Positions 1-64,000 of a stretch of DNA of 64,000 bases are shown one piece after another. A model generated the notes under the pieces. That model was not told where the DNA came from and did no database searches. It saw only the letters and a program-made list of their open reading frames with translations. The position numbers and the translations under genes are program-made. This DNA is from Anaerolineales bacterium (GTDB lineage Bacteria > Chloroflexota > Anaerolineae > Anaerolineales > UBA11579), in the NCBI GenBank assembly GCA_025808555.1, contig CP075526.1, positions 1,380,712-1,444,711 on the forward strand, given 5' to 3'. How positions within the stretch are numbered: position 1 is the first letter of the stretch; each line of letters begins with the position of its first letter.

Positions 1-1
1 T

Positions 2-499
2 GGGCTTGAGATCGGCGGCGAGCGAGTGGGCTTTGATGCGTATGGCCACGAGACGGTCGAGTTCATGGTGGCTCCCAACCCTGGCGAAGGGCTGAAGCCG
101 TTGGTCAAGATCGCCTCGGGCGGTGAGACGGCGCGCTTGATGCTGGCGATGAAGAACGTGCTGGCGCGTGCCGACCACACGCCCACATTGATATTCGATG
201 AGATCGATCAGGGGATTGGCGGCCGCGTGGGCAGCGTGGTGGGCGAGAAGCTATGGCGCCTGGCGCGAGCACATCAAGTATTGTGTGTGACGCACCTGCC
301 GCAACTGGCGGCGTTCGGTGACCAGCACTTTAAAGTTGAAAAGATCATGAACGATGGCCGCACGCAAACGCAAGCCGTGCGTTTGAAAGATGACGCGCGC
401 GTGAACGAATTGGCTAACATGTTTGGCGAAATAAGTGAAGGAACTTTGCAATCGGCGCGCGAATTAATGGATGCCGTGCGCGCCACTACAAAGGCATGA
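2..499 (+). CDS. recN: DNA repair protein RecN, C-terminal part (5' end outside window)
   Basis: RecN is an SMC-like ATPase that acts at double-strand breaks in RecA-dependent recombination. Only the C-terminal part of the head domain is present; the reading frame is open back to base 2, so the gene starts upstream of the window. Visible motifs are the ABC signature SGGETARLML and the Walker B segment TLIFDEIDQGIGG, followed by VTHLPQLAAFGDQH, the RecN version of the switch-His region. The order and spacing fit the last ~165 residues of RecN. It ends 30 bases before the response regulator gene on the same strand. Identification is secure although the protein is truncated by the window edge. 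Confidence 0.95.
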   Translation, partial: GLEIGGERVGFDAYGHETVEFMVAPNPGEGLKPLVKIASGGETARLMLAMKNVLARADHTPTLIFDEIDQGIGGRVGSVVGEKLWRLARAHQVLCVTHLPQLAAFGDQHFKVEKIMNDGRTQTQAVRLKDDARVNELANMFGEISEGTLQSARELMDAVRATTKA

Positions 500-505
500 A
501 CGTGT

Positions 506-511
506 TATAAC
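506..511 (+). promoter_or_regulatory. Candidate -10 box (tataac) for the response regulator gene
   Basis: The hexamer tataac lies 18 bases before the ATG at 530. No convincing -35 is seen, and the box sits in a weak inverted repeat (cgtgtt at 501-506 with aacacg at 516-521). It may be a promoter or chance; the regulator could also be read through from recN. Confidence 0.3.
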
Positions 512-529
512 TAGCAACACGCTCTTTCA

Positions 530-1261
530 ATGCTGACCTTACTGTTCGCACCGGACGCAGACGAAGCAGCTGTACTCACTCTTATCCTGCAACGCGCCGG
601 CTTCGAAGTCCGCTTAGTTACTGAGCTTGACCAGCTATCGCAGGGCGATCGCCCGGCTGAGCTTTTCTTCTTCGCGTTCACTACAGAAAAAGCAATCACA
701 TCCGAATTCATCAGCCAGCTGCGCCTGGAGAATCAGGCGCCGATCGTGATGCTGATGGAAGCGCGGGACGAGACGGCGCAGATCGATTTTATTGAAGCAG
801 GCGCGGACCTTGTGTTCAGCCGACCGTATAGCCCCAAGTTCATGGTGGCGCAGTTGCGGGCGCTGATGCGACGCAGCTCGGGCTTGCCGTACTTTAGCCT
901 GCCGGCGTTGAGCCAGGCGGGCATCACGCTGGACCCTTCAAAGCGCAGCGTGCAGGTGAGCAAGCAGGCTGCCACCCGCTTGACGCAGCTGGAGTTCCGT
1001 TTGTTGTATGCGCTGATGACGCACCCAGGGCGCATCATCCCTTCGGAGAATTTGGTGGAATACGTATGGGGCTACGGCGGCGAAGGCAGCCAGGGCCTGG
1101 TGCGCGGTTTGATCAGCCGTTTGCGCGGTAAGATCGAGCCCGACCCATCGAACCCGCGTTACATCATGACGGATGCGGGCATTGGCTATTACTTTGAGCC
1201 TGAGCCGGATCAGCAGCGCATGTTCAGCAAGACGGAGAAGAGCACCAGCGAAGTGCGCTAG
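530..1261 (+). CDS. Response regulator-like protein: degenerate receiver plus OmpR-type winged helix
   Basis: A 243-residue protein with the architecture of an OmpR/PhoB transcription factor. Residues ~1-115 resemble a receiver domain and ~125-225 a Trans_Reg_C winged helix (LTQLEFRLLYALMTHPGRII..., GLISRLRGKIEPDP, RYIMTDAGIGYYF). The receiver lacks the usual catalytic residues: where the phosphoacceptor Asp should follow strand 3 the sequence reads AELFFFAFTTEK, the conserved Thr/Ser position reads VMLMEAR, and the conserved Lys before Pro is Arg (SRPYSP). It probably binds DNA without Asp phosphorylation, as known for atypical regulators. No histidine kinase gene is adjacent, and the 31-base spacing from recN may mean shared transcription. 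The target genes cannot be told from the sequence. Confidence 0.85.
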   Translation: MLTLLFAPDADEAAVLTLILQRAGFEVRLVTELDQLSQGDRPAELFFFAFTTEKAITSEFISQLRLENQAPIVMLMEARDETAQIDFIEAGADLVFSRPYSPKFMVAQLRALMRRSSGLPYFSLPALSQAGITLDPSKRSVQVSKQAATRLTQLEFRLLYALMTHPGRIIPSENLVEYVWGYGGEGSQGLVRGLISRLRGKIEPDPSNPRYIMTDAGIGYYFEPEPDQQRMFSKTEKSTSEVR

Positions 1262-1319
1262 TTTTAGCGACATAGGCTAGCCTTCGGCTGGTACACCTGT
1301 CAGGATGGGCGCAGCATGC

Positions 1320-1338
1320 TACGCTGCTTCGCAGCGTA
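1320..1338. repeat. Perfect 8-bp hairpin (tacgctgc/gcagcgta)
   Basis: tacgctgc at 1320-1327 pairs with gcagcgta at 1331-1338 across a ttc loop. It lies 59 bases downstream of the response regulator stop and has no T-run, so it is either a weak transcript end or a small palindromic repeat. Confidence 0.4.
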
Positions 1339-1480
1339 CACCCCTACGCTTTAAGGCCGCGAAGCCTCTGGCGAGAATGGATTGTCAAATCCAGTTGCTT
1401 TTTGACAGCGCAATGAGTGTATCTGCTGTACAGTTCGCTCCACTTTAAGTACAGCCTGTTAGGCTGAGAAGGAACTCGGA

Positions 1481-1663
1481 ATGAGCGATGCTGTTTGCCC
1501 CTCTTGTGGCGCCCAGGTGAGCGTGAAGGGCACGCCAAAAATTGGCATGAGTGTTACCTGCACCGCCTGCAGTACTGAGCTTGATGTGGTTTGGCTGGAT
1601 CCGCTGGAGCTGGATTGGCCGATCGAGGATGATGACTTTGATGAGGATCTGGACGAGGAGTAG
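1481..1663 (+). CDS. LysW-like zinc-ribbon protein (orphan amino-group carrier homologue)
   Basis: A 60-residue acidic protein with two CxxC pairs (CPSCG at residues 6-10, CTACS at ~27-31), then a VVWLDPLELDWP segment and a highly acidic tail ending in Glu. This layout is that of LysW, the carrier protein whose C-terminal Glu is amide-linked to alpha-aminoadipate or glutamate in lysine/arginine biosynthesis. Classical LysW proteins end in EDWGE; this one ends DEDLDEE, so carrier activity is uncertain although the last residue is Glu. No lysX, lysZ, lysY or lysJ lies nearby. The start ATG has a purine-rich stretch (gagaaggaa) 8-16 bases upstream. It could also be a structural zinc ribbon that diverged from the carrier. 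Confidence 0.7.
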   Translation: MSDAVCPSCGAQVSVKGTPKIGMSVTCTACSTELDVVWLDPLELDWPIEDDDFDEDLDEE

Positions 1664-1702
1664 TGAACTAAAGGTTTCCCTATTCGGAAGATGAGAGGCA
1701 AA

Positions 1703-1770
1703 GGATCCCTTGGCTTGTCGACTCGGCGTTCTGGTGAGGAGTTCCGCCTATCGTCTCGGGATGACAAGAT
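1703..1770. repeat. Intergenic repeat-like element (ggatccc...cgggatgacaag)
   Basis: The stretch has inverted ends (atccc at 1705-1709, gggat at 1758-1762) and the layout of the common intergenic elements ending in cgggatgaca that I know from many bacterial genomes. Only one copy is seen in this window, so the assignment is by resemblance. It sits right next to the second repeat element at 1799-1860. Confidence 0.4.
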
Positions 1771-1798
1771 AGCTAGCATTCTAGTCTGCTTAGTTGGG

Positions 1799-1860
1799 GA
1801 TTGCTTCGTCCGTTTTTGGTGTGCATTTCATGCACACCAAAATACTCCTCGCAATGACGG
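1799..1860. repeat. Dispersed palindromic repeat, copy 1
   Basis: Bounded by gattgcttcgtc (1799-1810) and tcctcgcaatgacgg (1846-1860); the attgc and gcaat parts of the ends can pair. The core is a perfect 13-bp stem (1814-1826 with 1830-1842) around a 3-base loop. Copy 2 at 12185-12235 has exactly the same ends but a different core hairpin. Confidence 0.75.
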
Positions 1861-1865
1861 GAATA

Positions 1866-1897
1866 CAAAAACCGACCCTTTAGGGTCGGTTTTTTTG
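1866..1897. terminator. Bidirectional intrinsic terminator between LysW-like gene and rpoD
   Basis: accgaccc (1871-1878) pairs with gggtcggt (1883-1890) around a 4-base loop, with an A-run before and a 7-T run after. It can end transcripts from both convergent units: the LysW-like gene on the plus strand and dnaG-rpoD on the minus strand, whose stop codon is only a few bases away. Confidence 0.9.
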
Positions 1898-1900
1898 TTA

Positions 1901-3466
1901 TCAGCTGCCGCCGAGGTACTCGCGCAACTGGTGGCTGCGGGTTGGGTGGCGGAGTTTGCGCAGCGCTTTGGCCTCGATCTGGCGGATGCGCTCACGGGTG
2001 ACGTTGAAGTGCTGGCCGACCTCTTCGAGGGTGTGGTCCTTGCCATCCAGCAGGCCGTAGCGCATCTCGAGTACTTCGCGCTCGCGTTCGGTGAGGCCGG
2101 CGAGGGCACCCTGAACCTGCTCGCGTAACATTTCGCGAGCGGCTGCATCCATAGGGGCGAGGGCGTCTTCGTCTGGAATGAAGTCAGCCAGCTCGCTGCC
2201 GTCGCCGGCGCCGACGGGGCTCTCGAGCGACATGGGCTCCTCGGCGCTGCGCAGGGTCTGCTCCACCTTGGTAGTGGCGCGCGCCCAGCGACGCTTGAGA
2301 TCGGGCGCGGGCGGCTGGCCGGAGGCGATGGATTTGCGGATGGCGGCTACGTCGCCATCATCCAGGAAACCACTTTCGAGAGCTAGCTCTTCAAAGGTGG
2401 CTTCGCGGCCGAGGGTCTGCGTCATCTGGCGCTGGGCGCGCATGAGGCGCTGGATGGATTCGAGCAGGTGGACCGGGATGCGAATGGTGCGAGCCTGATC
2501 GGCAATCGAGCGGGTGATGGCCTGACGGATCCACCAGGTGGCGTATGTGCTGAACTTGAAGCCACGCGTGGGATCGAACTTGGTGACGGCACGCAGCAGG
2601 CCGATGTTGCCTTCTTGGATAAGATCTTCAAAAGTAGAGCCGCGGCCGACGTAGCGTTTGGCGATGCTGACGACCAGGCGCAGGTTGGCGTTGATGATGG
2701 CGATCTGGGCTTCCATGGCGCGGCTGTGCACAGCCGCGGCGGCCAGTTTGAGCTCCTCGGCGGCGGGCAGCTGGTTGGAGAAGCTGCGCGGCGAGGGCAG
2801 CTCGCCTTTGGCGAGCGAATCCAGCAGGGCTTCGGTAAGCTCGCGCGGGAAGACGTAGAAACCTATCAGAATGACAAAGGTGCTGCGAGCCGCTGCATCC
2901 CAGCGGGGGTCACGCCCCCACATGCCGTTGTCGAGATAGCTGCGCACATAGGATGGCGTTTCCATGGTCCAGGTCTTTTGCAGGCGCAGCGCCTCCTGGG
3001 CGATGGGCAGGAGCTGGGGCGGTTTTTGGTTGAGGGCCTTGACCTCTTTGGCAAGTCTGGCCCAGGCTTCGCTAAGCTCAGCATAGGCGGCTTTGAAAAC
3101 AGTTTCTGGATTGGGCTCAGGCTGCTTGGCAGTGGCGGCTTGCTCCTGAAGGAAGGTGAGCCGCTTGAGCGCCTCAACGCGGGTGGCGAGCCATAGCTCA
3201 CGGTCGGTATCCAGCAGGCTGACGCGGCCGATCTCTTTGAGATAGAGGCGCACCGGGTCATCGCCGAGCTCAATGGCGCCTTCCTGGCGGACGCGTTCTT
3301 CGAGCTTGCGCAGGTCTTCGCGCAGGGCCTCTACGCCGTCTTCATCCTCGGAGAGTTCGTTGAGCAGATCGCCCTCTTCAGGCGATGCAGCCTCATCGTT
3401 CAGCTCGTCGTCGTTCTCAGGCAGCTCGATGTTGTCTTCGGGTTGATCTGCGTCGTGATCCATCAT
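1901..3466 (-). CDS. rpoD: Housekeeping RNA polymerase sigma-70 factor RpoD
   Basis: Primary sigma factor that directs RNA polymerase to standard -10/-35 promoters. The 521-residue protein has an acidic N-terminal stretch, region 1.2 ([16 protein letters not shown]), region 2 with the near-invariant core [20 protein letters not shown] and [19 protein letters not shown], region 3 ([19 protein letters not shown]), and region 4 with the -35-binding helix-turn-helix ([20 protein letters not shown]). The conserved linker before region 4 ([15 protein letters not shown]) is typical of RpoD rather than alternative sigmas. Its start codon overlaps the dnaG stop as ATGA, so the two are translationally coupled, as in the macromolecular-synthesis operons of many bacteria. 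A second ATG directly follows the first. Confidence 0.97.
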
Positions 3467-5382
3467 AGGGCTCTCGGGAGGCTGCGTTTGGGGCCGGTGG
3501 CGAGCGCTTTATCCAAGCGCTGCAGGGTTAGAGTGTTTTGTATCATCACCTGCTGGTATTCGCTGGCTTTCAGGTCGCCCTCTTGCTGGGCGGTTTGTTG
3601 CAGGTAACGCATCTGCTCGTTGCTCTTGCGCAGCAGGCGGCGGCGCAGCAAAAGGAACGTGCGCAGCAGATCCTCGAATACTTTATCGTCTTCGGGATCC
3701 AGTTTCTCGCTATGGACAAGTATCTCTTCGGCGCGGTCGAGGAGCGGCATGGGTAGATTCTGCAGGGCGTAACTGTACGGCTCCTGCACATCCTGATCGA
3801 GCGCTTCGCGCGAAAGGCGGAACATCTCCTGATGGTCGCTGTGCTCAAAGTCGCTGATGGAGAGACGCGGCAGACCGGCTTCGAGCAAGGCGCGGTCTAC
3901 GCGGTAGAGCAATTCCGGCTGGCGGATGATGATGCTCATGCAGTGCGACTCGAGGCGTACGGTGCTGTCTTCAATGCTGGGTACGGGGCGCGCCTCGGGC
4001 AGGCTTGGAGTGGCGGCCGGGGTGCGGCGGCGGGGCGCGGCGGCACGAGTTGGGCGCTCAGCCATGAGGCTGCGTTCGTCCACCTGGAGCAGGCGGGCCA
4101 GTTTTTGGGTGTAGCTGTCGCGCTCCACTGGGCTAGGCACATCGGCAATAAGCGGCAGCACCTGGGCCGCCAGCTCGCGCTTGACCTTAGCGTCTTGCAG
4201 GTCTTTGCCGGCAGCCAGGCTGTACATCACATGCTCCACAATGGGGCGGGCGGCCAACAGCAGGCGCGGCCAGGCTTCAGGGTCGGCGGAAACGATCTCG
4301 TCAGGGTCTTTGCCGTCTGGCAGGGCGGTGACGCGAATATCGGCCTGGAGGCGGCCTTCATGGCGCAGCAGGCCGCGGGCATCGAAGACGGGGTCGGCCT
4401 CACGGTCAAGACTCTTGCGAGCGACTTCCAGGCCGCGCAGGGTGGCTTTGTCACCGGCGGCATCGGCATCGAGCGCAAGTACGATGCGGGTGGTGAGACG
4501 CTTGAGGGTGCGGAGCTGTTGCTCACCCAGCGCGGTGCCCATGGGCGAGACCGCGTTTGGGAACCCTGCCTGGTGCAGTGCGATGACATCCATGTAACCT
4601 TCGACCAGCACGGCTTCATCCTGGGTGCGGATGTTCTTGCGAGCCTTGTCCATTCCGTAGAGCAGGTTGCTTTTGTCGAAGAGAGGCCCCTGGGCGGAGT
4701 TGAGATATTTAGGCAACGATTCTTCGCTAAGAGCGCGGGCGCCAAAGCCAGCCATTTTGCCGTTGGCGTCTCGGATGGGGAAGATGAGGCGGTGACGGAA
4801 GCGGGCGTAGCGGCGCCCATCATCGGCCTGGCTGAGCAGGCCGGCTTCCATCATTTCGTCGAGGGTAAAGCCGGCTTGCTGTACGGCGGCGGCCAGCGGC
4901 TCGAGGGTATCGGGGGCGTAGCCCAGTTCGAAGGCGGCGATGGTCTCATCGGTCAGGCTGCGGCCATGTAGGTAGTTGAGCACCGGGGCGCCGGAGGGGG
5001 TCTGGAGCTGAGCCTGGTAGAAGCGCGCGGCGGCTTCCAGCGCATCTCGCAGGCGGCCGTGCTGCTCTTTGGCGGCCTGCTCCATGGGGCTTTGCGGGCG
5101 CAACTGTACGCCGGCGCGGTCGGCCAGGCGGCGCAGGGCTTCGGTGAAATCAAGCCCTTCCTTTTTCATTACATATTTGAAGATGTCGCCACCCTCGTTG
5201 CACTGGCCGAAGCAACGCCAGGTGCCGGATTCGGGGAAGACGACAAAAGAGGGCGTGCGCGTGTTGCTGTGGAAGGGGCAGAAGCCGGAGAGACTCTTGC
5301 CGGCGCGGCGGAGTTGTACACCGCTCTCAGAGACGATGTCTTCGATGGCTAAACGAGCTTTAATTTCCTCAACATTGCTCAT
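3463..5382 (-). CDS. dnaG: DNA primase DnaG
   Basis: Synthesises RNA primers for replication. The N-terminal CHC2 zinc-binding domain is visible (CPFH, then CFGQC), followed by the RNA polymerase core with Toprim motifs ([27 protein letters not shown]) and a C-terminal helicase-binding region. Length of about 639 residues is normal for the family. The frame is open to a TTG at 5400, but the ATG at 5382 ([11 protein letters not shown]...) matches the usual DnaG N-terminus and is preferred; no strong ribosome binding site precedes either. A TATAAT box lies 41 bases upstream on the same strand. It overlaps rpoD by four bases. Confidence 0.96.
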
Positions 5383-5423
5383 AAACACATTTAACTGCAA
5401 CAGGCGAAGACGGCAGGAAGCGG

Positions 5424-5429
5424 ATTATA
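5424..5429 (-). promoter_or_regulatory. -10 box (TATAAT on minus strand) of the dnaG-rpoD operon
   Basis: A perfect TATAAT on the minus strand about 41 bases before the preferred dnaG ATG, in the spacer between divergent dnaG and glgP. The sequence gives no clear TTGACA-like -35. Confidence 0.55.
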
Positions 5430-5512
5430 CCTGCCGAGCCTGATCGTCTCTGGTTTATAAATCGTGCATGGTAGCATTTTAGAAACTCCAACATCCATCT
5501 GATAGGGAAGTC

Positions 5513-7678
5513 ATGCCGTACAAATCACAGCAGCCTATCCAATTTGCCCTTCCTGAGCGAATCAACCGCCTGGGTGACCTGGCCTACAACTTGTGGTGGA
5601 CCTGGCAGCCATCTGCGCAAGATCTATTCCAAAGCATTGACCCGGTTCTGTGGCAGGCCAGTGCGCATAACCCGGTTGTTTTTCTGCGAGACCTGCCGCC
5701 GCTCACCCTGCAGACCGCCAGCATAGACCTCAATTTCACTGAACACTATGACCGGGTCGTCTCCGCTTTTGATGCCTACATGGCGCCAGCTGAGAATTGG
5801 TTCAACCAGACGCACCCAGAACATATCAAGAAGCCGATCGCGTACTTTTCTTCGGAGTTCGGTTTGCATGAAACCGTGCCGATCTATGCGGGCGGCTTGG
5901 GCATTTTAGCCGGCGACCATTTGAAGGAAGCGAGTGACCTGGGGCTGCCGTTGGTGGCGGTGGGCTTTCTGTATACGCACGGTTATTTCTTCCAGCATAT
6001 AAGTGAGGACGGCTGGCAAGAGTCTCGCCCGGTGACTCTTAAGTTCGAAGAGATGCCGGTGCTGCCGGTGGTCGATGCGGAAGGCAAGCCGCTGATGGTT
6101 TCGCTGGAGCTGCCCGGCCGCAGCCTGGATGCGCAGGTATGGGAGATCCGTGTGGGCCGTGTGCCCCTGTATCTGCTTGACAGCAATGTGGACAGCAACA
6201 GCGACACAGACCGCCAGCTGACGGCGCGCCTTTACAGCAGCGACTTGGACCTGCGCATAGCGCAGGAAATGCTGCTAGGCATCGGCGGCGTGCGTGCGTT
6301 GCGGACGCTTGGGTACAACCCCGCGGTGTGGCACATGAACGAAGGCCATTCTGCCTTCCTGGGCCTGGAGCAGGCGCGCGAGCTGGTGCAGGGCGGGCTG
6401 GGGATCGACGAAGCGATCAAGCGGGTGCGCATGCACAACGTATTCACCACGCACACCCCGGTGCCGGCCGGCAACGACGAGTTCCCCATCTGGCTGATCG
6501 ACCGTTATTTCTCGCAGTACTGGTCGGAACTGGGCCTCGACCAGGAAGGCTTCATCAAGCTGGCGCACCAGGTGGTGGGCTGGGGCGAGGCGTTCAGTAT
6601 GCCGGTGCTGGCGATGCGCTTCTCCGCCCAGCACAATGGCGTGTCTGAACTGCACGGCCAGGTGGCGCGCAACATGTGGCATGGCCTGTGGCCGGGGCGG
6701 TCTGAGGAGCAGGTGCCGATCAGCTACATCACCAACGGCATCCACACGCAGACCTGGCTGAGCAAGCGCATGGGCCAGTTGTACAACAAGCACCTGGGTA
6801 CCTGGCGAGCGCATTTGGATGAGCCTGAGGCCTGGCAGAAGATCCATGACATCCCGAATGAAGAGCTGTGGCGGGCGCGCCGGCATGCCAAACGCAAGCT
6901 GGCGTTCTGGGTTCGCGAGCGCGTGCGTCGCCAGTGGCTGCACGAGGGCATTCATCCGGTGCAGGTGGTGGCGGGCGGCGCAATGCTGGACCCGTATGCA
7001 TTGACGATAGGCTTTGCGCGGCGTTTTGCCTCATATAAGCGGGCCAACCTGGTGCTGCAGGATCTGGAGCGCCTGATCGCTTTGGTGAACAAGCCCGACC
7101 GCCCGGTACAGATCCTGTTCGCGGGCAAGGCCCACCCGGCGGATGAGGCAGGCAAGCAGCTGATCCAGGAGGTCTACCGCGCGGTCAAGAAGGCAGAGAC
7201 CGGCGGGCGGCTTGTGTTCCTTGAGGGATACGACATGGAGCTGGCGCGCTATCTGGTACAGGGCGTTGACGTATGGCTGAACACCCCGCGCCGCCCGATG
7301 GAGGCCTCGGGCACATCAGGCCAGAAGGCGGCGCTGAATGGCGCGCTCAACTTCTCGATTTTGGATGGATGGTGGCGCGAGGGCTACAACGGCAAGAATG
7401 GATGGGCGATCGGGGCGGAACAGGAGTACAGCGACGCGGCCGAGCAAGACCTGGCGGATGCCAATAGTCTGTACGATGTGTTGGAAAACCAGATCATTCC
7501 GTTGTATTACTCAGGCCGCAGCGGCAACCAGCCGGCGGACGGCTGGTTGGCGATGGTGAAAGAATCGATCAGCACGCTGGGGCCGCAATTCAGCGCGCGG
7601 CGTATGCTGAAGGAGTACGTGAACGCCCTGTACGTGCCTGCCATGCAGGGTCATGTGAACGTTGTGGAGATCGGCTGA
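5513..7678 (+). CDS. glgP: Alpha-glucan (glycogen/maltodextrin) phosphorylase, GT35 family
   Basis: Releases glucose-1-phosphate from alpha-1,4-glucans using pyridoxal phosphate. The 721-residue protein begins with the DUF3417-type N-terminal domain of the shorter bacterial branch (LGDLAYNLWWTWQP), then YFSSEFGLHETVPIYAGGLG and HMNEGHSAFL, and carries the PLP attachment segment EASGTSGQKAALNG with the lysine at residue 605. The length fits this branch, which is shorter than classical E. coli GlgP. A taggga sequence precedes the ATG. Its stop and the next gene's start overlap (TGATG), so a UPF0316 membrane protein is co-translated. With otsA/otsB it points to storage or compatible-solute sugar metabolism. 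Confidence 0.95.
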   Translation: MPYKSQQPIQFALPERINRLGDLAYNLWWTWQPSAQDLFQSIDPVLWQASAHNPVVFLRDLPPLTLQTASIDLNFTEHYDRVVSAFDAYMAPAENWFNQTHPEHIKKPIAYFSSEFGLHETVPIYAGGLGILAGDHLKEASDLGLPLVAVGFLYTHGYFFQHISEDGWQESRPVTLKFEEMPVLPVVDAEGKPLMVSLELPGRSLDAQVWEIRVGRVPLYLLDSNVDSNSDTDRQLTARLYSSDLDLRIAQEMLLGIGGVRALRTLGYNPAVWHMNEGHSAFLGLEQARELVQGGLGIDEAIKRVRMHNVFTTHTPVPAGNDEFPIWLIDRYFSQYWSELGLDQEGFIKLAHQVVGWGEAFSMPVLAMRFSAQHNGVSELHGQVARNMWHGLWPGRSEEQVPISYITNGIHTQTWLSKRMGQLYNKHLGTWRAHLDEPEAWQKIHDIPNEELWRARRHAKRKLAFWVRERVRRQWLHEGIHPVQVVAGGAMLDPYALTIGFARRFASYKRANLVLQDLERLIALVNKPDRPVQILFAGKAHPADEAGKQLIQEVYRAVKKAETGGRLVFLEGYDMELARYLVQGVDVWLNTPRRPMEASGTSGQKAALNGALNFSILDGWWREGYNGKNGWAIGAEQEYSDAAEQDLADANSLYDVLENQIIPLYYSGRSGNQPADGWLAMVKESISTLGPQFSARRMLKEYVNALYVPAMQGHVNVVEIG

Positions 7679-8202
7679 TGGAACTCTCATTTACACAACA
7701 AGATGTGCTGCTGGCGTTCGGCATCTTCATGCTGCGCGTGGTGAACCAGAGCTTGGATACGCTGCGGGTTGTGATGATGTTGCGCGGGCGCAAGGCAGCG
7801 ACCTGGATCCTGGGCTTCCTCGAGACGGTGATCTTTGTGGTTGCGCTGGGCTCGGTCATTACTGGGTTGGATAATGTGCTCAACATCATTGGCTATTCGG
7901 CTGGTTTTGCAACGGGCAACACGCTGGGTATGTGGGTGGAAGACCGCCTGGCGATCGGGTACATCAATCTGCGAGTGGTGAGCCGCAAGCGCGGCACGGC
8001 GGTGGTGGAGCTGCTGCGGGCGGAGGGTTTTGGCGTGACCGAGATCCCGGCGCGGGGCAAAGACGGCACAGTGAGCCTACTGAACCTGAGTGTGCGCCGC
8101 AAGGAACTGGACGAGGTGCAACGGCTGGTTGAGTCTGTGGACGATACCGCCTTCATCACCAGCGAAGAGACCCGCCCGCTGCGGCGCGGCTTTTGGGGCT
8201 AG
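7678..8202 (+). CDS. UPF0316/DUF2179 family membrane protein
   Basis: A 174-residue protein with about three N-terminal membrane segments (LLAFGIFMLRVVNQSLDTLR; ATWILGFLETVIFVVALGSV; a Gly-rich third with GFATGNTLG) and a soluble C-terminal DUF2179 domain (residues ~95-160, GTAVVELLRAEGFGVTEIPA...). The layout is that of the UPF0316 family, whose biochemical function is not known; DUF2179 domains in related YitT-like proteins are thought to sense a ligand. It overlaps glgP by one base (TGATG), so it is expressed with the phosphorylase, but a role in glycogen metabolism is only a guess. Confidence 0.85.
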   Translation: MELSFTQQDVLLAFGIFMLRVVNQSLDTLRVVMMLRGRKAATWILGFLETVIFVVALGSVITGLDNVLNIIGYSAGFATGNTLGMWVEDRLAIGYINLRVVSRKRGTAVVELLRAEGFGVTEIPARGKDGTVSLLNLSVRRKELDEVQRLVESVDDTAFITSEETRPLRRGFWG

Positions 8203-8203
8203 T

Positions 8204-8290
8204 GCGCGGCCTGCGGCCGCGCGGGCGAACCTGCTCGGCTGCGCCGAGCTACGCTTCGCCGCTAGTACTCGGCCTCGGTTGGGCCGAGTA
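8204..8290. repeat. Cluster of three GC-rich hairpins
   Basis: Three successive perfect palindromes follow the UPF0316 gene: gcgcggcc/ggccgcgc (8204-8222), ctcggc/gccgag (8234-8248) and actcggcc/ggccgagt (8267-8290). None has a T-run, so they may act in 3'-end protection or Rho-type termination, or be a composite of small repeats. Confidence 0.55.
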
Positions 8291-8325
8291 ACGCAACGCC
8301 GCGGTTGCTCGGGTATACGCTTGCG

Positions 8326-8331
8326 TAGAAT
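8326..8331 (+). promoter_or_regulatory. Candidate -10 box (tagaat) for the DUF5946 gene
   Basis: tagaat lies 26 bases before the ATG at 8358, with ttgctc (8305-8310) upstream at a short 15-base spacing. Weak but plausible. Confidence 0.35.
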
Positions 8332-8357
8332 GGCGCAGCGGCAGTTTGTTTAGCGAG

Positions 8358-8792
8358 ATGAAAGACTTGAATTGTCCCGGCTGTGGGGGCGTGGTGCCCG
8401 CAGGAGCCCAATGCTCCGATCGATTCTGGGAGGGGCAGATATTGGAGGGCAATGACCCTGCCTATTATGCTGTGCACCATCTCAGCGTGCCCGCCTATTA
8501 CCTGCAGCACAACTTGTACTCTCGAGAGGGCTGGCTAGCGGTGCATGCATTGCTGGGTGAATTTCTCTTTGAGGGTCTAACCCCACAACTAGCTCGCCAG
8601 AAATATGGCCAGGACTTCAGCTCTGGCAAGCGCGAGTGGAGCATCGTTCGCGGGGCAAAGCTGGCCGACGTGGGACAAGGTGCAATGGAGCTTCACAATC
8701 GCAGAAGTGAGCTTGGAACACCGCGGCAAGGTACTGCTCGGATGTGCAGCGCTGGGCAGAAAGCGTTTATAAGGATAGCCAGGCGATGGTGA
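8358..8792 (+). CDS. DUF5946 family protein with frameshifted C-terminus
   Basis: The start resembles DUF5946 proteins: a CPGCG zinc-ribbon-like motif, then FWEGQ, DPAYYAVHHLSVPAYYLQH and VHALLGEFLFEGLTP. The ATG at 8358 is preferred over an in-frame TTG 12 bases earlier. After about residue 100 the continuous frame loses resemblance, while family-like sequence appears first in the +1 frame (WSFTIAEVSLEHRGKVLL, 8684-8737) and then in the next +1 frame (VQRWAESVYKD, from 8744), ending at a TAG at 8812. The gene therefore carries two frameshifts, from mutation or from sequencing error, and the intact product would end at 8812. The function of the family is unknown. It converges with the M29 peptidase gene. 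Confidence 0.7.
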   Translation: MKDLNCPGCGGVVPAGAQCSDRFWEGQILEGNDPAYYAVHHLSVPAYYLQHNLYSREGWLAVHALLGEFLFEGLTPQLARQKYGQDFSSGKREWSIVRGAKLADVGQGAMELHNRRSELGTPRQGTARMCSAGQKAFIRIARRW

Positions 8793-8808
8793 AGAGAGTT
8801 CAGAAACT

Positions 8809-9912
8809 CTAGATTACGAATTCGCCATTCTTGTAGAAGACCTCACCATCAACCAGAATTTCAGAATCCTGGCGCAGGTCGCAGATCATGTCCCAGTGGA
8901 TGGCGCTGGTGTTCTTGCTGCCAGTTTCCGGATAGCCGAGGCCCAGCGCCATATGGAACGAGCCGCCTATCTTTTCATCGAGCAGAATGTGGCCTGTGAA
9001 GCGGTCAATATCGGTATTGAGGCCAATGGCAAATTCGCCTACATAGCTGGCACCCTCGTCTGTAGCGAGCATTTGCCTTAGGTAAGCTTCCTGCGTGCGG
9101 GCGGTGGCGCTGACTACCTTGCCTTCATTGAACTTCAGCTCAATGTCTTCGACCACTACGCCATCTTCAATGGCGGGGTAGGTGTAGCGCACCCAGCCGT
9201 TCAGGGAATTCTCCACCGGGCCGGTGTAGATCTCTCCATCGGGCATGTTGTAAATACCGTGCGAATTCTTCCACTTGCGGTCTTTTACGGAAAGAGTCAG
9301 GTCCACATTGGGCCCGCGCAGCTGAATGCGGTCGTGCCCGGTGAGCGCGTCAATGTAGCGCTGCTGTTCCTGCTTGATCTTTAACCAATGGGCCACGGGG
9401 TCGGCTTCGTGGGCATGAACAGAGCGGAAGATGAAATCAGAGTATTCGGTCAAGCTCATTCCCGCCTGCATGGCGTAGCCTTGGGTGGGGAAGATGCTGG
9501 TCACCCACTTGAACTGGCCGGCGGCGGAGCGCTCGAACTGGTTCTTGAGGCTGGCGGAAAAGGCCGAGGCAGCGGCAGACTGCATTTGCGGGTCTACGCT
9601 GCTGAGGGCCTTGGTGTTGGCTTCTGACCATAGGCGGATACGAGCTTCGAAATCACGGTAGGCGAGGGCGGTGAACTCATTCTCCATGCGGGCGAGTTCC
9701 GGCGTGGCCAGGCTGAGGAAGAGGGCGCGCTGCTCGGGGAACTCCATTTGAAGATGTGGGCGGCCGCCACGCTCCACCACGCGTTTGAAGACCTCAACCA
9801 CCAGTGGCATGGCCTCGGTGGTGGTTTCGATGATGACACGGTCACCCGGCTGAATGTTGGTGGAATAGTCAACCAGGATGCGGGCGAAATTTTCAATGCG
9901 CGGGTCTGCCAA
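8809..9912 (-). CDS. Aminopeptidase, M29 (thermophilic AmpS/AmpT) family
   Basis: A 367-residue metallopeptidase that removes N-terminal amino acids in the cytoplasm. Family features are the N-terminal ARILVDYSTNIQPGDRVIIE segment, and in the C-terminal half the metal/catalytic region: EGKVVSA, VGEFAIGLN, then HMALGLGYPETG and SAIHWDMI, containing the conserved Glu, His, Tyr and His-x-Asp residues. The frame is open far upstream, but that part is antisense to the next gene; the TTG at 9912 is preceded by ctggagg at proper spacing and by a TATAAT box, and gives a protein of family length (LADPRIENFARI). The plus-strand neighbour at 10012 is divergent. Confidence 0.9.
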   Translation of the reverse strand: MADPRIENFARILVDYSTNIQPGDRVIIETTTEAMPLVVEVFKRVVERGGRPHLQMEFPEQRALFLSLATPELARMENEFTALAYRDFEARIRLWSEANTKALSSVDPQMQSAAASAFSASLKNQFERSAAGQFKWVTSIFPTQGYAMQAGMSLTEYSDFIFRSVHAHEADPVAHWLKIKQEQQRYIDALTGHDRIQLRGPNVDLTLSVKDRKWKNSHGIYNMPDGEIYTGPVENSLNGWVRYTYPAIEDGVVVEDIELKFNEGKVVSATARTQEAYLRQMLATDEGASYVGEFAIGLNTDIDRFTGHILLDEKIGGSFHMALGLGYPETGSKNTSAIHWDMICDLRQDSEILVDGEVFYKNGEFVI

Positions 9913-9934
9913 GGGATCCTCCAGGAAGAATCGG

Positions 9935-9940
9935 ATTATA
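9935..9940 (-). promoter_or_regulatory. -10 box (TATAAT on minus strand) for the M29 peptidase
   Basis: A perfect TATAAT on the minus strand 22 bases upstream of the TTG start at 9912, with GGAGG in between. It supports the short start for the peptidase. Confidence 0.55.
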
Positions 9941-9975
9941 CGCCCCTGCCAACAGCGAGCTAAAAGTGCGGATGG

Positions 9976-9981
9976 TAGAAT
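9976..9981 (+). promoter_or_regulatory. Candidate -10 box (tagaat) for the bi-domain dehydrogenase
   Basis: tagaat lies 30 bases upstream of the ATG at 10012, in the short divergent spacer shared with the M29 peptidase promoter. Confidence 0.4.
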
Positions 9982-10011
9982 GCCTAATTCCACTGTAAAA
10001 GTGTCTATCCA

Positions 10012-12153
10012 ATGAAACAACTCCTGCAAAACATGCGGGCGCGAAGCCCACACCTGGCGGATGTGCCTGTGCCAACCCCGCAGCCTGGCTTTGTGCTGGT
10101 GCGTAATGCCGCGTCGCTGGTTTCGGCGGGTACGGAGCGTATGGTGGTGGAATTTGCCGGCGCTTCGCTGCTGGGCAAGGCGCGCTCTCGGCCGGACCTG
10201 GTGCGCCAGACATTGGATAGAGCGCGCCGTGAGGGTCTGGCCAGCACGGCGCAAGCCGCGCTGGGCAGGTTGAGCGAGCCGATGGCCCTGGGCTATTCCA
10301 GCGCTGGAGTAGTGGTTGAGCTGGGTGAGGGAACGCAGGGGTTCCGCGCAGGTCAACGGGTGGCGTGCGCGGGCGGAAACTATGCCGTGCATGCAGAGTA
10401 TGTGAGCGTACCGCGTAACCTGGTAGCGGTGCTGCCTGGCAAGGTGGGTTTTGAGGAAGCTGCATTCACCACGCTGGGCGCGATCGCCCTGCACGGTTTT
10501 CGATTAGCGAATGTGCAGTTGGGCGAGCGGGTGGCGGTGATCGGCATGGGTTTGCTGGGCCAGCTGGCGGCAAGCATTGCTGCGGCAGCCGGTTGCCGGG
10601 TGCTGGGGATCGATATTGACGCCAAGCGCGTGGCGCTGGCCACGGCCCGCGGCCTCCAGGCGATGGTGCGCAAGGAAGCCGCGGAGCGCAGCGCGGCGTT
10701 AACCCGCGGGCAGGGTTTTGATGCGGTACTGATCTGCGCTGATACGGAGTCGAACGACCCCGTGGAGCTGGCCGGCGAGATCGCCCGCGACCGCGCCACC
10801 GTGGTGGCCGTGGGCGCAGTGGGAATGAACGTGCCGCGGCGCAGCTATTTTGGCAAAGAGCTTAACTTCATCGTCTCGCGCTCGTATGGCCCGGGCCGCT
10901 ATGACCCTGACTATGAAGAAGGTGGCCGTGATTACCCGATTGGCTATGTACGCTGGACTGAGGGCCGCAATCTGCAAGCCTTTGTGGACCTGATGGCAGC
11001 CGGCAAGGTCGATGTGAGCCAACTGATCAGCCACCGCTTCCCGATTGCCAATGCTCCCAAAGCCTATGAACTTATTCAGAGTGACAAGCCCTTTTTGGGC
11101 GTGCTGATCACGTACCCGGGCTCGGCCGTCAAGCCCAGTAAGGCCAGCCGGCGGGTTAATTTCGAAACCAAGCCGCTGAGCAAGGACAAGATCGGTTTGG
11201 GCGTGCTGGGAGCGGGCAACTATGCGCGCAACACGCTGCTGCCGGCGGTGCGCCCGCTGCGCAATTTGGAGCTGATCGGGATTACTTCGGCCAGTGGGCG
11301 GCCAGCGGCCGATCTTGGCAAGCGCTTCGGTTTCCGCTACGCATCCAGCGACGAGGCGCAGATACTGACTGACCGCAATGTGGACGCAGTCGCCATCCTG
11401 ACGCGGCACCACTTGCACGCCAGCCAGACGCTGGCGGCGCTCAAGGCCGGTAAGCATGTGTTCTGCGAGAAGCCGCTGGCGCTGAATGAAAAGGAATTGG
11501 CGGCGGTGGAGCGCCAAGTGGCCAAGGCTGGTAGCCCGCTGCTGATGGGCGGTTTCAATCGCCGCTTCTCGCCAATGGGCCAGGACCTCAAGCAGTTCCT
11601 GGCCCGCCGCAGCCAGCCGCTGGCGGCCAACTTCCGCGTCAACGCCGGCACGCTGCCACCATACCACTGGCTGCATGACCCGGCGCGCGGCGGCGGGCGC
11701 ATTGTGGGCGAGGCGTGCCACTTTATTGATTTCTTGATCTATTTGGTGGGGCAGGCGCCCAGTGCGGTGTATGCCGAGGCGCTGCCTGACGATGAACGCT
11801 ACAAGCAGGACAATGTGCAGATCACGCTACGCTTTGCCGAAGGTTCGCTGGGGACGGTGACGTATTTGGCGAATGGCGACCGCTCGCTGTCCAAGGAGCG
11901 TTTGGAGCTGTTCTGCGGCGGCAAGGTGGCCGTTCTGCATGACTTCCGCCAGTTGGACCTGACCGAAGACGGGCAGACCACGACGCGGCGCGGCAAGCAG
12001 GACAAGGGCCACCGGGCGGGCGTGGCCGCCTTTTTGGCAGCGGTGCAGGCCGGCGGCCCGGCGCCGATCGCCTACGAGGAGCTGTTTGGCGGGGCGCGGG
12101 CAGCGTTTGGCGCGCTGCAGTCGTTGGAGACTGGCAAGCAGGTCGAGTTTTAG
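10012..12153 (+). CDS. Fused zinc-type alcohol dehydrogenase (MDR) / Gfo-Idh-MocA oxidoreductase
   Basis: A 713-residue two-domain enzyme. Residues ~1-365 form a medium-chain dehydrogenase: a GroES-like part (SAGTERMVVEFAGASLLGKA, ALGYSSAGVVVELGEG) and a Rossmann fold (VAVIGMGLLGQLAASIAAAAG). Residues ~395-713 are a Gfo/Idh/MocA oxidoreductase, with a second Rossmann motif GVLGAGNYARNTLLPA and the diagnostic HVFCEKPLAL. Such fusions are known from surface-polysaccharide and sugar clusters, where they are annotated bi-domain oxidoreductases without a settled substrate. No glycosyltransferase cluster is adjacent here, so the substrate (probably a sugar or polyol) is unassigned. The gene stands alone, with a likely terminator downstream at copy 2 of the dispersed repeat. 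Confidence 0.88.
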   Translation: MKQLLQNMRARSPHLADVPVPTPQPGFVLVRNAASLVSAGTERMVVEFAGASLLGKARSRPDLVRQTLDRARREGLASTAQAALGRLSEPMALGYSSAGVVVELGEGTQGFRAGQRVACAGGNYAVHAEYVSVPRNLVAVLPGKVGFEEAAFTTLGAIALHGFRLANVQLGERVAVIGMGLLGQLAASIAAAAGCRVLGIDIDAKRVALATARGLQAMVRKEAAERSAALTRGQGFDAVLICADTESNDPVELAGEIARDRATVVAVGAVGMNVPRRSYFGKELNFIVSRSYGPGRYDPDYEEGGRDYPIGYVRWTEGRNLQAFVDLMAAGKVDVSQLISHRFPIANAPKAYELIQSDKPFLGVLITYPGSAVKPSKASRRVNFETKPLSKDKIGLGVLGAGNYARNTLLPAVRPLRNLELIGITSASGRPAADLGKRFGFRYASSDEAQILTDRNVDAVAILTRHHLHASQTLAALKAGKHVFCEKPLALNEKELAAVERQVAKAGSPLLMGGFNRRFSPMGQDLKQFLARRSQPLAANFRVNAGTLPPYHWLHDPARGGGRIVGEACHFIDFLIYLVGQAPSAVYAEALPDDERYKQDNVQITLRFAEGSLGTVTYLANGDRSLSKERLELFCGGKVAVLHDFRQLDLTEDGQTTTRRGKQDKGHRAGVAAFLAAVQAGGPAPIAYEELFGGARAAFGALQSLETGKQVEF

Positions 12154-12184
12154 GCTAAAGCTGATCTTACGAAGTTGACTTGGA

Positions 12185-12235
12185 GATTGCTTCGTCGTTC
12201 AGCGGCAACGCCGCTTCCCGTCCTCGCAATGACGG
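12185..12235. repeat. Dispersed palindromic repeat, copy 2
   Basis: Same ends as copy 1: gattgcttcgtc (12185-12196) and tcctcgcaatgacgg (12221-12235). The core differs: a 6-bp hairpin agcggc/gccgct (12201-12206, 12210-12215). A T-run (12239-12244) follows immediately, so this copy may serve as the terminator of the dehydrogenase gene. Confidence 0.75.
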
Positions 12236-12290
12236 ATATTTTTTGTTACTCACACCCCTCTACTTTGTGAAATTTGACACCTTTTAACCC

Positions 12291-12318
12291 TTGTGATAAA
12301 CTGAACTTAACCTACAAT
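12291..12318 (+). promoter_or_regulatory. Promoter of the nuoA-N operon
   Basis: ttgtga (12291-12296) and tacaat (12313-12318) are separated by 16 bases, leaving a leader of roughly 38-40 bases to nuoA. An additional ttgaca at 12274-12279 pairs less well (15 bases to gataaa). Confidence 0.5.
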
Positions 12319-12362
12319 CATCAGAATATTCGCTCTGGTTTACCTTTGTAGGCCAACCAACT

Positions 12363-12719
12363 ATGCTGCAAGACTACCTACCCATCGCAGTATTACTGAT
12401 TATTTCAAGCGGCCTTGCCGTGCTGATCATCATTATCGGCAACATTATTGGTCCGCGCCGCACCAACAGCCGCAAGGCGGCTCCGTACGAATCGGGCATG
12501 CAGTCGATCGGCCCGGGCACTCGCCGTATGCCGGTGCGCTTCTATCTCATCGCGGTACTCTTTATTCTGTTTGATATTGAAGTCGTGTTCTTCCTGCCCT
12601 GGGCGGTCGTGTTCCGCCAACTGGGTGTGTTCGGCTTGATTGAGATGTTTGTGTTCATAGCCATCTTGCTGATCGGCTATGTGTACGCCTGGAAGAAAGG
12701 CGCGCTGGAATGGGACTAG
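12363..12719 (+). CDS. nuoA: NADH-quinone oxidoreductase subunit A
   Basis: Small membrane subunit of respiratory complex I near the quinone site. The 118 residues contain three membrane helices and the family signature in the first loop ([33 protein letters not shown], cited here as two adjoining blocks: [10 protein letters not shown] and [15 protein letters not shown]). It opens a 14-gene operon in the usual nuoA-N order. nuoB begins 10 bases before its end, so the two are translationally coupled. ATG at 12363 gives the standard length. Confidence 0.97.
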
Positions 12720-13192
12720 AGCAAAAACTCGGCAATATGGGCATCGTCACCACCACGTTGGAGCAGGTGGTGAACTGGAGTCGCACGCGCGCCATGTGGC
12801 CGATGCTGTTTGGCCTGGCTTGCTGCGCCATCGAAATGATGGCCTCGCAAGGCGCCGACTACGACGCCAGCCGCTTTGGTATGGAATTGATGCGCGCCTC
12901 ACCCCGCCAGGCTGACCTGATGATCGTGGCCGGCCGGGTAAGCCGTAAGATGGCCCCGGTGTTGCGCCGCCTGTATGACCAGATGCCTTCGCCCAAGTGG
13001 GTCGTCTCCATGGGAGACTGCGCCTCCTGCGGCGGTGTGTTCAACAACTACGCCATCGTCCAGGGTGTGGACGAGATCGTGCCGGTGGATGTGTATGTGG
13101 CCGGCTGCCCGCCGCGCCCTGAGGCGCTGATCCACGGCATCATGACCCTGCACGAGAAGATCAAGGGCGAAACGTTCAAGGACTGGGCGTAA
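12710..13192 (+). CDS. nuoB: NADH-quinone oxidoreductase subunit B
   Basis: Peripheral-arm subunit that carries the terminal iron-sulfur cluster N2, the electron donor to quinone. The four cluster cysteines are in the tandem pair [11 protein letters not shown], in GDCASCGG and in [11 protein letters not shown]. The 160-residue length is normal. It overlaps nuoA by 10 bases and is followed after one base by nuoC. Confidence 0.97.
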
Positions 13193-13193
13193 G

Positions 13194-13706
13194 ATGAAAC
13201 CCGAACTGCAACCCGTGCTGGATGCGCTGCAAAGCGCATTTGGCGCGCATATCAGCGAGTTCCGCGAGCAGGTTAAGGCCACAATTGCGGCGGAACACAT
13301 TGTGGAAGCGGCGCGCACCCTGCGGAATGCGCATGGCTTCAACATGCTGGCTGGTCTGAGCGCAGTCGATTACTGGCCGGAGCGCAAACCGCGCTTCCAT
13401 GCCGTGTATGAGTTCAAGAACATTGCGCAGAAGCTGCGCCTGGAAGTGCGCGTGCCGCTGGACGGGGATGAGCCGAAGCTGCCCACGCTGACTGAAGTCT
13501 TCCCCAACGCCAACTGGCACGAGCGCGAGCTGTTGGACATGTTTGGCTTTGATATTGTTGGCCACCCTGACCCGCGCCGCATCCTGATGCCGGCTGATTG
13601 GGTAGGCCATCCCCTGCGTAAGGATTACCCGCTGGGGTACGAAGAAGTGCAGTTCAGCTTCAATTTCAAAGAAATTGACCAGCGCAAGCCGCGCCCGCAG
13701 GACTGA
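13194..13706 (+). CDS. nuoC: NADH-quinone oxidoreductase subunit C
   Basis: The 30-kDa-type subunit of the peripheral arm of complex I. The family signature is visible near the C-terminus (NWHERELLDMFGFDIVGHPD, RRILMPADW, HPLRKDYPLG). At 170 residues it is a stand-alone NuoC, not fused to NuoD as in E. coli. It starts one base after the nuoB stop and is followed after 5 bases by nuoD. Confidence 0.97.
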   Translation: MKPELQPVLDALQSAFGAHISEFREQVKATIAAEHIVEAARTLRNAHGFNMLAGLSAVDYWPERKPRFHAVYEFKNIAQKLRLEVRVPLDGDEPKLPTLTEVFPNANWHERELLDMFGFDIVGHPDPRRILMPADWVGHPLRKDYPLGYEEVQFSFNFKEIDQRKPRPQD

Positions 13707-13711
13707 GCCGT

Positions 13712-14944
13712 ATGAGCATTTCACAGCTTGAGATCACCCACGATGAGCTAAAGCACCTCGTTTCCGAGCGTGCTCAAACCGGCGAGACCCTGCTGCTCAA
13801 CATGGGCCCGCAGCACCCCAGCACGCACGGCGTGCTGCGTTTGCTGCTGGAGCTGGACGGCGAGATCGTGGTGAATTGCATCCCCGATATCGGCTTTCTG
13901 CATACCGGCATCGAAAAGAACATGGAAGCCAAGACGTATGAGAAGGCGGAGGTAATGACCGACCGCCTGGACTACCTCAACACCATGGGCAACAATCTTG
14001 CCTACTGCCTGGCCGTTGAGAAGCTGGTGGACCTGGATGTGCCTGAGCGCGCCCAGGCCATCCGCGTGATCTTTGCTGAGTTGCAGCGGATCGCCTCGCA
14101 CCTGGTGTGGCTGGGCACGCATGCGCTGGACCTGGCGGCCATGTCCATGTTCTTCTATTGTCTGAACCAGCGCGAGCGCATTCTGGACATTATGGAGATG
14201 TGCGCCGGCCAGCGCATGATGACGACCTATTTCCGCCCCGGTGGTTTGTGGCGGGATGTGCCGGCTGAGTTTGTGCCGGCGGTACGCGCTTTCATTGACA
14301 GCTTCCCGGCCGAAGTAGACCTGTATGAAGGTTTGTTGGACAAGAACCCCATCTTCCTGGATCGCACGAAGGGGATCGGCATCTATACTGGCGAAGAAGG
14401 TATTGCCTGGGGCATCACCGGCCCTTCGCTGCGCGGCTCGGGCGTTGCTTATGACCTGCGCAAGGAAGAGCCGTACAGCGGCTACGAGCAATATGACTTT
14501 GAGGTGTGCACCGAAGCTGAGGGCGATGTGTATGCGCGCTACCGCGTGCGCATGCGTGAGTTCCATGAGTCTCTGAAGATCATTCGCCAGGCGCTGGACA
14601 AATTGCCCAGCGGCCCGGTGCGCAGCAACAACCGCAAGTTTGTGCCCCCGCCGCGTGCTGAGCTGGGCGAGAGCATGGAAGCTGTGATCCATCACTTCAA
14701 GTTGTGGACGGAAGGCTTCCCTGCGCCCAAGAACTCGATCTATCTGCCGGTGGAATCGCCGCGTGGCGAGCTGGGCGTGTTGTTGGAGGGCGACGGCGGC
14801 CCCAAGCCATACCGCTGCCACTGGCGCACTCCTTCTTTTGTAAACTTGCAGATCCTGCCCAAGATCTCTCAGGGCTGCTATGTGGCAGACCTGGTGGCGA
14901 TCATTGGCAGCATTGACATCGTACTTGGAGATACTGACCGGTGA
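13712..14944 (+). CDS. nuoD: NADH-quinone oxidoreductase subunit D
   Basis: The 49-kDa subunit forming the quinone-binding pocket with NuoB. The 410-residue protein shows NMGPQHPSTHGVLRLLLELDGE (first 20: NMGPQHPSTHGVLRLLLELD), GFLHTGIEKNME, and the C-terminal segment SPRGELGVLLEGDGG and LADVVAIIGS-like DLVAIIGSIDIVLGDTDR, all typical of the family. The GTG start of nuoE overlaps its stop codon by four bases. Confidence 0.97.
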   Translation: MSISQLEITHDELKHLVSERAQTGETLLLNMGPQHPSTHGVLRLLLELDGEIVVNCIPDIGFLHTGIEKNMEAKTYEKAEVMTDRLDYLNTMGNNLAYCLAVEKLVDLDVPERAQAIRVIFAELQRIASHLVWLGTHALDLAAMSMFFYCLNQRERILDIMEMCAGQRMMTTYFRPGGLWRDVPAEFVPAVRAFIDSFPAEVDLYEGLLDKNPIFLDRTKGIGIYTGEEGIAWGITGPSLRGSGVAYDLRKEEPYSGYEQYDFEVCTEAEGDVYARYRVRMREFHESLKIIRQALDKLPSGPVRSNNRKFVPPPRAELGESMEAVIHHFKLWTEGFPAPKNSIYLPVESPRGELGVLLEGDGGPKPYRCHWRTPSFVNLQILPKISQGCYVADLVAIIGSIDIVLGDTDR

Positions 14945-15441
14945 ACCCGCTGCGTGAGCGTTACGGCCAGGAGATCGACGACATCCTGGCAAAGTATCCG
15001 CAGGAGCAGAAGCGCTCGGCGGTGATGCCCTTGCTGTATGTGGCCCAGCGTGAGCACGGCTACGTGACGCGTGAGCATCTGGACCAGATCGGCGAAGTGC
15101 TCTCGATCGCTCCTACGGAAGTGGCCTCGATCGTTGGCTTTTACACTCTGTATCATGACACGCCGGGCGGCAAGTATCGCCTGCAGGTGTGCAATGACCT
15201 GCCGTGTGCCCTGCGTGGCGCTGACCAGTTCCTGGAAGGCGTGTGCGAGCACTTGAACGTGCGCCCCGGTGAAACTACTGAGGATGGCGTGGTGACTGTG
15301 GAAGCGGTGATGTGCCTGGCGGCGTGCGACAAGGCGCCAATGTTCCAGGTGCAGAGCCGTGAGGGCATCAGCTATCACGAGAACCAGACCGTGCAGAGCA
15401 CGGTCGCCCTGGTGGACGGCTGGCGCAAGGAGGAGATGTAA
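14941..15441 (+). CDS. nuoE: NADH-quinone oxidoreductase subunit E (24 kDa, 2Fe-2S)
   Basis: Carries the N1a [2Fe-2S] cluster next to the NADH-oxidising NuoF. The four ligand cysteines lie in QVCNDLPCALRGA and VMCLAACDKAP, and the N-terminal helical part (YPQEQKRSAVMPLLYVAQRE) is typical. The start is GTG, overlapping the nuoD stop; length is 166 residues. The TAATG junction couples it to nuoF. Confidence 0.96.
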   Translation: MNPLRERYGQEIDDILAKYPQEQKRSAVMPLLYVAQREHGYVTREHLDQIGEVLSIAPTEVASIVGFYTLYHDTPGGKYRLQVCNDLPCALRGADQFLEGVCEHLNVRPGETTEDGVVTVEAVMCLAACDKAPMFQVQSREGISYHENQTVQSTVALVDGWRKEEM

Positions 15442-16733
15442 TGAACGAGATCCTTCTGCGCCACCGCGATATTAAGGATATTGGCCAGCTTTCGGTGTAC
15501 CGCGAGCATGAAGGCTTCGACGCGTTCAAACGCGCCGTTACTGGCATGAAGCCGGACGAAGTGACCGAGATGGTCAAAGCCTCCGGCCTGCGCGGCCGCG
15601 GCGGAGCGGGTTTCTCCACTGGGATGAAGTGGTCCTTCATTGATAAGAATGCCTGGCCGCACTATGTAGTCGTCAATGCGGACGAGTCAGAGCCCGGTAC
15701 TTTCAAAGACCGCGAGATCATGGAAAGCAACCCGTTCCAGTTCCTGGAAGGGGTGATGCTGTGTGCCTACGCAGTGGGCGCACACACTGCGTACATTTAT
15801 CTGCGCGGCGAGTTCTGGGAGCTGGCCGCGTATTTGGATGCGTGCATCGCCGAACTGGAGAAAGAAGGCCTGCTGGGTGATGGCCTGTTTGGCGGCGAAT
15901 ATAGCCTGCGCATTCATACCCATTTGGGTGCGGGCGCGTATATCTGCGGTGAAGAGACCGCGCTGCTCGAATCGCTGGAAGGCAAGCTGGGCCAGCCGCG
16001 TCTGCGCCCGCCGTTCCCGCCCAGTTTTGGTTTGTACGGAAAGCCGACCATCGTCAACAACGTGGAGACGCTGGCGAATGTGCCCTTGATCGTGCAGAAG
16101 GGCGTGGATTGGTTCCGCGGTTTTGGCACCGAGAAGAGCCCGGGTACCAAGGTTTTCAGTCTGTCAGGCAACGTGGTCAAGCCGGGCAACTATGAGCTGC
16201 CGCTGGGCACCACGTTCCGCGAGCTGATCTATACGCATGGCGGCGGTATCACCGATGGCCGCGCCATCAAAGCCATCATGCCGGCCGGCGCATCGTCCTC
16301 ACTGATCGTGGCGGATGACAAGGCGCTGGATACGCCGATGGACTACGAGAGCGTGCCGAGTGTTGGCGCCATGTTGGGCTCAGCCTCCATCATTGTGGTG
16401 GACGAGAGCGTGAGCATGGACTGGCTGATCAACAAGACCATGCACTTCTTCCAGCACGAGTCGTGCGGCAAGTGCACCCCGTGCCGCGAAGGCACGTATT
16501 GGATGCGCCACCTGACCGAACGCATCCACCATAATCAGGCCACCTGGGATGATGTAATTCTGCTGCAGGATGTTGCCAGTAACGTGAAGGGCAAGTGCCT
16601 GTGCGCGCTGGGCGACTTCTCCACTGAAGCGGTGATCTCGAGCATTACGCGTTTCCGTGGTGATTTTGAGACCAAAGTAGGGATGCCGATAAGCGCTCCG
16701 GCGGATGCTGAACTGAAAGAAGTGAGCAACTAA
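15441..16733 (+). CDS. nuoF: NADH-quinone oxidoreductase subunit F (NADH-binding)
   Basis: Binds NADH and FMN and holds cluster N3. The 430-residue protein contains the nucleotide/flavin signature GLRGRGGAGFSTGMKW, NADESEPGTFKDRE, GAGAYICGEETALLESLEG, and the [4Fe-4S] ligand motif ESCGKCTPCREGT with a further Cys in KGKCLCALGD. Its start shares a base with the nuoE stop. Confidence 0.97.
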   Translation: MNEILLRHRDIKDIGQLSVYREHEGFDAFKRAVTGMKPDEVTEMVKASGLRGRGGAGFSTGMKWSFIDKNAWPHYVVVNADESEPGTFKDREIMESNPFQFLEGVMLCAYAVGAHTAYIYLRGEFWELAAYLDACIAELEKEGLLGDGLFGGEYSLRIHTHLGAGAYICGEETALLESLEGKLGQPRLRPPFPPSFGLYGKPTIVNNVETLANVPLIVQKGVDWFRGFGTEKSPGTKVFSLSGNVVKPGNYELPLGTTFRELIYTHGGGITDGRAIKAIMPAGASSSLIVADDKALDTPMDYESVPSVGAMLGSASIIVVDESVSMDWLINKTMHFFQHESCGKCTPCREGTYWMRHLTERIHHNQATWDDVILLQDVASNVKGKCLCALGDFSTEAVISSITRFRGDFETKVGMPISAPADAELKEVSN

Positions 16734-16734
16734 G

Positions 16735-19272
16735 ATGGCTGTTGCCGACACGACTACCCAACAAAAACTCGTTACGCTGACGATTGACGACCAGCAGATC
16801 AGCGTAGCGCCCGGCACTCTGGTGGTGGATGCTGCCAAGCGGGCCGGCATTGATATCCCGGTATTCTGCTACCACCCCAAGATGGAACCGGTGGGCATGT
16901 GCCGCATGTGCCTGGTGGAAGTGGGCCGCCCGGTGCTGGACCGCGCAACCGGCCAGCCGGTGGTGGGCGAAGACGGCCAGCCGCAAGTTCAGTTTGGCCC
17001 CAAGCTGGAGACCGGCTGCACCGTGCCGGTGAGCGAAGGCATGGTAGTGCGCGGCTACACCGAGAAGGTCAAGGACGCGCGCGACGAGGTGCTGGAGTTT
17101 CTGCTCACCTCGCACCCGCTGGACTGCCCGATCTGCGACAAGGGCGGCGAGTGCCCGCTGCAGAACCTGACCATGAAGTTTGGCCCGGGCCAGACGCGCT
17201 TTATCTACGACGAGAAGATTCGCCTGGACAAGCATGTGCCGCTGGGCGACTTGATCTTCCTCGACCGCGAGCGCTGCATTCAATGTGCGCGCTGCACGCG
17301 CTTCCAGACCGAGATCGCGGATGATCCTGTAATCGGGTTCAGTGAGCGCGGCCGCAAGCTGGAGATCGTGACCTTTTCTGACCCGGGCTTTGACTCGTAC
17401 TGGTCGGGCAATACGACTGATATCTGCCCGGTGGGTGCACTGACCACGGCTGACTTCCGCTTTGGGGCGCGGCCATGGGAGCTCAAGTCGGTCGCTTCGA
17501 TCTGTACGCACTGCCCGGTGAACTGCAACACCACGTTGAATACACGTCGCGAGGCCAAATCTGGCGGCAAGTCTGTGGTGAAGCGCATCATGCCGCGCCA
17601 GAACGAACTGGTGAACGAGATCTGGCTGTGCGACAAGGGCCGCTTTGTATATCAGTACACTGAAGAGGCCAACCGCATCACCCGCGCGCTGGTGCGCAAG
17701 AACAACCAACTGGAAGCCGCCAGTTGGGATGATGCGCTGGGGGTAGTGGCCGACAAAGTCAAGAAATCCGGCGGCAAGCTGACCACCGTAGTGAGCGGCC
17801 GCTTGAGCAACGAAGACTATTACAACGTGAAGGCCTTTACCGAAGCGGCCAAGGGCCAGATCGCCCTATATAGCAATATGGCCGGTGGTGACCTGGTGAG
17901 CCAGGTGGGCCTCGGCCAGGGAAGCAACCTGGCGGACCTGGGCAAGGGCGATGCGATCCTGGTGATCGCCAGTGACCTGGAAGAAGAAGCCTCCATGTGG
18001 TGGCTGCGGGTCAAGCAGGCCGCCGAGCGCGGCGCTACGCTGATCGTCGCCAGCCCGCGCCGCACCAAGCTTGAGCACGATGCCACGCATGTGGTGCGCT
18101 ACGCTTACGGCGAAGAAGCCGCGGCCGTGCATGCCCTGCTGGACAGCGTATCCCCCAAGCGCCCGGAGCAGACTGAAACCGTCAAGCGCTTGATGCATCA
18201 GGATGAAGTTAAAGAGGCCGCCAAGGATATTGCAGCGGCTGAGAACCTGGTGGTCTTCTATGGCAGTGATGGCACTGACCTGGCGGCATCTGAATCGCTG
18301 GCAGCCGCAGCGGCCAACCTGCTGATCGCCACTGGTCATGTCGGTAAGCCCAATAATGGCTTGGTGGCCGTGTGGGATAAGAGCAACGTGCAGGGCGCAT
18401 GGGAACTCGGGCTGCGCCCCAGCGGCGACCTGGCCGCCTTGATGAAAGATGCCGAAGTCTTGTACCTGGTGGGGGTTGACCCCAGCGGCGATGACCCACA
18501 GCTGGCGGCAGCCGTGGATGCGGCAAAGTTTGTGGTGGTGCAGGAACTGGCTGAGACCAAGACCACTCAGACGGCCGATGTGGTGCTGCCGGCGCAAGCT
18601 TTCACTGAGCGCGAAGGCACGTTGACCTCGGGCGAGCGCCGGGTGCAGCGTTATTACCCGGCCGTGCCTGCCGTAGGCGAGGCGCGGGCCGACTTTGCGA
18701 TCGCGGCGCAACTGGGCAACCTGTTGGGCGCGAACCTGGAAGCCGTGAGCGCCGGGCGCGTGTTTGCCCAGGTGGCCGAGGCCAACGAAGCCTACAAGGG
18801 TCTGACGTTGGAGCATCTCGCTGAAGTGACTGAGCAGTGGCCGATCATTGGCCGCGCGGATGTGTACTATGGTGGCACGACCTATGACAACAAGAGCGGC
18901 CTGGGCGTGCAGGTATCTACTGCCGCAGACCGCGGCGAAACGCCGGTGCTCTCGTTTGCGCAGCCGCTGGAGCGTGCACATGGTGACGGCCTGCTGGCCG
19001 TGCCCGTGACCACCCTGTACGACCGTGGCAACATGATCTCCAAATCGACATTGCTGCATAACCGCTTGCAGAAGCCGCAGGTGACCCTGAGCCCGGATGA
19101 TGCCGAGCGCCTGGGCCTGGAGCACGGCCAGAGCACCAAAGTAACCGTGAACGGCGTGCAGGCCGCGGTGACCGCCTATATTGACAATAGCGTGCCGCGT
19201 GGCACGGTGCTGATCCCGCGCAGTTTGGGCCTGCCGATCAGTGGCCCGTATACCCTGAAGGTGGAGGCCTGA
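16735..19272 (+). CDS. nuoG: NADH-quinone oxidoreductase subunit G
   Basis: Largest peripheral-arm subunit, relaying electrons through several iron-sulfur clusters. The N-terminal 2Fe-2S domain (FCYHPKMEPVGMCRMCLVEVG), the HPLDCPICDKGGECPLQN motif, and the second 4Fe-4S region (RCIQCARCTRFQ) are followed by a molybdopterin-oxidoreductase-like domain. The extra cluster motif CTHCPVNC...C (from about residue 257, last Cys in LCDKGRF) indicates a possible N7-type cluster, which only some bacterial NuoG proteins have. Length is 845 residues, with a C-terminal molydopterin-dinucleotide-binding-like part (LSPDDAERLGLEHGQ). Confidence 0.95.
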   Translation: MAVADTTTQQKLVTLTIDDQQISVAPGTLVVDAAKRAGIDIPVFCYHPKMEPVGMCRMCLVEVGRPVLDRATGQPVVGEDGQPQVQFGPKLETGCTVPVSEGMVVRGYTEKVKDARDEVLEFLLTSHPLDCPICDKGGECPLQNLTMKFGPGQTRFIYDEKIRLDKHVPLGDLIFLDRERCIQCARCTRFQTEIADDPVIGFSERGRKLEIVTFSDPGFDSYWSGNTTDICPVGALTTADFRFGARPWELKSVASICTHCPVNCNTTLNTRREAKSGGKSVVKRIMPRQNELVNEIWLCDKGRFVYQYTEEANRITRALVRKNNQLEAASWDDALGVVADKVKKSGGKLTTVVSGRLSNEDYYNVKAFTEAAKGQIALYSNMAGGDLVSQVGLGQGSNLADLGKGDAILVIASDLEEEASMWWLRVKQAAERGATLIVASPRRTKLEHDATHVVRYAYGEEAAAVHALLDSVSPKRPEQTETVKRLMHQDEVKEAAKDIAAAENLVVFYGSDGTDLAASESLAAAAANLLIATGHVGKPNNGLVAVWDKSNVQGAWELGLRPSGDLAALMKDAEVLYLVGVDPSGDDPQLAAAVDAAKFVVVQELAETKTTQTADVVLPAQAFTEREGTLTSGERRVQRYYPAVPAVGEARADFAIAAQLGNLLGANLEAVSAGRVFAQVAEANEAYKGLTLEHLAEVTEQWPIIGRADVYYGGTTYDNKSGLGVQVSTAADRGETPVLSFAQPLERAHGDGLLAVPVTTLYDRGNMISKSTLLHNRLQKPQVTLSPDDAERLGLEHGQSTKVTVNGVQAAVTAYIDNSVPRGTVLIPRSLGLPISGPYTLKVEA

Positions 19273-20282
19273 TGATTATTGATTGGGTTCTCGTACTGGA
19301 ATGGGTGATCAAGAGCATTCTGCTCGTCTTTATCTTGCTGACGGGTTTTGCCTACACTACGTTTTATGAGCGCAAGCTGGCCGCGGCAATTCAACTGCGT
19401 ATCGGCCCCAACCGCGCCGGCCCGGGCGGCTGGCTGCAGCCGGCCGCCGACGGCGTGAAACTGATCTTCAAGGAAGAGTTCACGCCGGCTGAGGCGTATA
19501 AGTTCGTTTTTGTGCTGGCGCCCATCATCACGGTCGTGCCGGCGTTGGTGATCATGGCAGTGGTGCCGTGGGGCGATGTGGTCAACCTGTTTGGCCGCAT
19601 GGTGCCGCTGTATCTCGCTGACATCAATGTGGCTGTGCTGTACATCCTGTCGGTGGCATCTGTATCGGTATACGGCATTGTGTTGGCGGGATGGGCTTCC
19701 AATAACAAATACGCCATGTTGGGCGGCCTGCGCTCCTCTGCGCAAATGCTGAGCTATGAACTGTCACTGGGTCTGGCCTTCATTGGCCCGATCCTGATCG
19801 CCGGTTCGATGAGCCTGATGGATATCATTGAAGCTCAGCGCAATGTGTGGTTCATTGTGTACCAGCCGCTGGGCGCGATCATCTTTTATATTGCGATGCT
19901 GGCCGAAGTCAACCGTGCGCCGTTTGATATGCCCGAAGCGGAGCAGGAACTGACGGCGGGCTATCACACCGAATACTCCGGCATGAAGTTCTCGCTGTTC
20001 TTCATGGGCGAATACATCAAGATGGCCGCAGTCAGCGGTATTTTTGCCAGCCTGTTCCTTGGCGGCTTCCGCGGCCCGTTTGTGGATGACCTGCCGGGCT
20101 TGGGGCCGCTGTACTTCTTTCTGAAGATCGTGGCGAGCCTGGGCGTAATGATCTGGATACGCGCCACCATGCCTCGCTTGCGTTACGACCGCCTGATGGC
20201 CTTTGGCTGGAAGGTACTTTTGCCGCTGGCGCTGCTGAATGTTTTTGTGACTGCAGTAGTGATCGTGGCGTTGGGACTGTAA
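19272..20282 (+). CDS. nuoH: NADH-quinone oxidoreductase subunit H
   Basis: Membrane subunit that joins the peripheral and membrane arms and completes the quinone chamber. The 336 residues include about eight membrane helices and the conserved loops YERKLAAAIQLRIGPNRAGP, EVNRAPFDMPEAEQELTAGY and MPRLRYDRLMAFGWK. It starts within the nuoG stop (TGATG) and is followed one base later by nuoI. Confidence 0.97.
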   Translation: MIIDWVLVLEWVIKSILLVFILLTGFAYTTFYERKLAAAIQLRIGPNRAGPGGWLQPAADGVKLIFKEEFTPAEAYKFVFVLAPIITVVPALVIMAVVPWGDVVNLFGRMVPLYLADINVAVLYILSVASVSVYGIVLAGWASNNKYAMLGGLRSSAQMLSYELSLGLAFIGPILIAGSMSLMDIIEAQRNVWFIVYQPLGAIIFYIAMLAEVNRAPFDMPEAEQELTAGYHTEYSGMKFSLFFMGEYIKMAAVSGIFASLFLGGFRGPFVDDLPGLGPLYFFLKIVASLGVMIWIRATMPRLRYDRLMAFGWKVLLPLALLNVFVTAVVIVALGL

Positions 20283-20283
20283 G

Positions 20284-20793
20284 ATGCTGAGAGGAATGTT
20301 CGAAATTGCCCGAGGTATGTTGCTGACTGCACGGCAGATATTTAAGCCGCGCCAGACTTACCAGTACCCTGAGCAGAAACGCCCGGTGCGCACACGCTTT
20401 AAGGGCCGCCATGAACTGCGCCGTTACGAGAACGGCCTGGAGCGCTGCATTGGCTGCTCGCTGTGCGCGGCCGCCTGCCCGGCGGATGCCATATTTGTCG
20501 AAGCATCCGAGAATACGGACGAAAAGCGTTTCTCGCCCGGTGAGCGTTATGCCAGCACCTACGAGATCAACATGCTGCGCTGCATTTTCTGCGGTTATTG
20601 TGAAGACGCCTGCCCGACCCAGGCAATTGTGCTGGGCGATAACTATGAGCTGACTTTCACCGATCGCTCGCAGTCCATTTACACACGCGAGAAGCTGCTG
20701 GTGCCGGTACCGCCCGGCGGCCAGCCGACCCCGCAACAGGTGGAGCCCGGTACCTTTGACCGCTCCATCCCGGTGATGAAGAACCCGGAATAG
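20284..20793 (+). CDS. nuoI: NADH-quinone oxidoreductase subunit I (two 4Fe-4S)
   Basis: Ferredoxin-like subunit carrying clusters N6a and N6b that pass electrons to NuoB. Two CxxCxxCxxxCP motifs are present: CIGCSLCAAACP and CIFCGYCEDACP. RFKGRHELRRYENGLERC is the usual stretch before the first. Length is 169 residues. Confidence 0.97.
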   Translation: MLRGMFEIARGMLLTARQIFKPRQTYQYPEQKRPVRTRFKGRHELRRYENGLERCIGCSLCAAACPADAIFVEASENTDEKRFSPGERYASTYEINMLRCIFCGYCEDACPTQAIVLGDNYELTFTDRSQSIYTREKLLVPVPPGGQPTPQQVEPGTFDRSIPVMKNPE

Positions 20794-20800
20794 TGCTGAT

Positions 20801-21322
20801 ATGAATGTTGAGCTGATTCTTTTCTTTGTTTTGGCAGCCGTGGCGATCGGCGCGGCGCTAGGCATGCTGTTCAGCCGCAATGCCGTCTATTCGGCGCTGT
20901 TCCTGATCCTGAACTTTGCCACAGTGGCAGTGTTCTTTCTGCTGCTGGGCGCGCCGTTCATTGCCATGGCCCAGGTGACGGTGTATGCCGGCGCCATCAT
21001 GGTGCTATTCCTGTTCGTGATCATGTTGCTGGGCGCTGAGCAGATCCAGCAACAGGCGCGCCGCGGCTGGCAACGCCCGCTGGCGATGCTGTTGACGCTA
21101 GTCCTGCTGGCAGAGAGCGCTTACCTGATCTTCACCCGCAGCGATGTGCTGACCGTGCTGCAGCCGGCTGCCAGCGACTATGGCAACCCGCAGGCGATCG
21201 GCATGCTGCTATTCAGCGAATACCTACTACCGTTCGAAGTGACCTCCATTTTGCTGTTGGCTGCCATGGTGGGCGCCATTGTGCTGGTGAAGGAAGACAA
21301 GAAGTCAGGCGGTCAGAAGTGA
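20801..21322 (+). CDS. nuoJ: NADH-quinone oxidoreductase subunit J
   Basis: Membrane-arm subunit with five helices; conserved segments are [34 protein letters not shown] and the C-terminal [17 protein letters not shown]. The 173-residue length is normal. The GTG of nuoK overlaps its stop codon by four bases. Confidence 0.95.
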
Positions 21323-21621
21323 TCCCGATCTCGTATTATTTTGCCCTGTCTGCGATCCTGTTCTCCCTAGGCGCCTTAGGGGTGCTTATTCGCCGCAACG
21401 CCATCATCATTTTCATGTCGGTGGAGTTGATGCTCAACGCCGCCAATCTGCTGTTCGTGGCGTTTGCGCGGGCGCATGGGGCGCTCTCGGGCCAGGTGTT
21501 CGTGTTCTTCGTCATCGCCGTGGCGGCGGCGGAGGTGGCGGTTGGCCTCGCTTTGATCGTGGTCATCTTCCGCAATCGCAAGAGCATTGATATTGACGAA
21601 ATGAGCAATCTTAAGGGCTGA
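21319..21621 (+). CDS. nuoK: NADH-quinone oxidoreductase subunit K
   Basis: Three-helix membrane subunit homologous to Mrp antiporter subunit C. Signature: [20 protein letters not shown], with the conserved membrane Glu residues (SVELML and [14 protein letters not shown]). The 100-residue length is typical. GTG start; the stop overlaps the nuoL start. Confidence 0.96.
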
Positions 21622-23717
21622 TGATGGACGCCTTCGCACTGGTTCCCTGGATCGTTTTCTTTCCGCTCATCGGCCTGGTGATCAACCTTGCGGTTGGGCG
21701 GCGGCTGGGTGAGCGTTTCAGCGCCATCATTGGCACGCTGGCGGTGTTCTCCGCGTTTGTCGTGGCGGTGCTCCAGTTCCTTAGCCTGCAGGCGCATCCG
21801 CATGGGCAGATCGTGCACCTGGCCGACTGGATCAATATTGGCGGCCTGCAGATCCCGTGGGCATTCAATGTGGATACGCTTTCGGTCACCATGATGCTGG
21901 TGGTCTCGGGCGTGGGTACGCTCATTCATTTCTATGCAGCCGGCTACATGCACTATGACGTGCGCTACAAAGAAGACCCCGGAAGTTTCACGCGCTTCTT
22001 TATTTATTTGAACTTGTTCATTGCCGCCATGATGATCCTAGTGAGCGGCAATAGCTATCTGATGCTCTTTGTAGGTTGGGAAGGCGTGGGCCTGTGCTCC
22101 TTCCTGCTGATCGGCTTCTGGTACTCGCGCAACCCGGATGGCACGAAGGGTCTGCTCAATTCGCAAGCGGCCAAAAAAGCGTTCGTGGCCAACCGCGTGG
22201 GCGACTTTGGCTTTTTGCTGGCCATGTTCCTCACCTTCTGGGCGTTCGGCTCGCTAAGCTTTGACCAGGTGCTGCCGAATGCGGCCACCGTGGATCCTGG
22301 CATCATCATCGCTATCACACTGTGCATGCTGATCGGTGTGACGGGCAAATCAGCCCAGCTGCCGCTGTACGTGTGGCTGCCGGATGCCATGGCTGGCCCC
22401 ACGCCGGTGTCGGCGCTCATCCACGCCGCCACGATGGTGACCGCCGGCGTGTATCTGGTGGTGCGTTCTGCGCCGCTGTTCGGCGCGGTGCCGGAGGCCG
22501 GCAACGTGGTCGCTATTGTGGGCGCGGTGACGGCGCTGTTCGCGGCGACGATCGCAGTGGCACAGAATGACATCAAGAAAGTGCTGGCGTACTCCACCAT
22601 CAGCCAATTGGGTTTCATGGTGGCCGCGGTGGGGATTGGCGCGTATGTTGCCGGCATGTTCCACCTGGTGACGCACGCGTTCTTCAAGGCGCTACTGTTC
22701 CTGAGCTCCGGCTCGGTGATCCTGGCGCTGGAGCGCGCCCACCATCCGTTGGACGGGCACCATGGCGAACATCACGACGACCACCATGATGAGCATCACG
22801 ATGACCATCATGCACCCTTTGACCCGCAGGACATGCGCAACATGGGCGGCCTGCGCAAGCAGATCCCGACCACATACCGCGTTTATTTGATCGGCGCGCT
22901 GGCCCTGGCGGGCCTGCCGCCGCTGGCAGGTTTCTTCTCCAAGGATGAGATCCTGACAGATGCACTGCATGCCAACATGTTGGTGTGGGGGTTGCTGACG
23001 GCGGCTGCCTTCCTGACGGCTTTCTACATGGGCCGCCAGATCTGGCTGGTGTTCTTTGGCGAAGCGCGCACCAAGGCTGCCAAGGAAGCGGTGGAAAGCC
23101 CCGCCACCATGTTGATCCCGCTGGGCATTTTGGCGGCGCTGTCTGTGTTCGGCGGTCTGATCAATGTGCCGGTGCTGCACCCTTTCACCGACTGGCTGGA
23201 GCACACCCTGGGGCATGATTTCGCACACGCCACAGTGTTCAATTTTGGCGTGGCGATCTTCTCTACTGTGTTGGCGTTGATCGCTATCTATGTTTCGTGG
23301 CGTTTATATGGCCGCAAGCCGCTGGAGGCGGGCGAAGTGGACCCGCTCAAGCAGCGTCTTGGCTTCGTGTTCAAGGGCATGGAGAACAAGTGGTGGGTGG
23401 ATGAGCTGTACGATGCCGCCATCATCCAGCCGTACCGCCGCCTGGCCGCCTTCCTGGCGGATGTGGTGGATTGGCGTTTCTGGCACGACTGGGTGCACGA
23501 CACCCTCATCGGCCGCGGCTTTAGCGCCTTGGCGCGCTTCCTTGCTGAGCCGGTGGACATGGGCGTGATCGACGGCATCTCACGCGGTCTGGCGGCGCTG
23601 GCCCGCGGCCTGAGCCGCGGCTTAAGCCTGCTGCAAAGTGGATATGTGCGCAACTACGCCCTGATGGTGTTCTTTGGCGTAGTGCTGATGATCGGATACC
23701 TGGTCTTTTCAAGCTGA
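21621..23717 (+). CDS. nuoL: NADH-quinone oxidoreductase subunit L, with His/Asp-rich insertion
   Basis: Distal antiporter-like proton-pumping subunit with the long lateral helix. The 698-residue protein shows family segments GWEGVGLCSFLLIGFW, LPDAMAGPTPVSALIHAATM and NDIKKVLAYSTISQLGFM. Unlike E. coli NuoL, where FLSSGSVILA is followed at once by MGGLRK, about 30 residues are inserted between them (residues ~374-398 of the stretch encoded by 22740-22814), made almost entirely of His with Asp, Glu and Gly. The insert lies in a loop between helices. Two adjacent ATG codons exist at the start; the first overlaps the nuoK stop. Confidence 0.96.
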   Translation: MMDAFALVPWIVFFPLIGLVINLAVGRRLGERFSAIIGTLAVFSAFVVAVLQFLSLQAHPHGQIVHLADWINIGGLQIPWAFNVDTLSVTMMLVVSGVGTLIHFYAAGYMHYDVRYKEDPGSFTRFFIYLNLFIAAMMILVSGNSYLMLFVGWEGVGLCSFLLIGFWYSRNPDGTKGLLNSQAAKKAFVANRVGDFGFLLAMFLTFWAFGSLSFDQVLPNAATVDPGIIIAITLCMLIGVTGKSAQLPLYVWLPDAMAGPTPVSALIHAATMVTAGVYLVVRSAPLFGAVPEAGNVVAIVGAVTALFAATIAVAQNDIKKVLAYSTISQLGFMVAAVGIGAYVAGMFHLVTHAFFKALLFLSSGSVILALERAHHPLDGHHGEHHDDHHDEHHDDHHAPFDPQDMRNMGGLRKQIPTTYRVYLIGALALAGLPPLAGFFSKDEILTDALHANMLVWGLLTAAAFLTAFYMGRQIWLVFFGEARTKAAKEAVESPATMLIPLGILAALSVFGGLINVPVLHPFTDWLEHTLGHDFAHATVFNFGVAIFSTVLALIAIYVSWRLYGRKPLEAGEVDPLKQRLGFVFKGMENKWWVDELYDAAIIQPYRRLAAFLADVVDWRFWHDWVHDTLIGRGFSALARFLAEPVDMGVIDGISRGLAALARGLSRGLSLLQSGYVRNYALMVFFGVVLMIGYLVFSS

Positions 23718-23726
23718 GGACGGACG

Positions 23727-25238
23727 ATGGAATTTCTTTTACAACCCCTGAACTTACTGACGTTTTTCCCCATCGTGGGCGTCTTGGTGCTGCTGTTTTT
23801 GGGCAAGCGCGATGGCTTGAGCCGCTGGATTGCGTTGGGCACCTCGCTGGTGACCTTTGGTATCTCGCTGTGGGTGCTTGGCCTGTTCAATGCCAACAAC
23901 CCCGGCCTTCAGCTGAACTTTGACTACGACTGGATCCAGGCGGCAGGCTGGACGATCAAGTATGCGATGGGCATTGATGGCCTGAGCATTTTGCTGGTGT
24001 TGCTGACCACTTTCCTCACGCCGATCGCGATCCTTTCCACCTGGCATGCGGTCGAAGAACGCGTGCGTGACTTCATGGTCTTCTTCCTTCTGCTGGAAGT
24101 GGGCATGCTGGGCGTGTTCCTTGCGCAGGACTTGTTCCTTTTCTATATCTTCTGGGAGTTCACCCTGGTGCCAATGTATTTCCTGATCGGCATCTGGGGC
24201 GGCGCCCAGCGCATGTACGCGGCCATCAAGTTCTTCTTATACACGATGGCTGGCTCGATCCTGATGCTGCTGGCGATCCTATGGCTGGGTATCAACCAGG
24301 GCAGCTTCCATCTGCCGACCTTGCTGGAGCTTGGCAATATCCCGGCGCAAGAGCAGTTCTGGTTGTTCCTTGCCTTTGCTGCGGCGTTCGCCATCAAAGT
24401 GCCGATGTGGCCGCTGCACTCGTGGCTGCCGGATGCGCACGTGCAGGCGCCCACGGCTGGCTCGGTCATTCTGGCTGGCGTGCTGTTGAAGCTGGGTACC
24501 TATGGCTTCCTGCGTTTCAACCTGCAACTGTTCCCGCAGGCGGCAGTGGAGCTGGCCCCGGCCATGGCTACATTGGCCGTGATCGGCATTGTGTACGGCG
24601 CGATCGTGTCGTATTCGCAAAAGGATGTAAAGAAGCTGGTGGCGTACTCCTCCATCAGTCACTTGGGTTTTGTGATGCTGGGCTTGTTTGCACTCAATGC
24701 CCAGGGTATTGAAGGCGCTATTTTGCAGATGGTGAACCACGGCATCAGCACCGGCGCCCTGTTCTTGATCGTAGGCTTTATTTATGAGCGGCGCCATACG
24801 CGTGAACTGAGCGAGTTTGGCGGATTGTGGAGCATCATGCCGGTGTACGCCGTGCTGACCCTGATCGTCTCGCTATCTTCGATGGGCTTGCCTGGCCTCA
24901 ACGGCTTCGTGGGTGAGTTCACCATTTTGCTGGGCGCCTGGGGCGCCGGCGAAGCGGGTGGGGCGCTGGGCTCGATCTGGTTCACCGTGTTCGCCGCGCT
25001 GGGTGTCATCTTGGCCGCGGTCTACATGCTGTATATGTTCCAGAAAATGTTCCTGGGGCCGGTGACCGTCAAGGCCAATGAAGCGCTGAAGGATCTGACC
25101 TGGCGCGAACTGGCCATCATGATCCCGCTGTTGGTCCTCATCTTCTGGATCGGCTTGTATCCCAAACCCTTCTTTGCCCTTATGCACCCGGCTGTTGAAC
25201 AGCTGGTTACGCTGCTGCAAGCTGGCATCATCCAGTAG
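23727..25238 (+). CDS. nuoM: NADH-quinone oxidoreductase subunit M
   Basis: Antiporter-like proton-pumping membrane subunit of complex I (503 residues, about 14 helices). Recognised by FLAQDLFLFYIFWEFTLVPM, HSWLPDAHVQAPTAGSVILA, KKLVAYSSISHLGFVMLG and the C-terminal MLYMFQKMFLGP. A 9-base gap follows nuoL and a 5-base gap precedes nuoN. Confidence 0.97.
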   Translation: MEFLLQPLNLLTFFPIVGVLVLLFLGKRDGLSRWIALGTSLVTFGISLWVLGLFNANNPGLQLNFDYDWIQAAGWTIKYAMGIDGLSILLVLLTTFLTPIAILSTWHAVEERVRDFMVFFLLLEVGMLGVFLAQDLFLFYIFWEFTLVPMYFLIGIWGGAQRMYAAIKFFLYTMAGSILMLLAILWLGINQGSFHLPTLLELGNIPAQEQFWLFLAFAAAFAIKVPMWPLHSWLPDAHVQAPTAGSVILAGVLLKLGTYGFLRFNLQLFPQAAVELAPAMATLAVIGIVYGAIVSYSQKDVKKLVAYSSISHLGFVMLGLFALNAQGIEGAILQMVNHGISTGALFLIVGFIYERRHTRELSEFGGLWSIMPVYAVLTLIVSLSSMGLPGLNGFVGEFTILLGAWGAGEAGGALGSIWFTVFAALGVILAAVYMLYMFQKMFLGPVTVKANEALKDLTWRELAIMIPLLVLIFWIGLYPKPFFALMHPAVEQLVTLLQAGIIQ

Positions 25239-25243
25239 GAACT

Positions 25244-26695
25244 ATGGACTTCTTTTCATCTGCTGACCTGATCACTGCACTACCCCTGGTCTTTTTGACC
25301 GGCTGGGCGTGTATTTTGCTGCTGGTGGCCGTGTTTGCCGGGCAGCGCCCGGGCCTGCTGCCAGCGCTCTCGGCGGCTGGCCTGTTGGCCACGGCCCACC
25401 TGCTGGTCAGCCAGATGGGGCTGGAAGCGGAAGGCTTTGGCGGCATGTTTGTCACCGATGGCTTCTCCACCTTTATCAATTTGGTGCTGGTGCTGGGTGG
25501 TGTATTGAGTGTTGCGCTGTCTTACGATTACTTAAAGCGCATGAAAATTGCCAAGCCTGAGTACTATGTGCTCATGCTGTTTTCCATCAGCGGCATGATG
25601 CTGATGGCTTCGGCTGCGGACCTGATCGTGGTCTTCCTGGCGCTTGAGCTGCTCTCAATTCCATTGTATGTGCTGGCGGCAATCGCCCGCCCCGACGCGC
25701 GCTCAGAAGAAGCTGGCCTCAAATACTTTCTGCTGGGTGCATTTGCCAGCGGCTTTCTGGTGTATGGAATTGCGCTGGTGTATGGCGCAACGGGCACCAC
25801 GCTGCTCAGTGGCGTGGTCGCTGCGGCGACTGCCGGCCTCGAGTTTCCGATCTACCTGGCGCTGGGCGCTGGCTTGATCCTGGTAGGTCTGGGCTTCAAA
25901 GTGGCGGCGGTACCCTTCCACATGTGGACGCCGGACGTGTACGACGGTTCGCCCACCTCGGTGACCGCGTTCATGGCGGTGGGAGCCAAGGCGGCTGGCT
26001 TTGCTGCCTTGCTGCGCATCTTTGTGGCGGCATTCCCCTCGATCAGCGAGCAGATCACGCCGGTACTCTATGCCATGTGCGTGGCCACCCTGATCATTGG
26101 TAACTTGCTGGCGATTTCGCAAACGAATGTGAAACGCATGCTGGCCTACTCCAGCATCTCACATGCAGGGTTCATCCTGATGGCTGTGGTGGCCTATGGC
26201 AATGATGCGGCCCGCTTTGATGTTGTATCTTCTGCGCTGTTCTATCTGCTTGGCTTTACATTTGCCAGTTTTGGCTCCTGGGCAGTTGTGATGGCGGTGG
26301 AGAAAGGCCTGGGGCGAGGGCTGGAATTCAAGGATTATGCCGGCCTGTTCCGCCGCAGCCCAGGCTTGGCGATCGCCATGCTGGTGTTCATGCTGTCGTT
26401 TGGGGGCGTGCCGCCCACGCTGGGCTTCGCGGGCAAGTTCTACCTGTTCCGTGCCGTTCTGGAAGGCGGCTTCCTGTGGCTCGCGATCGTGGGTGTGGTT
26501 GCCTCACTGATCTCAGCGTACTACTACCTGCGCTTGATCGTAGTCATGTTCATGCAGGATGGTGAGCCTGAGGTGCACCGCGAGCCGGTGCTGATGATCA
26601 CTGCAGGTCTTACGGCTGTGGCGACGGTGCTGTTGTTCGTCCTGTCTGAACCGCTGCTCAACTGGGCTTCTCAGGCCCTGCTACGCATCTTCTAA
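25244..26695 (+). CDS. nuoN: NADH-quinone oxidoreductase subunit N
   Basis: Third antiporter-like subunit and last gene of the operon (483 residues). Signature segments are MLMASAADLIVVFLALELLS, FHMWTPDVYDGSPTSVTAFM, NVKRMLAYSSISHAGFILM and FMLSFGGVPPTLGFAGKFYL. No clear terminator follows; the next gene starts 38 bases on with its own -10-like box. Confidence 0.97.
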   Translation: MDFFSSADLITALPLVFLTGWACILLLVAVFAGQRPGLLPALSAAGLLATAHLLVSQMGLEAEGFGGMFVTDGFSTFINLVLVLGGVLSVALSYDYLKRMKIAKPEYYVLMLFSISGMMLMASAADLIVVFLALELLSIPLYVLAAIARPDARSEEAGLKYFLLGAFASGFLVYGIALVYGATGTTLLSGVVAAATAGLEFPIYLALGAGLILVGLGFKVAAVPFHMWTPDVYDGSPTSVTAFMAVGAKAAGFAALLRIFVAAFPSISEQITPVLYAMCVATLIIGNLLAISQTNVKRMLAYSSISHAGFILMAVVAYGNDAARFDVVSSALFYLLGFTFASFGSWAVVMAVEKGLGRGLEFKDYAGLFRRSPGLAIAMLVFMLSFGGVPPTLGFAGKFYLFRAVLEGGFLWLAIVGVVASLISAYYYLRLIVVMFMQDGEPEVHREPVLMITAGLTAVATVLLFVLSEPLLNWASQALLRIF

Positions 26696-26719
26696 AACAA
26701 ACCTCCATTCGTTCTGGGT

Positions 26720-26725
26720 TATTAT
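26720..26725 (+). promoter_or_regulatory. -10 box (tattat) 8 bases before the HAD gene start
   Basis: tattat is followed by 8 bases and then the ATG at 26734, a spacing that would start the transcript at or next to the start codon (leaderless mRNA). No Shine-Dalgarno sequence is seen. Confidence 0.5.
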
Positions 26726-26733
26726 TTTGGCGT

Positions 26734-27417
26734 ATGGTCAAAATACGCGCCCTGCTATTCGACTTTGACGGCCTGATCCTTGATACGGAATGGCCGGATT
26801 ACGAATCCTGGCAGGCCGTGTACCTGAGCCATGGGCAAGCGCTGCCTGTGGAGACCTGGGGGCAGATCGTAGGCGGCAACGGTGCCTCTGATTTTGACCC
26901 GCACAATCATTTAGAGCAGCTTTGTGGCATGCCGCTGGACCGGGAAGAGGTCTGGATCAACCGACGCCAAAAATATCTTAGCAACCTTGCCGAGCTGGAA
27001 GTGCTGCCGGGGGTGATCGATTATCTGGACGCGGCTGAGGATATGGGTCTGCAACTAGCGGTAGCCTCCAGCTCTCCAGAGAACTGGGTGCGCGGCCACC
27101 TGGCGCGGCTGGGTTTGTACGAGCGTTTTGACGCCATCAAGACTGCCGATGATGTGAAGCGCACCAAGCCTGACCCGGAATTGTATGTGGCTGCGATGCA
27201 GGCGTTGGGGGTTGCGCCGGATGAGGCGATTGTTTTTGAAGATTCCCCCAACGGCGTGCTGGCGGCCAAGGCGGCCGGGGTGTTTGCCGTGGCCGTGCCC
27301 AACCGCATTACAGAGCAACTCAAACTTGAGCATGCCGATCTGCGCCTCACGTCGCTCGCGGATATGCAATTGGCTGAGCTTATAGCCCACGTTGAAGCGA
27401 GCCAAGCCGAGGCCTGA
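26734..27417 (+). CDS. HAD-superfamily hydrolase, beta-phosphoglucomutase-like
   Basis: A 227-residue HAD enzyme of the PGMB-like subgroup. Motif I is FDFDGLILDTE (nucleophile Asp and general acid/base Asp), motif II AVASSS, motif III lysine in VKRTKPDPELY, and motif IV FEDSPNGVLAAKAAG. A helical cap lies between motifs I and II. Likely substrate is a sugar phosphate or similar small phosphoester; the exact one cannot be read from the sequence. It lies just after nuoN and probably has its own promoter. Confidence 0.88.
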   Translation: MVKIRALLFDFDGLILDTEWPDYESWQAVYLSHGQALPVETWGQIVGGNGASDFDPHNHLEQLCGMPLDREEVWINRRQKYLSNLAELEVLPGVIDYLDAAEDMGLQLAVASSSPENWVRGHLARLGLYERFDAIKTADDVKRTKPDPELYVAAMQALGVAPDEAIVFEDSPNGVLAAKAAGVFAVAVPNRITEQLKLEHADLRLTSLADMQLAELIAHVEASQAEA

Positions 27418-27418
27418 G

Positions 27419-28219
27419 ATGCTGCCGCTCCGCAGCGTTGACCTGCACAAAGTTGCATCTTCACAAAATTACCCATTCAATCTGGCATTTTTGCACAGCT
27501 GGCAGCCATTGGAATTTGACGCCTCAGTCACCTTCTTCGTTGGCGAGAACGGCAGCGGGAAATCTACTTTCTTGGAGGCTTTGGCTGTAGCTGCTGAGAT
27601 GATCACAGTCGGAAGCCAGCCAGTAGCTAGTGACCAAAGCCTGGATGCTGTGCGCCCGTTGGCTAATGCGCTGAAGCTGGCGTGGAACAAGCGCGTGCGC
27701 CGCGGCTTCTTTTTGCGGTCCGAAGACTTCCTTGGTTGGCTGCGAGCGGAGCAGCACAGCAAAATGGACATGCAGACGCAGTTGCTGGAGATCGAACAAG
27801 AGTACTCCGAGCGTTCAGATTACGCAAAAACATTGGCGCGCGGCCCTTTGAGCGGGCAGCTGGCCGGTATGCAACGCCGCTATGGCAACGGCCTTGAGGC
27901 GCGCTCGCACGGGGAGAGCTTCCTGGATCTGTTCCAGGCGCGCTTTCGCCCTGAAGGTTTGTATTTGTTGGATGAGCCTGAAGTGCCGCTCTCGCCACTA
28001 CGCCAGTTGAGTTTTCTGTCATTGCTTAAGAATATGGTGGCACAAGGCGCCCAGTTCATAATCGCCACCCACTCGCCGATCCTGATGGCTTTTCCTGGTG
28101 CGGTGATCTTGAACTTTGACAATGCGCCGCTACAACGCGTGCGGTTTGATGATCTCGAACACGTCAGACTGACGCGCGATTTTCTTGCAAACCCTGGCGC
28201 TTTTCTGCAACACCTTTAA
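27419..28219 (+). CDS. AAA-type ATPase (ABC-like predicted ATPase)
   Basis: A 266-residue ATPase with Walker A GENGSGKST (residues ~40-48), Walker B LYLLDEPEVPLSP and a downstream IIATHSPILMAFPGA switch-His segment, the pattern of the COG3910-like small ABC/AAA proteins. The ATG at 27419 directly follows the HAD stop and is preferred to a TTG 27 bases earlier that would overlap that gene. The role of this family is not established. A small unknown gene follows after 13 bases with a perfect AGGAGG, so they form a pair. Confidence 0.8.
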   Translation: MLPLRSVDLHKVASSQNYPFNLAFLHSWQPLEFDASVTFFVGENGSGKSTFLEALAVAAEMITVGSQPVASDQSLDAVRPLANALKLAWNKRVRRGFFLRSEDFLGWLRAEQHSKMDMQTQLLEIEQEYSERSDYAKTLARGPLSGQLAGMQRRYGNGLEARSHGESFLDLFQARFRPEGLYLLDEPEVPLSPLRQLSFLSLLKNMVAQGAQFIIATHSPILMAFPGAVILNFDNAPLQRVRFDDLEHVRLTRDFLANPGAFLQHL

Positions 28220-28232
28220 CCTAGGAGGCACA

Positions 28233-28550
28233 ATGGCATACTACCTTGTAACTGCCGAGCCGAAGGCGGAGCTTATGCGGGAGTTGCGGACCCGATTGGA
28301 TAGCAGCGAAATTCAGGCCATGCAGCCCTTTGGGCAGTCCTTGCACCATGGCCTGGAAAATGCAAAGCTACAGGCTGACGGCACTGCCATTTGGGAGGAA
28401 GAAGACTATTGCATTCCTCCACTGGCACAGGAGCGAGCTGCAGTTCTGGACGACTATTTCTCCGGGATTAAAGTGGAGCGCGTACAGGAAGGCGCTGGTT
28501 GGCAGCGCATCGAAGACCTGCCCCGCTTGTTTGCCAGCTTGCTGGATTAG
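28233..28550 (+). CDS. Hypothetical protein, 105 residues
   Basis: No family recognised. The protein starts MAYYLVTAEPKAELMRELRT; the ATG at 28233 is preceded by ctaggaggcaca, a perfect ribosome binding site, which decides this start over an upstream in-frame one inside the ATPase gene. It is rich in Glu/Gln/Leu, has no membrane segment or Cys motif apart from one Cys, and contains WEEEDYCIPPLAQERAAVLD. It is presumably co-transcribed with the ATPase and may be its partner. It converges with lipA, whose stop is one base beyond. Confidence 0.65.
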   Translation: MAYYLVTAEPKAELMRELRTRLDSSEIQAMQPFGQSLHHGLENAKLQADGTAIWEEEDYCIPPLAQERAAVLDDYFSGIKVERVQEGAGWQRIEDLPRLFASLLD

Positions 28551-28551
28551 G

Positions 28552-29499
28552 CTATTTCGCTGCTTGGCCGTACAGTTTGCGATGCACGGCGCTTAGCGCA
28601 CGAACCTGGTCGGCGGCATGGTAACTGCTGCGAACCAGGGGCCCGCTTTCAACCCACTTGAAGCCAATGCCGAGCCCGTACTCCTTGAAGTCGGCGAATT
28701 CCTCGGGCGTCACGTAGCGGTCAATCGGCAGATGCTGCTTGCTGGGTTGCAGGTATTGACCGAGGGTGAGGATGTCCACGCCCCAATCACGCTGGTCTCG
28801 CATGACAGCCTTGACTTCCTCGTTGGTCTCGCCCAGGCCCAGCATGATGCCGCTTTTAGTAAGTACTTCAGGGTCCATGCGCTTGGCGTTGCTTAGCGTA
28901 GCAGCGGCCCACTCGTAGTTGTCCTGCGGCTGCACCTTCTTGAATAGACGGGGAACCGTTTCCACGTTGTGGTTGAGGATCTCAGGGCGGGCATCCATCA
29001 CGATCTTCAGCGCTTCAGCGCTGCCCTTGAAATCAGGGATCAAAAGCTCAATTGAACAGCCGGGGTGGATCTGGCGGATGCGCTTCACCACCATAGCCAG
29101 GATCGGCGCGCCGCCGTCGGCGCGCTCGTCGCGGTTCACGCTGGTGATCACGGCGTGGCTGAGCCCCATATCCTTGACGGCTTGCGCCACGCGCAGCGGC
29201 TCGGCCCAGTCCATCTCGTTGGGCATGCCGCGCTTGATATCACAGAAGCCGCAAGAACGCGTGCACACATCGCCCAACATCAGGAAAGTGGCGGTACCGT
29301 CTCCCCAGCATTCGCCGATATTGGGACACATGGCCTCTTCGCACACCGTGTGCAGGGCTTTGCTGCGCATGAGGCGCTTGATGTTCTCGTAGCTTTCGCC
29401 CATGGGTGCGCGGACGCGGATCCAATCCGGGCGGCGGCTGGGTTTGGGGGCCAACTGGATGTCTTCCAGTGGGATGCGATTGCGGGTTGGGGTGGCCAT
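28552..29499 (-). CDS. lipA: Lipoyl synthase
   Basis: Radical-SAM enzyme that inserts two sulfur atoms into octanoyl groups on lipoyl domains. Both cluster motifs are present: the auxiliary cluster [12 protein letters not shown] and the radical-SAM CTRSCGFC, together with [11 protein letters not shown] and [11 protein letters not shown]. The 315-residue length is normal. No lipB lies next to it. A TAAAAT box six bases upstream of the ATG on the same strand suggests a leaderless transcript. Confidence 0.96.
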
Positions 29500-29505
29500 G
29501 TGGAT

Positions 29506-29511
29506 ATTTTA
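29506..29511 (-). promoter_or_regulatory. -10 box (TAAAAT on minus strand) 6 bases before lipA
   Basis: On the minus strand TAAAAT is followed by 6 bases and the lipA ATG, consistent with transcription starting at the start codon. Confidence 0.45.
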
Positions 29512-29532
29512 CCTTTGGGAAATGCGGCGAGG

Positions 29533-30072
29533 TTATTTGGCCGCGTGGGTCTTGTAGTTTTTGTATGCCTGCTGGATCATGGCGCGGGCTTCTGCCGCGT
29601 CGCCCCAGCGCACGATCTTGACCCACTTGTTTTCTTCAAGATCTTTATAGTGGGCAAAGAAGTGCTCAATTTGCTGCAGAGTGATCTCAGGCAGATCACT
29701 AATCTCCATCACCTTTTCGTATCTTTTGGTAAGACGTGGCGAGGGTACGGCCAGGATCTTTTCATCGTGCCCTGCCTCATCCTGCATGATAAGCACGCCA
29801 ATCGGGCGTACGGCGATCAGCGAGCCTGGAATGAGTGCACGTGTGTTGGCTACCAGCACATCGCAGGGATCACCATCGCCTGAAAGAGTGTTCGGAATGA
29901 AGCCATAGTTGCCCGGATAGCGCATAGGCGTATACAAGAAGCGGTCCACTACCAGAGTGCCAATGGCTTCATCGAACTCATACTTGATGGGTTCACCGCC
30001 GGTGGGCACTTCGATGATGACATTGACTTCATCGGGCGAATTGGGGCCGGGCTTGATCATTTCCAGGTTCAT
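29533..30072 (-). CDS. ppa: Inorganic pyrophosphatase (family I)
   Basis: Soluble Mg-dependent enzyme that hydrolyses pyrophosphate and so pulls biosynthetic reactions forward. Family I residues are visible: [28 protein letters not shown], and the metal-binding DGDPCDVLV, plus a C-terminal HYKDLE and [10 protein letters not shown]. The 179-residue length is typical of bacterial forms. An agaagg sequence precedes the ATG at suitable spacing. Confidence 0.96.
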
Positions 30073-30106
30073 TGTTGATGCCTTCTAGTAGTTAGCGGTG
30101 GATTTG

Positions 30107-32077
30107 TTAGCAGCCCTTGTCAGCTAGTTCCTGAGGCAGGGTTGCTTCTGGCAGCCAGGTTTTCCATGCATAGCATAGCTTTTCATAGGCGGCAGGTTGT
30201 TTGAGCAAGACATCTGCAGTGAGAACTCTGGCCTCTTGTTCTCGTCCTGACCTAAGGAGCGCCTCCACTACAGGAAACATGCCGAACTGTCTGGTGGAAG
30301 TGTACCCGTGGGCTTTAGTGATCTCCCACAAAGCGAGCACGGTATCCCAGTCTCCTTGATGGCGCGCCAGATCCATCTTTTGGAAATAGTAGCACCAGGT
30401 GCGTTCTGGTTCTTCCCCAAAGATTTCCGGGTTGGGTATGTGGCCGCCTGAATCGGAGGCCATGCTAAGCTGGCTAAGGAGAGCCAGGCCTCTGATCCCA
30501 GGGTCTACCAGGCCGTTGTACTGATCTGACTCGTTGAGAAACCACACACATTGACCATCATTGGTATTGTCGTAATAGATCAGCTTTTCGCTGTTGGCGG
30601 TGAAGTGCAGATTGCTGATGCTGAAGCCGAGCTCCAGCTCATCGTCAAGGTCTTCCTCGTGGCTCATGAGGTTGTCGTAGTAGTCAAGCACCCAATGATT
30701 GACCTCGCCGTCATCGGAGATTGGTGAGCGGTATAGCGTATTGACTGCGGCCGCGGCGGCATAGCTGCTGGTGTAGGCGGTCATCACCTCCGGGCCAACC
30801 AGCGCGGTACCCGGCTCCAAATTAGGGGCGCGCCAGTAGAACTGCCAGTACATACGCCGCTGCTCCTCCCAATCCCAGCGGTATTCATTGGTTGAACGCA
30901 AATGGGCACCTACGGCCAAGCCAACCAATATGGCGAACACCACATTGCGGTGGAGAGTCTTTGGAAGGAGCAGATGAAGCAAACCCGCGAAGAGCAGCGC
31001 ACCACCAAACATGGCGGGTAGCGAGAACCTGTCTACGAATAGCCCGCCTAGCAAAGTACGCCCGGTGAACTGGATGGGCAACAGTCCGAGCAGGATCGCG
31101 AAGAGGCCAAGCAGAACGGCCTGGCCCGAGGCGCCTCCAAGTGCCTCCTGCTTATTTTGCTTACTTGATGAGATGTGCAGATAAACGAAGCAAACAACAG
31201 CAGTAACTATGACAAGCGCGAAGGAGAACAATACGGCACGGTCAGAAAAGTCAATAAGCCGTGCGTTCAGTGTTCTTGTCCATGCGTCAACAACCACGGT
31301 GACAAAGTTTTGCAGAGTGGCCTGGAGGAAGGCGGGCAGGCCGATCCAAACCAGGGGATTGGGATCCTCTGGCATGGTGAGGGTGGTGCGCCAGATGAAG
31401 AAACCCACTAAAACCACCAGATATGGCAACCATTGGCGGCCGGCTTTAATCATGGATCCTTTGAGCGAGGCATCCTGCCTGTAGAACCAGGCAAGCAGGA
31501 TGAGGGGCCGCACAAGCTCCAGACCAGCAAAATATTCCATGGTGAAGATATGGGCGAAGGCAGCCAAGATGGCCAGGGATAGCCACAGCCAGCGCGTCTG
31601 CTGCGCTTGCAGAGCGCGCAGCATCGCGTACAGTGAGAACAAGAACAGGTTGTAGACGATGAAGTGCTGGCTGTAGGCAACTGCAATCGGACCCTGGCTA
31701 AAGGAAGGGTAGACCAGGAACAATATTCCTGCCATGGCGGCGATGCGCTCTGCGCGCGGCCACAGCAGGCGCAGCGTAAGCCATAACTGGACAGCAGTTA
31801 GGATGCGCAAGAGGAGCAGGAAGATATGCCAGTGGAGCGGAGTGACGCCCAGAACGGGAAATGTAATAGAGTAGGTCCAGAATGACAGGGGACGAATGTA
31901 ACTGTAGAACTCCCTCAATAATTCAGTAGAGCCCTGTTCAGCCAGGAAAATCATTGGCCAGTCATCCCAATAGAAACCTAACTGGGGAATCAGTAAGCCA
32001 AAGGCAAGGATTGCGATCAGCGTTTGGAAGAGGGGGAATGGAAAATATTTGGTCGAGGCGCCCTTGAGTTCTTGCAT
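30107..32077 (-). CDS. Large polytopic membrane protein, GT-C glycosyltransferase-like
   Basis: A 656-residue protein with about ten hydrophobic helices in residues ~15-400 and a soluble C-terminal part of about 240 residues. The first periplasmic loop contains YWDDWPMI, an acidic pair in the position used by GT-C enzymes (lipid-linked sugar transferases), and YSYIRPLSFWTY. That is suggestive, not proof; no diagnostic family motif is seen. The C-terminal soluble part (TWCYYFQKMDLARHQGDWDT..., VVEALLRSGREQEARVL) resembles helical repeats. A TAGAAT box eight bases before the ATG points to a leaderless mRNA. The neighbours, ppa and a divergent tRNA, give no functional clue. Confidence 0.6.
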   Translation of the reverse strand: MQELKGASTKYFPFPLFQTLIAILAFGLLIPQLGFYWDDWPMIFLAEQGSTELLREFYSYIRPLSFWTYSITFPVLGVTPLHWHIFLLLLRILTAVQLWLTLRLLWPRAERIAAMAGILFLVYPSFSQGPIAVAYSQHFIVYNLFLFSLYAMLRALQAQQTRWLWLSLAILAAFAHIFTMEYFAGLELVRPLILLAWFYRQDASLKGSMIKAGRQWLPYLVVLVGFFIWRTTLTMPEDPNPLVWIGLPAFLQATLQNFVTVVVDAWTRTLNARLIDFSDRAVLFSFALVIVTAVVCFVYLHISSSKQNKQEALGGASGQAVLLGLFAILLGLLPIQFTGRTLLGGLFVDRFSLPAMFGGALLFAGLLHLLLPKTLHRNVVFAILVGLAVGAHLRSTNEYRWDWEEQRRMYWQFYWRAPNLEPGTALVGPEVMTAYTSSYAAAAAVNTLYRSPISDDGEVNHWVLDYYDNLMSHEEDLDDELELGFSISNLHFTANSEKLIYYDNTNDGQCVWFLNESDQYNGLVDPGIRGLALLSQLSMASDSGGHIPNPEIFGEEPERTWCYYFQKMDLARHQGDWDTVLALWEITKAHGYTSTRQFGMFPVVEALLRSGREQEARVLTADVLLKQPAAYEKLCYAWKTWLPEATLPQELADKGC

Positions 32078-32085
32078 AGCGTACT

Positions 32086-32091
32086 ATTCTA
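32086..32091 (-). promoter_or_regulatory. -10 box (TAGAAT on minus strand) 8 bases before the membrane-protein start
   Basis: On the minus strand TAGAAT is followed by 8 bases and the ATG at 32077; no ribosome binding site is present, fitting a leaderless transcript. Confidence 0.45.
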
Positions 32092-32143
32092 ATGTTTTTG
32101 GCTTTGCTTTGATTGCTCGAGGAGCTAACCAAGGACACTGCGG

Positions 32144-32149
32144 TAAAAT
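32144..32149 (+). promoter_or_regulatory. Candidate -10 box (taaaat) for tRNA-Gly
   Basis: taaaat ends 10 bases before the mature tRNA 5' end. Confidence 0.4.
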
Positions 32150-32159
32150 TAAGCTTCAT

Positions 32160-32231
32160 GCGGGCGTCGCCAAGTGGTAAGGCATCAGCCTTCCAAGCTG
32201 ACATTCGCGGGTTCGAATCCCGCCGCCCGCT
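32160..32231 (+). tRNA. tRNA-Gly (anticodon TCC)
   Basis: A 72-base cloverleaf: acceptor gcgggcg pairs with cgcccgc (32224-32230), the anticodon loop is ctTCCaa, and the T-arm holds ggttcgaatcc. The discriminator is T and CCA is not encoded. The rhodanese gene starts 17 bases downstream and may share its transcript. Confidence 0.95.
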
Positions 32232-32248
32232 CTCTTTGAGAAGCCACT

Positions 32249-32737
32249 ATGAAAGTTAAGCTCAATCGCAGGGGGATGCTGTTCAAGATCATTCGGGTTG
32301 TGACGAGCAAGCTCATCAGAGGTGAGTATCACTTCTCCAATGTGACCGAGATCTCCTCAGAAGAATTGCAGCAGCATATGGCTTCAAGTGCGCCACCCTT
32401 GCTGATCGATGTAAGAGATGCGAATGAATACAACTCTGGCTTTGGACACTTACCCGGCGCAAGGCATTTGCCATTAATGGAACTAGTGGTCAAATTTCCA
32501 AGCGCTGAGAGGTTTAAGGAGGCAATTAAGGGTCTTGAAGCTCAGCTGATGGAGCTTGAGCCTTATATGGAGGGTGAAGTTGTCACGATCTGTCCAGGGG
32601 GCGGTTTTTCGCTGGTAGCCGCTGAGATCATGGCTGAAGCGGGTTTCAAGAATGTTAAGAGTCTTGCTGGTGGGGCAGATGGTTGGTTTAAAGACGGTTA
32701 CCCCACTGAGCTTGGAGAGGACAAGGTTGCACAATGA
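32249..32737 (+). CDS. Rhodanese-like domain protein
   Basis: A 162-residue single-domain rhodanese. The domain runs from about residue 33 (EISSEELQQHM, LLIDVRDANEYNSG, LPGARHLPL) to the GGADGWFKDGYP end. The active-site loop is CPGGGFS with the cysteine near residue 115, so sulfur transfer chemistry is possible; the loop is unlike the common CRSGxRS. The N-terminal 30 residues are basic (MKVKLNRRGMLFKIIRVV). It lies between a tRNA gene and, overlapping by four bases (ATGA), a VOC protein gene. It might supply persulfide sulfur, but the acceptor is unknown. Confidence 0.88.
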   Translation: MKVKLNRRGMLFKIIRVVTSKLIRGEYHFSNVTEISSEELQQHMASSAPPLLIDVRDANEYNSGFGHLPGARHLPLMELVVKFPSAERFKEAIKGLEAQLMELEPYMEGEVVTICPGGGFSLVAAEIMAEAGFKNVKSLAGGADGWFKDGYPTELGEDKVAQ

Positions 32738-33114
32738 AGATCGATGCTGTTGGTATTAGTTCAACCAATCTTGAGAAGACGGTTGCATTCTATAAGTTGC
32801 TGGGCTTCCAGTTTAGCGAATATGACCCGAAAGAGCAGCATCTGGAGCCGCTTACCCCGGACGGGTCTGCACGGCTGATGATCGATGCAGCCAGCCTGCT
32901 TGAGAGCATCCTGGGCGAGGCCCCGCGGCCTGGCAACCATTCTTCGTTTGCGGTGCGCTACGATTCGCCCGCTGAGGTCGATCGTGTGGCTGCGGCGGTC
33001 AAAGCCGCCGGGCACACCGTGCCCGCGGAGCCTTGGGACGCTGAATGGGACCAGCGCTATGCCATCGTGCAAGATCCTGATGGGTATCGCGTGGATCTCT
33101 ACGCAGTGCTGTAG
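32734..33114 (+). CDS. VOC (glyoxalase/bleomycin-resistance) family protein
   Basis: A 126-residue vicinal-oxygen-chelate fold protein: the two beta-alpha-beta-beta-beta halves start at MKIDAVGISSTNLEKTVAFY and at about residue 68 (HSSFAVRYDSPAEVDRVAAA), ending QDPDGYRVDLYAVL. The usual first metal-binding His is replaced (VGISSTN). Substrate unknown. It is translationally coupled to the rhodanese gene through ATGA. Confidence 0.87.
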   Translation: MKIDAVGISSTNLEKTVAFYKLLGFQFSEYDPKEQHLEPLTPDGSARLMIDAASLLESILGEAPRPGNHSSFAVRYDSPAEVDRVAAAVKAAGHTVPAEPWDAEWDQRYAIVQDPDGYRVDLYAVL

Positions 33115-33118
33115 CTAG

Positions 33119-33124
33119 TAAAAT
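33119..33124 (+). promoter_or_regulatory. Candidate -10 box (taaaat) for tRNA-Met
   Basis: taaaat lies 17 bases before the mature tRNA 5' end, directly after the VOC stop codon. Confidence 0.4.
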
Positions 33125-33141
33125 AGAGTTCTATTAAGCTA

Positions 33142-33213
33142 GGGCCTGTAGCTCAATGGCAGAGCAGGCGGCTCATAACCGCTTGGTTTCAGGTTCGAGT
33201 CCTGGCGGGCCCA
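33142..33213 (+). tRNA. tRNA-Met-like (anticodon CAT), elongator or Ile2
   Basis: A 72-base cloverleaf with acceptor gggcctg/cgggccc (one G-T pair), anticodon loop ctCATaa and T-loop ttcgagt. The first base pair is G-C, so it is not the initiator tRNA, which has an unpaired 1-72. Elongator Met and lysidine-modified Ile cannot be separated by eye. CCA is not encoded. Confidence 0.92.
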
Positions 33214-33265
33214 CTAGTTTAGGTTGTCTTATTCCGATGGTTATCAGCTAAGCACTAGTGTCATT

Positions 33266-33271
33266 TACAAT
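33266..33271 (+). promoter_or_regulatory. -10 box (tacaat) 7 bases before the methyltransferase start
   Basis: tacaat is followed by 7 bases and the ATG at 33279. It supports this ATG rather than the GTG at 33258 and suggests a leaderless mRNA. Confidence 0.5.
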
Positions 33272-33278
33272 TCCACTT

Positions 33279-34246
33279 ATGGATGATTTGAATTTTTATT
33301 CCACTTCTGAAGGTAACCGTTTTGATAATCTGAAAGTGGATGTCCCTGGGATTTTTAGCCAGTATCCTCTGGAAAAAATGGTTGCTGACTCCGACGTGCA
33401 ACCCAAGGATTTTTTTACAAAGGTCTACGCTAACTCATTCTTGCCCCTAGGTTTGCGTATCAATATTTGGAGGGCAGCTTTTAACGCCCATCAAGACCTA
33501 ACTTGGTTTGAAGACTTAAGTAAATATTGGACCAAGGTCCTCAAAGGCCGCCCATTGTGGGGGCCATATGATGCCTATTTTCTAAAGAACATGTATCGGG
33601 TTAAATTTCAACGTAATATGCTTCCCGATACCGCAGACGCCAATACTCACCTGGATGCCTGGCAGCGGCCGGAAATTGTTTATTCACTGCTTCATTTGGC
33701 TAGCAAGCCTAGTTTGCCAGCAGATGTGCGGATCATGCAACAGGCAATGCGTTATGTCGGCAGAAATCACGGACTTCAAGTGCTGGAGTTTGGCTGTTCC
33801 ACTGCTCCGCTTACTTACGCGTCAACCCGGTTTTTAGATTCGGGTAAAAATACTTATCATTTAGCTGATATTGCCATGTTGCCATATCATTATGGTGCAT
33901 GGCGCTTGCGTTCGCGGGCTGATATTGTTCGACACCTCTTACGCCCCGAAAATGATTTCCTGCCCGACTTTTTTGAACCAATGGATATGGTGTTTTGTTG
34001 CCAAGTGTTTGAGCACTTGAATAAGCCGCTGGAGATCGCACAGTACTTTCACCGAATACTTAAGCCTCAGGGTGTATTGGTTTTTGATTTCCTTCTAACC
34101 AAAGGCACCGGCTTAGATTCCAAACAGGAGTAGAGCAGCATTCTCAAGTACTCGATTTTATTCGAACGCACTTTGAGATACTACAGGGTAGCCAATTGAG
34201 AGAGGGGCAGGGCGTAGACTTGTGTTACGTGCGCAAGCGCAGTTAA
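33279..34246 (+). pseudogene. SAM-dependent methyltransferase, frameshifted near the 3' end
   Basis: Class I methyltransferase-like protein: the SAM-binding motif is LQVLEFGCSTAPLTYASTRF, with an acidic strand-2 end (YHLADIAM), the post-strand-4 segment MVFCCQVFEHLNKP and LKPQGVLVFDF. The uninterrupted frame stops at 34131-34133 after TGLDSKQE, but homologous-looking sequence (TGVEQHSQVLDFIRTHFEIL) continues in another frame from 34124 to a TAA at 34244-34246. Adding one A to the aaa run at 34122-34124 would join both into one protein of about 322 residues. It is therefore either a recent pseudogene or a homopolymer sequencing error. The gene is clearly more AT-rich than its neighbours. Substrate unknown. 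Confidence 0.75.
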
Positions 34247-36078
34247 GTAAGCTCGCGCAGGTTTTCCCACAAAATATATGTGCCCGCCAGGATGATGATG
34301 CCGATCACCAGGGGCCAGAAGAATTCATAGAGCAGCACTAGAGTTGCCACCAGCGCCAGGGCGTTGGTGAGGCGCCCCAGCAGCCAGCCAAGCCGGCTGC
34401 GGAACACAGCTTCAACCACTGCCACAATGCCCAACATGGCCACGATGCCCACCAGCAGATATTGGCGGGCAAAGAGCACTATGCCCACAAAGGCCAGTAG
34501 GACGATGCCAATGCTGGCTGCCGCCCAGATCTCTGCGATGCGGCTGAGGCGCAGCCCGGTTTCGCTGGCAGGGTGATGGGCGCGGCGAATGTGAGCGCGC
34601 GGGCCGATCTTGTAGCCCGCGTCTAGACGCGCGGCATGCAGGCCAAGCGCTTCACGCAGGGTGCCATCGGTGGAGAGTTGAGCGCGCAGTGCATCCAGCT
34701 CTTCGGACAGTATCGCAATGCGGCGCTGGCGTTGTTCGTAGAGCTCTTTCATGTGCGGCTGTTCCTGCATCGCTTCCGCTTCCATGCCTAGGTCGCGCAG
34801 CTCGCGGGTCTTCTCGCTGATGGTGATCTTGAGCGCATCCTGGCGTTGCTCAATCGCGTGTTGGCGCCGGCGGGCGCGGTCCTGCGCCCGATTGGGCGGC
34901 ACTTGCTTGTCAAGGCCGGCCCAGCCCAGCGGGTCGTACCAGGCGCGGCGCACCTTACCGCTGCGGTCATACATCGGACCGGCCGGAGCGTTCTCTCCGG
35001 CGATCGGATCACGCGCGTACAAGCCCCACAAGCCACGGTAGCCGCGCACCCATTCGGGAGCAGGGTTGATCAATTCGGGCTCGGCCCATGGTTTTTGCTG
35101 GCCTGGGCCGATACTGATGCCGTCGCCGCGGGCGTAATCAACAAACGGGATGCGAAACAAAGTCTCAGTGGGGCGGCTGCGATCTTCTGTGCGTAATAGC
35201 CTCTCCCAGGCCGAGCGGATGCGACCCCATAAGGCAGACAGCGGGGACAGCAAGGGTAACTCTAGTTCCGTGAGGTATTCCCCGGATTGGTAGTAGCTTG
35301 CATGTGAGCCCGCGCCTACATAGACGACAGGGTGCTGGGTTATTCTTTCCAACTGGGGGTCGTCCCAGCGGCGGCGGAGATCGTCCCCGTAAAAGTCATG
35401 GCTTGCGTACCCGGTCCATTCCGGCTGCCATTCGCCCTCGGCATCTTTGTAGAGATAGATGCACACCATCTCCCAGTCGGCCTCGTGATCATTGACGCCC
35501 GAAAAGCCGGAGCGCCAGTTGTTGAAGGCGTAGAAATACCAATATTGCAGTACCAGCCAGCCTTCAAGTTCCACCACGCGCCCGTAGTACTGAAACTCTT
35601 CTTTGTCAGTTTGCATTTGCTTATAGCGCACCGCGGCCGCCGCGGCAGTATCGCCTGGCACGCGGCCGCGTACGAACAAGCTGAACGAGAAAAGCGCATC
35701 AAGCAGCCGTGAGCCGTAGCCGACGCGTGCCAGCCGGCCAGCGCCTGCGTGAAAGGCCTGCTCGCGGCCTTCTTTTGTCAGGGTTTGCTGAATCTGGTAC
35801 GAAGCAAGCTCAGTGATGGTGAGCGGCTCGATGAATTTGAGGTATTGGATCGAGTTAAAAGGCTCGCGACGACTTTGCGAGAGCTTCTCCAGCGATAACT
35901 CACCATGGGCATATACCCGTTCTGAGGGTTGGTTAGGGCGCTGGACCCAGAAGCTGCTGTTGGCAACATAGCGCTCCACATCCATGGGGAAGAAGCGCTC
36001 CCCATGAGTGAAGCGCAGAATGGGTTCAAAGCGGCGCAGCAACGCGGCATGCTCTTGTGCCAGATTGGGCGTTGTCAC
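34243..36078 (-). CDS. Vps62/DUF946-like protein with C-terminal membrane anchor
   Basis: A 611-residue protein. Residues ~15-270 resemble the Vps62-related fold: RFEPILRFTHGERFFPMDVE, then YWYFYAFNNW, NDHEADWEMVCIYLY, ASHDFYG and HPVVYVGAGSHASYYQSGEY, the HxGDWE-like and GSHA motifs typical of that family. A Lys/Arg-rich stretch with a likely coiled coil (~residues 395-480, ARRRQHAIEQRQDALK..., YEQRQRRIAILSEELDALRA) follows, and the last ~110 residues hold four hydrophobic helices. The function of the family in bacteria is not known. Start is GTG, overlapping the stop of the membrane protein encoded upstream (GTGA). Its stop overlaps the repaired end of the convergent methyltransferase gene. 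Confidence 0.7.
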   Translation of the reverse strand: MTTPNLAQEHAALLRRFEPILRFTHGERFFPMDVERYVANSSFWVQRPNQPSERVYAHGELSLEKLSQSRREPFNSIQYLKFIEPLTITELASYQIQQTLTKEGREQAFHAGAGRLARVGYGSRLLDALFSFSLFVRGRVPGDTAAAAAVRYKQMQTDKEEFQYYGRVVELEGWLVLQYWYFYAFNNWRSGFSGVNDHEADWEMVCIYLYKDAEGEWQPEWTGYASHDFYGDDLRRRWDDPQLERITQHPVVYVGAGSHASYYQSGEYLTELELPLLSPLSALWGRIRSAWERLLRTEDRSRPTETLFRIPFVDYARGDGISIGPGQQKPWAEPELINPAPEWVRGYRGLWGLYARDPIAGENAPAGPMYDRSGKVRRAWYDPLGWAGLDKQVPPNRAQDRARRRQHAIEQRQDALKITISEKTRELRDLGMEAEAMQEQPHMKELYEQRQRRIAILSEELDALRAQLSTDGTLREALGLHAARLDAGYKIGPRAHIRRAHHPASETGLRLSRIAEIWAAASIGIVLLAFVGIVLFARQYLLVGIVAMLGIVAVVEAVFRSRLGWLLGRLTNALALVATLVLLYEFFWPLVIGIIILAGTYILWENLRELT

Positions 36079-36500
36079 TGCGGAGCCTCTTGACTTTCTA
36101 TAAGCTCAGTCGGGAAACTGGCCCGCAACGCGGATTGGTTAAGGTTCACCACGATAAGGATCGCCAAAAGCATTTGCAGATAGATATAGAAGGGCCGCTC
36201 GCCTGCACGGTAAAGGAAAAGCGCGTGCAGCAAGGCACCGCCTTGCACCAACATGGCCAGATTCCATGATGGGGCGCGCAGCTTTAGTAAGCCAAGGCCA
36301 GACCACGCGCTGAGAAAGCCAAGCGAAATGTACAGACCGGCGCGCCAAAGCTCGCGCCATTCATGATTGGCGATGGGCGGCTCGGGAGCGGCCATAATGG
36401 CCAGGATCACCAGCCCCACACTCTGCAGGCTCAGCAGGCGGCCTGTGAATGTGATGGCCGCGGGTCGCGGGCTTGTGTCTTTCTCGGCCGAAATTCGCAT
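36075..36500 (-). CDS. Small integral membrane protein, unknown function
   Basis: A 141-residue protein with about four hydrophobic helices (LLSLQSVGLVILAIMAAP; LWRAGLYISLGFLSAWSGLG; WNLAMLVQGGALLHALFLY; IYLQMLLAILIVVNLN). No family recognised. Four-base GTGA overlap with the Vps62-like gene indicates a two-gene operon in which the two products may act together at the membrane. Confidence 0.7.
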   Translation of the reverse strand: MRISAEKDTSPRPAAITFTGRLLSLQSVGLVILAIMAAPEPPIANHEWRELWRAGLYISLGFLSAWSGLGLLKLRAPSWNLAMLVQGGALLHALFLYRAGERPFYIYLQMLLAILIVVNLNQSALRASFPTELIESQEAPQ

Positions 36501-36549
36501 GTTTCCCAGTCTACCATCGCCAGCAAACGCAGAGCTGGCAGGTCAATGC

Positions 36550-36555
36550 TATTAT
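36550..36555 (+). promoter_or_regulatory. -10 box (tattat) 7 bases before the lamin-tail gene
   Basis: tattat is followed by 7 bases and the ATG at 36563, a leaderless-type spacing. It decides in favour of this ATG over an in-frame one at 36473 that overlaps the divergent gene. Confidence 0.5.
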
Positions 36556-36562
36556 CGTATGG

Positions 36563-37039
36563 ATGCGTGACCTGCTGACCGATCCGCGCCTTGTGCGCTA
36601 TTTGCTGCTCAATGTGGCCGTTTCTACCATTACGGCATTGATCGTAATGTCTGTGTGGACCTACTTTGTGTTCCGTGGTGACCCGTTGGCGCTGGATGCA
36701 AGCGGGGCAGCTATTCAGAGCGTTAGCAGCAGCCAGTTGCGAGTGAGCGCCGTGGTGGCAGCCGGCGATCTGGAGAACGAACGTGTGACGATCGAGCATA
36801 TTGGCCAGCAGGAGCTCTCGCTGGTTGGCTGGCGCCTGCGCGACGGAAGCGGCATCGAGTTTCGCTTTCCCGCTTTGGTGCTGCACCCCGGCGGCCAGGT
36901 GTCCATTTACACTCGCCAGGGTGATGACACGGTGAGTGAACTATATTGGGACCGCCAAGTAGCTCTATGGAGCAAGGGTGAAACGCTTACCTTGGTTAAT
37001 GCTGACGGTGTTGTGCAGGCCACCTTTGTTGTGCCCTAG
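36563..37039 (+). CDS. Membrane-anchored lamin-tail-domain protein
   Basis: A 158-residue protein with one N-terminal membrane segment (YLLLNVAVSTITALIVMSVW) and an external lamin-tail-like (LTD) beta domain: ENERVTIEHIGQQELSLVGW, LRDGSGIEFRFPALVLHPGG and GETLTLVNADGVV. LTD domains in bacteria are often found in secreted or surface proteins and are thought to bind other proteins or nucleic acid, but the role here is unknown. A DUF1992 gene follows after two bases, so they are probably co-transcribed. Confidence 0.75.
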   Translation: MRDLLTDPRLVRYLLLNVAVSTITALIVMSVWTYFVFRGDPLALDASGAAIQSVSSSQLRVSAVVAAGDLENERVTIEHIGQQELSLVGWRLRDGSGIEFRFPALVLHPGGQVSIYTRQGDDTVSELYWDRQVALWSKGETLTLVNADGVVQATFVVP

Positions 37040-37041
37040 CT

Positions 37042-37473
37042 ATGCCGAACATCGAAGAGATCATTCGTGAGGCCATGGAAGAGGGGGCATTTGATAATTT
37101 GCCGGGTAGCGGCAAGCCTCTGAACATTGAAGATAACCCTTACGTTGATCCGAGCTGGCAGCTAGCCTACCATCTGCTGAAGGAGAACGGGTTTGCCCTC
37201 TCTTTCATTGAGGTGCGCCAGGCCATAGACAGCGAGCACGCCGCGGTACGCGCCGGGCTGGCGCGTGCCTGGGAATGGCATCAGGCTGCCGTTGCAAGCA
37301 ACGAGGAGTCGCGCTGGATCGAGGCCGAATGGCAAAAGGCGGTTGCCTCGTTCAAAGAAACCGTAGCAGCACTGAACAAGCGTATTGCAGATTACAACGT
37401 CAGCATTCCACTGGACCGTTTTTACCGTGAGAAGATTAATGTGTCTGATGAGCTTGCAAGGCTGCGCGGATGA
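37042..37473 (+). CDS. DUF1992 (DnaJ homologue C28-like) protein
   Basis: A 143-residue protein starting with the DUF1992 signature: IEEIIREAMEEGAFDNLPGS, GKPLNIEDNPYVDPSWQLAY, LKENGFALSFIEVR. The domain is shared with DNAJC28 and bacterial YhdN-like proteins; its biochemical role is undefined. It lies 2 bases after the lamin-tail gene and just before dnaX. Confidence 0.88.
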   Translation: MPNIEEIIREAMEEGAFDNLPGSGKPLNIEDNPYVDPSWQLAYHLLKENGFALSFIEVRQAIDSEHAAVRAGLARAWEWHQAAVASNEESRWIEAEWQKAVASFKETVAALNKRIADYNVSIPLDRFYREKINVSDELARLRG

Positions 37474-37487
37474 GCGTGTGCCTCTGT

Positions 37488-37493
37488 TACACT
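37488..37493 (+). promoter_or_regulatory. -10 box (tacact) just before dnaX
   Basis: tacact lies 4 bases before the ATG at 37498 and 10 bases before the ATG at 37504. Transcription starting 6-8 bases after it would give a message beginning at about 37500, which favours the second ATG. Confidence 0.4.
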
Positions 37494-37503
37494 ACGAATG
37501 TTC

Positions 37504-39057
37504 ATGAGCGCGCCCACGCTTTCCCTCTATCGCAAATACCGCCCCAACAATTGGCCTGATGTCGTCGGGCAGGCCCACGTGGTCAGCACCCTGCGTAACG
37601 CCGTGGCAGCTGACCGGGTGGGGCATGCGTACTTGTTCTCGGGGCCGCGCGGCACGGGCAAGACCAGCATTGCGCGCCTGCTGGCCAAGGCAATAAACTG
37701 CACCAATGAAGATGCGACCCAGCGGCCGGACTGCACTTGCGAAAATTGTCTCTCCATGCAAAACGGCAGCTTTATGGACTTGATCGAAATTGATGCCGCA
37801 TCGAATACCAGCGTGGAAGACGTGCGTGAGCTGCGCGACAAGATCAACTTCTCGCCCAACCGCGGCAAGTTCAAGGTCTATATCATTGATGAAGTTCACA
37901 TGCTCTCTACCGCGGCCTTCAATGCGTTGCTGAAAACGCTGGAGGAGCCCCCGCCGCACGCCATCTTTATCTTGGCGACTACAGAAATGCACAAGATCCC
38001 GGCCACGGTGCTTTCACGTTGCCAGCGCCATGAGTTCCGGCGCCTGCCGCTGGAGGAAACTGTTGCACAGCTGGAGAAGATCGCCAAAGATGAGGGGGTA
38101 GAGGCGGACCGTGACGCACTGGAGCTGATCGCCCGCCAGGGTACTGGCAGCCTGCGCGACTCGATCTCGTTGTTCGATCAGTTGGCCGTGCCCGGCGAGC
38201 GCCTGCAGCTGGGTTGGGCTCAGCAGGTGCTGGGCACTTCGGCCAGTGAAGCCGTGCTGGGTGTACTGGATGCTCTGGTTGCAAAGGATGCCGCCGCCGG
38301 CCTGGAGCAGATCCGCGCCGCATTGGACACTGGCAGTGATGCGCGCCAGTTGGCACGCCAACTGGTTGACACGCTTCGTGGGCTGCTGCTGATCCGCATG
38401 GGCGCCCCGTTGGGTCACGAGTTCGCCGGCGACGAGGCGCGCCGCATGAAAGCGCAAGCTGAGGCGCTAACGCCTGCCAGCATCCTGCGCATGCTGCGCT
38501 TGTTCAACGAAGCCGCAGCTGAAGTGCGCCAGGCTTGGCAGCCAGGCTTGCCACTTGAAATGGCGCTGGTTGAGGCTATGCAGACGCCAGGCGACGCAGC
38601 GTCGCAAAGTGAAGCACCTGCGCCGCGCAGCCAGCCGGCGCCACAACGCCAGACGTCCGCCCCGCGCCCCTCAGCGCCACCGGCATCCGCTACTGCCGGC
38701 GGCCAAGGGTTGGATTTGGCGCAGTGGAACAAAGTGAAGGATCTGGCCAAGCAGCAAAACGCCAATCTAGCCGCTTTACTCAACTCAGTGAAAGCGCGCC
38801 AACTGCGCGAGGATAAGTTGCTGCTTGGCTTCTCCACTGATGTCCTTAAGGACAAAATGGAGAAGCCGGATACTATGGAACTGCTGCGCAATGTTCTGCA
38901 ACAGGCCTTTGGCCGCCCACTGGATGTGCAGTGCTTTCTAAGCACCGCCAGCGCGTCTGACTTGCCCGCCGGGCTCGACAGTTCTGGCGCCGTCGCAACC
39001 GCTGTGCGCCTGGGTGGCGAAATTGTGGATCAGACTGACCAGGCTACCAGTGATTAG
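37504..39057 (+). CDS. dnaX: DNA polymerase III subunits gamma/tau
   Basis: Clamp-loader ATPase of the replicative polymerase. Visible are LSLYRKYRPNNWPDVVGQ, Walker A GPRGTGKTS, the four zinc-binding cysteines (first in AINC, then CTCENC), Walker B VYIIDEVHMLS, and the sensor LATTEMHKIPATVLSRCQ. Residues ~355-405 form a Pro/Ala/Gln-rich linker, followed by a C-terminal tau-like domain. About 517 residues. Two in-frame ATGs lie six bases apart; the second (MSAPTLSLYRKYRP) is preferred. It begins the classical dnaX-ybaB-recR cluster. Confidence 0.95.
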   Translation: MSAPTLSLYRKYRPNNWPDVVGQAHVVSTLRNAVAADRVGHAYLFSGPRGTGKTSIARLLAKAINCTNEDATQRPDCTCENCLSMQNGSFMDLIEIDAASNTSVEDVRELRDKINFSPNRGKFKVYIIDEVHMLSTAAFNALLKTLEEPPPHAIFILATTEMHKIPATVLSRCQRHEFRRLPLEETVAQLEKIAKDEGVEADRDALELIARQGTGSLRDSISLFDQLAVPGERLQLGWAQQVLGTSASEAVLGVLDALVAKDAAAGLEQIRAALDTGSDARQLARQLVDTLRGLLLIRMGAPLGHEFAGDEARRMKAQAEALTPASILRMLRLFNEAAAEVRQAWQPGLPLEMALVEAMQTPGDAASQSEAPAPRSQPAPQRQTSAPRPSAPPASATAGGQGLDLAQWNKVKDLAKQQNANLAALLNSVKARQLREDKLLLGFSTDVLKDKMEKPDTMELLRNVLQQAFGRPLDVQCFLSTASASDLPAGLDSSGAVATAVRLGGEIVDQTDQATSD

Positions 39058-39098
39058 TCGGTCAATTTTCAAAAATTCTGATATCGGAGACATCTACG

Positions 39099-39410
39099 AT
39101 GGACAAATTACCGGGTTTAGGGGATATGGGTGGCATGTTGAATCAGCTGCGACAGTTACAAGGCGATCTGGTCAAAGCGCAGAAAGAGCTGGCCAAGGAA
39201 ACCGTGACTGCTGAAGTGGCGGATGGCGCCGTGAAGATCGTCATCACTGGTGATCAACGCATCACCAGTCTGGAGATCTCGCCTGATGTCGCGGGCGACC
39301 CACAGAAGCTGGCCAAACTGTTGATGGAAGGCATCAACGAGGCGCTGGAAGCTTCGCGCCAAATGGCCAAAGATCGTCTTGGCCCGCTTTCGCAAGGGCT
39401 GAGCTTCTAA
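39099..39410 (+). CDS. YbaB/EbfC family nucleoid-associated protein
   Basis: A 103-residue DNA-binding protein of the YbaB/EbfC family. It has the Met/Gln-rich helix near the start (GMLNQLRQLQGDLVKAQKEL), the central KIVITGDQRITSLEISPD strand pair and the terminal helix. Position between dnaX and recR is the standard one in bacteria. It starts 42 bases after the dnaX stop, with cggaga upstream. Confidence 0.94.
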   Translation: MDKLPGLGDMGGMLNQLRQLQGDLVKAQKELAKETVTAEVADGAVKIVITGDQRITSLEISPDVAGDPQKLAKLLMEGINEALEASRQMAKDRLGPLSQGLSF

Positions 39411-39416
39411 AGACCT

Positions 39417-40019
39417 GTGCTGCTGCCAGAACCGATCCAGCGCGTCATCGAGGCGTTTGCCCGCTTGCCAGGCGTTGGGCCCAAGACTGCCTCGCGCCTG
39501 ACTTTCTTTTTGCTGCGTGGCGACGGCGCTCTGGCTGACGAGCTGTCCAAAGCATTGGGGGCGCTTCGCTCAGGCACCGCCACCTGCGGGCAGTGCTTCA
39601 ACATTACCGCCGCCGGGCGTGAGCTATGTCCCATCTGTGATCACCCAGAGCGCGAGCAGAGCTTGCTATGCGTGGTTGAAGAGCCGCTGGATGTGCTAGC
39701 GATCGAGCACACTCAGGGTTACCGCGGCCTTTATCATGTGCTGGGCGGCGCTCTTTCCCCGATCGAAGGTGTTGGCCCTGAAGATTTGAAAATCGCCGAG
39801 CTGCTGCAGCGGTTGAAGACCGGCCAGGTGCAAGAGCTGATCGTGGCCACCAACCCCAGCATGGAAGGCGATGCCACCGCCATGTACTTGCAGCAGCAGA
39901 TCAACCCGCTAGGCGTACGCGTCACCCGGCTGGCGCGTGGTCTGCCCATGGGTGGCGATCTGGAGTATGCCGATCAGAGTACGCTGTTGCGGGCGCTGGC
40001 TGGACGGCAAAATATGTAA
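39417..40019 (+). CDS. recR: Recombination mediator RecR
   Basis: Works with RecO/RecF to load RecA at gaps. The 200-residue protein has the N-terminal helix-hairpin-helix (FARLPGVGPKTASRLTFFLL), the zinc-binding cysteines (CGQCF, CPIC) and the Toprim domain (LCVVEEPLDVLAIEHTQGYR, ATNPSMEGDATAMYL). The start is GTG at 39417, seven bases after the YbaB stop. A terminator-like hairpin follows at 40147. Confidence 0.95.
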   Translation: MLLPEPIQRVIEAFARLPGVGPKTASRLTFFLLRGDGALADELSKALGALRSGTATCGQCFNITAAGRELCPICDHPEREQSLLCVVEEPLDVLAIEHTQGYRGLYHVLGGALSPIEGVGPEDLKIAELLQRLKTGQVQELIVATNPSMEGDATAMYLQQQINPLGVRVTRLARGLPMGGDLEYADQSTLLRALAGRQNM

Positions 40020-40040
40020 TCTTAAAGATTTCAGAATCGC

Positions 40041-40068
40041 TTGCTATTTGTGAAATTCTGCATATAAT
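40041..40068 (+). promoter_or_regulatory. Promoter P1 upstream of the rRNA operon
   Basis: ttgcta (40041-40046) and a perfect tataat (40063-40068) are separated by 16 bases. Its transcript would run into the hairpin/T-run at 40147-40179 before reaching the 16S gene. Confidence 0.6.
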
Positions 40069-40074
40069 GTTCCA

Positions 40075-40179
40075 GCATTTGACAGCCGGAATATCTGTAG
40101 CAGTACAGCATTCCCCTAACAACTGAAAAAGTCTAGCGACAGAGGCCCCGATTGCCTTATCGGCATCGGGACTTTTCTT
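40075..40179 (+). ncRNA. Candidate small RNA or attenuated rRNA leader
   Basis: Between promoter P1 and the terminator-like hairpin lie about 105 bases without an ORF. They can form an outer 7-bp stem (aaaagtc 40127-40133 with gactttt 40170-40176) enclosing the terminator hairpin. No known RNA family (SRP RNA, 6S, tmRNA) is recognised. It may be a discrete small RNA, or the recR read-through terminator plus an rRNA leader. Confidence 0.3.
40147..40179 (+). terminator. Intrinsic terminator-like hairpin upstream of rRNA promoter P2
   Basis: cccgat (40147-40152) pairs with atcggg (40165-40170), and inner gcc with ggc, with a single bulged T and a 5-base loop; acttttctt follows. It would end transcripts from recR and from P1. 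Confidence 0.65.
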
Positions 40180-40189
40180 GTCTGCAGCC

Positions 40190-40218
40190 TTGACAGGCCA
40201 GAGGTGTGTGGGTAGAAT
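40190..40218 (+). promoter_or_regulatory. Promoter P2 of the rRNA operon
   Basis: A consensus ttgaca (40190-40195) and tagaat (40213-40218) are separated by exactly 17 bases. It is the strongest promoter match in the window and lies about 120 bases before mature 16S. Confidence 0.8.
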
Positions 40219-40235
40219 CCCGCCCCTGTGTATGC

Positions 40236-40268
40236 GCCGGACCTTAACATCTGAATAGTGATAAGAAG
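40236..40268 (+). other. Left arm of the pre-16S processing stem
   Basis: Bases 40251-40268 pair perfectly (18 bp) with 42010-42027; after a 2-base internal loop cttaac pairs with gttaag, and after another gccgg pairs with ccggc (42038-42042). The stem brackets the 16S gene, as RNase III substrates do. Confidence 0.85.
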
Positions 40269-40338
40269 TAAAGATAGCTTGCGTTTTCTTTGACTAACCG
40301 CATAGAGATGTATCTCTGTACATCGCAAGATGTACTTT

Positions 40339-41844
<1,506 letters not shown>

Positions 41845-42009
41845 CTGGAGCATTGAGACCCTTCCAGCATCCTTGTGGTGCAGAGGGAGTTCTCCACTCT
41901 CCACATCAGGCGAACACATACTATGTGACGCCAAGTCCCACTGCGGTGGTGGGGCGAAACCGCCAACCCATACTTCTCACAGATGGGTCGGCAAGCGCAA
42001 GTCTTCATT

Positions 42010-42042
42010 CTTCTTATCACTATTCAGCGGTTAAGTGCCGGC
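42010..42042 (+). other. Right arm of the pre-16S processing stem
   Basis: Complements 40236-40268 (see the left arm), placing the pre-16S cleavage sites between mature 16S and tRNA-Ile. Confidence 0.85.
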
Positions 42043-42130
42043 CATACTAAACAGCGCGGAAAAGCGTCGCGAAGCGTCAGCTGAGCAGCTTTTCCAGGCG
42101 CAACGAAGCAGCTTGCTGCGAGTTGCGCAA

Positions 42131-42204
42131 GGGCCTGTAGCTCAGTTGGTTAGAGCGCTGTGCTGATAACGCAGAGGTCAGAGGTTCGAATCCTCTCAGG
42201 CCCA
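42131..42204 (+). tRNA. tRNA-Ile (anticodon GAT)
   Basis: A 74-base cloverleaf in the 16S-23S spacer: acceptor gggcctg/caggccc, anticodon loop ctGATaa, T-arm gaggttcgaatcctc. Position and identity are the common ones for bacterial rRNA operons. CCA not encoded. Confidence 0.97.
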
Positions 42205-42223
42205 CTCTACCGGCCAGGGGCCC

Positions 42224-42296
<73 letters not shown>

Positions 42297-42314
42297 CTCT
42301 TCTGGTGGGGCGCC

Positions 42315-42343
42315 TTCACAATCGAAGGCGGTGCAGGTATAAT
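42315..42343 (+). promoter_or_regulatory. Candidate internal promoter in the 16S-23S spacer
   Basis: ttcaca (42315-42320) and a perfect tataat (42338-42343) are 17 bases apart. It could boost 23S-5S transcription or drive a short RNA ending at the hairpin at 42442. Confidence 0.45.
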
Positions 42344-42441
42344 GCAGTTCGATGCAACAAGAACGGAGAGCACTTCTGGTAGTTGAGTTGGTGGTTTCGT
42401 AATCCAAATAAAAAGTCGTAACGCAAAAGGCTAGTCTTTAC

Positions 42442-42464
42442 GGGCCCGGCGTTGCGCCGGGCCC
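42442..42464 (+). terminator. Strong GC-rich hairpin in the spacer, possible terminator or processing element
   Basis: gggcccggcg (42442-42451) pairs perfectly with cgccgggccc (42455-42464) around a ttg loop; ttctgtct follows, only a weak T-run. Full termination here would cut off 23S, so partial termination or processing is more likely. Confidence 0.4.
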
Positions 42465-42640
42465 TTCTGTCTAAGGTTCCCGAATTAACAAGTAAAAGTG
42501 TGTGTGGATGGCCAACCTGGCGCCCTTGAATAGGGATCCAGGCCGGCTATTGACGCCGGCATCAGCGGGTGCGTCTTACAACCTTTGAGTTGTAGGGCAA
42601 GCCTAAGGCGAGCAGAACAACGCTCGTGTGCACTTTACAA

Positions 42641-42656
42641 ACTGAATAATGATCCT
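42641..42656 (+). other. Left arm of the pre-23S processing stem
   Basis: Pairs with 45801-45816 over 16 bases with one G-T pair, bracketing the 23S gene. Confidence 0.8.
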
Positions 42657-42787
42657 TAAAGCATCATCAAATGAAACAAATCAAACAACATGGGTCGTAT
42701 CAAACGTAAAACGCTCCCCTTGCGGGAACGTTTCGGTTTGATTTGCCCTTGTTGCGGAAAATTTTCGATTTCTCCACATTACCATAT

Positions 42788-45757
<2,970 letters not shown>

Positions 45758-45800
45758 GTAGTGTGGAGAACTCGAAGATTTTCCGTGCAGCACCTAATTT

Positions 45801-45816
45801 AGGGTCATTATTCAGT
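45801..45816 (+). other. Right arm of the pre-23S processing stem
   Basis: Pairs with 42641-42656; lies 43 bases after mature 23S and 21 bases before 5S. Confidence 0.8.
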
Positions 45817-45837
45817 CATCAGACTTGTGAAATAGTC

Positions 45838-45955
45838 TCTTGGTGATCTCTGCAACGAGGGTACACCCGGTCCCATCTCGAACCCGGTAGTTAAGCTCGT
45901 TAGCGCCGATGGTACTTGGGGGGCAGCCCCCTGGGAGAGTAGGTCATTGCCAAGG
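45838..45955 (+). rRNA. rrf: 5S ribosomal RNA
   Basis: About 118 bases. Helix I is formed by tcttggtgat and attgccaagg; the conserved cccggtcccatctcgaaccc lies at 45866-45885, followed by gggagagtaggt. It follows 23S directly in the operon. Confidence 0.95.
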
Positions 45956-45998
45956 GACTTTTCTTTTAACTATGTTTGCAGAACATCGCAATAGACAA

Positions 45999-46034
45999 AA
46001 AGCGTCTACCTATTTTGGTAGGCGCTTTGCTTTT
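45999..46034 (+). terminator. rRNA operon terminator
   Basis: aaagcgtctacc (45999-46010) pairs with ggtaggcgcttt (46017-46028) with one G-T pair; the loop is tatttt and gctttt follows. Confidence 0.85.
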
Positions 46035-46106
46035 AAGCCTTACCTTTCTTGAATCCAGATCGGTTGAGTAGGCAGGAACGTGACCTTATAGTCCGCAGCT
46101 GCTGAT

Positions 46107-46112
46107 TATAAT
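46107..46112 (+). promoter_or_regulatory. -10 box (tataat) 11 bases before comEC
   Basis: A perfect tataat with an 11-base gap to the GTG at 46124 leaves only a few leader bases. No -35 match is evident. Confidence 0.5.
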
Positions 46113-46123
46113 TTCGCATCTAG

Positions 46124-48481
46124 GTGGATACAAAACAAAGATTCCTTGCATATCTAACTGAGCTGCCTCTATTGTGGGTCAGCCTGGCCTTTGTTCTTGG
46201 CGTTTTGGCCGCGGCGGGTATTTCCCCTTTGTCAAACAGCCTGTGGGTAGGCCTGGCGCTACTTGCGGTCCTTGTCTTGACCGCTGGCTGGCGCAAGTTG
46301 CCCAGCCCGGCGCGGTTGGCTCTGTTTGCCCTGATCCTGTTCTGCGTTGGCGCCTTGCGTTATCAGGCGGCCCAGCCAGTTCGCTCTGTAGACAACCTGC
46401 TGTATTACAACGATCTTGATAAACGCGTGGCCGTGACTGGCACGCTGATCCGCCCTCCTGTATATCGAGAAGGCTACATTGAGCTGTGGGTTGAGGCTGA
46501 CCAGATCGAGATCGATGCCAGCCCGCAACTGATAGCAGGCAGACTGCTGGCCCGTACGGATCTTGGCCAGGCCTGGGTTTACGGAGATCGTGTGCTGCTC
46601 ACAGGGCAGTTGCATACACCAGGCCAAACAGGTGGTTCTTCATACCAGCTATACCTTGCCCGCCAAGGCGTGCACAGCCTGATGTCCTTCGCCCAGGCAG
46701 AGCGCCTGGAAGCCGGCAGCGGAGACTGGTTGCAGGCTAAGCTGTACGCGCTGCGCGCGGGCGGCGTGGAAGTGCTGCACCGCCTGTATCCTGACCCGGT
46801 TGCCAGCCTGCTGGCTGGAATCCTGCTGGGAGACGAAAGCGGTATCAGCCAATCTCTCAAGGATGACTTTAACGACACGGCCACCCGCCATATTGTCGCC
46901 ATCTCCGGTTTCAACATAAGCATTATTGCCGGGCTAGCGCTCGCGTTCTTTACGCGCTGGGTGGGCAAGCGCAAAGGCCTATGGCTGGCCGGAGCCTGCA
47001 TTGTGCTGTATACGCTCCTGGTCGGCGCCCAGGCATCTGTTGTTCGTGCCGCCATCATGGGGCTCGTGGTCCTGGGCGCCCAGCTGACTGGCCGCGAGCA
47101 GCATGGCCTGAACACGCTGTCTTTCACTGCGGCTCTGATGGCCTTGATCAACCCCTTGGTCTTGTGGGATGTGGGCTTCCAACTCTCTTTCGCCGCCACC
47201 TTGGGTCTGTTGGTCTATGCCCAGCCGATGCAGGCTTGGGTTACCGCTTATCTGCAGCGGCGCCTGCCTGAGCCATGGGTAGAGCGCCTCAAAGGACCGC
47301 TGTATGACTATGTGCTGCTCACCTTGGCAGCTCAACTGCTGACCCTGCCGCTGCTGCTTCACCACTTTGGCCGCCTGTCGCTGGTAGCGCTGCCCGCCAA
47401 TATCCTGGTCGTGCCTCTTCAGCCTGCTATCTTGATCTTTGGCGGGCTGTCTTTGTTGGCCGGCCTGGCGCTACCCGTGCTTGGGCAGTTGCTCGCATTG
47501 TTGGCCTGGCCGCTGGCTCTCTTGACCATCGGCATTGTCGAATGGCTGGCCAGCCCTGGATGGGCGGCCTACCATGTGGGCAATTTCAGCATGCCAATGG
47601 TGCTGGCCTACTACCTTGCCGTGCTCGCCGCAAGCCTGGTGCCTTTGCGCAGCGCGGTGCGCAGCATACGCTGGCAGCCTGTGCTGCCAGCCGCAGCGCT
47701 GGCCGCCTTTGCCTTCGGAACTTGGGGGCTGGCTTTCTCTACGCCCACTGGCCGGCTCCAGATCACGCTCTTGGATGTACCCGGCGAAGCCATTCTTGTA
47801 CGCACGCCCACCGGGCGAAATGTGCTCATCAACGGCGGCGCAAGCGCAGTCGAGCTTTCCAGCGAACTTGGCCGCCACCTGCCGCCATTTGCCCGCCAGA
47901 TAGACTGGCTGCTGGTGCTTGGCGAGCGCTCACAGCAAACCGATGGCCTGCAGAGCGGCCTGCAAAACCTGCAGATAGCTCAGGTGGGTTGGGCGCACCA
48001 ATGGCCGCCCGCGAGCTTTGACAGCCTGATCACATTGATGCACTCAGCTGGTGTTGAGGCCCAGCAGCTAATGCCAGGAGATGTGCTCAGTCTGGGCGAT
48101 GATGCCGAATTGCAGATTGCGGGGGTTGGCCCGCGTGGCGCAACCGTATTTATAAGCTGGCGCAATTTTCAGGCGTTACTTCCATTGGGGCTGGATGTTG
48201 ATCAGATGTCTCAATTCAGAGAGCAGTCTGTGTATGGGGTCGATTTGTTTCTGCTTGCTGATGGCGGGTATCCGCCGCTCAACCCACCAGATTGGCTAGC
48301 CGCACTGGATGCCCGCGTGTATTGGCTTGCCAATGATGGCCAGCTGGAGCATGAACAGCAGACTGCACTGAATGGCCGTACGCTTTTACAGGCGGCGCAG
48401 CTGGGTTGGTTGCGCGCAGAAACAGACGGTTACAACCTTTGGCTGAATGCAGAGCAGGCTTCTGCTCTCATAGAACCCTAA
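46124..48481 (+). CDS. comEC: ComEC/Rec2-family DNA uptake channel with degenerate metallo-beta-lactamase domain
   Basis: ComEC is the inner-membrane channel for single-stranded DNA in natural transformation. The 785-residue protein has N-terminal helices with a DUF4131-type domain (to ~200), the Competence domain (ILLGDESGISQSLKDDFNDT, THIVAISG-like RHIVAISGFNISIIAGLALA), further helices, and from ~545 a metallo-beta-lactamase-like domain. In the usual family the latter has DVGQGDA and HxHxDH metal ligands. Here the text reads LLDVPGEAILVRTP and, where HPHADH is expected, LVLGERSQQTDGLQ, so metal binding and nuclease activity are probably lost. GTG start at 46124. No comEA or pilus gene is adjacent, so transformation is possible but unproven. 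Confidence 0.88.
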   Translation: MDTKQRFLAYLTELPLLWVSLAFVLGVLAAAGISPLSNSLWVGLALLAVLVLTAGWRKLPSPARLALFALILFCVGALRYQAAQPVRSVDNLLYYNDLDKRVAVTGTLIRPPVYREGYIELWVEADQIEIDASPQLIAGRLLARTDLGQAWVYGDRVLLTGQLHTPGQTGGSSYQLYLARQGVHSLMSFAQAERLEAGSGDWLQAKLYALRAGGVEVLHRLYPDPVASLLAGILLGDESGISQSLKDDFNDTATRHIVAISGFNISIIAGLALAFFTRWVGKRKGLWLAGACIVLYTLLVGAQASVVRAAIMGLVVLGAQLTGREQHGLNTLSFTAALMALINPLVLWDVGFQLSFAATLGLLVYAQPMQAWVTAYLQRRLPEPWVERLKGPLYDYVLLTLAAQLLTLPLLLHHFGRLSLVALPANILVVPLQPAILIFGGLSLLAGLALPVLGQLLALLAWPLALLTIGIVEWLASPGWAAYHVGNFSMPMVLAYYLAVLAASLVPLRSAVRSIRWQPVLPAAALAAFAFGTWGLAFSTPTGRLQITLLDVPGEAILVRTPTGRNVLINGGASAVELSSELGRHLPPFARQIDWLLVLGERSQQTDGLQSGLQNLQIAQVGWAHQWPPASFDSLITLMHSAGVEAQQLMPGDVLSLGDDAELQIAGVGPRGATVFISWRNFQALLPLGLDVDQMSQFREQSVYGVDLFLLADGGYPPLNPPDWLAALDARVYWLANDGQLEHEQQTALNGRTLLQAAQLGWLRAETDGYNLWLNAEQASALIEP

Positions 48482-48514
48482 ACCCCTGCGCCGCCCAGCG
48501 GAGTGTAGGTCAGC

Positions 48515-48520
48515 TATAAT
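48515..48520 (+). promoter_or_regulatory. -10 box (tataat) 9 bases before the DM13 gene
   Basis: A perfect tataat with a 9-base gap to the ATG at 48530 and no ribosome binding site; leaderless-type layout. Confidence 0.55.
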
Positions 48521-48529
48521 CCGCGCTCC

Positions 48530-49117
48530 ATGCTTAAAAGACCAGAAGTGCGCCTGGCAGTGCTTGGAGCGGCCCTTTTGGGTTCCTCCCTTGCCTGGTA
48601 TCTCATCTCCCCGCTGTTCACCAGTCGCCAAGCCTATGTCACCTTTCCGACTCTGGGCGTGATGGCGAGTTTTACTCCGCGCCCTCCAACAGCTACTTCC
48701 CCGCCAACAGAAACCGTCACCGCTGAAACCGCTGGTTCGGCCTTCGCCGATGCGCAATTAGTGGCCTCGGGCAACTTTGTCGCCTTGGCCTACACCGGCA
48801 GCGGCAGCGCGGAAGTCTACGCTCTGGATAGCGGCGAGCAAGTGCTAAGTCTTGAAGATGTTGAGGTTGAATACCGCCCGGAGTTGCGTGTGCTGCTGAC
48901 CGATGTAGACCCGGCCGAGAAGTTCACTACTGCGCATGTGGCGGACAGCATTGACCTGGGTCTGCTGGAAAATGCAAGCGATCAGCAGTTTGAGTTGCCT
49001 GCTGGCTTCGAACTGGCCGACTACCGCGCCATTGTGATTTGGTGTGATCCAGAGCAGCTACCATACATGGCAGCTGCTCTGCATACGGTCACAGACGAGT
49101 CTACCCCCGAACCCTAA
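48530..49117 (+). CDS. Membrane-anchored DM13-domain protein
   Basis: A 195-residue protein with an N-terminal signal anchor (LAVLGAALLGSSLAWYLISP), a Thr/Pro-rich linker (FTPRPPTATSPPTETVT) and a DM13 domain (residues ~75-188): GNFVALAYTGSGSAEVYAL, LEDVEVEYRPELRVLL, FELPAGFELADYRAIVIWC. The Cys in IVIWC is a conserved DM13 residue. The family has been proposed to act in redox reactions, but that is unproven. Its 3' end overlaps the convergent aldo/keto reductase gene by four bases. Confidence 0.8.
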   Translation: MLKRPEVRLAVLGAALLGSSLAWYLISPLFTSRQAYVTFPTLGVMASFTPRPPTATSPPTETVTAETAGSAFADAQLVASGNFVALAYTGSGSAEVYALDSGEQVLSLEDVEVEYRPELRVLLTDVDPAEKFTTAHVADSIDLGLLENASDQQFELPAGFELADYRAIVIWCDPEQLPYMAAALHTVTDESTPEP

Positions 49118-50085
49118 TCAGACCAGGGGGCTACTTTGCGGTCCCAGCGGTGGGCTCTCAGCTGGCCTATCAGCTCGTCTGGCAGCGCAGTGCCATCGCT
49201 CAGGGCAATGTTCTGTTCTACATGCTCCAGTTTGCGCATGCCTGGAATGGTGGTGCTGACTGCCGGGTGGGCTAGTACGAAGCGTAGCGCCATTTCCGGC
49301 AATGACATGCCGCTGGGCAACAACGCTTTCACCGCTTCGGCGCGCTCCACCGTAGGCTTCAAATTCTCCGGGCCGAAGTAGCCAGAGCGCCAATCATCCT
49401 CCGGGAATTTGGTATCCAGCGTAAGTTTGCCGCTCAAACCGCCTTCATCCAGCGGCACGCGTGCCAGCACGCCCACGCCCATTTCCTCGCATAGCGGGAA
49501 CAGCTCATCTTCTGGCGACTGGTCAAAAATGTTGTAGATCACTTGCACGGCATCCACCGCGCCGGTGCGGATGGCTTTCAGCCCGTTCCACGGTTCCCAG
49601 CGGTTGAGGCTCAGGCCGAACATCTTGATCAGCCCTTCTTCCTTCAGGCGCTGGGCAGCCTCAGCCCACTCAGGATCAGAGGCCCAGCTGTCATCCCAAA
49701 CATGCAATTGCTGCAAGTGCAGGCTGTCTGTTCCCAAATTCTCCAGGCTGCGCTTGGTAAGGTCAATGATGTGCTGGGCGGGAAAGGCCTCTTGCAGCTT
49801 GTCAGCGGGGTCAGCCGGCCATTTTCCATTCTTGGGCGGCACTTTGGTGGCCACAATGATCTCAGCGTCAGGGTGGTTGCGGATGAGCTGGCCCAGCAGG
49901 CGCTCACTGTGCCCGGAACCGTAGGCCCAGGCGGTGTCAAAGAAATTGCAGCCTAGCTCAAGCGAACGCTCGAGCGCCGCCATGGATTGCTTGTCGTCTG
50001 CGTCGGTCCAACCGCCCATGCCCCACAAGCCATGGCCTATTTCACTTACTTTGAGGTTGTGTTTGCCAAATTTTCGGTATTGCAT
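49114..50085 (-). CDS. Aldo/keto reductase
   Basis: A 323-residue NADPH-dependent oxidoreductase of the (beta/alpha)8 AKR family. It shows LKVSEIGHGLWGMGGW, FFDTAWAYGSGHSERLLG (catalytic Asp and Tyr), the lysine in IIVATKVPPK, the His in LQQLHVWDDSW and the cofactor-binding FVLAHPAVSTTIPGMRKLEH. ATG at 50085 has aaagggag upstream and is preferred to an in-frame start seven codons earlier. Substrate not determined. Confidence 0.93.
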   Translation of the reverse strand: MQYRKFGKHNLKVSEIGHGLWGMGGWTDADDKQSMAALERSLELGCNFFDTAWAYGSGHSERLLGQLIRNHPDAEIIVATKVPPKNGKWPADPADKLQEAFPAQHIIDLTKRSLENLGTDSLHLQQLHVWDDSWASDPEWAEAAQRLKEEGLIKMFGLSLNRWEPWNGLKAIRTGAVDAVQVIYNIFDQSPEDELFPLCEEMGVGVLARVPLDEGGLSGKLTLDTKFPEDDWRSGYFGPENLKPTVERAEAVKALLPSGMSLPEMALRFVLAHPAVSTTIPGMRKLEHVEQNIALSDGTALPDELIGQLRAHRWDRKVAPWSD

Positions 50086-50112
50086 GCTGCCACTCCCTTT
50101 CTGCAAGAAGCA

Positions 50113-50118
50113 AGTATA
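50113..50118 (-). promoter_or_regulatory. Candidate -10 box (TATACT on minus strand) for the aldo/keto reductase
   Basis: TATACT on the minus strand lies 27 bases before the ATG at 50085, leaving a leader long enough for the ribosome binding site. Confidence 0.4.
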
Positions 50119-50130
50119 ACGGCCATAAAC

Positions 50131-50159
50131 AACAGCGCCGGCGAAATGCCGGCGCTGTT
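50131..50159 (-). terminator. Hairpin ending the acetyltransferase transcript
   Basis: aacagcgccggc (50131-50142) pairs with gccggcgctgtt (50148-50159) around gaaat. A weak T-rich tail follows on the minus strand. It lies 24 bases after the acetyltransferase stop and upstream of the next minus-strand gene. Confidence 0.65.
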
Positions 50160-50182
50160 GTGTTGGTTTTGTGTGCAGTTTT

Positions 50183-51199
50183 CTAGTTGCTTATGTCGGT
50201 GGTCATCAACTCCTTCCCAGATCTCAGTTCCTTTTCGTAGCGGTCGTGGCGGCGCACTTCGCGCATGCCCGCCCGCTCATACAGGCGCACCGCGCCGGTC
50301 AGGCTGCCGGCGTCCACATCCAGCTCAGCCCGCATCCAGCCGCGCTCGTAGAACTTGCCGAAGGCGTGCTGAAGCAGCGCCAAGCCCAGGCCGTGCTTGC
50401 GCCAGGGGCGGCGCACACCCAGAATGCTTATCCAGCCCAGCTGGCCTTCTCCATGCGGTTTCTTACGGCCAACCAGATAACCAGCGACTTCATCGCCATG
50501 CATGGCGATGAACCACAGATCGGGGTCAAACTCAGAGCCTTCTTCCACCATCAGGTGGCGGAAGCGTTTAAGACCGGCTTCGAACCCTTCGTCCACATGG
50601 CCAAAGTGATCAGAGAATGCTTCGTCGTGCGCTTTGTAAACACCCGCCAGATCGCGCTCAACTTCGAACGGGCGCAACTCAATGCCTTCCGGCCATGTAG
50701 GGGCTGGCGGTGTGGCAGCAAAGTCTACGCCCATTTCAAACACATGGCGGGTCACCTTGAAGCCGCGTGAAAGCAGCAGCTCATGCTGGGCCGGGATGTT
50801 GGCGATGGCATGCAAGCCGATGGCCACGCGTAGCTCCGCCGGCACACGTGCCAGCGCATCCTTGCAGCGCTCGATCGCCCAGTCCAGCAGCTTGGCCTGG
50901 GCAGGGGATCCCACCAGTTCCGGCAGTATGCGCTGGAAGATGTACGGGTTCACAGGCACCTCATTCCAGGCCAGTGCCTCCGCATAGCCCAACATCTCGC
51001 CACTCGGCGAGATCAGCGCACGAATGTCCCGCTCCAGATCGATCCCAGGCGTCTTCCAGAATCCCAGCACTTCATCGGCAGTGTCATCTTCCAGCCCGGC
51101 AAACACTTTCGAAAACTGGTTGATGACATGTGTCACTGCCTCAGCATCTTCAGTGGTTACTGAGCGCAGTGAAAAATCGTCAAATTCTTGTGTAGCCAT
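50183..51199 (-). CDS. Two-domain GNAT N-acetyltransferase
   Basis: A 338-residue protein with two GNAT folds. The N-terminal one (residues ~1-155) is divergent (SLRSVTTEDAEAVTHVINQF, GYAEALAW); the C-terminal one (~165-330) is typical, with IELRPFEVERDLAGVYKAHD, GWISILGVRRPWRKHGLGLA (acetyl-CoA loop), ELDVDAGSLTGAVRLYERAG. The layout resembles MshD (mycothiol synthase) and other double GNATs, but no mycothiol genes are nearby, so the substrate is open. The ATG has aggagaag upstream. Upstream on the same strand lie two strong terminators and a 33-codon ORF, so expression may depend on read-through. Confidence 0.88.
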   Translation of the reverse strand: MATQEFDDFSLRSVTTEDAEAVTHVINQFSKVFAGLEDDTADEVLGFWKTPGIDLERDIRALISPSGEMLGYAEALAWNEVPVNPYIFQRILPELVGSPAQAKLLDWAIERCKDALARVPAELRVAIGLHAIANIPAQHELLLSRGFKVTRHVFEMGVDFAATPPAPTWPEGIELRPFEVERDLAGVYKAHDEAFSDHFGHVDEGFEAGLKRFRHLMVEEGSEFDPDLWFIAMHGDEVAGYLVGRKKPHGEGQLGWISILGVRRPWRKHGLGLALLQHAFGKFYERGWMRAELDVDAGSLTGAVRLYERAGMREVRRHDRYEKELRSGKELMTTDISN

Positions 51200-51224
51200 T
51201 TTCTTCTCCTGATCAAAAAAACAA

Positions 51225-51252
51225 AAGACCGCAAGGGTTTGCCCGCGGTCTT
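51225..51252 (-). terminator. Tandem terminator 2, immediately before the acetyltransferase
   Basis: On the minus strand aagaccgc and gcggtctt form an 8-bp stem, followed by ttttg and a run of seven T (51214-51220). The acetyltransferase ribosome binding site begins only a few bases after the T-run. Confidence 0.85.
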
Positions 51253-51261
51253 AAACAAAAA

Positions 51262-51288
51262 GGCCGCAGGGCTGTGCGCCGTGCGGCC
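51262..51288 (-). terminator. Tandem terminator 1, after the 33-codon ORF
   Basis: On the minus strand ggccgca and tgcggcc form a 7-bp GC stem with a GC-rich loop region, followed by tttttgttt. It lies 22 bases after the small ORF's stop codon. Confidence 0.8.
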
Positions 51289-51309
51289 GTTCACCAAAAT
51301 AGATGAGCT

Positions 51310-51411
51310 TTACTGGCCGGAAACAGGCGCACTACGCCAAGGCAGAGCGAAACCGCCGGCCTTGGAAGCCGGGGACTGCTTGGGGTCAATGGGAGTGAAC
51401 AGAAATTTCAC
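51310..51411 (-). CDS. Candidate 33-residue small protein or leader peptide
   Basis: A short ORF of 33 codons, GTG to TAA, beginning MKFLFTPIDPKQSPASKAGG and ending FALPWRSAPVSGQ. It has a good ribosome binding site (ttaggaga, about 6 bases before the GTG), a promoter-like TTGACG-18-TACACT upstream, and two intrinsic terminators downstream, so it has every mark of a transcription unit. No family is recognised. It has no membrane helix and no Cys or His; it is Pro/Ala/Ser/Lys-rich with one Trp. It may be a leader peptide controlling the acetyltransferase or an independent small protein. Too short to be called by length-based methods. Confidence 0.55.
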   Translation of the reverse strand: MKFLFTPIDPKQSPASKAGGFALPWRSAPVSGQ

Positions 51412-51431
51412 GCCTGTCTCCTAATTGCAGC

Positions 51432-51461
51432 AGTGTACACCAGCATCGACTCCTGCGTCAA
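51432..51461 (-). promoter_or_regulatory. Promoter of the 33-codon ORF
   Basis: On the minus strand TTGACG (51461-51456) and TACACT (51437-51432) are separated by 18 bases; transcription would start about 14 bases before the GTG. Confidence 0.55.
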
Positions 51462-51473
51462 GGGCGCAAAGCG

Positions 51474-51479
51474 TATAAT
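51474..51479 (+). promoter_or_regulatory. -10 box (tataat) 7 bases before the small membrane-protein gene
   Basis: A perfect tataat followed by 7 bases and the ATG at 51487. It decides this start over one 54 bases upstream and suggests a leaderless mRNA. It is divergent from the promoter at 51432-51461. Confidence 0.6.
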
Positions 51480-51486
51480 CACGCAG

Positions 51487-51879
51487 ATGAACAAAGCAGG
51501 CACTCCGTCTCCGTTTGCTTTTCTGCCCACCACGATCTTGCTGTTGCTCTTCGGCTGGGGCGGCCTGGGCTTGCTGCTTACCAGCACGCAGCCCAACCTG
51601 GTGCCGCGCTGGCTCTTCTTCTTCCTCGTCGCTATCGCCTTCACCGGTTTGGGGCTTCCGGTTGTTTCCTTCCTGAATTACCGCTTTCCAAGCGACCCGC
51701 CGGCACGGGTTAATGTCATCGTGCGCCAGGGGCTTTGGGTGGGTGTGTACGCGGCCACCCTGGCCTGGCTGCAGTTTGGGCGTGTGCTCAATGGAGCCTT
51801 GCTGGTTTTCTTAGCCCTGGCCTTCCTTGCCATCGAATGGTTCCTGCGTCTGCGCGAGCGCAGCCGCTGGGCGCCATAG
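51487..51879 (+). CDS. Small integral membrane protein, unknown function
   Basis: A 130-residue protein with four hydrophobic helices (TTILLLLFGWGGLGLLLTST; WLFFFLVAIAFTGLGLPVVS; GLWVGVYAATLAWLQFG; ALLVFLALAFLAIEWFL) and a basic C-terminus (RLRERSRW). The family is not recognised. It precedes the squalene/phytoene-synthase-like gene by 28 bases, though that gene has its own -10 box. Confidence 0.7.
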   Translation: MNKAGTPSPFAFLPTTILLLLFGWGGLGLLLTSTQPNLVPRWLFFFLVAIAFTGLGLPVVSFLNYRFPSDPPARVNVIVRQGLWVGVYAATLAWLQFGRVLNGALLVFLALAFLAIEWFLRLRERSRWAP

Positions 51880-51894
51880 CCACAGCGAAGCATA

Positions 51895-51900
51895 TATAAT
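51895..51900 (+). promoter_or_regulatory. -10 box (tataat) 7 bases before the prenyl-synthase-like gene
   Basis: A perfect tataat followed by 7 bases and the ATG at 51908. A gagg immediately before the ATG is too close to be a classical ribosome binding site. Confidence 0.55.
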
Positions 51901-51907
51901 CTGAGGA

Positions 51908-52744
51908 ATGACAACGCAAACTGCACTGCAAGTCCTAGAGCAAACCAGCCGCACCTTCTATCTGCCCATCATTAGGTTGCCCCAAGGCCTGCAGGAAGCC
52001 GTGGCCGCCGGCTACTTGTGCATGCGCGCCATCGATGAAATTGAAGACCACTTTCATCTTACAGCCGAGCAAAAAACGCAACTTCTGCAGCAGATCTGTC
52101 TCATCCTTGATTCGCAGACCTCTGTCGAGCGATTTGACCACGCTCGCTTCGAGGCGCTCTTTGCTCCCTATAAAGACGAGCTGCCCGAGGTCACTCTGCG
52201 CCTCTCCGAGTGGTGTTGTTATGCACCGGCTTTCATTGCGCCCCGTGTGTGGGAGGCTACCTCGGCCATGGCGGGCCGCATGCGTGATTGGGTGCTGAAC
52301 GGTTTCAGCGTACATTCGCAGGCCGATCTGGATCGCTACACATACAGCGTAGCTGGCGCAGTCGGCCTGTTGCTATGTGACCTGTGGGCCTGGTTTGAGC
52401 ATGTACAGATCCATCGCAGCCTGGCCATCCAGTTTGGCCGCGCGCTGCAATCTGTCAATATTTTGCGCAACCGTCGTGAGGATCTGCAGCGCGGGGTTGA
52501 CTTCTACCCCCAAAACTGGGGCGATGCAGAGATGCAAACCTACGCGCGACATAATCTCAAAGAGTTCGATGCCTACATGCAGGAGCTGGCTGCCAGCACC
52601 TTTTCCGACTTTGTGAACATCCCCCGCACCCTGGCGCACGCCACGTTGGAAGCCCTGGCCGAGGGGCGTGAGAAACTCTCGCGCGCTGATGTCCTAAAGA
52701 TCCTGCAGGCGTTGGAAGCTCAAAGCACCCCAGGCTCAGCCTAA
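51908..52744 (+). CDS. Squalene/phytoene synthase family protein
   Basis: A 278-residue all-helical enzyme of the head-to-head prenyl synthase family, which condenses two prenyl diphosphates. The first Asp-rich motif is intact (LCMRAIDEIEDH, DxxxD), and TSRTFYLPI and GAVGLLLCDLW are typical. At the second Asp-rich site the text is ILRNRREDLQRGVDFYP: the first Asp of the usual RDxxxD is Asn. Whether it makes squalene, phytoene or another prenyl lipid cannot be read from this. It begins an operon with an FAD oxidoreductase (4-base gap) and a membrane protein. No other isoprenoid gene is present in the window. Confidence 0.87.
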   Translation: MTTQTALQVLEQTSRTFYLPIIRLPQGLQEAVAAGYLCMRAIDEIEDHFHLTAEQKTQLLQQICLILDSQTSVERFDHARFEALFAPYKDELPEVTLRLSEWCCYAPAFIAPRVWEATSAMAGRMRDWVLNGFSVHSQADLDRYTYSVAGAVGLLLCDLWAWFEHVQIHRSLAIQFGRALQSVNILRNRREDLQRGVDFYPQNWGDAEMQTYARHNLKEFDAYMQELAASTFSDFVNIPRTLAHATLEALAEGREKLSRADVLKILQALEAQSTPGSA

Positions 52745-52748
52745 AAAT

Positions 52749-53810
52749 ATGGGAAAAGAAATAAAAATAGCCGGAGCTGGTCCAGCTGGCTTGGCGGCGG
52801 CAATTGTATTGGCTAGGGCTGGACACCCAGTTTCTGTGTTTGAACAGCGAGCCAATGTTGGAGGCAGGTTCAATGATGATTTTCAGGGCATTGAAAGTTG
52901 GAGCACTGATATTGACCCCCTCGAAGAATTTCATCAGCTGGGTATTGCAACAAACTGGTGGCTGAGGCCATTTCACGGGGGTCAGATGTTTAGTCCTGAC
53001 TTTAGGAATGCTGAAATTGAAACGAAAAAGATTTTGTTTTATTTGGTGCGTCGTGGTGACAAGCATCCTGATTCTCTAGATACTGCCCTTTTTGAGCAGG
53101 CAAAAGGATTTGGCGTCCGTTTTGTCTTTAACAGGCGCCTTAGTCAAAGTGAAGCTGATATATGGGCAGCTGGCCCATCCGGTCCTCCAAAGGCTGTTGC
53201 TGCTGGGATAACCTTTGCAAAGGAGGGGGATGATTTTGCATGTGTATTGCTAAGTGAAGAGCTTGCACCATCAGGATATGTTTATTACTTGGTTAGCGGT
53301 GGGCAGGCAACTTTGGCAACTGTTCTCTATAGTAACTTTAGCTTTGTCCATCAAGCACTAAAGAACACGAAGAAACACATAGCGAGGTTGTTTGGCTTGA
53401 CAAGGTTCCCTCAAGAAAAACAATGGGGAGGCTATGGTGGGTTTTCAATTCCCAAAAGTTGTTATCGAAATGGGGTTTTACATGTTGGGGAGGCTGCAGG
53501 CTTTCAGGACTTGTTGTTTGGTTTTGGTATTCGGAGCGCACTGATTTCTGGAGCACTGGCAGCCAAAAGCATATTGCTGAACACAGACTATGATTATCTT
53601 TGGCAGCAGCGATTGCTGCCTCAGCTTAGGGCCTCGACGGTGAATAGACTGCTCTATGGTTCGTTTGGGGATTTGCCCAAGAATATTTTTTGGCAGGCAG
53701 CTAAACGGGGGAATGCTTGGGGGTTCATGCGGTGGCTGTATAGCTATTCATTGCCGCACAGGCTAATTTTTTCTTGTTTACCTAAAGCCTTGTATTCGGT
53801 GGAAGCGTAA
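52749..53810 (+). CDS. FAD-dependent oxidoreductase, geranylgeranyl-reductase-like
   Basis: A 353-residue flavoprotein with the N-terminal FAD-binding motif IKIAGAGPAGLAAAIVLARA, an FEQRANVGGRF extension, and the second FAD motif GVLHVGEAAGFQDLLFGFGI (Gly-Glu/Asp-Ala pattern) near residue 240-260. The pattern is that of geranylgeranyl reductase and related flavoprotein monooxygenases. Next to a prenyl synthase it could reduce or hydroxylate a prenyl lipid. Its DNA is clearly more AT-rich than the genes before it. Stop overlaps the next start (TAATG). Confidence 0.82.
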   Translation: MGKEIKIAGAGPAGLAAAIVLARAGHPVSVFEQRANVGGRFNDDFQGIESWSTDIDPLEEFHQLGIATNWWLRPFHGGQMFSPDFRNAEIETKKILFYLVRRGDKHPDSLDTALFEQAKGFGVRFVFNRRLSQSEADIWAAGPSGPPKAVAAGITFAKEGDDFACVLLSEELAPSGYVYYLVSGGQATLATVLYSNFSFVHQALKNTKKHIARLFGLTRFPQEKQWGGYGGFSIPKSCYRNGVLHVGEAAGFQDLLFGFGIRSALISGALAAKSILLNTDYDYLWQQRLLPQLRASTVNRLLYGSFGDLPKNIFWQAAKRGNAWGFMRWLYSYSLPHRLIFSCLPKALYSVEA

Positions 53811-54865
53811 TGAGAAAGGTACATGAGCAAGAACATTATTTTGAAAAATTAATGGGATTGATGCCATTCTCGCATTTCTGGCGAGCTGTGTTTGTTTCCG
53901 TATTGAGCTTACTGCTCTTTTTCTTGCTCTCCGTTCCCAATACTACTGAAGTACTTAGAACTAACATTTTCCTGCTTCAGTTGAATTTTTCAATCACAAT
54001 TTTTATTGGCATTTGGCTGGGCGGCATTGCAGCTATGGACTTTCGTCTAATCTTTTCCCAATTACGGAAAGCATTTCGCTACAAGCGTACAAAGCGAAAC
54101 CAACTCGAGGAAGGCGCAACCAGGCTCTGGGTCAGCTGGCGAGCTCAATTATTTGTGATTCCTTTCATGATTAGTGGCTTGGCAATCGCATTTTTAAATG
54201 CAGATGAAATGCAAGCATTTTTGGGTCAGTCTGGATTTTCTCCCTTGTATATCTACCTTGTGATTTTCCAGGGTTGTATTCTAGTAACTAATTTGCTTGG
54301 CGCGACAGCTTATTGGATTATGTATTGTCTGACTATTTTGTTTCGAGAGTATTCCAAATCGACTAAAGTGAATTCTTGTTTGTCAGACTTGACTGAACTT
54401 AAAAAAATTGAAGCTACCATCCGTAAGCTGAGTTTCTTTCTTTTAGTCATTATTCTAAGCTTGGTTCCTGCTATCCTTGTCATTGCTAGTCACTTGCCTG
54501 AGGAGCCCAGGCGGTTTCTTACCAATATGGGCGCTATATTGCCTATGGCAGTGTTGCTGCTGTCTTTCTTCTTTCCTACTTGGTTTTTAAATCAACTAAT
54601 TAGGAAAACCAGAGAATGCAGAGAATCTATCCTTGAAAAGCAGATTTATTTCTTGGAGACTTGGTTGTTTAGTTCCACAAAACCTGATACATCCACGCTA
54701 AAAAGAGGCAGGTACTTGACCTCCCTTGCTGCTTGCCGTGAAGAAATGAAGCATTTGAAACAGGAAGCGACCAGCTCGTTCTCAGCAACAGTCCTCTTGG
54801 AGCTATTGTTAGCTGGCCTAGTATCGCCTGTAGCAACTTTAATTTTTCAGAGGATTGTGATATGA
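53810..54865 (+). CDS. Polytopic membrane protein, unknown function
   Basis: A 351-residue protein with about six to seven hydrophobic helices (first: FVSVLSLLLFFLLSVP; last: VLLELLLAGLVSPVATLIF). A basic cytoplasmic-looking loop follows the second helix (RKAFRYKRTKRNQLEEG) and a long charged stretch precedes the last (residues ~262-325). No family recognised. It shares the AT-rich composition of the FAD oxidoreductase gene, overlaps it by one base and overlaps the M24 peptidase start by four (ATGA). It may be a membrane partner or transporter for the operon's product. Confidence 0.75.
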   Translation: MRKVHEQEHYFEKLMGLMPFSHFWRAVFVSVLSLLLFFLLSVPNTTEVLRTNIFLLQLNFSITIFIGIWLGGIAAMDFRLIFSQLRKAFRYKRTKRNQLEEGATRLWVSWRAQLFVIPFMISGLAIAFLNADEMQAFLGQSGFSPLYIYLVIFQGCILVTNLLGATAYWIMYCLTILFREYSKSTKVNSCLSDLTELKKIEATIRKLSFFLLVIILSLVPAILVIASHLPEEPRRFLTNMGAILPMAVLLLSFFFPTWFLNQLIRKTRECRESILEKQIYFLETWLFSSTKPDTSTLKRGRYLTSLAACREEMKHLKQEATSSFSATVLLELLLAGLVSPVATLIFQRIVI

Positions 54866-56097
54866 AATCAGATCTACCTGCCCTGATGCAAGCCCGTGGA
54901 TTGGACGCCCTCATTATCCTGGGCGATGCCATGCACAACCCCGCCATGACCTATTTCACCGGTGTCAAACACGTGACCGATGGCGTCCTTGTGCTCAAGC
55001 GCGGCGAGGAGCCGGTGCTCTTCTATCACAACATGGAGCGGGATGAAGCCGCCGCCACCGGGCTGCAGACCCGCTCGATCACAGACTACAACTATCGTGA
55101 TATTTACGAGCAGGAGGGCAAGAATCCATTGCGCGCCACCGCCCGCCTGTATCAGCGCATGCTTATCGATGTTGGCCTGACTTCCGGCAAAGTGGCCGTC
55201 TACGGCCAGCGCGATGCGGGCGAGACCTTTGGCCTGGTATCCGGCCTGCAGGAGCTGCTGCCTAATATCGAGTTCACCGGCGAGTACAAGGATTCGGTGC
55301 TGCTGCAGGCGCGTGCCACTAAAGATCCGCAAGAGATCGTGCAGATGCGCGATGTGGCTCAGAAGACAGTTCAAGTCGTGGGGCTGGTGGCCGATTTTCT
55401 CAGCCGTCAAAAGGATGTAAATGGCATTCTGACCGGGGAAGATGGCCAACCAGTCACCGTCGCCAAGGTCAAATCGCTCATCAGCCGTCTGTTGGCTGAG
55501 CGCGGCATGGATAACCCTCACGGCACCATCTTTGCGCCCGGCGCCGAAGGCGGTGTGCCGCACAGCCAGGGCAGCCCGGATGCGCCGCTGCGCCTGGGCG
55601 AGCCGATCGTGTTCGATATCTATCCGGTCCAGGCGGGCGGCGGCTACTTCGCCGATTTCACCCGCACCTGGTGCATCGGCCATGCCAGCCCCGAGGCGCA
55701 AGCCTTGTACGATGATGTGCGCTCCGTATTCGACACGGTGATGAGCGAGCTCAAGACCGGCGTGCATGGCACTGTCTACCAGGACCGTGTGTGCGAGCTA
55801 TTCGAAGCTCAGGGCCACCCCACCGTGCGCAAAGACCCGCTGACCCGCAACGGGTACGTGCACTCCTTTGCCCACGGCTTGGGACTGGATATCCATGAGC
55901 GACCTTCCACGGGGCGTGACACCACTGCGGAAGATGTGCTCAAGCCCGGCATGGTGATCACCGTCGAGCCGGGTCTGTACTACCCTGAGCGCGGCCTGGG
56001 TGTGCGCATTGAAGACGCCGTCTACATGCATCCCGATGGCAGCGTTGATATCCTTGCGCCCTACCCGTATGACCTGGTCATCCCGCTAAAATCGTAG
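54862..56097 (+). CDS. M24-family metallopeptidase (aminopeptidase P-like)
   Basis: A 411-residue peptidase of the pita-bread fold. The N-terminal creatinase-like domain (residues ~1-150) precedes the catalytic domain, whose metal ligands are seen in FDIYPV and YFADFTRTW (two Asp), AHGLGLDIHE (His), VITVEPGLYY (Glu) and VRIEDAVYM (Glu). It probably cleaves Xaa-Pro bonds, though prolidase activity is also possible. GC content returns to that of the chromosome here, so it is likely native although coupled by ATGA to the AT-rich membrane-protein gene. A phosphoesterase follows after 3 bases. Confidence 0.92.
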   Translation: MKSDLPALMQARGLDALIILGDAMHNPAMTYFTGVKHVTDGVLVLKRGEEPVLFYHNMERDEAAATGLQTRSITDYNYRDIYEQEGKNPLRATARLYQRMLIDVGLTSGKVAVYGQRDAGETFGLVSGLQELLPNIEFTGEYKDSVLLQARATKDPQEIVQMRDVAQKTVQVVGLVADFLSRQKDVNGILTGEDGQPVTVAKVKSLISRLLAERGMDNPHGTIFAPGAEGGVPHSQGSPDAPLRLGEPIVFDIYPVQAGGGYFADFTRTWCIGHASPEAQALYDDVRSVFDTVMSELKTGVHGTVYQDRVCELFEAQGHPTVRKDPLTRNGYVHSFAHGLGLDIHERPSTGRDTTAEDVLKPGMVITVEPGLYYPERGLGVRIEDAVYMHPDGSVDILAPYPYDLVIPLKS

Positions 56098-56100
56098 CGG

Positions 56101-56691
56101 GTGACCAGATTGCCGAATATCACACTTGGGTTGATCGCCGATACGCATGTACCAGACCGCAAGCGCGGTCTGGACGCGCGTATCATGCCCGCCTTCCTGC
56201 AGGCGGGTGTTGCCGCCATCCTGCATGCCGGCGATGTTTCCACGCCTGGCCTACTGCAGCAATTGGCTGAAGTGGCGCCCGTGCATGCCGTGCGCGGCAA
56301 TACCGATTGGCTTGGGTTCCGTGATCTGCCAAACGCACGCCGCCTCGAGTTTGGCGGCGTGCGCATTGGCCTGGCCCATGGTCATATAAACTGGCCCAAT
56401 TATCTGCGAGATAAGCTGGCCTACCTGCTGTATGGCCCGCGCTCGTTCGACTATTTCACCCAGCGCATGCTTGCCTTCTTTCCTGATGTGGATGTCATCG
56501 TCTTCGGGCACACGCACGAGCCGTTCATCCGCCGCTTTGGTCAAACGCTGGTCGTCAATCCCGGCTCGGCCTGCTGCCAGGTGCTGCAGGGCAAAGACCC
56601 CTCGTATGGCCTGTTGCATATCTCGTCCGGCCGTGCCGAAGCTGAGATCCGTTCCCTCCCTCCTCAAGATGAGACCAGCTTAAGCAGTTAG
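56101..56691 (+). CDS. YfcE/MJ0936-type metallophosphoesterase
   Basis: A 196-residue calcineurin-like phosphodiesterase. Metal-binding motifs are in order: LIADTHVPD (DxH), LHAGDVS (GD), VRGNTDW (GNxD), LAHGH, and FGHTHEPFI (GHTH). Family members hydrolyse phosphodiesters, often of unknown natural substrate. GTG start at 56101, three bases after the M24 stop. Hairpins follow at 56690. Confidence 0.9.
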   Translation: MTRLPNITLGLIADTHVPDRKRGLDARIMPAFLQAGVAAILHAGDVSTPGLLQQLAEVAPVHAVRGNTDWLGFRDLPNARRLEFGGVRIGLAHGHINWPNYLRDKLAYLLYGPRSFDYFTQRMLAFFPDVDVIVFGHTHEPFIRRFGQTLVVNPGSACCQVLQGKDPSYGLLHISSGRAEAEIRSLPPQDETSLSS

Positions 56692-56752
56692 GGTCATTCA
56701 GGCAGCCTGCTTGTGATAGATGACCCTGTCGTCTCGTTATGGCTAATGAGAC
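56690..56752 (+). promoter_or_regulatory. Two-hairpin leader before the ferritin-like gene
   Basis: Hairpin 1 pairs agggtcat (56690-56697) with atgaccct (56720-56727); hairpin 2 pairs 56731-56739 with 56744-56752 (9 bp, one G-T). Neither has a T-run. They may end the M24-phosphoesterase transcript or form a regulatory leader; no known riboswitch or iron-box pattern is recognised. Confidence 0.4.
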
Positions 56753-56793
56753 ACTGTTCTCAGAATTAATGATGTCTACATAGGAGGTATGCA

Positions 56794-57255
56794 ATGGCAA
56801 CCAAAAGCAAACGTTCCGCCCCTGTGGTGCAAGCCAAGGCGGATCTCATCGAAAGCCTGAACGAGGATCTGGCAGGCGAACTGGGCGCCATTTCCCAGTA
56901 CATCGTCTACGCCGCCAAGGTGACCGGCCCGTATCGCCCGCAGTTGGTCGAATTTTTCCTGGCTGAAGTGCCGGACGAACAGCGCCACGCTCAGTTCCTG
57001 GCCAACAAGATCGTAGCCCTCGGCGGCGAGCCCACCACCGAGGCCCGGCCAGTTGCGATGGCTGAGAGCAACCGCGAGATGCTGGAAGCCGTGCTGGAGG
57101 CCGAGCAACGCGCCGTACGCGATTACACCCAGCGCGCCGAGCAGGCCGAGGAATACGGCGATAAGGGTCTCGCCGTCGAGCTTGAGAACATCGTCAGCGA
57201 TGAAACCCGCCACGCCGAGGAAACCGAGCGTATTTTGCGCGATTGGCCGTTCTAA
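56794..57255 (+). CDS. Ferritin-like (bacterioferritin/Dps-related) diiron protein
   Basis: A 153-residue four-helix protein. Diiron-type ligands are visible: NEDLAGELGAISQYIVYA (Glu), EQRHAQFLA (Glu-x-x-His), EAEQRAVRDY (Glu) and DETRHAEETERIL (Glu-x-x-His). Such proteins store iron or detoxify peroxides; the exact subgroup is unclear. A perfect aggagg (56781-56786) precedes the ATG. It is monocistronic: hairpins lie upstream and a strong terminator at 57282 lies downstream. Confidence 0.9.
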   Translation: MATKSKRSAPVVQAKADLIESLNEDLAGELGAISQYIVYAAKVTGPYRPQLVEFFLAEVPDEQRHAQFLANKIVALGGEPTTEARPVAMAESNREMLEAVLEAEQRAVRDYTQRAEQAEEYGDKGLAVELENIVSDETRHAEETERILRDWPF

Positions 57256-57281
57256 ACTGGCCTGATCTGCGCTGAAAATCA

Positions 57282-57311
57282 CTAAAAAGCCGCCAAAAGG
57301 CGGCTTTTTAG
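57282..57311. terminator. Bidirectional intrinsic terminator after the ferritin-like gene
   Basis: ctaaaaagccgcc (57282-57294) pairs perfectly with ggcggctttttag (57299-57311), a 13-bp stem around aaaa. A-rich and T-rich ends make it active in either direction; it is nearly certain. Confidence 0.9.
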
Positions 57312-57319
57312 TTTACGAC

Positions 57320-57325
57320 TATAAT
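57320..57325 (+). promoter_or_regulatory. -10 box (tataat) of the lipid-kinase gene
   Basis: A perfect tataat 27 bases before the ATG at 57353, with tctggagaca in the leader serving as ribosome binding site; a normally led transcript, in contrast to several other genes here. Confidence 0.55.
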
Positions 57326-57352
57326 TCCGCCATTCCCCCTTCTGGAGACACA

Positions 57353-58285
57353 ATGGCTGGCAAACGTATCAAGCTCATCATCAACCCCAATGCTGACCTG
57401 GGTAACGCCTGGCGGCAGGCTACAGACCTGCGCGCCATCGCCGAGCAGCATGGCGGCGCGGATTGGGCCGGCACGGTGTACCCCACCCACGCTACCGAGC
57501 TGGCTCGCCAGGCCGCCGAAGAAGGGTACGAGATGGTCATTGCCGTCGGCGGTGATGGAACCGCTCACGAGGTCATCAATGGCTTGATGAGCGTGCCGGC
57601 CAACAAGCGCCCCAAGTTTGGCATTGTGCCGCTCGGCTCCGGCAACGATTTTGCCCACAACCTGGGCTTGCCTGATGGCCCGCGTGATGCCCTTCAAATG
57701 GCCCTCCAGGGCCATACTCGCAAGATCGATATTGCCCTGATCGAAGATGAAAACGGCCGTAAAGAGTATTGGGATAACACCATGAACATCGGTTTTGGCG
57801 GCTCAGTCAATATTTATTCCCACAATTTGCCGCTGGTGCGCGGCTTTTTGATGTATTTTGCCGCCACGCTGCTCACCATTATTCGCCGCTACGATGTGAT
57901 GAAAATGAAGATCACCACCGACCAGGAGAACTGGGAGGCGGATGTGCTCATGCTGGGTGTGTGCAATGGCAAGCGTGAGGGCGGCGGTTTCATTACCGCG
58001 CCGGATGCTGAGTTTGATGATGGCCTGCTCAACTACACCCAGGTGAACAAGATCTCGCGCTTGGCAATGTTCCGTCTGATCCCGGAATTTCTCAAAGGCA
58101 CCCAGGGCCGCTTTGAAAAGCAGGTCAAGATGGGCACTGCCAAGACGATCGAGATCCAGTCCAAACAGTCACTCACCATTCATATTGACGGCGAGACTTT
58201 CTCCGGCTTTAACAGCAACGTGCATAACCTCAAGATCACCGTTTTGCCGCAGGCGTTGGAAGTGCTGGCGCCTTCTGCCAGCTAG
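57353..58285 (+). CDS. YegS/DgkB-type lipid kinase (diacylglycerol kinase catalytic domain)
   Basis: A 310-residue kinase that phosphorylates a lipid such as diacylglycerol. The N-terminal domain holds IKLIINPNADLGNA and the nucleotide motif VIAVGGDGTAHEVINGL; GIVPLGSGNDFAHNLGLP completes the catalytic site, and the C-terminal beta-rich domain ends with IHIDGETFSGFN. It starts a plus-strand run of three genes that ends with otsB. Confidence 0.92.
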   Translation: MAGKRIKLIINPNADLGNAWRQATDLRAIAEQHGGADWAGTVYPTHATELARQAAEEGYEMVIAVGGDGTAHEVINGLMSVPANKRPKFGIVPLGSGNDFAHNLGLPDGPRDALQMALQGHTRKIDIALIEDENGRKEYWDNTMNIGFGGSVNIYSHNLPLVRGFLMYFAATLLTIIRRYDVMKMKITTDQENWEADVLMLGVCNGKREGGGFITAPDAEFDDGLLNYTQVNKISRLAMFRLIPEFLKGTQGRFEKQVKMGTAKTIEIQSKQSLTIHIDGETFSGFNSNVHNLKITVLPQALEVLAPSAS

Positions 58286-58296
58286 GGCGGCTGCCC

Positions 58297-59913
58297 ATGC
58301 CAGGCCTTGAGCATAGCCTTAAAGGCCATGATCTTGCCTATTTGCGCAGCGTAGCTGATGTCTGGCGCCTGGAGCTTGACGCGCCGGATGCCCGCCGCGC
58401 CGTCCAGCAACTCGCCACCCAAATTGCCCAACTGATCACTGAGCCTGAGCTTGTCCCCCCGGCCTGCCTGCCAGCCTTGCAAACGTTGGCTGCCGCCGGC
58501 GGTCGCATGCCCTGGCTGCAGTTCGTGCGCACTTATGGCGAGCTGCGTGAAATGGGCGCGGCCCGCATTGAAAAAGAACGCCCGCAGCGCAATCCCGTCT
58601 CCGTAACTGAGCAGCTTTGGTATCGTGGCCTTTTGGGCCGCGCCTTCTTTGAAACCTCCGGCGGCCCAGCTGAATTCGGCTACCTGCCTGACGAAGTGCT
58701 CGCCACCTTGCCCTCGCCCTCTCCGGTGCCGGCGCAGTTGGGTCGCCCCGCCCGGCCGGATGAGCGCGCCGTGGTGCACGCCGTCAACGACGGCGTGCTG
58801 GACGAGGCCACCAGCCTGCTGGCCGCTCTGCGCGTCGGCAAGGCGCTGGACGAAGCTGCCGAGCTTGAGAACTGGCAGATCCAGCCGGCGTTCCTGCAAG
58901 CGTTGCTGCAGGCAGCCGGCTTATTGGATGCCGCCGGCAAGGTGAGCGCCAACGCGGCACGCAGCTGGCTTGAGATGCCGCGTGGCGATGCATTGCAGGC
59001 GCTGGTGGCCGCCTGGCTGCATAGTGACGAGCTCAATGAATTGCGTCTGCTGCCCGGTTTGGTAGCCGAGGGCGGCTGGCAAAATGACCCCAGGTCAACC
59101 CGCACCACGGTGTTGACCTTGCTACGCAATCTGCCCGCTGGACAATGGTGGAGCCTGGCCGCCTTTGTCGCCGACATCAAACAGCACCAGCCTGACTTTC
59201 AGCGCACGGGTGGCGATTACGACGCGTGGTATCTGCGCGACGAAGACGGCAATTTCCTGCGCGGTTTCGCTCATTGGGATGCCGTGGAGGGTGTGCTTCT
59301 GCGTTACCATCTCACTGGGCCTTTGCATTGGCTGGGGTTGCTGGAGCTGGCCGGCGCCGAAGGTGACGAGCCGCTGGCCTTTCGCTGGAGCAGCTGGGCG
59401 GAAGACTTGCTTGCTCAGCGCAGCCCCATGCTGTCCGCCGAGAGCGTAAAACTTAAAGTGGATTCGTCGGGTCAAATTACCGCCGCACGCCTTACACCCC
59501 GCGCTGTCCGCTATCAGGTGGCTCGTTTCTGTACCTGGCAGCCGCCGCGCAAAGGTAACTACCAGTATCAGATATCCGCCGCTGGCTTGACCGCTGCCCG
59601 CCAGCAAGGCTTGCAGGCTAGCCAACTGCTAACCCTGCTGCAGGCCCAGGTGGGTTCAGCCTTGCCGCCTAACCTGCCGCAGGCGCTGCGCCGCTGGCAG
59701 CAGCACGGCGCTCAGGCACAACTTGCGCCGCGCCTGGTGCTGCGCGTCCACTCCGCCGCGGCGCTCAAGGCGCTGCGCGCCTCACGCGCCGCCCGCTGGC
59801 TGGGCGAGCTGCTCGGCCCGCTGGCCATCGCCGTCAAGCCCGGCGCCAGCCAGCAGGTTCTACAAGCCCTGCTTGAGCTAGGCTATCTGGGAGAGATCGA
59901 GGAAACTAAATGA
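58297..59913 (+). CDS. Helicase-associated (XPB/Ssl2-like N-terminal) domain protein without a helicase
   Basis: A 538-residue protein with no ATPase motifs. The C-terminal part (residues ~430-530: LVLRVHSAAALKALRASRAA, WLGELLGPLAIAVKPGA) resembles the PF13625-type helicase-associated domain, and residues ~85-300 look like winged-helix repeats (VTEQLWYRGLLGRAFFE, TVLTLLRNLPAGQWWSLAAF). Proteins of this kind in Actinobacteria and Chloroflexota sometimes stand alone, with unknown function; DNA binding is a guess. The otsB start overlaps its stop by four bases (ATGA). Confidence 0.65.
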   Translation: MPGLEHSLKGHDLAYLRSVADVWRLELDAPDARRAVQQLATQIAQLITEPELVPPACLPALQTLAAAGGRMPWLQFVRTYGELREMGAARIEKERPQRNPVSVTEQLWYRGLLGRAFFETSGGPAEFGYLPDEVLATLPSPSPVPAQLGRPARPDERAVVHAVNDGVLDEATSLLAALRVGKALDEAAELENWQIQPAFLQALLQAAGLLDAAGKVSANAARSWLEMPRGDALQALVAAWLHSDELNELRLLPGLVAEGGWQNDPRSTRTTVLTLLRNLPAGQWWSLAAFVADIKQHQPDFQRTGGDYDAWYLRDEDGNFLRGFAHWDAVEGVLLRYHLTGPLHWLGLLELAGAEGDEPLAFRWSSWAEDLLAQRSPMLSAESVKLKVDSSGQITAARLTPRAVRYQVARFCTWQPPRKGNYQYQISAAGLTAARQQGLQASQLLTLLQAQVGSALPPNLPQALRRWQQHGAQAQLAPRLVLRVHSAAALKALRASRAARWLGELLGPLAIAVKPGASQQVLQALLELGYLGEIEETK

Positions 59914-60719
59914 CCGCCATCCACTGGAGTAAAGCCAAGGATCAAATTCAGCAGCTGGCTATGCAGCCGCGCTTCGGCCTGTTCAGCGATCTGGATGGCA
60001 CTCTGGCGCCGATTGCACCCACACCCGAAGCCGCCGCCATCACTCCGGGCAACCGCCAACACCTGCAGGAGCTGGCGGCGCAGCTGCCTGTGGTGGCCTT
60101 GATCTCTGGTCGCCGCGCCGGCAGCTTGCAGGCCAAGGTGGGCCTGCCCGGCTTGATCTATGTTGGCAATCATGGCCTCGAGCAATGGCTCGACGGCCAG
60201 GTGGTGGGCCTGCCGCAAGCGGCAGCCCACCGCACTGCGCTGGAGCAGGCCCAAGCCGCCATCCGGGCTATGCTGCCGCCCGGCGCGGTTGCCGAGGACA
60301 AGGGCCTGACCCTTAGCATTCACTACCGCCAAACCAAAGATCCGCGTGAGTTCATGCTGACCCGCGCCGTGCAGATCCATAACATTGCCCAGCAGCATGG
60401 CCTGGTCTTGTTCACCGGCAAAATGGTGCTCGAGGTGCGACCCCCGGTTGAGGTCGACAAGGGCACTGCATTCCGTGACCTGGTGTTGGAGCACCAGTTG
60501 AGCTCCGCCTTGTTCCTGGGGGACGATATTAGTGATCTGGCCGCGCTGCAAGCCGCCGCCGCACTACGCTCCGGCGGCATAGCAGCCTACGGCGTAGGCG
60601 TGCAGTCAGAGGATGCCCCGCCAGAGGTAGCCGCTCACGCGGACTACCTGGCTGACGGCGTTGCTGATGTGGAGCAACTGCTGGCATTCCTTCTGGCTGC
60701 ACGCCAGGCTAACGTTTGA
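59910..60719 (+). CDS. otsB: Trehalose-6-phosphate phosphatase
   Basis: A 269-residue HAD-fold enzyme that makes trehalose from trehalose-6-phosphate. Motif I is FSDLDGTLAPIAP, then LISGRR, the family-specific VGNHGLEQW, EDKGLTLSIHYR, LEVRPPVEVDKGTAF and motif IV FLGDDISDLAAL. Overlaps the preceding gene through ATGA. The probable trehalose-phosphate synthase lies 2.4 kb downstream on the other strand, separated by an ABC exporter. It ends one base before the convergent permease gene's stop. Confidence 0.94.
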   Translation: MTAIHWSKAKDQIQQLAMQPRFGLFSDLDGTLAPIAPTPEAAAITPGNRQHLQELAAQLPVVALISGRRAGSLQAKVGLPGLIYVGNHGLEQWLDGQVVGLPQAAAHRTALEQAQAAIRAMLPPGAVAEDKGLTLSIHYRQTKDPREFMLTRAVQIHNIAQQHGLVLFTGKMVLEVRPPVEVDKGTAFRDLVLEHQLSSALFLGDDISDLAALQAAAALRSGGIAAYGVGVQSEDAPPEVAAHADYLADGVADVEQLLAFLLAARQANV

Positions 60720-60720
60720 T

Positions 60721-61470
60721 TTACTGCTGTTGGTAGATCGTTCGCAAGAACCGGTTCAGCAGTAACAGCAATAGCGCTCCCTGGTATGCAACTGCTACCA
60801 GGAAGTAGGGCCATACGGCTGTCTCGCCGGCTTCAAGCAGCCAGTAGATCTTTACCGGCCAGAAAGACGGCAACAATCCAAATGCCCAGTGCCATCCTGA
60901 AGTAACAAAGTACGAAAACATGGGCAGCATCAGCATAATGAAGCCAGCGGCCTTGAGCAGAGCAAAACCCTGCACCTTGTTGGTGGCAAAACTACCCAGG
61001 AACAGCATCCAAAGCGGCGCAAGTAGTGCCGCTGATAGAGCCACGATCAGCTGCTGAGCCACGCTCAGATTTCCCAGCCCCGCTAGCGGATACGCGGCCA
61101 TGGTCATCAAAACAGAGATGACCAGCGGCACGCTGACACGGTAGATCACATAGTCGCGCATGGGCAGGGGCGAAACCTGTAGCGCCTGCAGAGTTTGATT
61201 GTCGCGCTCATCCAACACAAGAAAGCCGATTGCCATGCCCACCAATGCGCTGGACAACATCACAAAGAAATAGCTCATCACCAGAAAAAAGAAAGGCTCG
61301 ATGTCAAAGCCTATTCTGGCGAGAAACTGGTCGCGGATCCACGGCACGGCAAAGCGAACAAGCACCGCCAGCGCAAATGGCATCAGTGCTATGTAAGCAA
61401 GCATTTTGTCGCGGCGGATGCCGCGTACGTCAACCGGTCCTAGCGCACGCAGCGCTTTGATAGCATTCAT
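60721..61470 (-). CDS. ABC-2-type transporter permease (second of two)
   Basis: A 249-residue membrane protein with six hydrophobic helices. It contains the ABC-2 permease features: FFFLVMSYFFVMLSSALVGM, GFLVLDERDNQTLQALQVSP (the coupling-helix region) and YPLAGLGNLS. ATG at 61470 overlaps the preceding permease stop (TAATG) and has ggaagga upstream; a longer frame reading back to 61581 lies inside that gene and is rejected. Third gene of an ATPase-permease-permease operon. Substrate unknown (drug, lipid or peptide). Confidence 0.87.
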   Translation of the reverse strand: MNAIKALRALGPVDVRGIRRDKMLAYIALMPFALAVLVRFAVPWIRDQFLARIGFDIEPFFFLVMSYFFVMLSSALVGMAIGFLVLDERDNQTLQALQVSPLPMRDYVIYRVSVPLVISVLMTMAAYPLAGLGNLSVAQQLIVALSAALLAPLWMLFLGSFATNKVQGFALLKAAGFIMLMLPMFSYFVTSGWHWAFGLLPSFWPVKIYWLLEAGETAVWPYFLVAVAYQGALLLLLLNRFLRTIYQQQ

Positions 61471-62174
61471 TATCGTGTTCCTTCCCGTCGAATGACGAAA
61501 CGCCTGAAAACGCGCAGTGAAAGATAAAACACTACTCCCACAGACACCAACCCATAGGCTAGTCCATAAGCGACATGCCAATTGGGAACTTCATTGAACG
61601 CAGCGCGTATAAGTACCAGTGGCGCCTGTAGGGGATGCAGCCAGAACAGCCAATGATCTGAGACTCCGGCCGCGTATAGCAGGGGAGGCAGTGAAGCCAG
61701 CACCCACAACACTGAAGGGAACAGGAACTCGTTGATCGAGTCGTAGCCAGCCACGGCAATGAAGCCGAACAAACTGTAGATCGCGGCTGTAAGTAATACC
61801 CCCAGGGCAAATAGCGGCCAGTTGAAATCGAACCCAGACAGCAGGATCACGATCAGACTGCTTTCCAGCAGCGAGAGCAGGCCCAGCGTCGCTACTTTTG
61901 AAGCCAGGTACTCTGCTGGTCGCAGAGGAGTGATGATCTGGGCCTCCATCGTGCCTTCGCTCTTCTCAAGCAGAACCAGGCCTGCCATGAAGTAAAAAGT
62001 AGTGATCAGCAGATTGCCCAGGGTCAGAGTGGGCCACAGGTAGCGGTAATCAGGCACGTTCAAGCGCGTAAGCGCAAGTACCAAAACAACCGCCACGAAC
62101 ACTACTGCATAGTAGAACCCGTTGCGCATTTGCAGGCGTACATCCGTTTGAATGGTTGGCAAGATGCGCTTCAT
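61470..62174 (-). CDS. ABC-2-type transporter permease (first of two)
   Basis: A 234-residue membrane protein with six hydrophobic helices. LLITTFYFMAGLVLLEKSEG, TMEAQIITPLRPAEYLASKV is the cytoplasmic coupling segment of ABC-2 permeases. Its ATG overlaps the stop of the ATPase gene by four bases, and its stop shares a base with the second permease start, so the three genes are tightly coupled. Confidence 0.88.
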   Translation of the reverse strand: MKRILPTIQTDVRLQMRNGFYYAVVFVAVVLVLALTRLNVPDYRYLWPTLTLGNLLITTFYFMAGLVLLEKSEGTMEAQIITPLRPAEYLASKVATLGLLSLLESSLIVILLSGFDFNWPLFALGVLLTAAIYSLFGFIAVAGYDSINEFLFPSVLWVLASLPPLLYAAGVSDHWLFWLHPLQAPLVLIRAAFNEVPNWHVAYGLAYGLVSVGVVFYLSLRVFRRFVIRREGTR

Positions 62175-63025
62175 GACAGACCTCGACCGGTCACTTCGAT
62201 AAAGATGCCTTCCAATGTTGCTTCGGTCGTGTGCATTGTTTGCACGGTGCCGCTGCGCAACAAGCTGAGGAACTCGGCGTCATCGCCAAGTCCGTCCATC
62301 TTGAACTCTTTGGTGGTTGTTTCGCCGCTGCTGCCATGCTCAACCCGAACGTTGGGTGTGCCGTACTTCAATTTCAACGCCCGTGGGGAATCGATCAGTG
62401 CAATCTGCCCGTCCACAATGAAAGCTACGCGGTCACATAGCTCATCCGCGATCGTCATGTCATGTGTAGTAAGAAACACAGTTTTTCCCGCTTCACGCTG
62501 GGCCAGGATCAGATCCTTCACCCGGCGCGCATTAACTGGGTCCAGGCCAGCAGTGGGCTCGTCCATAAAGAGTAACTCTGGGCTATGGAGCAGTGAACGG
62601 GCGATGTTTAAGCGATGGCGCATGCCTTTGGAATACTGCGATGCCAGCATTTGACCATCGTCACCCAGATTCACCAAGCTCAGTAGTTCCTGCGGATCGC
62701 GCTTGGCGCCCTCGTACAGAGCGCCAAAATAGCGCAGGTTTTCGAGGCCGCTTAGCTTGAGATACAAATTAGGCACTTCAAAGGCCACGCCAATGCGCTC
62801 GTAGAGTTCAGAGCCCCAAGTAGTGATATCGCGGCCAAAAACCGAAACACCACCATTGAAATCGCGCAGCAAGCCTGTGAGGATCTTTTGGGTTGTCGAT
62901 TTGCCAGCACCACTTGGGCCCAAGAATCCAAAAATCTCCCCAGGTTTTATCTCGAAACTCAGGCTTTTAACGGCTGGGTCGCTGGCGGCCTTATAGGCAT
63001 AGGTGAGGCTGTTTACGGTAATCAT
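62171..63025 (-). CDS. ABC transporter ATP-binding protein
   Basis: A 284-residue ATPase subunit. Walker A is GPSGAGKST, Q-loop region GVAFEVPNLY, signature YSKGMRHRLNIAR (variant of LSGGQ), Walker B LLFMDEPTAGLD and the switch His LTTHDM. The C-terminal extension after about residue 215 is typical of exporter-type (CcmA/DrrA-like) ATPases. The ATG has gggag upstream and a TACAAT box 37 bases before it. Confidence 0.93.
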   Translation of the reverse strand: MITVNSLTYAYKAASDPAVKSLSFEIKPGEIFGFLGPSGAGKSTTQKILTGLLRDFNGGVSVFGRDITTWGSELYERIGVAFEVPNLYLKLSGLENLRYFGALYEGAKRDPQELLSLVNLGDDGQMLASQYSKGMRHRLNIARSLLHSPELLFMDEPTAGLDPVNARRVKDLILAQREAGKTVFLTTHDMTIADELCDRVAFIVDGQIALIDSPRALKLKYGTPNVRVEHGSSGETTTKEFKMDGLGDDAEFLSLLRSGTVQTMHTTEATLEGIFIEVTGRGLS

Positions 63026-63061
63026 CTTGTCTCCCTGAAGGGGGTTGGATAGGAAGCCAAG

Positions 63062-63067
63062 ATTGTA
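63062..63067 (-). promoter_or_regulatory. Candidate -10 box (TACAAT on minus strand) of the ABC exporter operon
   Basis: TACAAT on the minus strand lies about 36 bases upstream of the ATPase ATG, in the 62-base gap after the otsA stop. Confidence 0.45.
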
Positions 63068-63087
63068 TCATTGTTTCCTTGCGAAGG

Positions 63088-64000
63088 CTAGGGGTTGGGA
63101 GTGCCTTCCATGGCGTTCAGAGCATCCTCCACTTGAGCTGCGAACCATTCGCGCACATCGTTCTTGACGACAGTTTCGCGCAATGCAGCAGCCCGGCGGC
63201 TGCGCTCTTCCAGCGGCATGGTTAGCGCTTGGTGCATGGCCTCGGCCGTGCCGTAGACATCAAAGGGCGAGACCGTGAGTGCATCTTGACCGAGCTCATA
63301 GAAAGCGCCAGCAAATTCGGAGAGTAGCAGCACGCCATTCTCGCGGTTCACGAGCACGCCTTCTTTGGCCACCAGGTTCATCCCATCCGCGATCGGGTTT
63401 ACCAGCAGCACATCATATAGCTGCATCGCCGCAATGGCGCGTTGATAATTGTCACCCACCACGATCCGAACAGGCTCCCAGATTGAATCGCTGTAGTGGG
63501 CGTTGATAAGCCCGGCTTCGGCCATGATCTCGCTTAGATAGTTCTGGTACTGGTCCACTTCCATGCGGGATGGCACCAGCAGCGCCAGCATCTGCACCTT
63601 GCCGCGGTGTTGAGGATACTTGCGCAGCAGTGCGCGATAGGCCTGTAGGCCACGCAAGTTGTTTTTGCTCGGCTCGATCCGGTCCACGCGGAGGATCACG
63701 GCGCGGTCGCCAACCATGTTCAGTAGTTGCGAGCGTTCAAGTCGCGTCACCTGCTCGTCGGCAAGCTGGCGCAGTTTCTCAACATCGATGGAGATGGGAT
63801 ACGAGACTGCCCGCACATCCCGCCCGTCGTACTCCACGGCATCGCGGCGGCCGTGCGCATGCGCGCCAAGATAAAAGCGACAGCACTGCACAAAATTGAA
63901 GGCATCCTTTTCGGTTTGGAAGCCAACCCGGTCTGATTTCAGCAGACTGGTAAGTAACGCATCACGCATCGGTTGGGGCAGAATGCGCCACGCGTCTGGC
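63088..64000 (-). CDS. otsA: Trehalose-6-phosphate synthase-like glycosyltransferase (GT20), 5' end outside window
   Basis: The C-terminal ~300 residues of a GT20 enzyme, which transfers glucose from a nucleotide sugar to glucose-6-phosphate. The frame is open to the window edge (WRILPQPMRDALLTSLLKSD). Visible motifs are DRVGFQTEKDAFNFVQ, YPISIDVE, the donor-site segment RVDRIEPSKNNLRG, and IADGMNLVAKEGVLVN with the Glu near the C-terminal Rossmann. RVDRIEPSKN differs from the common VDRLDYTKG but is seen in several actinobacterial and cyanobacterial GT20 proteins, so glucosylglycerol-phosphate or another related product is possible. otsB lies nearby on the plus strand. Confidence 0.88.
   Translation of the reverse strand, partial: PDAWRILPQPMRDALLTSLLKSDRVGFQTEKDAFNFVQCCRFYLGAHAHGRRDAVEYDGRDVRAVSYPISIDVEKLRQLADEQVTRLERSQLLNMVGDRAVILRVDRIEPSKNNLRGLQAYRALLRKYPQHRGKVQMLALLVPSRMEVDQYQNYLSEIMAEAGLINAHYSDSIWEPVRIVVGDNYQRAIAAMQLYDVLLVNPIADGMNLVAKEGVLVNRENGVLLLSEFAGAFYELGQDALTVSPFDVYGTAEAMHQALTMPLEERSRRAAALRETVVKNDVREWFAAQVEDALNAMEGTPNP

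Follow-up and report, generated by a model that had tools for sequence, protein, structure and literature searches.

A probable ribosome-mediated attenuator family ahead of resistance-type genes in Anaerolineales

Control of antibiotic resistance by leader peptides is known mainly from Firmicutes and Actinobacteria. In the bmrB/bmrCD system of Bacillus subtilis, drugs that target the 50S subunit have been shown by experiment to increase read-through into the genes of a multidrug ABC transporter (PMC4191407). For the uORF of whiB7/wblC in Actinobacteria, a review describes that full translation leads to the terminator and disturbed translation to the antiterminator, giving a broad drug response (PMC11550727). 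Leader ORFs also precede ARE ABC-F genes (vmlR, cplR, vga(A), msrD), and several drugs likely stall ribosomes there at the start codon (PMC12121999). The main text of a study of uORF motifs in 50 bacterial genomes names neither Anaerolinea nor Chloroflexi (PMC11109978), and we found no paper in the open-access literature that describes the leaders reported here. We describe a hitherto uncatalogued leader family with a known type of mechanism. Comparative evidence indicates that it is real and functional and, since it precedes drug exporters, ribosome-protection proteins and acetyltransferases, it probably serves to switch on defences when ribosomes are stalled by antibiotics. Its reference member lies in a stretch of 64,000 nucleotides from an Anaerolineales bacterium (contig CP075526.1), hereafter the window.

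The leader locus in the window and in close relatives

An earlier note, made from the DNA letters, had read a complete transcription unit on the minus strand: promoter, ribosome binding site and 33-codon ORF, followed by a pair of intrinsic terminators and then by an acetyltransferase gene for which it saw no other promoter. This observation is confirmed at 51199-51461, where the following parts are found:

51432..51461, minus strand: sigma-70 type promoter of the leader transcript, with TTGACG at 51461-51456, TACACT at 51437-51432 and an 18-nt spacer; 9/12 consensus matches
51422-51418, minus strand: Shine-Dalgarno sequence AGGAG of the leader ORF
51409..51422, minus strand: segment 1, covering the Shine-Dalgarno sequence and the start codon, AGGAGACAGGCGTG, with complementarity to the end of the ORF
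51310..51411, minus strand: leader ORF of 33 codons, from GTG at 51411 to TAA at 51310, MKFLFTPIDPKQSPASKAGGFALPWRSAPVSGQ
51325..51342, minus strand: 18-nt signature CCTTGGCGTAGTGCGCCT, encoding P-W-R-S-A-P, with synonymous sites fixed in its codons
51315..51336, minus strand: segment 2, the putative antiterminator strand at the ORF end, CGTAGTGCGCCTGTTTCCGGCC
51262..51288, minus strand: terminator hairpin 1 (segments 3 and 4), T-run at 51261-51257
51272..51290, minus strand: segment 3, 5' arm and loop of terminator 1, pairs with segment 2
51225..51252, minus strand: terminator hairpin 2 (segments 5 and 6), 11 pairs and a T-rich tail, T-run TTGTTTTTTT below 51225
51241..51254, minus strand: segment 5, 5' arm of terminator 2, able to pair with segment 4
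51210-51206, minus strand: Shine-Dalgarno sequence of the acetyltransferase gene, ATG at 51199
50183..51199, minus strand: putatively controlled gene, a two-domain GNAT acetyltransferase of 338 aa (Pfam Acetyltransf_1, 2e-12; PDB 3tt2, a GNAT, 2.4e-51)

Segment 4 is the 3' arm of terminator 1, so that the terminators are the pairings 3:4 and 5:6; the hairpins start 22 and 58 nt past the ORF stop. A simple terminator scan lists the second one alone and missed hairpin 1 because its loop is large, while terminator 1 is plain in the sequence by inspection. The promoter scan, which returned 2 sites in 4 kb against 1.2 expected, found no other promoter ahead of the GNAT gene. The leader RNA of 218 nt folds far better than its dinucleotide shuffles (z -4.9). 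On the plus strand, a divergent 148-codon ORF at 51433-51879 is membrane-protein-like and had no Pfam match; its listed start overlaps the leader promoter, and its true start is probably an ATG near 51487.

A candidate assignment of the GNAT as mycothiol synthase MshD was rejected (40.6 bits, cut-off 163), and a role in drug resistance for this particular protein is a guess. Between its gene and a downstream aldo/keto reductase gene lies a perfect 15-bp GC-rich hairpin (50129-50161), probably a terminator, and a complete rRNA operon (16S, two tRNAs, 23S, 5S) is located upstream of the region at 40339-45955. Sister genera carry tandem arrays of 2-4 diverged two-domain GNAT copies (G014:C142, G011:C7, G022:C15, G012:C21; L057-L059, L066). 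The window's own genome holds no second copy of the leader, and neither a plasmid search with the window leader nor PADLOC gave a match.

The same GNAT is found at 74-87% protein identity in four public Anaerolineales MAGs and at 62% in a fifth genome, and all these relatives (87-62% identity) have the leader ORF in frame and at the same position before it. Promoter, ORF and both terminators are retained in 5/5 aligned loci, including TTGACG and GTGTACACT. The five-way alignment shows hardly any change in the promoter hexamers, in terminator 1 or in the last part of the ORF, while the linker between ORF and terminator and the spacer upstream of the GNAT gene drift. Each part of the locus could singly be due to chance; it is the conservation in relatives that settles the matter in favour of real parts. 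The earlier note had suggested a search for synonymous-biased change, and this came out in favour of the ORF: the frame is kept, and codons 2-20 changed mostly at synonymous positions, with 8 synonymous and 1 non-synonymous differences between the window and locus L006 and 7 and 5 towards L004. Towards the 62% relative the counts are 12 and 17 (pS 0.84, pN 0.40). The ORF is thus selected as coding sequence, with purifying selection on codons 2-20.

A leader family across the order

A peptide profile search, first over 400 genomes of the order and later over 400 of the phylum, recovered 48 leaders with a terminator after them, 36 of them non-redundant. The family peptides end in G-x3-[LVIM]-P-x-R-x-A-P-x2-4-stop. 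More distant GNAT relatives have a leader of the same kind with another N-terminus and the end G-x3-L/V/M-P-x-R-x-A-P. Between families the N-terminal two thirds of the peptide become unrecognisable, while geometry and pairings stay; within the motif P, R, A and P show little or no change, whereas the neighbouring residues vary. This conservation extends to the codons. Among the 36 non-redundant peptide-selected leaders, the first motif proline is always CCT (36/36), a codon that makes up 17% of the proline codons in downstream genes, the second is CCT in 35/36, the alanine is GCG in 34/34 (background 30%) and the serine is AGT in 28/28. Since these loci were found by peptide, codon choice was not biased by the search. 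Fixation at synonymous sites means that some of the amino-acid conservation may be a by-product of RNA pairing.

An 18-nt DNA signature derived from the profile-found leaders, CCTTNKCGKANTGCGCCT, is present in 126/400 genomes of the order; its reversed control is present in 3. In the phylum outside the order its frequency does not exceed chance (7 genomes, against 6 for the reversed control), and 0/7 have a complete unit, defined as a leader ORF whose stop closely follows the motif, plus one or more terminators. By this definition 124 of the 143 signature matches are complete. The geometry of the profile-found leaders is constant: the motif lies 2-4 codons ahead of the stop in 48/48 and the first T-run 44-59 nt past it. 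In 71 of 76 non-redundant leaders TTGAC precedes the start codon, mostly by 60-75 nt (reversed string: 3). The second terminator is detectable in about half of the units only. A degenerate pattern of the terminator-1 core, GGCGCANNNGCC, gave just two unrelated matches in 301 genomes; the family's terminators differ too much in sequence for it to serve as a search key.

The next gene could be read in 121 units. It encodes an MsbA/multidrug-type ABC exporter in 45, an ABC ATPase of DrrA subfamily type in 22, GNATs of two kinds in 19 and an ABC-F protein in 12; other genes follow in 5. In the remaining 18 it encodes a member of a protein family of 150-200 aa (first gene after leaders L149, L092, L094, L095 and L102, for example) with the pattern ..YRVDYLN..LYV.G.LP..YSR.AKR.. 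and no Pfam or NCBIfam match. In the units checked, a RimJ/L-type GNAT usually comes next. Exporters, ATPases, ABC-F proteins and GNATs are the usual company of antibiotic-induced leaders elsewhere. By gene type, these leaders are thus associated with resistance-type genes, as are antibiotic-inducible attenuators of the bmrB and ARE ABC-F type; resistance itself is suggested by the kind of gene.

Alternative pairings and the proposed switch

Segments were paired with their own and with other units' partners, permuted within classes of downstream gene, a procedure that removes relatedness incompletely. In this cognate-partner test two pairings stand out over 76 non-redundant units: that of the ribosome-binding region with the ORF end (1:2, z -7.0) and that of the ORF end with the 5' arm and loop of terminator 1 (2:3, z -7.3). 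The third, between the 3' arm of terminator 1 and the 5' arm of terminator 2 (4:5), reaches z -4.3 over the 39 units with a second terminator and is weaker evidence, because terminators duplicated in tandem would pair likewise. The decoys 1:3 (z -1.1), 2:4 (z -0.8) and 2:5 failed the test. In the window the 1:2 duplex has about 12 bp and the 2:3 duplex -25.9 kcal/mol, and in other units a change in segment 2 goes along with a matching one in the terminator-1 loop (CGTAATGCG with GTGTTAC in L156; CGGAGTGCG with GCACTCC in L094). Comparative sequence thus supports three alternative pairings, 1:2, 2:3 and 4:5.

Three features of a ribosome-mediated attenuator are found together here: a short upstream ORF with conserved frame, ribosome binding site and synonymous-biased change, an intrinsic terminator between this ORF and the gene, and an apparently mutually exclusive antiterminator that involves the ORF, as indicated by the 1:2 and 2:3 tests and the covarying examples. 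We therefore favour, with a probability of about 0.82, a leader that acts as a ribosome-mediated transcription attenuator sensing ribosomes stalled early in it. A ribosome translating the 33-codon leader to its end would cover segment 2, so that terminator 1 and then terminator 2 would form and RNA polymerase would stop ahead of the acetyltransferase gene. Many ribosome-targeting drugs hold ribosomes at the start of a leader or early within it. A ribosome held there would cover segment 1, so that segment 2 would be free to capture segment 3. Segment 4, released from hairpin 1, could then base-pair with segment 5, which would disarm both terminators together and let the gene be transcribed. If the leader is not translated, segment 1 would compete for segment 2 and the default would lean to termination. 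While the translated ORF, its parts, the three pairings and the company of resistance-type genes are borne out by comparison among relatives, we infer that drugs are the signal, which way the switch turns, when it acts and that it has a domino action on terminator 2.

Equilibrium folding to the decision point nearly always favours terminator 1 (0.95 for naked RNA); in the window, the value falls only when the ribosome stalls on one of the first four codons. Since the terminator wins at equilibrium, antitermination would have to be kinetic, taking place during transcription; equilibrium folding is thus uninformative on the switch and was replaced by folding of truncated transcripts. When a ribosome footprint was masked on transcripts truncated in the terminator-1 loop, a ribosome on the first codons gave a mean 2:3 pairing of 0.75, as compared with 0.57 in naked RNA; one in mid-leader gave 0.53-0.65 and one on the last nine codons about 0. 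These model averages suggest that stalling at or soon after the start codon should open the switch and completed translation close it. For the window leader, 2:3 wins in the truncated-transcript model only when the ribosome stalls at codons 1-5 or at about codons 19-22.

Other readings have to be weighed against this one. The earlier note had left the choice between peptide-mediated attenuation and a standalone small protein; the former is strongly supported, the latter is not. The transcription unit is complete and the peptide appears to be under purifying selection, as a small protein with its own terminators and merely incidental read-through into the GNAT gene would have it. However, the N-terminal two thirds of this protein would be unrecognisable between families in which geometry and pairings persist, the unit recurs ahead of unrelated resistance-type genes, and the promoter scan left the GNAT gene without another promoter, so that we give this reading hardly any credence. 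Fixation of the 18-nt signature at the nucleotide level might point instead to an RNA element that senses a metabolite or protein and contains the ORF by chance. This is highly improbable, as no conserved aptamer is seen beyond ORF and terminators, frame and stop position are strictly kept, and Rfam had no match in 51180-51480 up to E 1 nor in ten family loci at the gathering score. Attenuation as in trp or ilv, where pauses at codons for a scarce amino acid expose the antiterminator, would use the same RNA logic and leaders of this typical length; it is very unlikely, since no run of a single amino acid is conserved among the leaders and the genes behind them encode transporters, ABC-F proteins and GNATs rather than biosynthesis enzymes.

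An arrest peptide is a more serious alternative, albeit an unlikely one. P-x-R-x-A-P, with its nearly invariant P, R, A and P amid variable neighbours, would stall its own ribosome, as RAPP motifs do at the peptidyl transferase centre (PMC10951233), and would act either as a clock that covers segment 2 and keeps the switch off or as the sensor itself. The RAPP core is absent, however, RNA pairing alone could conserve R-x-A-P since the motif codons are synonymously fixed, and a stall at the motif would cover segment 2 and thereby favour termination. 

A bolder version of the preferred reading, which we put forward tentatively and consider doubtful, is a clade-wide drug-sensing switch in which the ORF end has three jobs, as peptide code, partner of the start region and partner of the terminator, and the tandem terminators form a coupled domino, one antitermination event disarming both. 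In it, the P-x-R-x-A-P end may also delay ribosomes at the stop codon and so keep the switch off as long as no drug stalls them further upstream.

Comparison with described systems

The family is a large uncatalogued one in an uncultivated Chloroflexota lineage with almost no genetics. Its DNA signature predicts which genes of unknown function may belong to a ribosome-stress response, including the protein family without a domain match. It also offers a compact model of a translated sequence that would be constrained at once by its peptide and by two competing RNA pairings, and a model for asking whether tandem terminators can work as one unit.

Like the BmrB leader, the Anaerolineales leader combines a small translated ORF, competing stem-loops and an intrinsic terminator (PMC4191407). 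BmrB, however, is a single locus with a 53-codon ORF whose terminator lies inside the coding sequence, and it has neither the P-x-R-x-A-P end nor tandem terminators past the stop, whereas the present family is clade-wide and precedes several types of gene. With the whiB7/wblC uORF it would share a choice between terminator and antiterminator that is set by leader translation. This likeness is one of logic, and that attenuator governs a transcription factor, while the Anaerolineales leaders stand directly before resistance-type genes. The leaders of vmlR, cplR, vga(A) and msrD likewise place an expression-controlling ORF ahead of an ABC-F gene, with other peptides; at msrD the stalled ribosome itself unwinds the terminator (PMC10314930), where the Anaerolineales leader has a conserved antiterminator strand at its ORF end. 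Arginine, alanine and proline near the C-terminal end of a regulatory peptide are also seen in the RAPP arrest peptides ApcA, ApdA and ApdP (PMC10951233). Membership in that group was rejected: the core is R-[SINT]-A-P-x, not R-A-P-P or R-A-P-G, and the leaders do not precede protein-localization genes. Thus, what sets the Anaerolineales family apart is the combination of a shared peptide end, a codon-fixed signature, the conserved pairing of start region and ORF end, and frequent tandem terminators.
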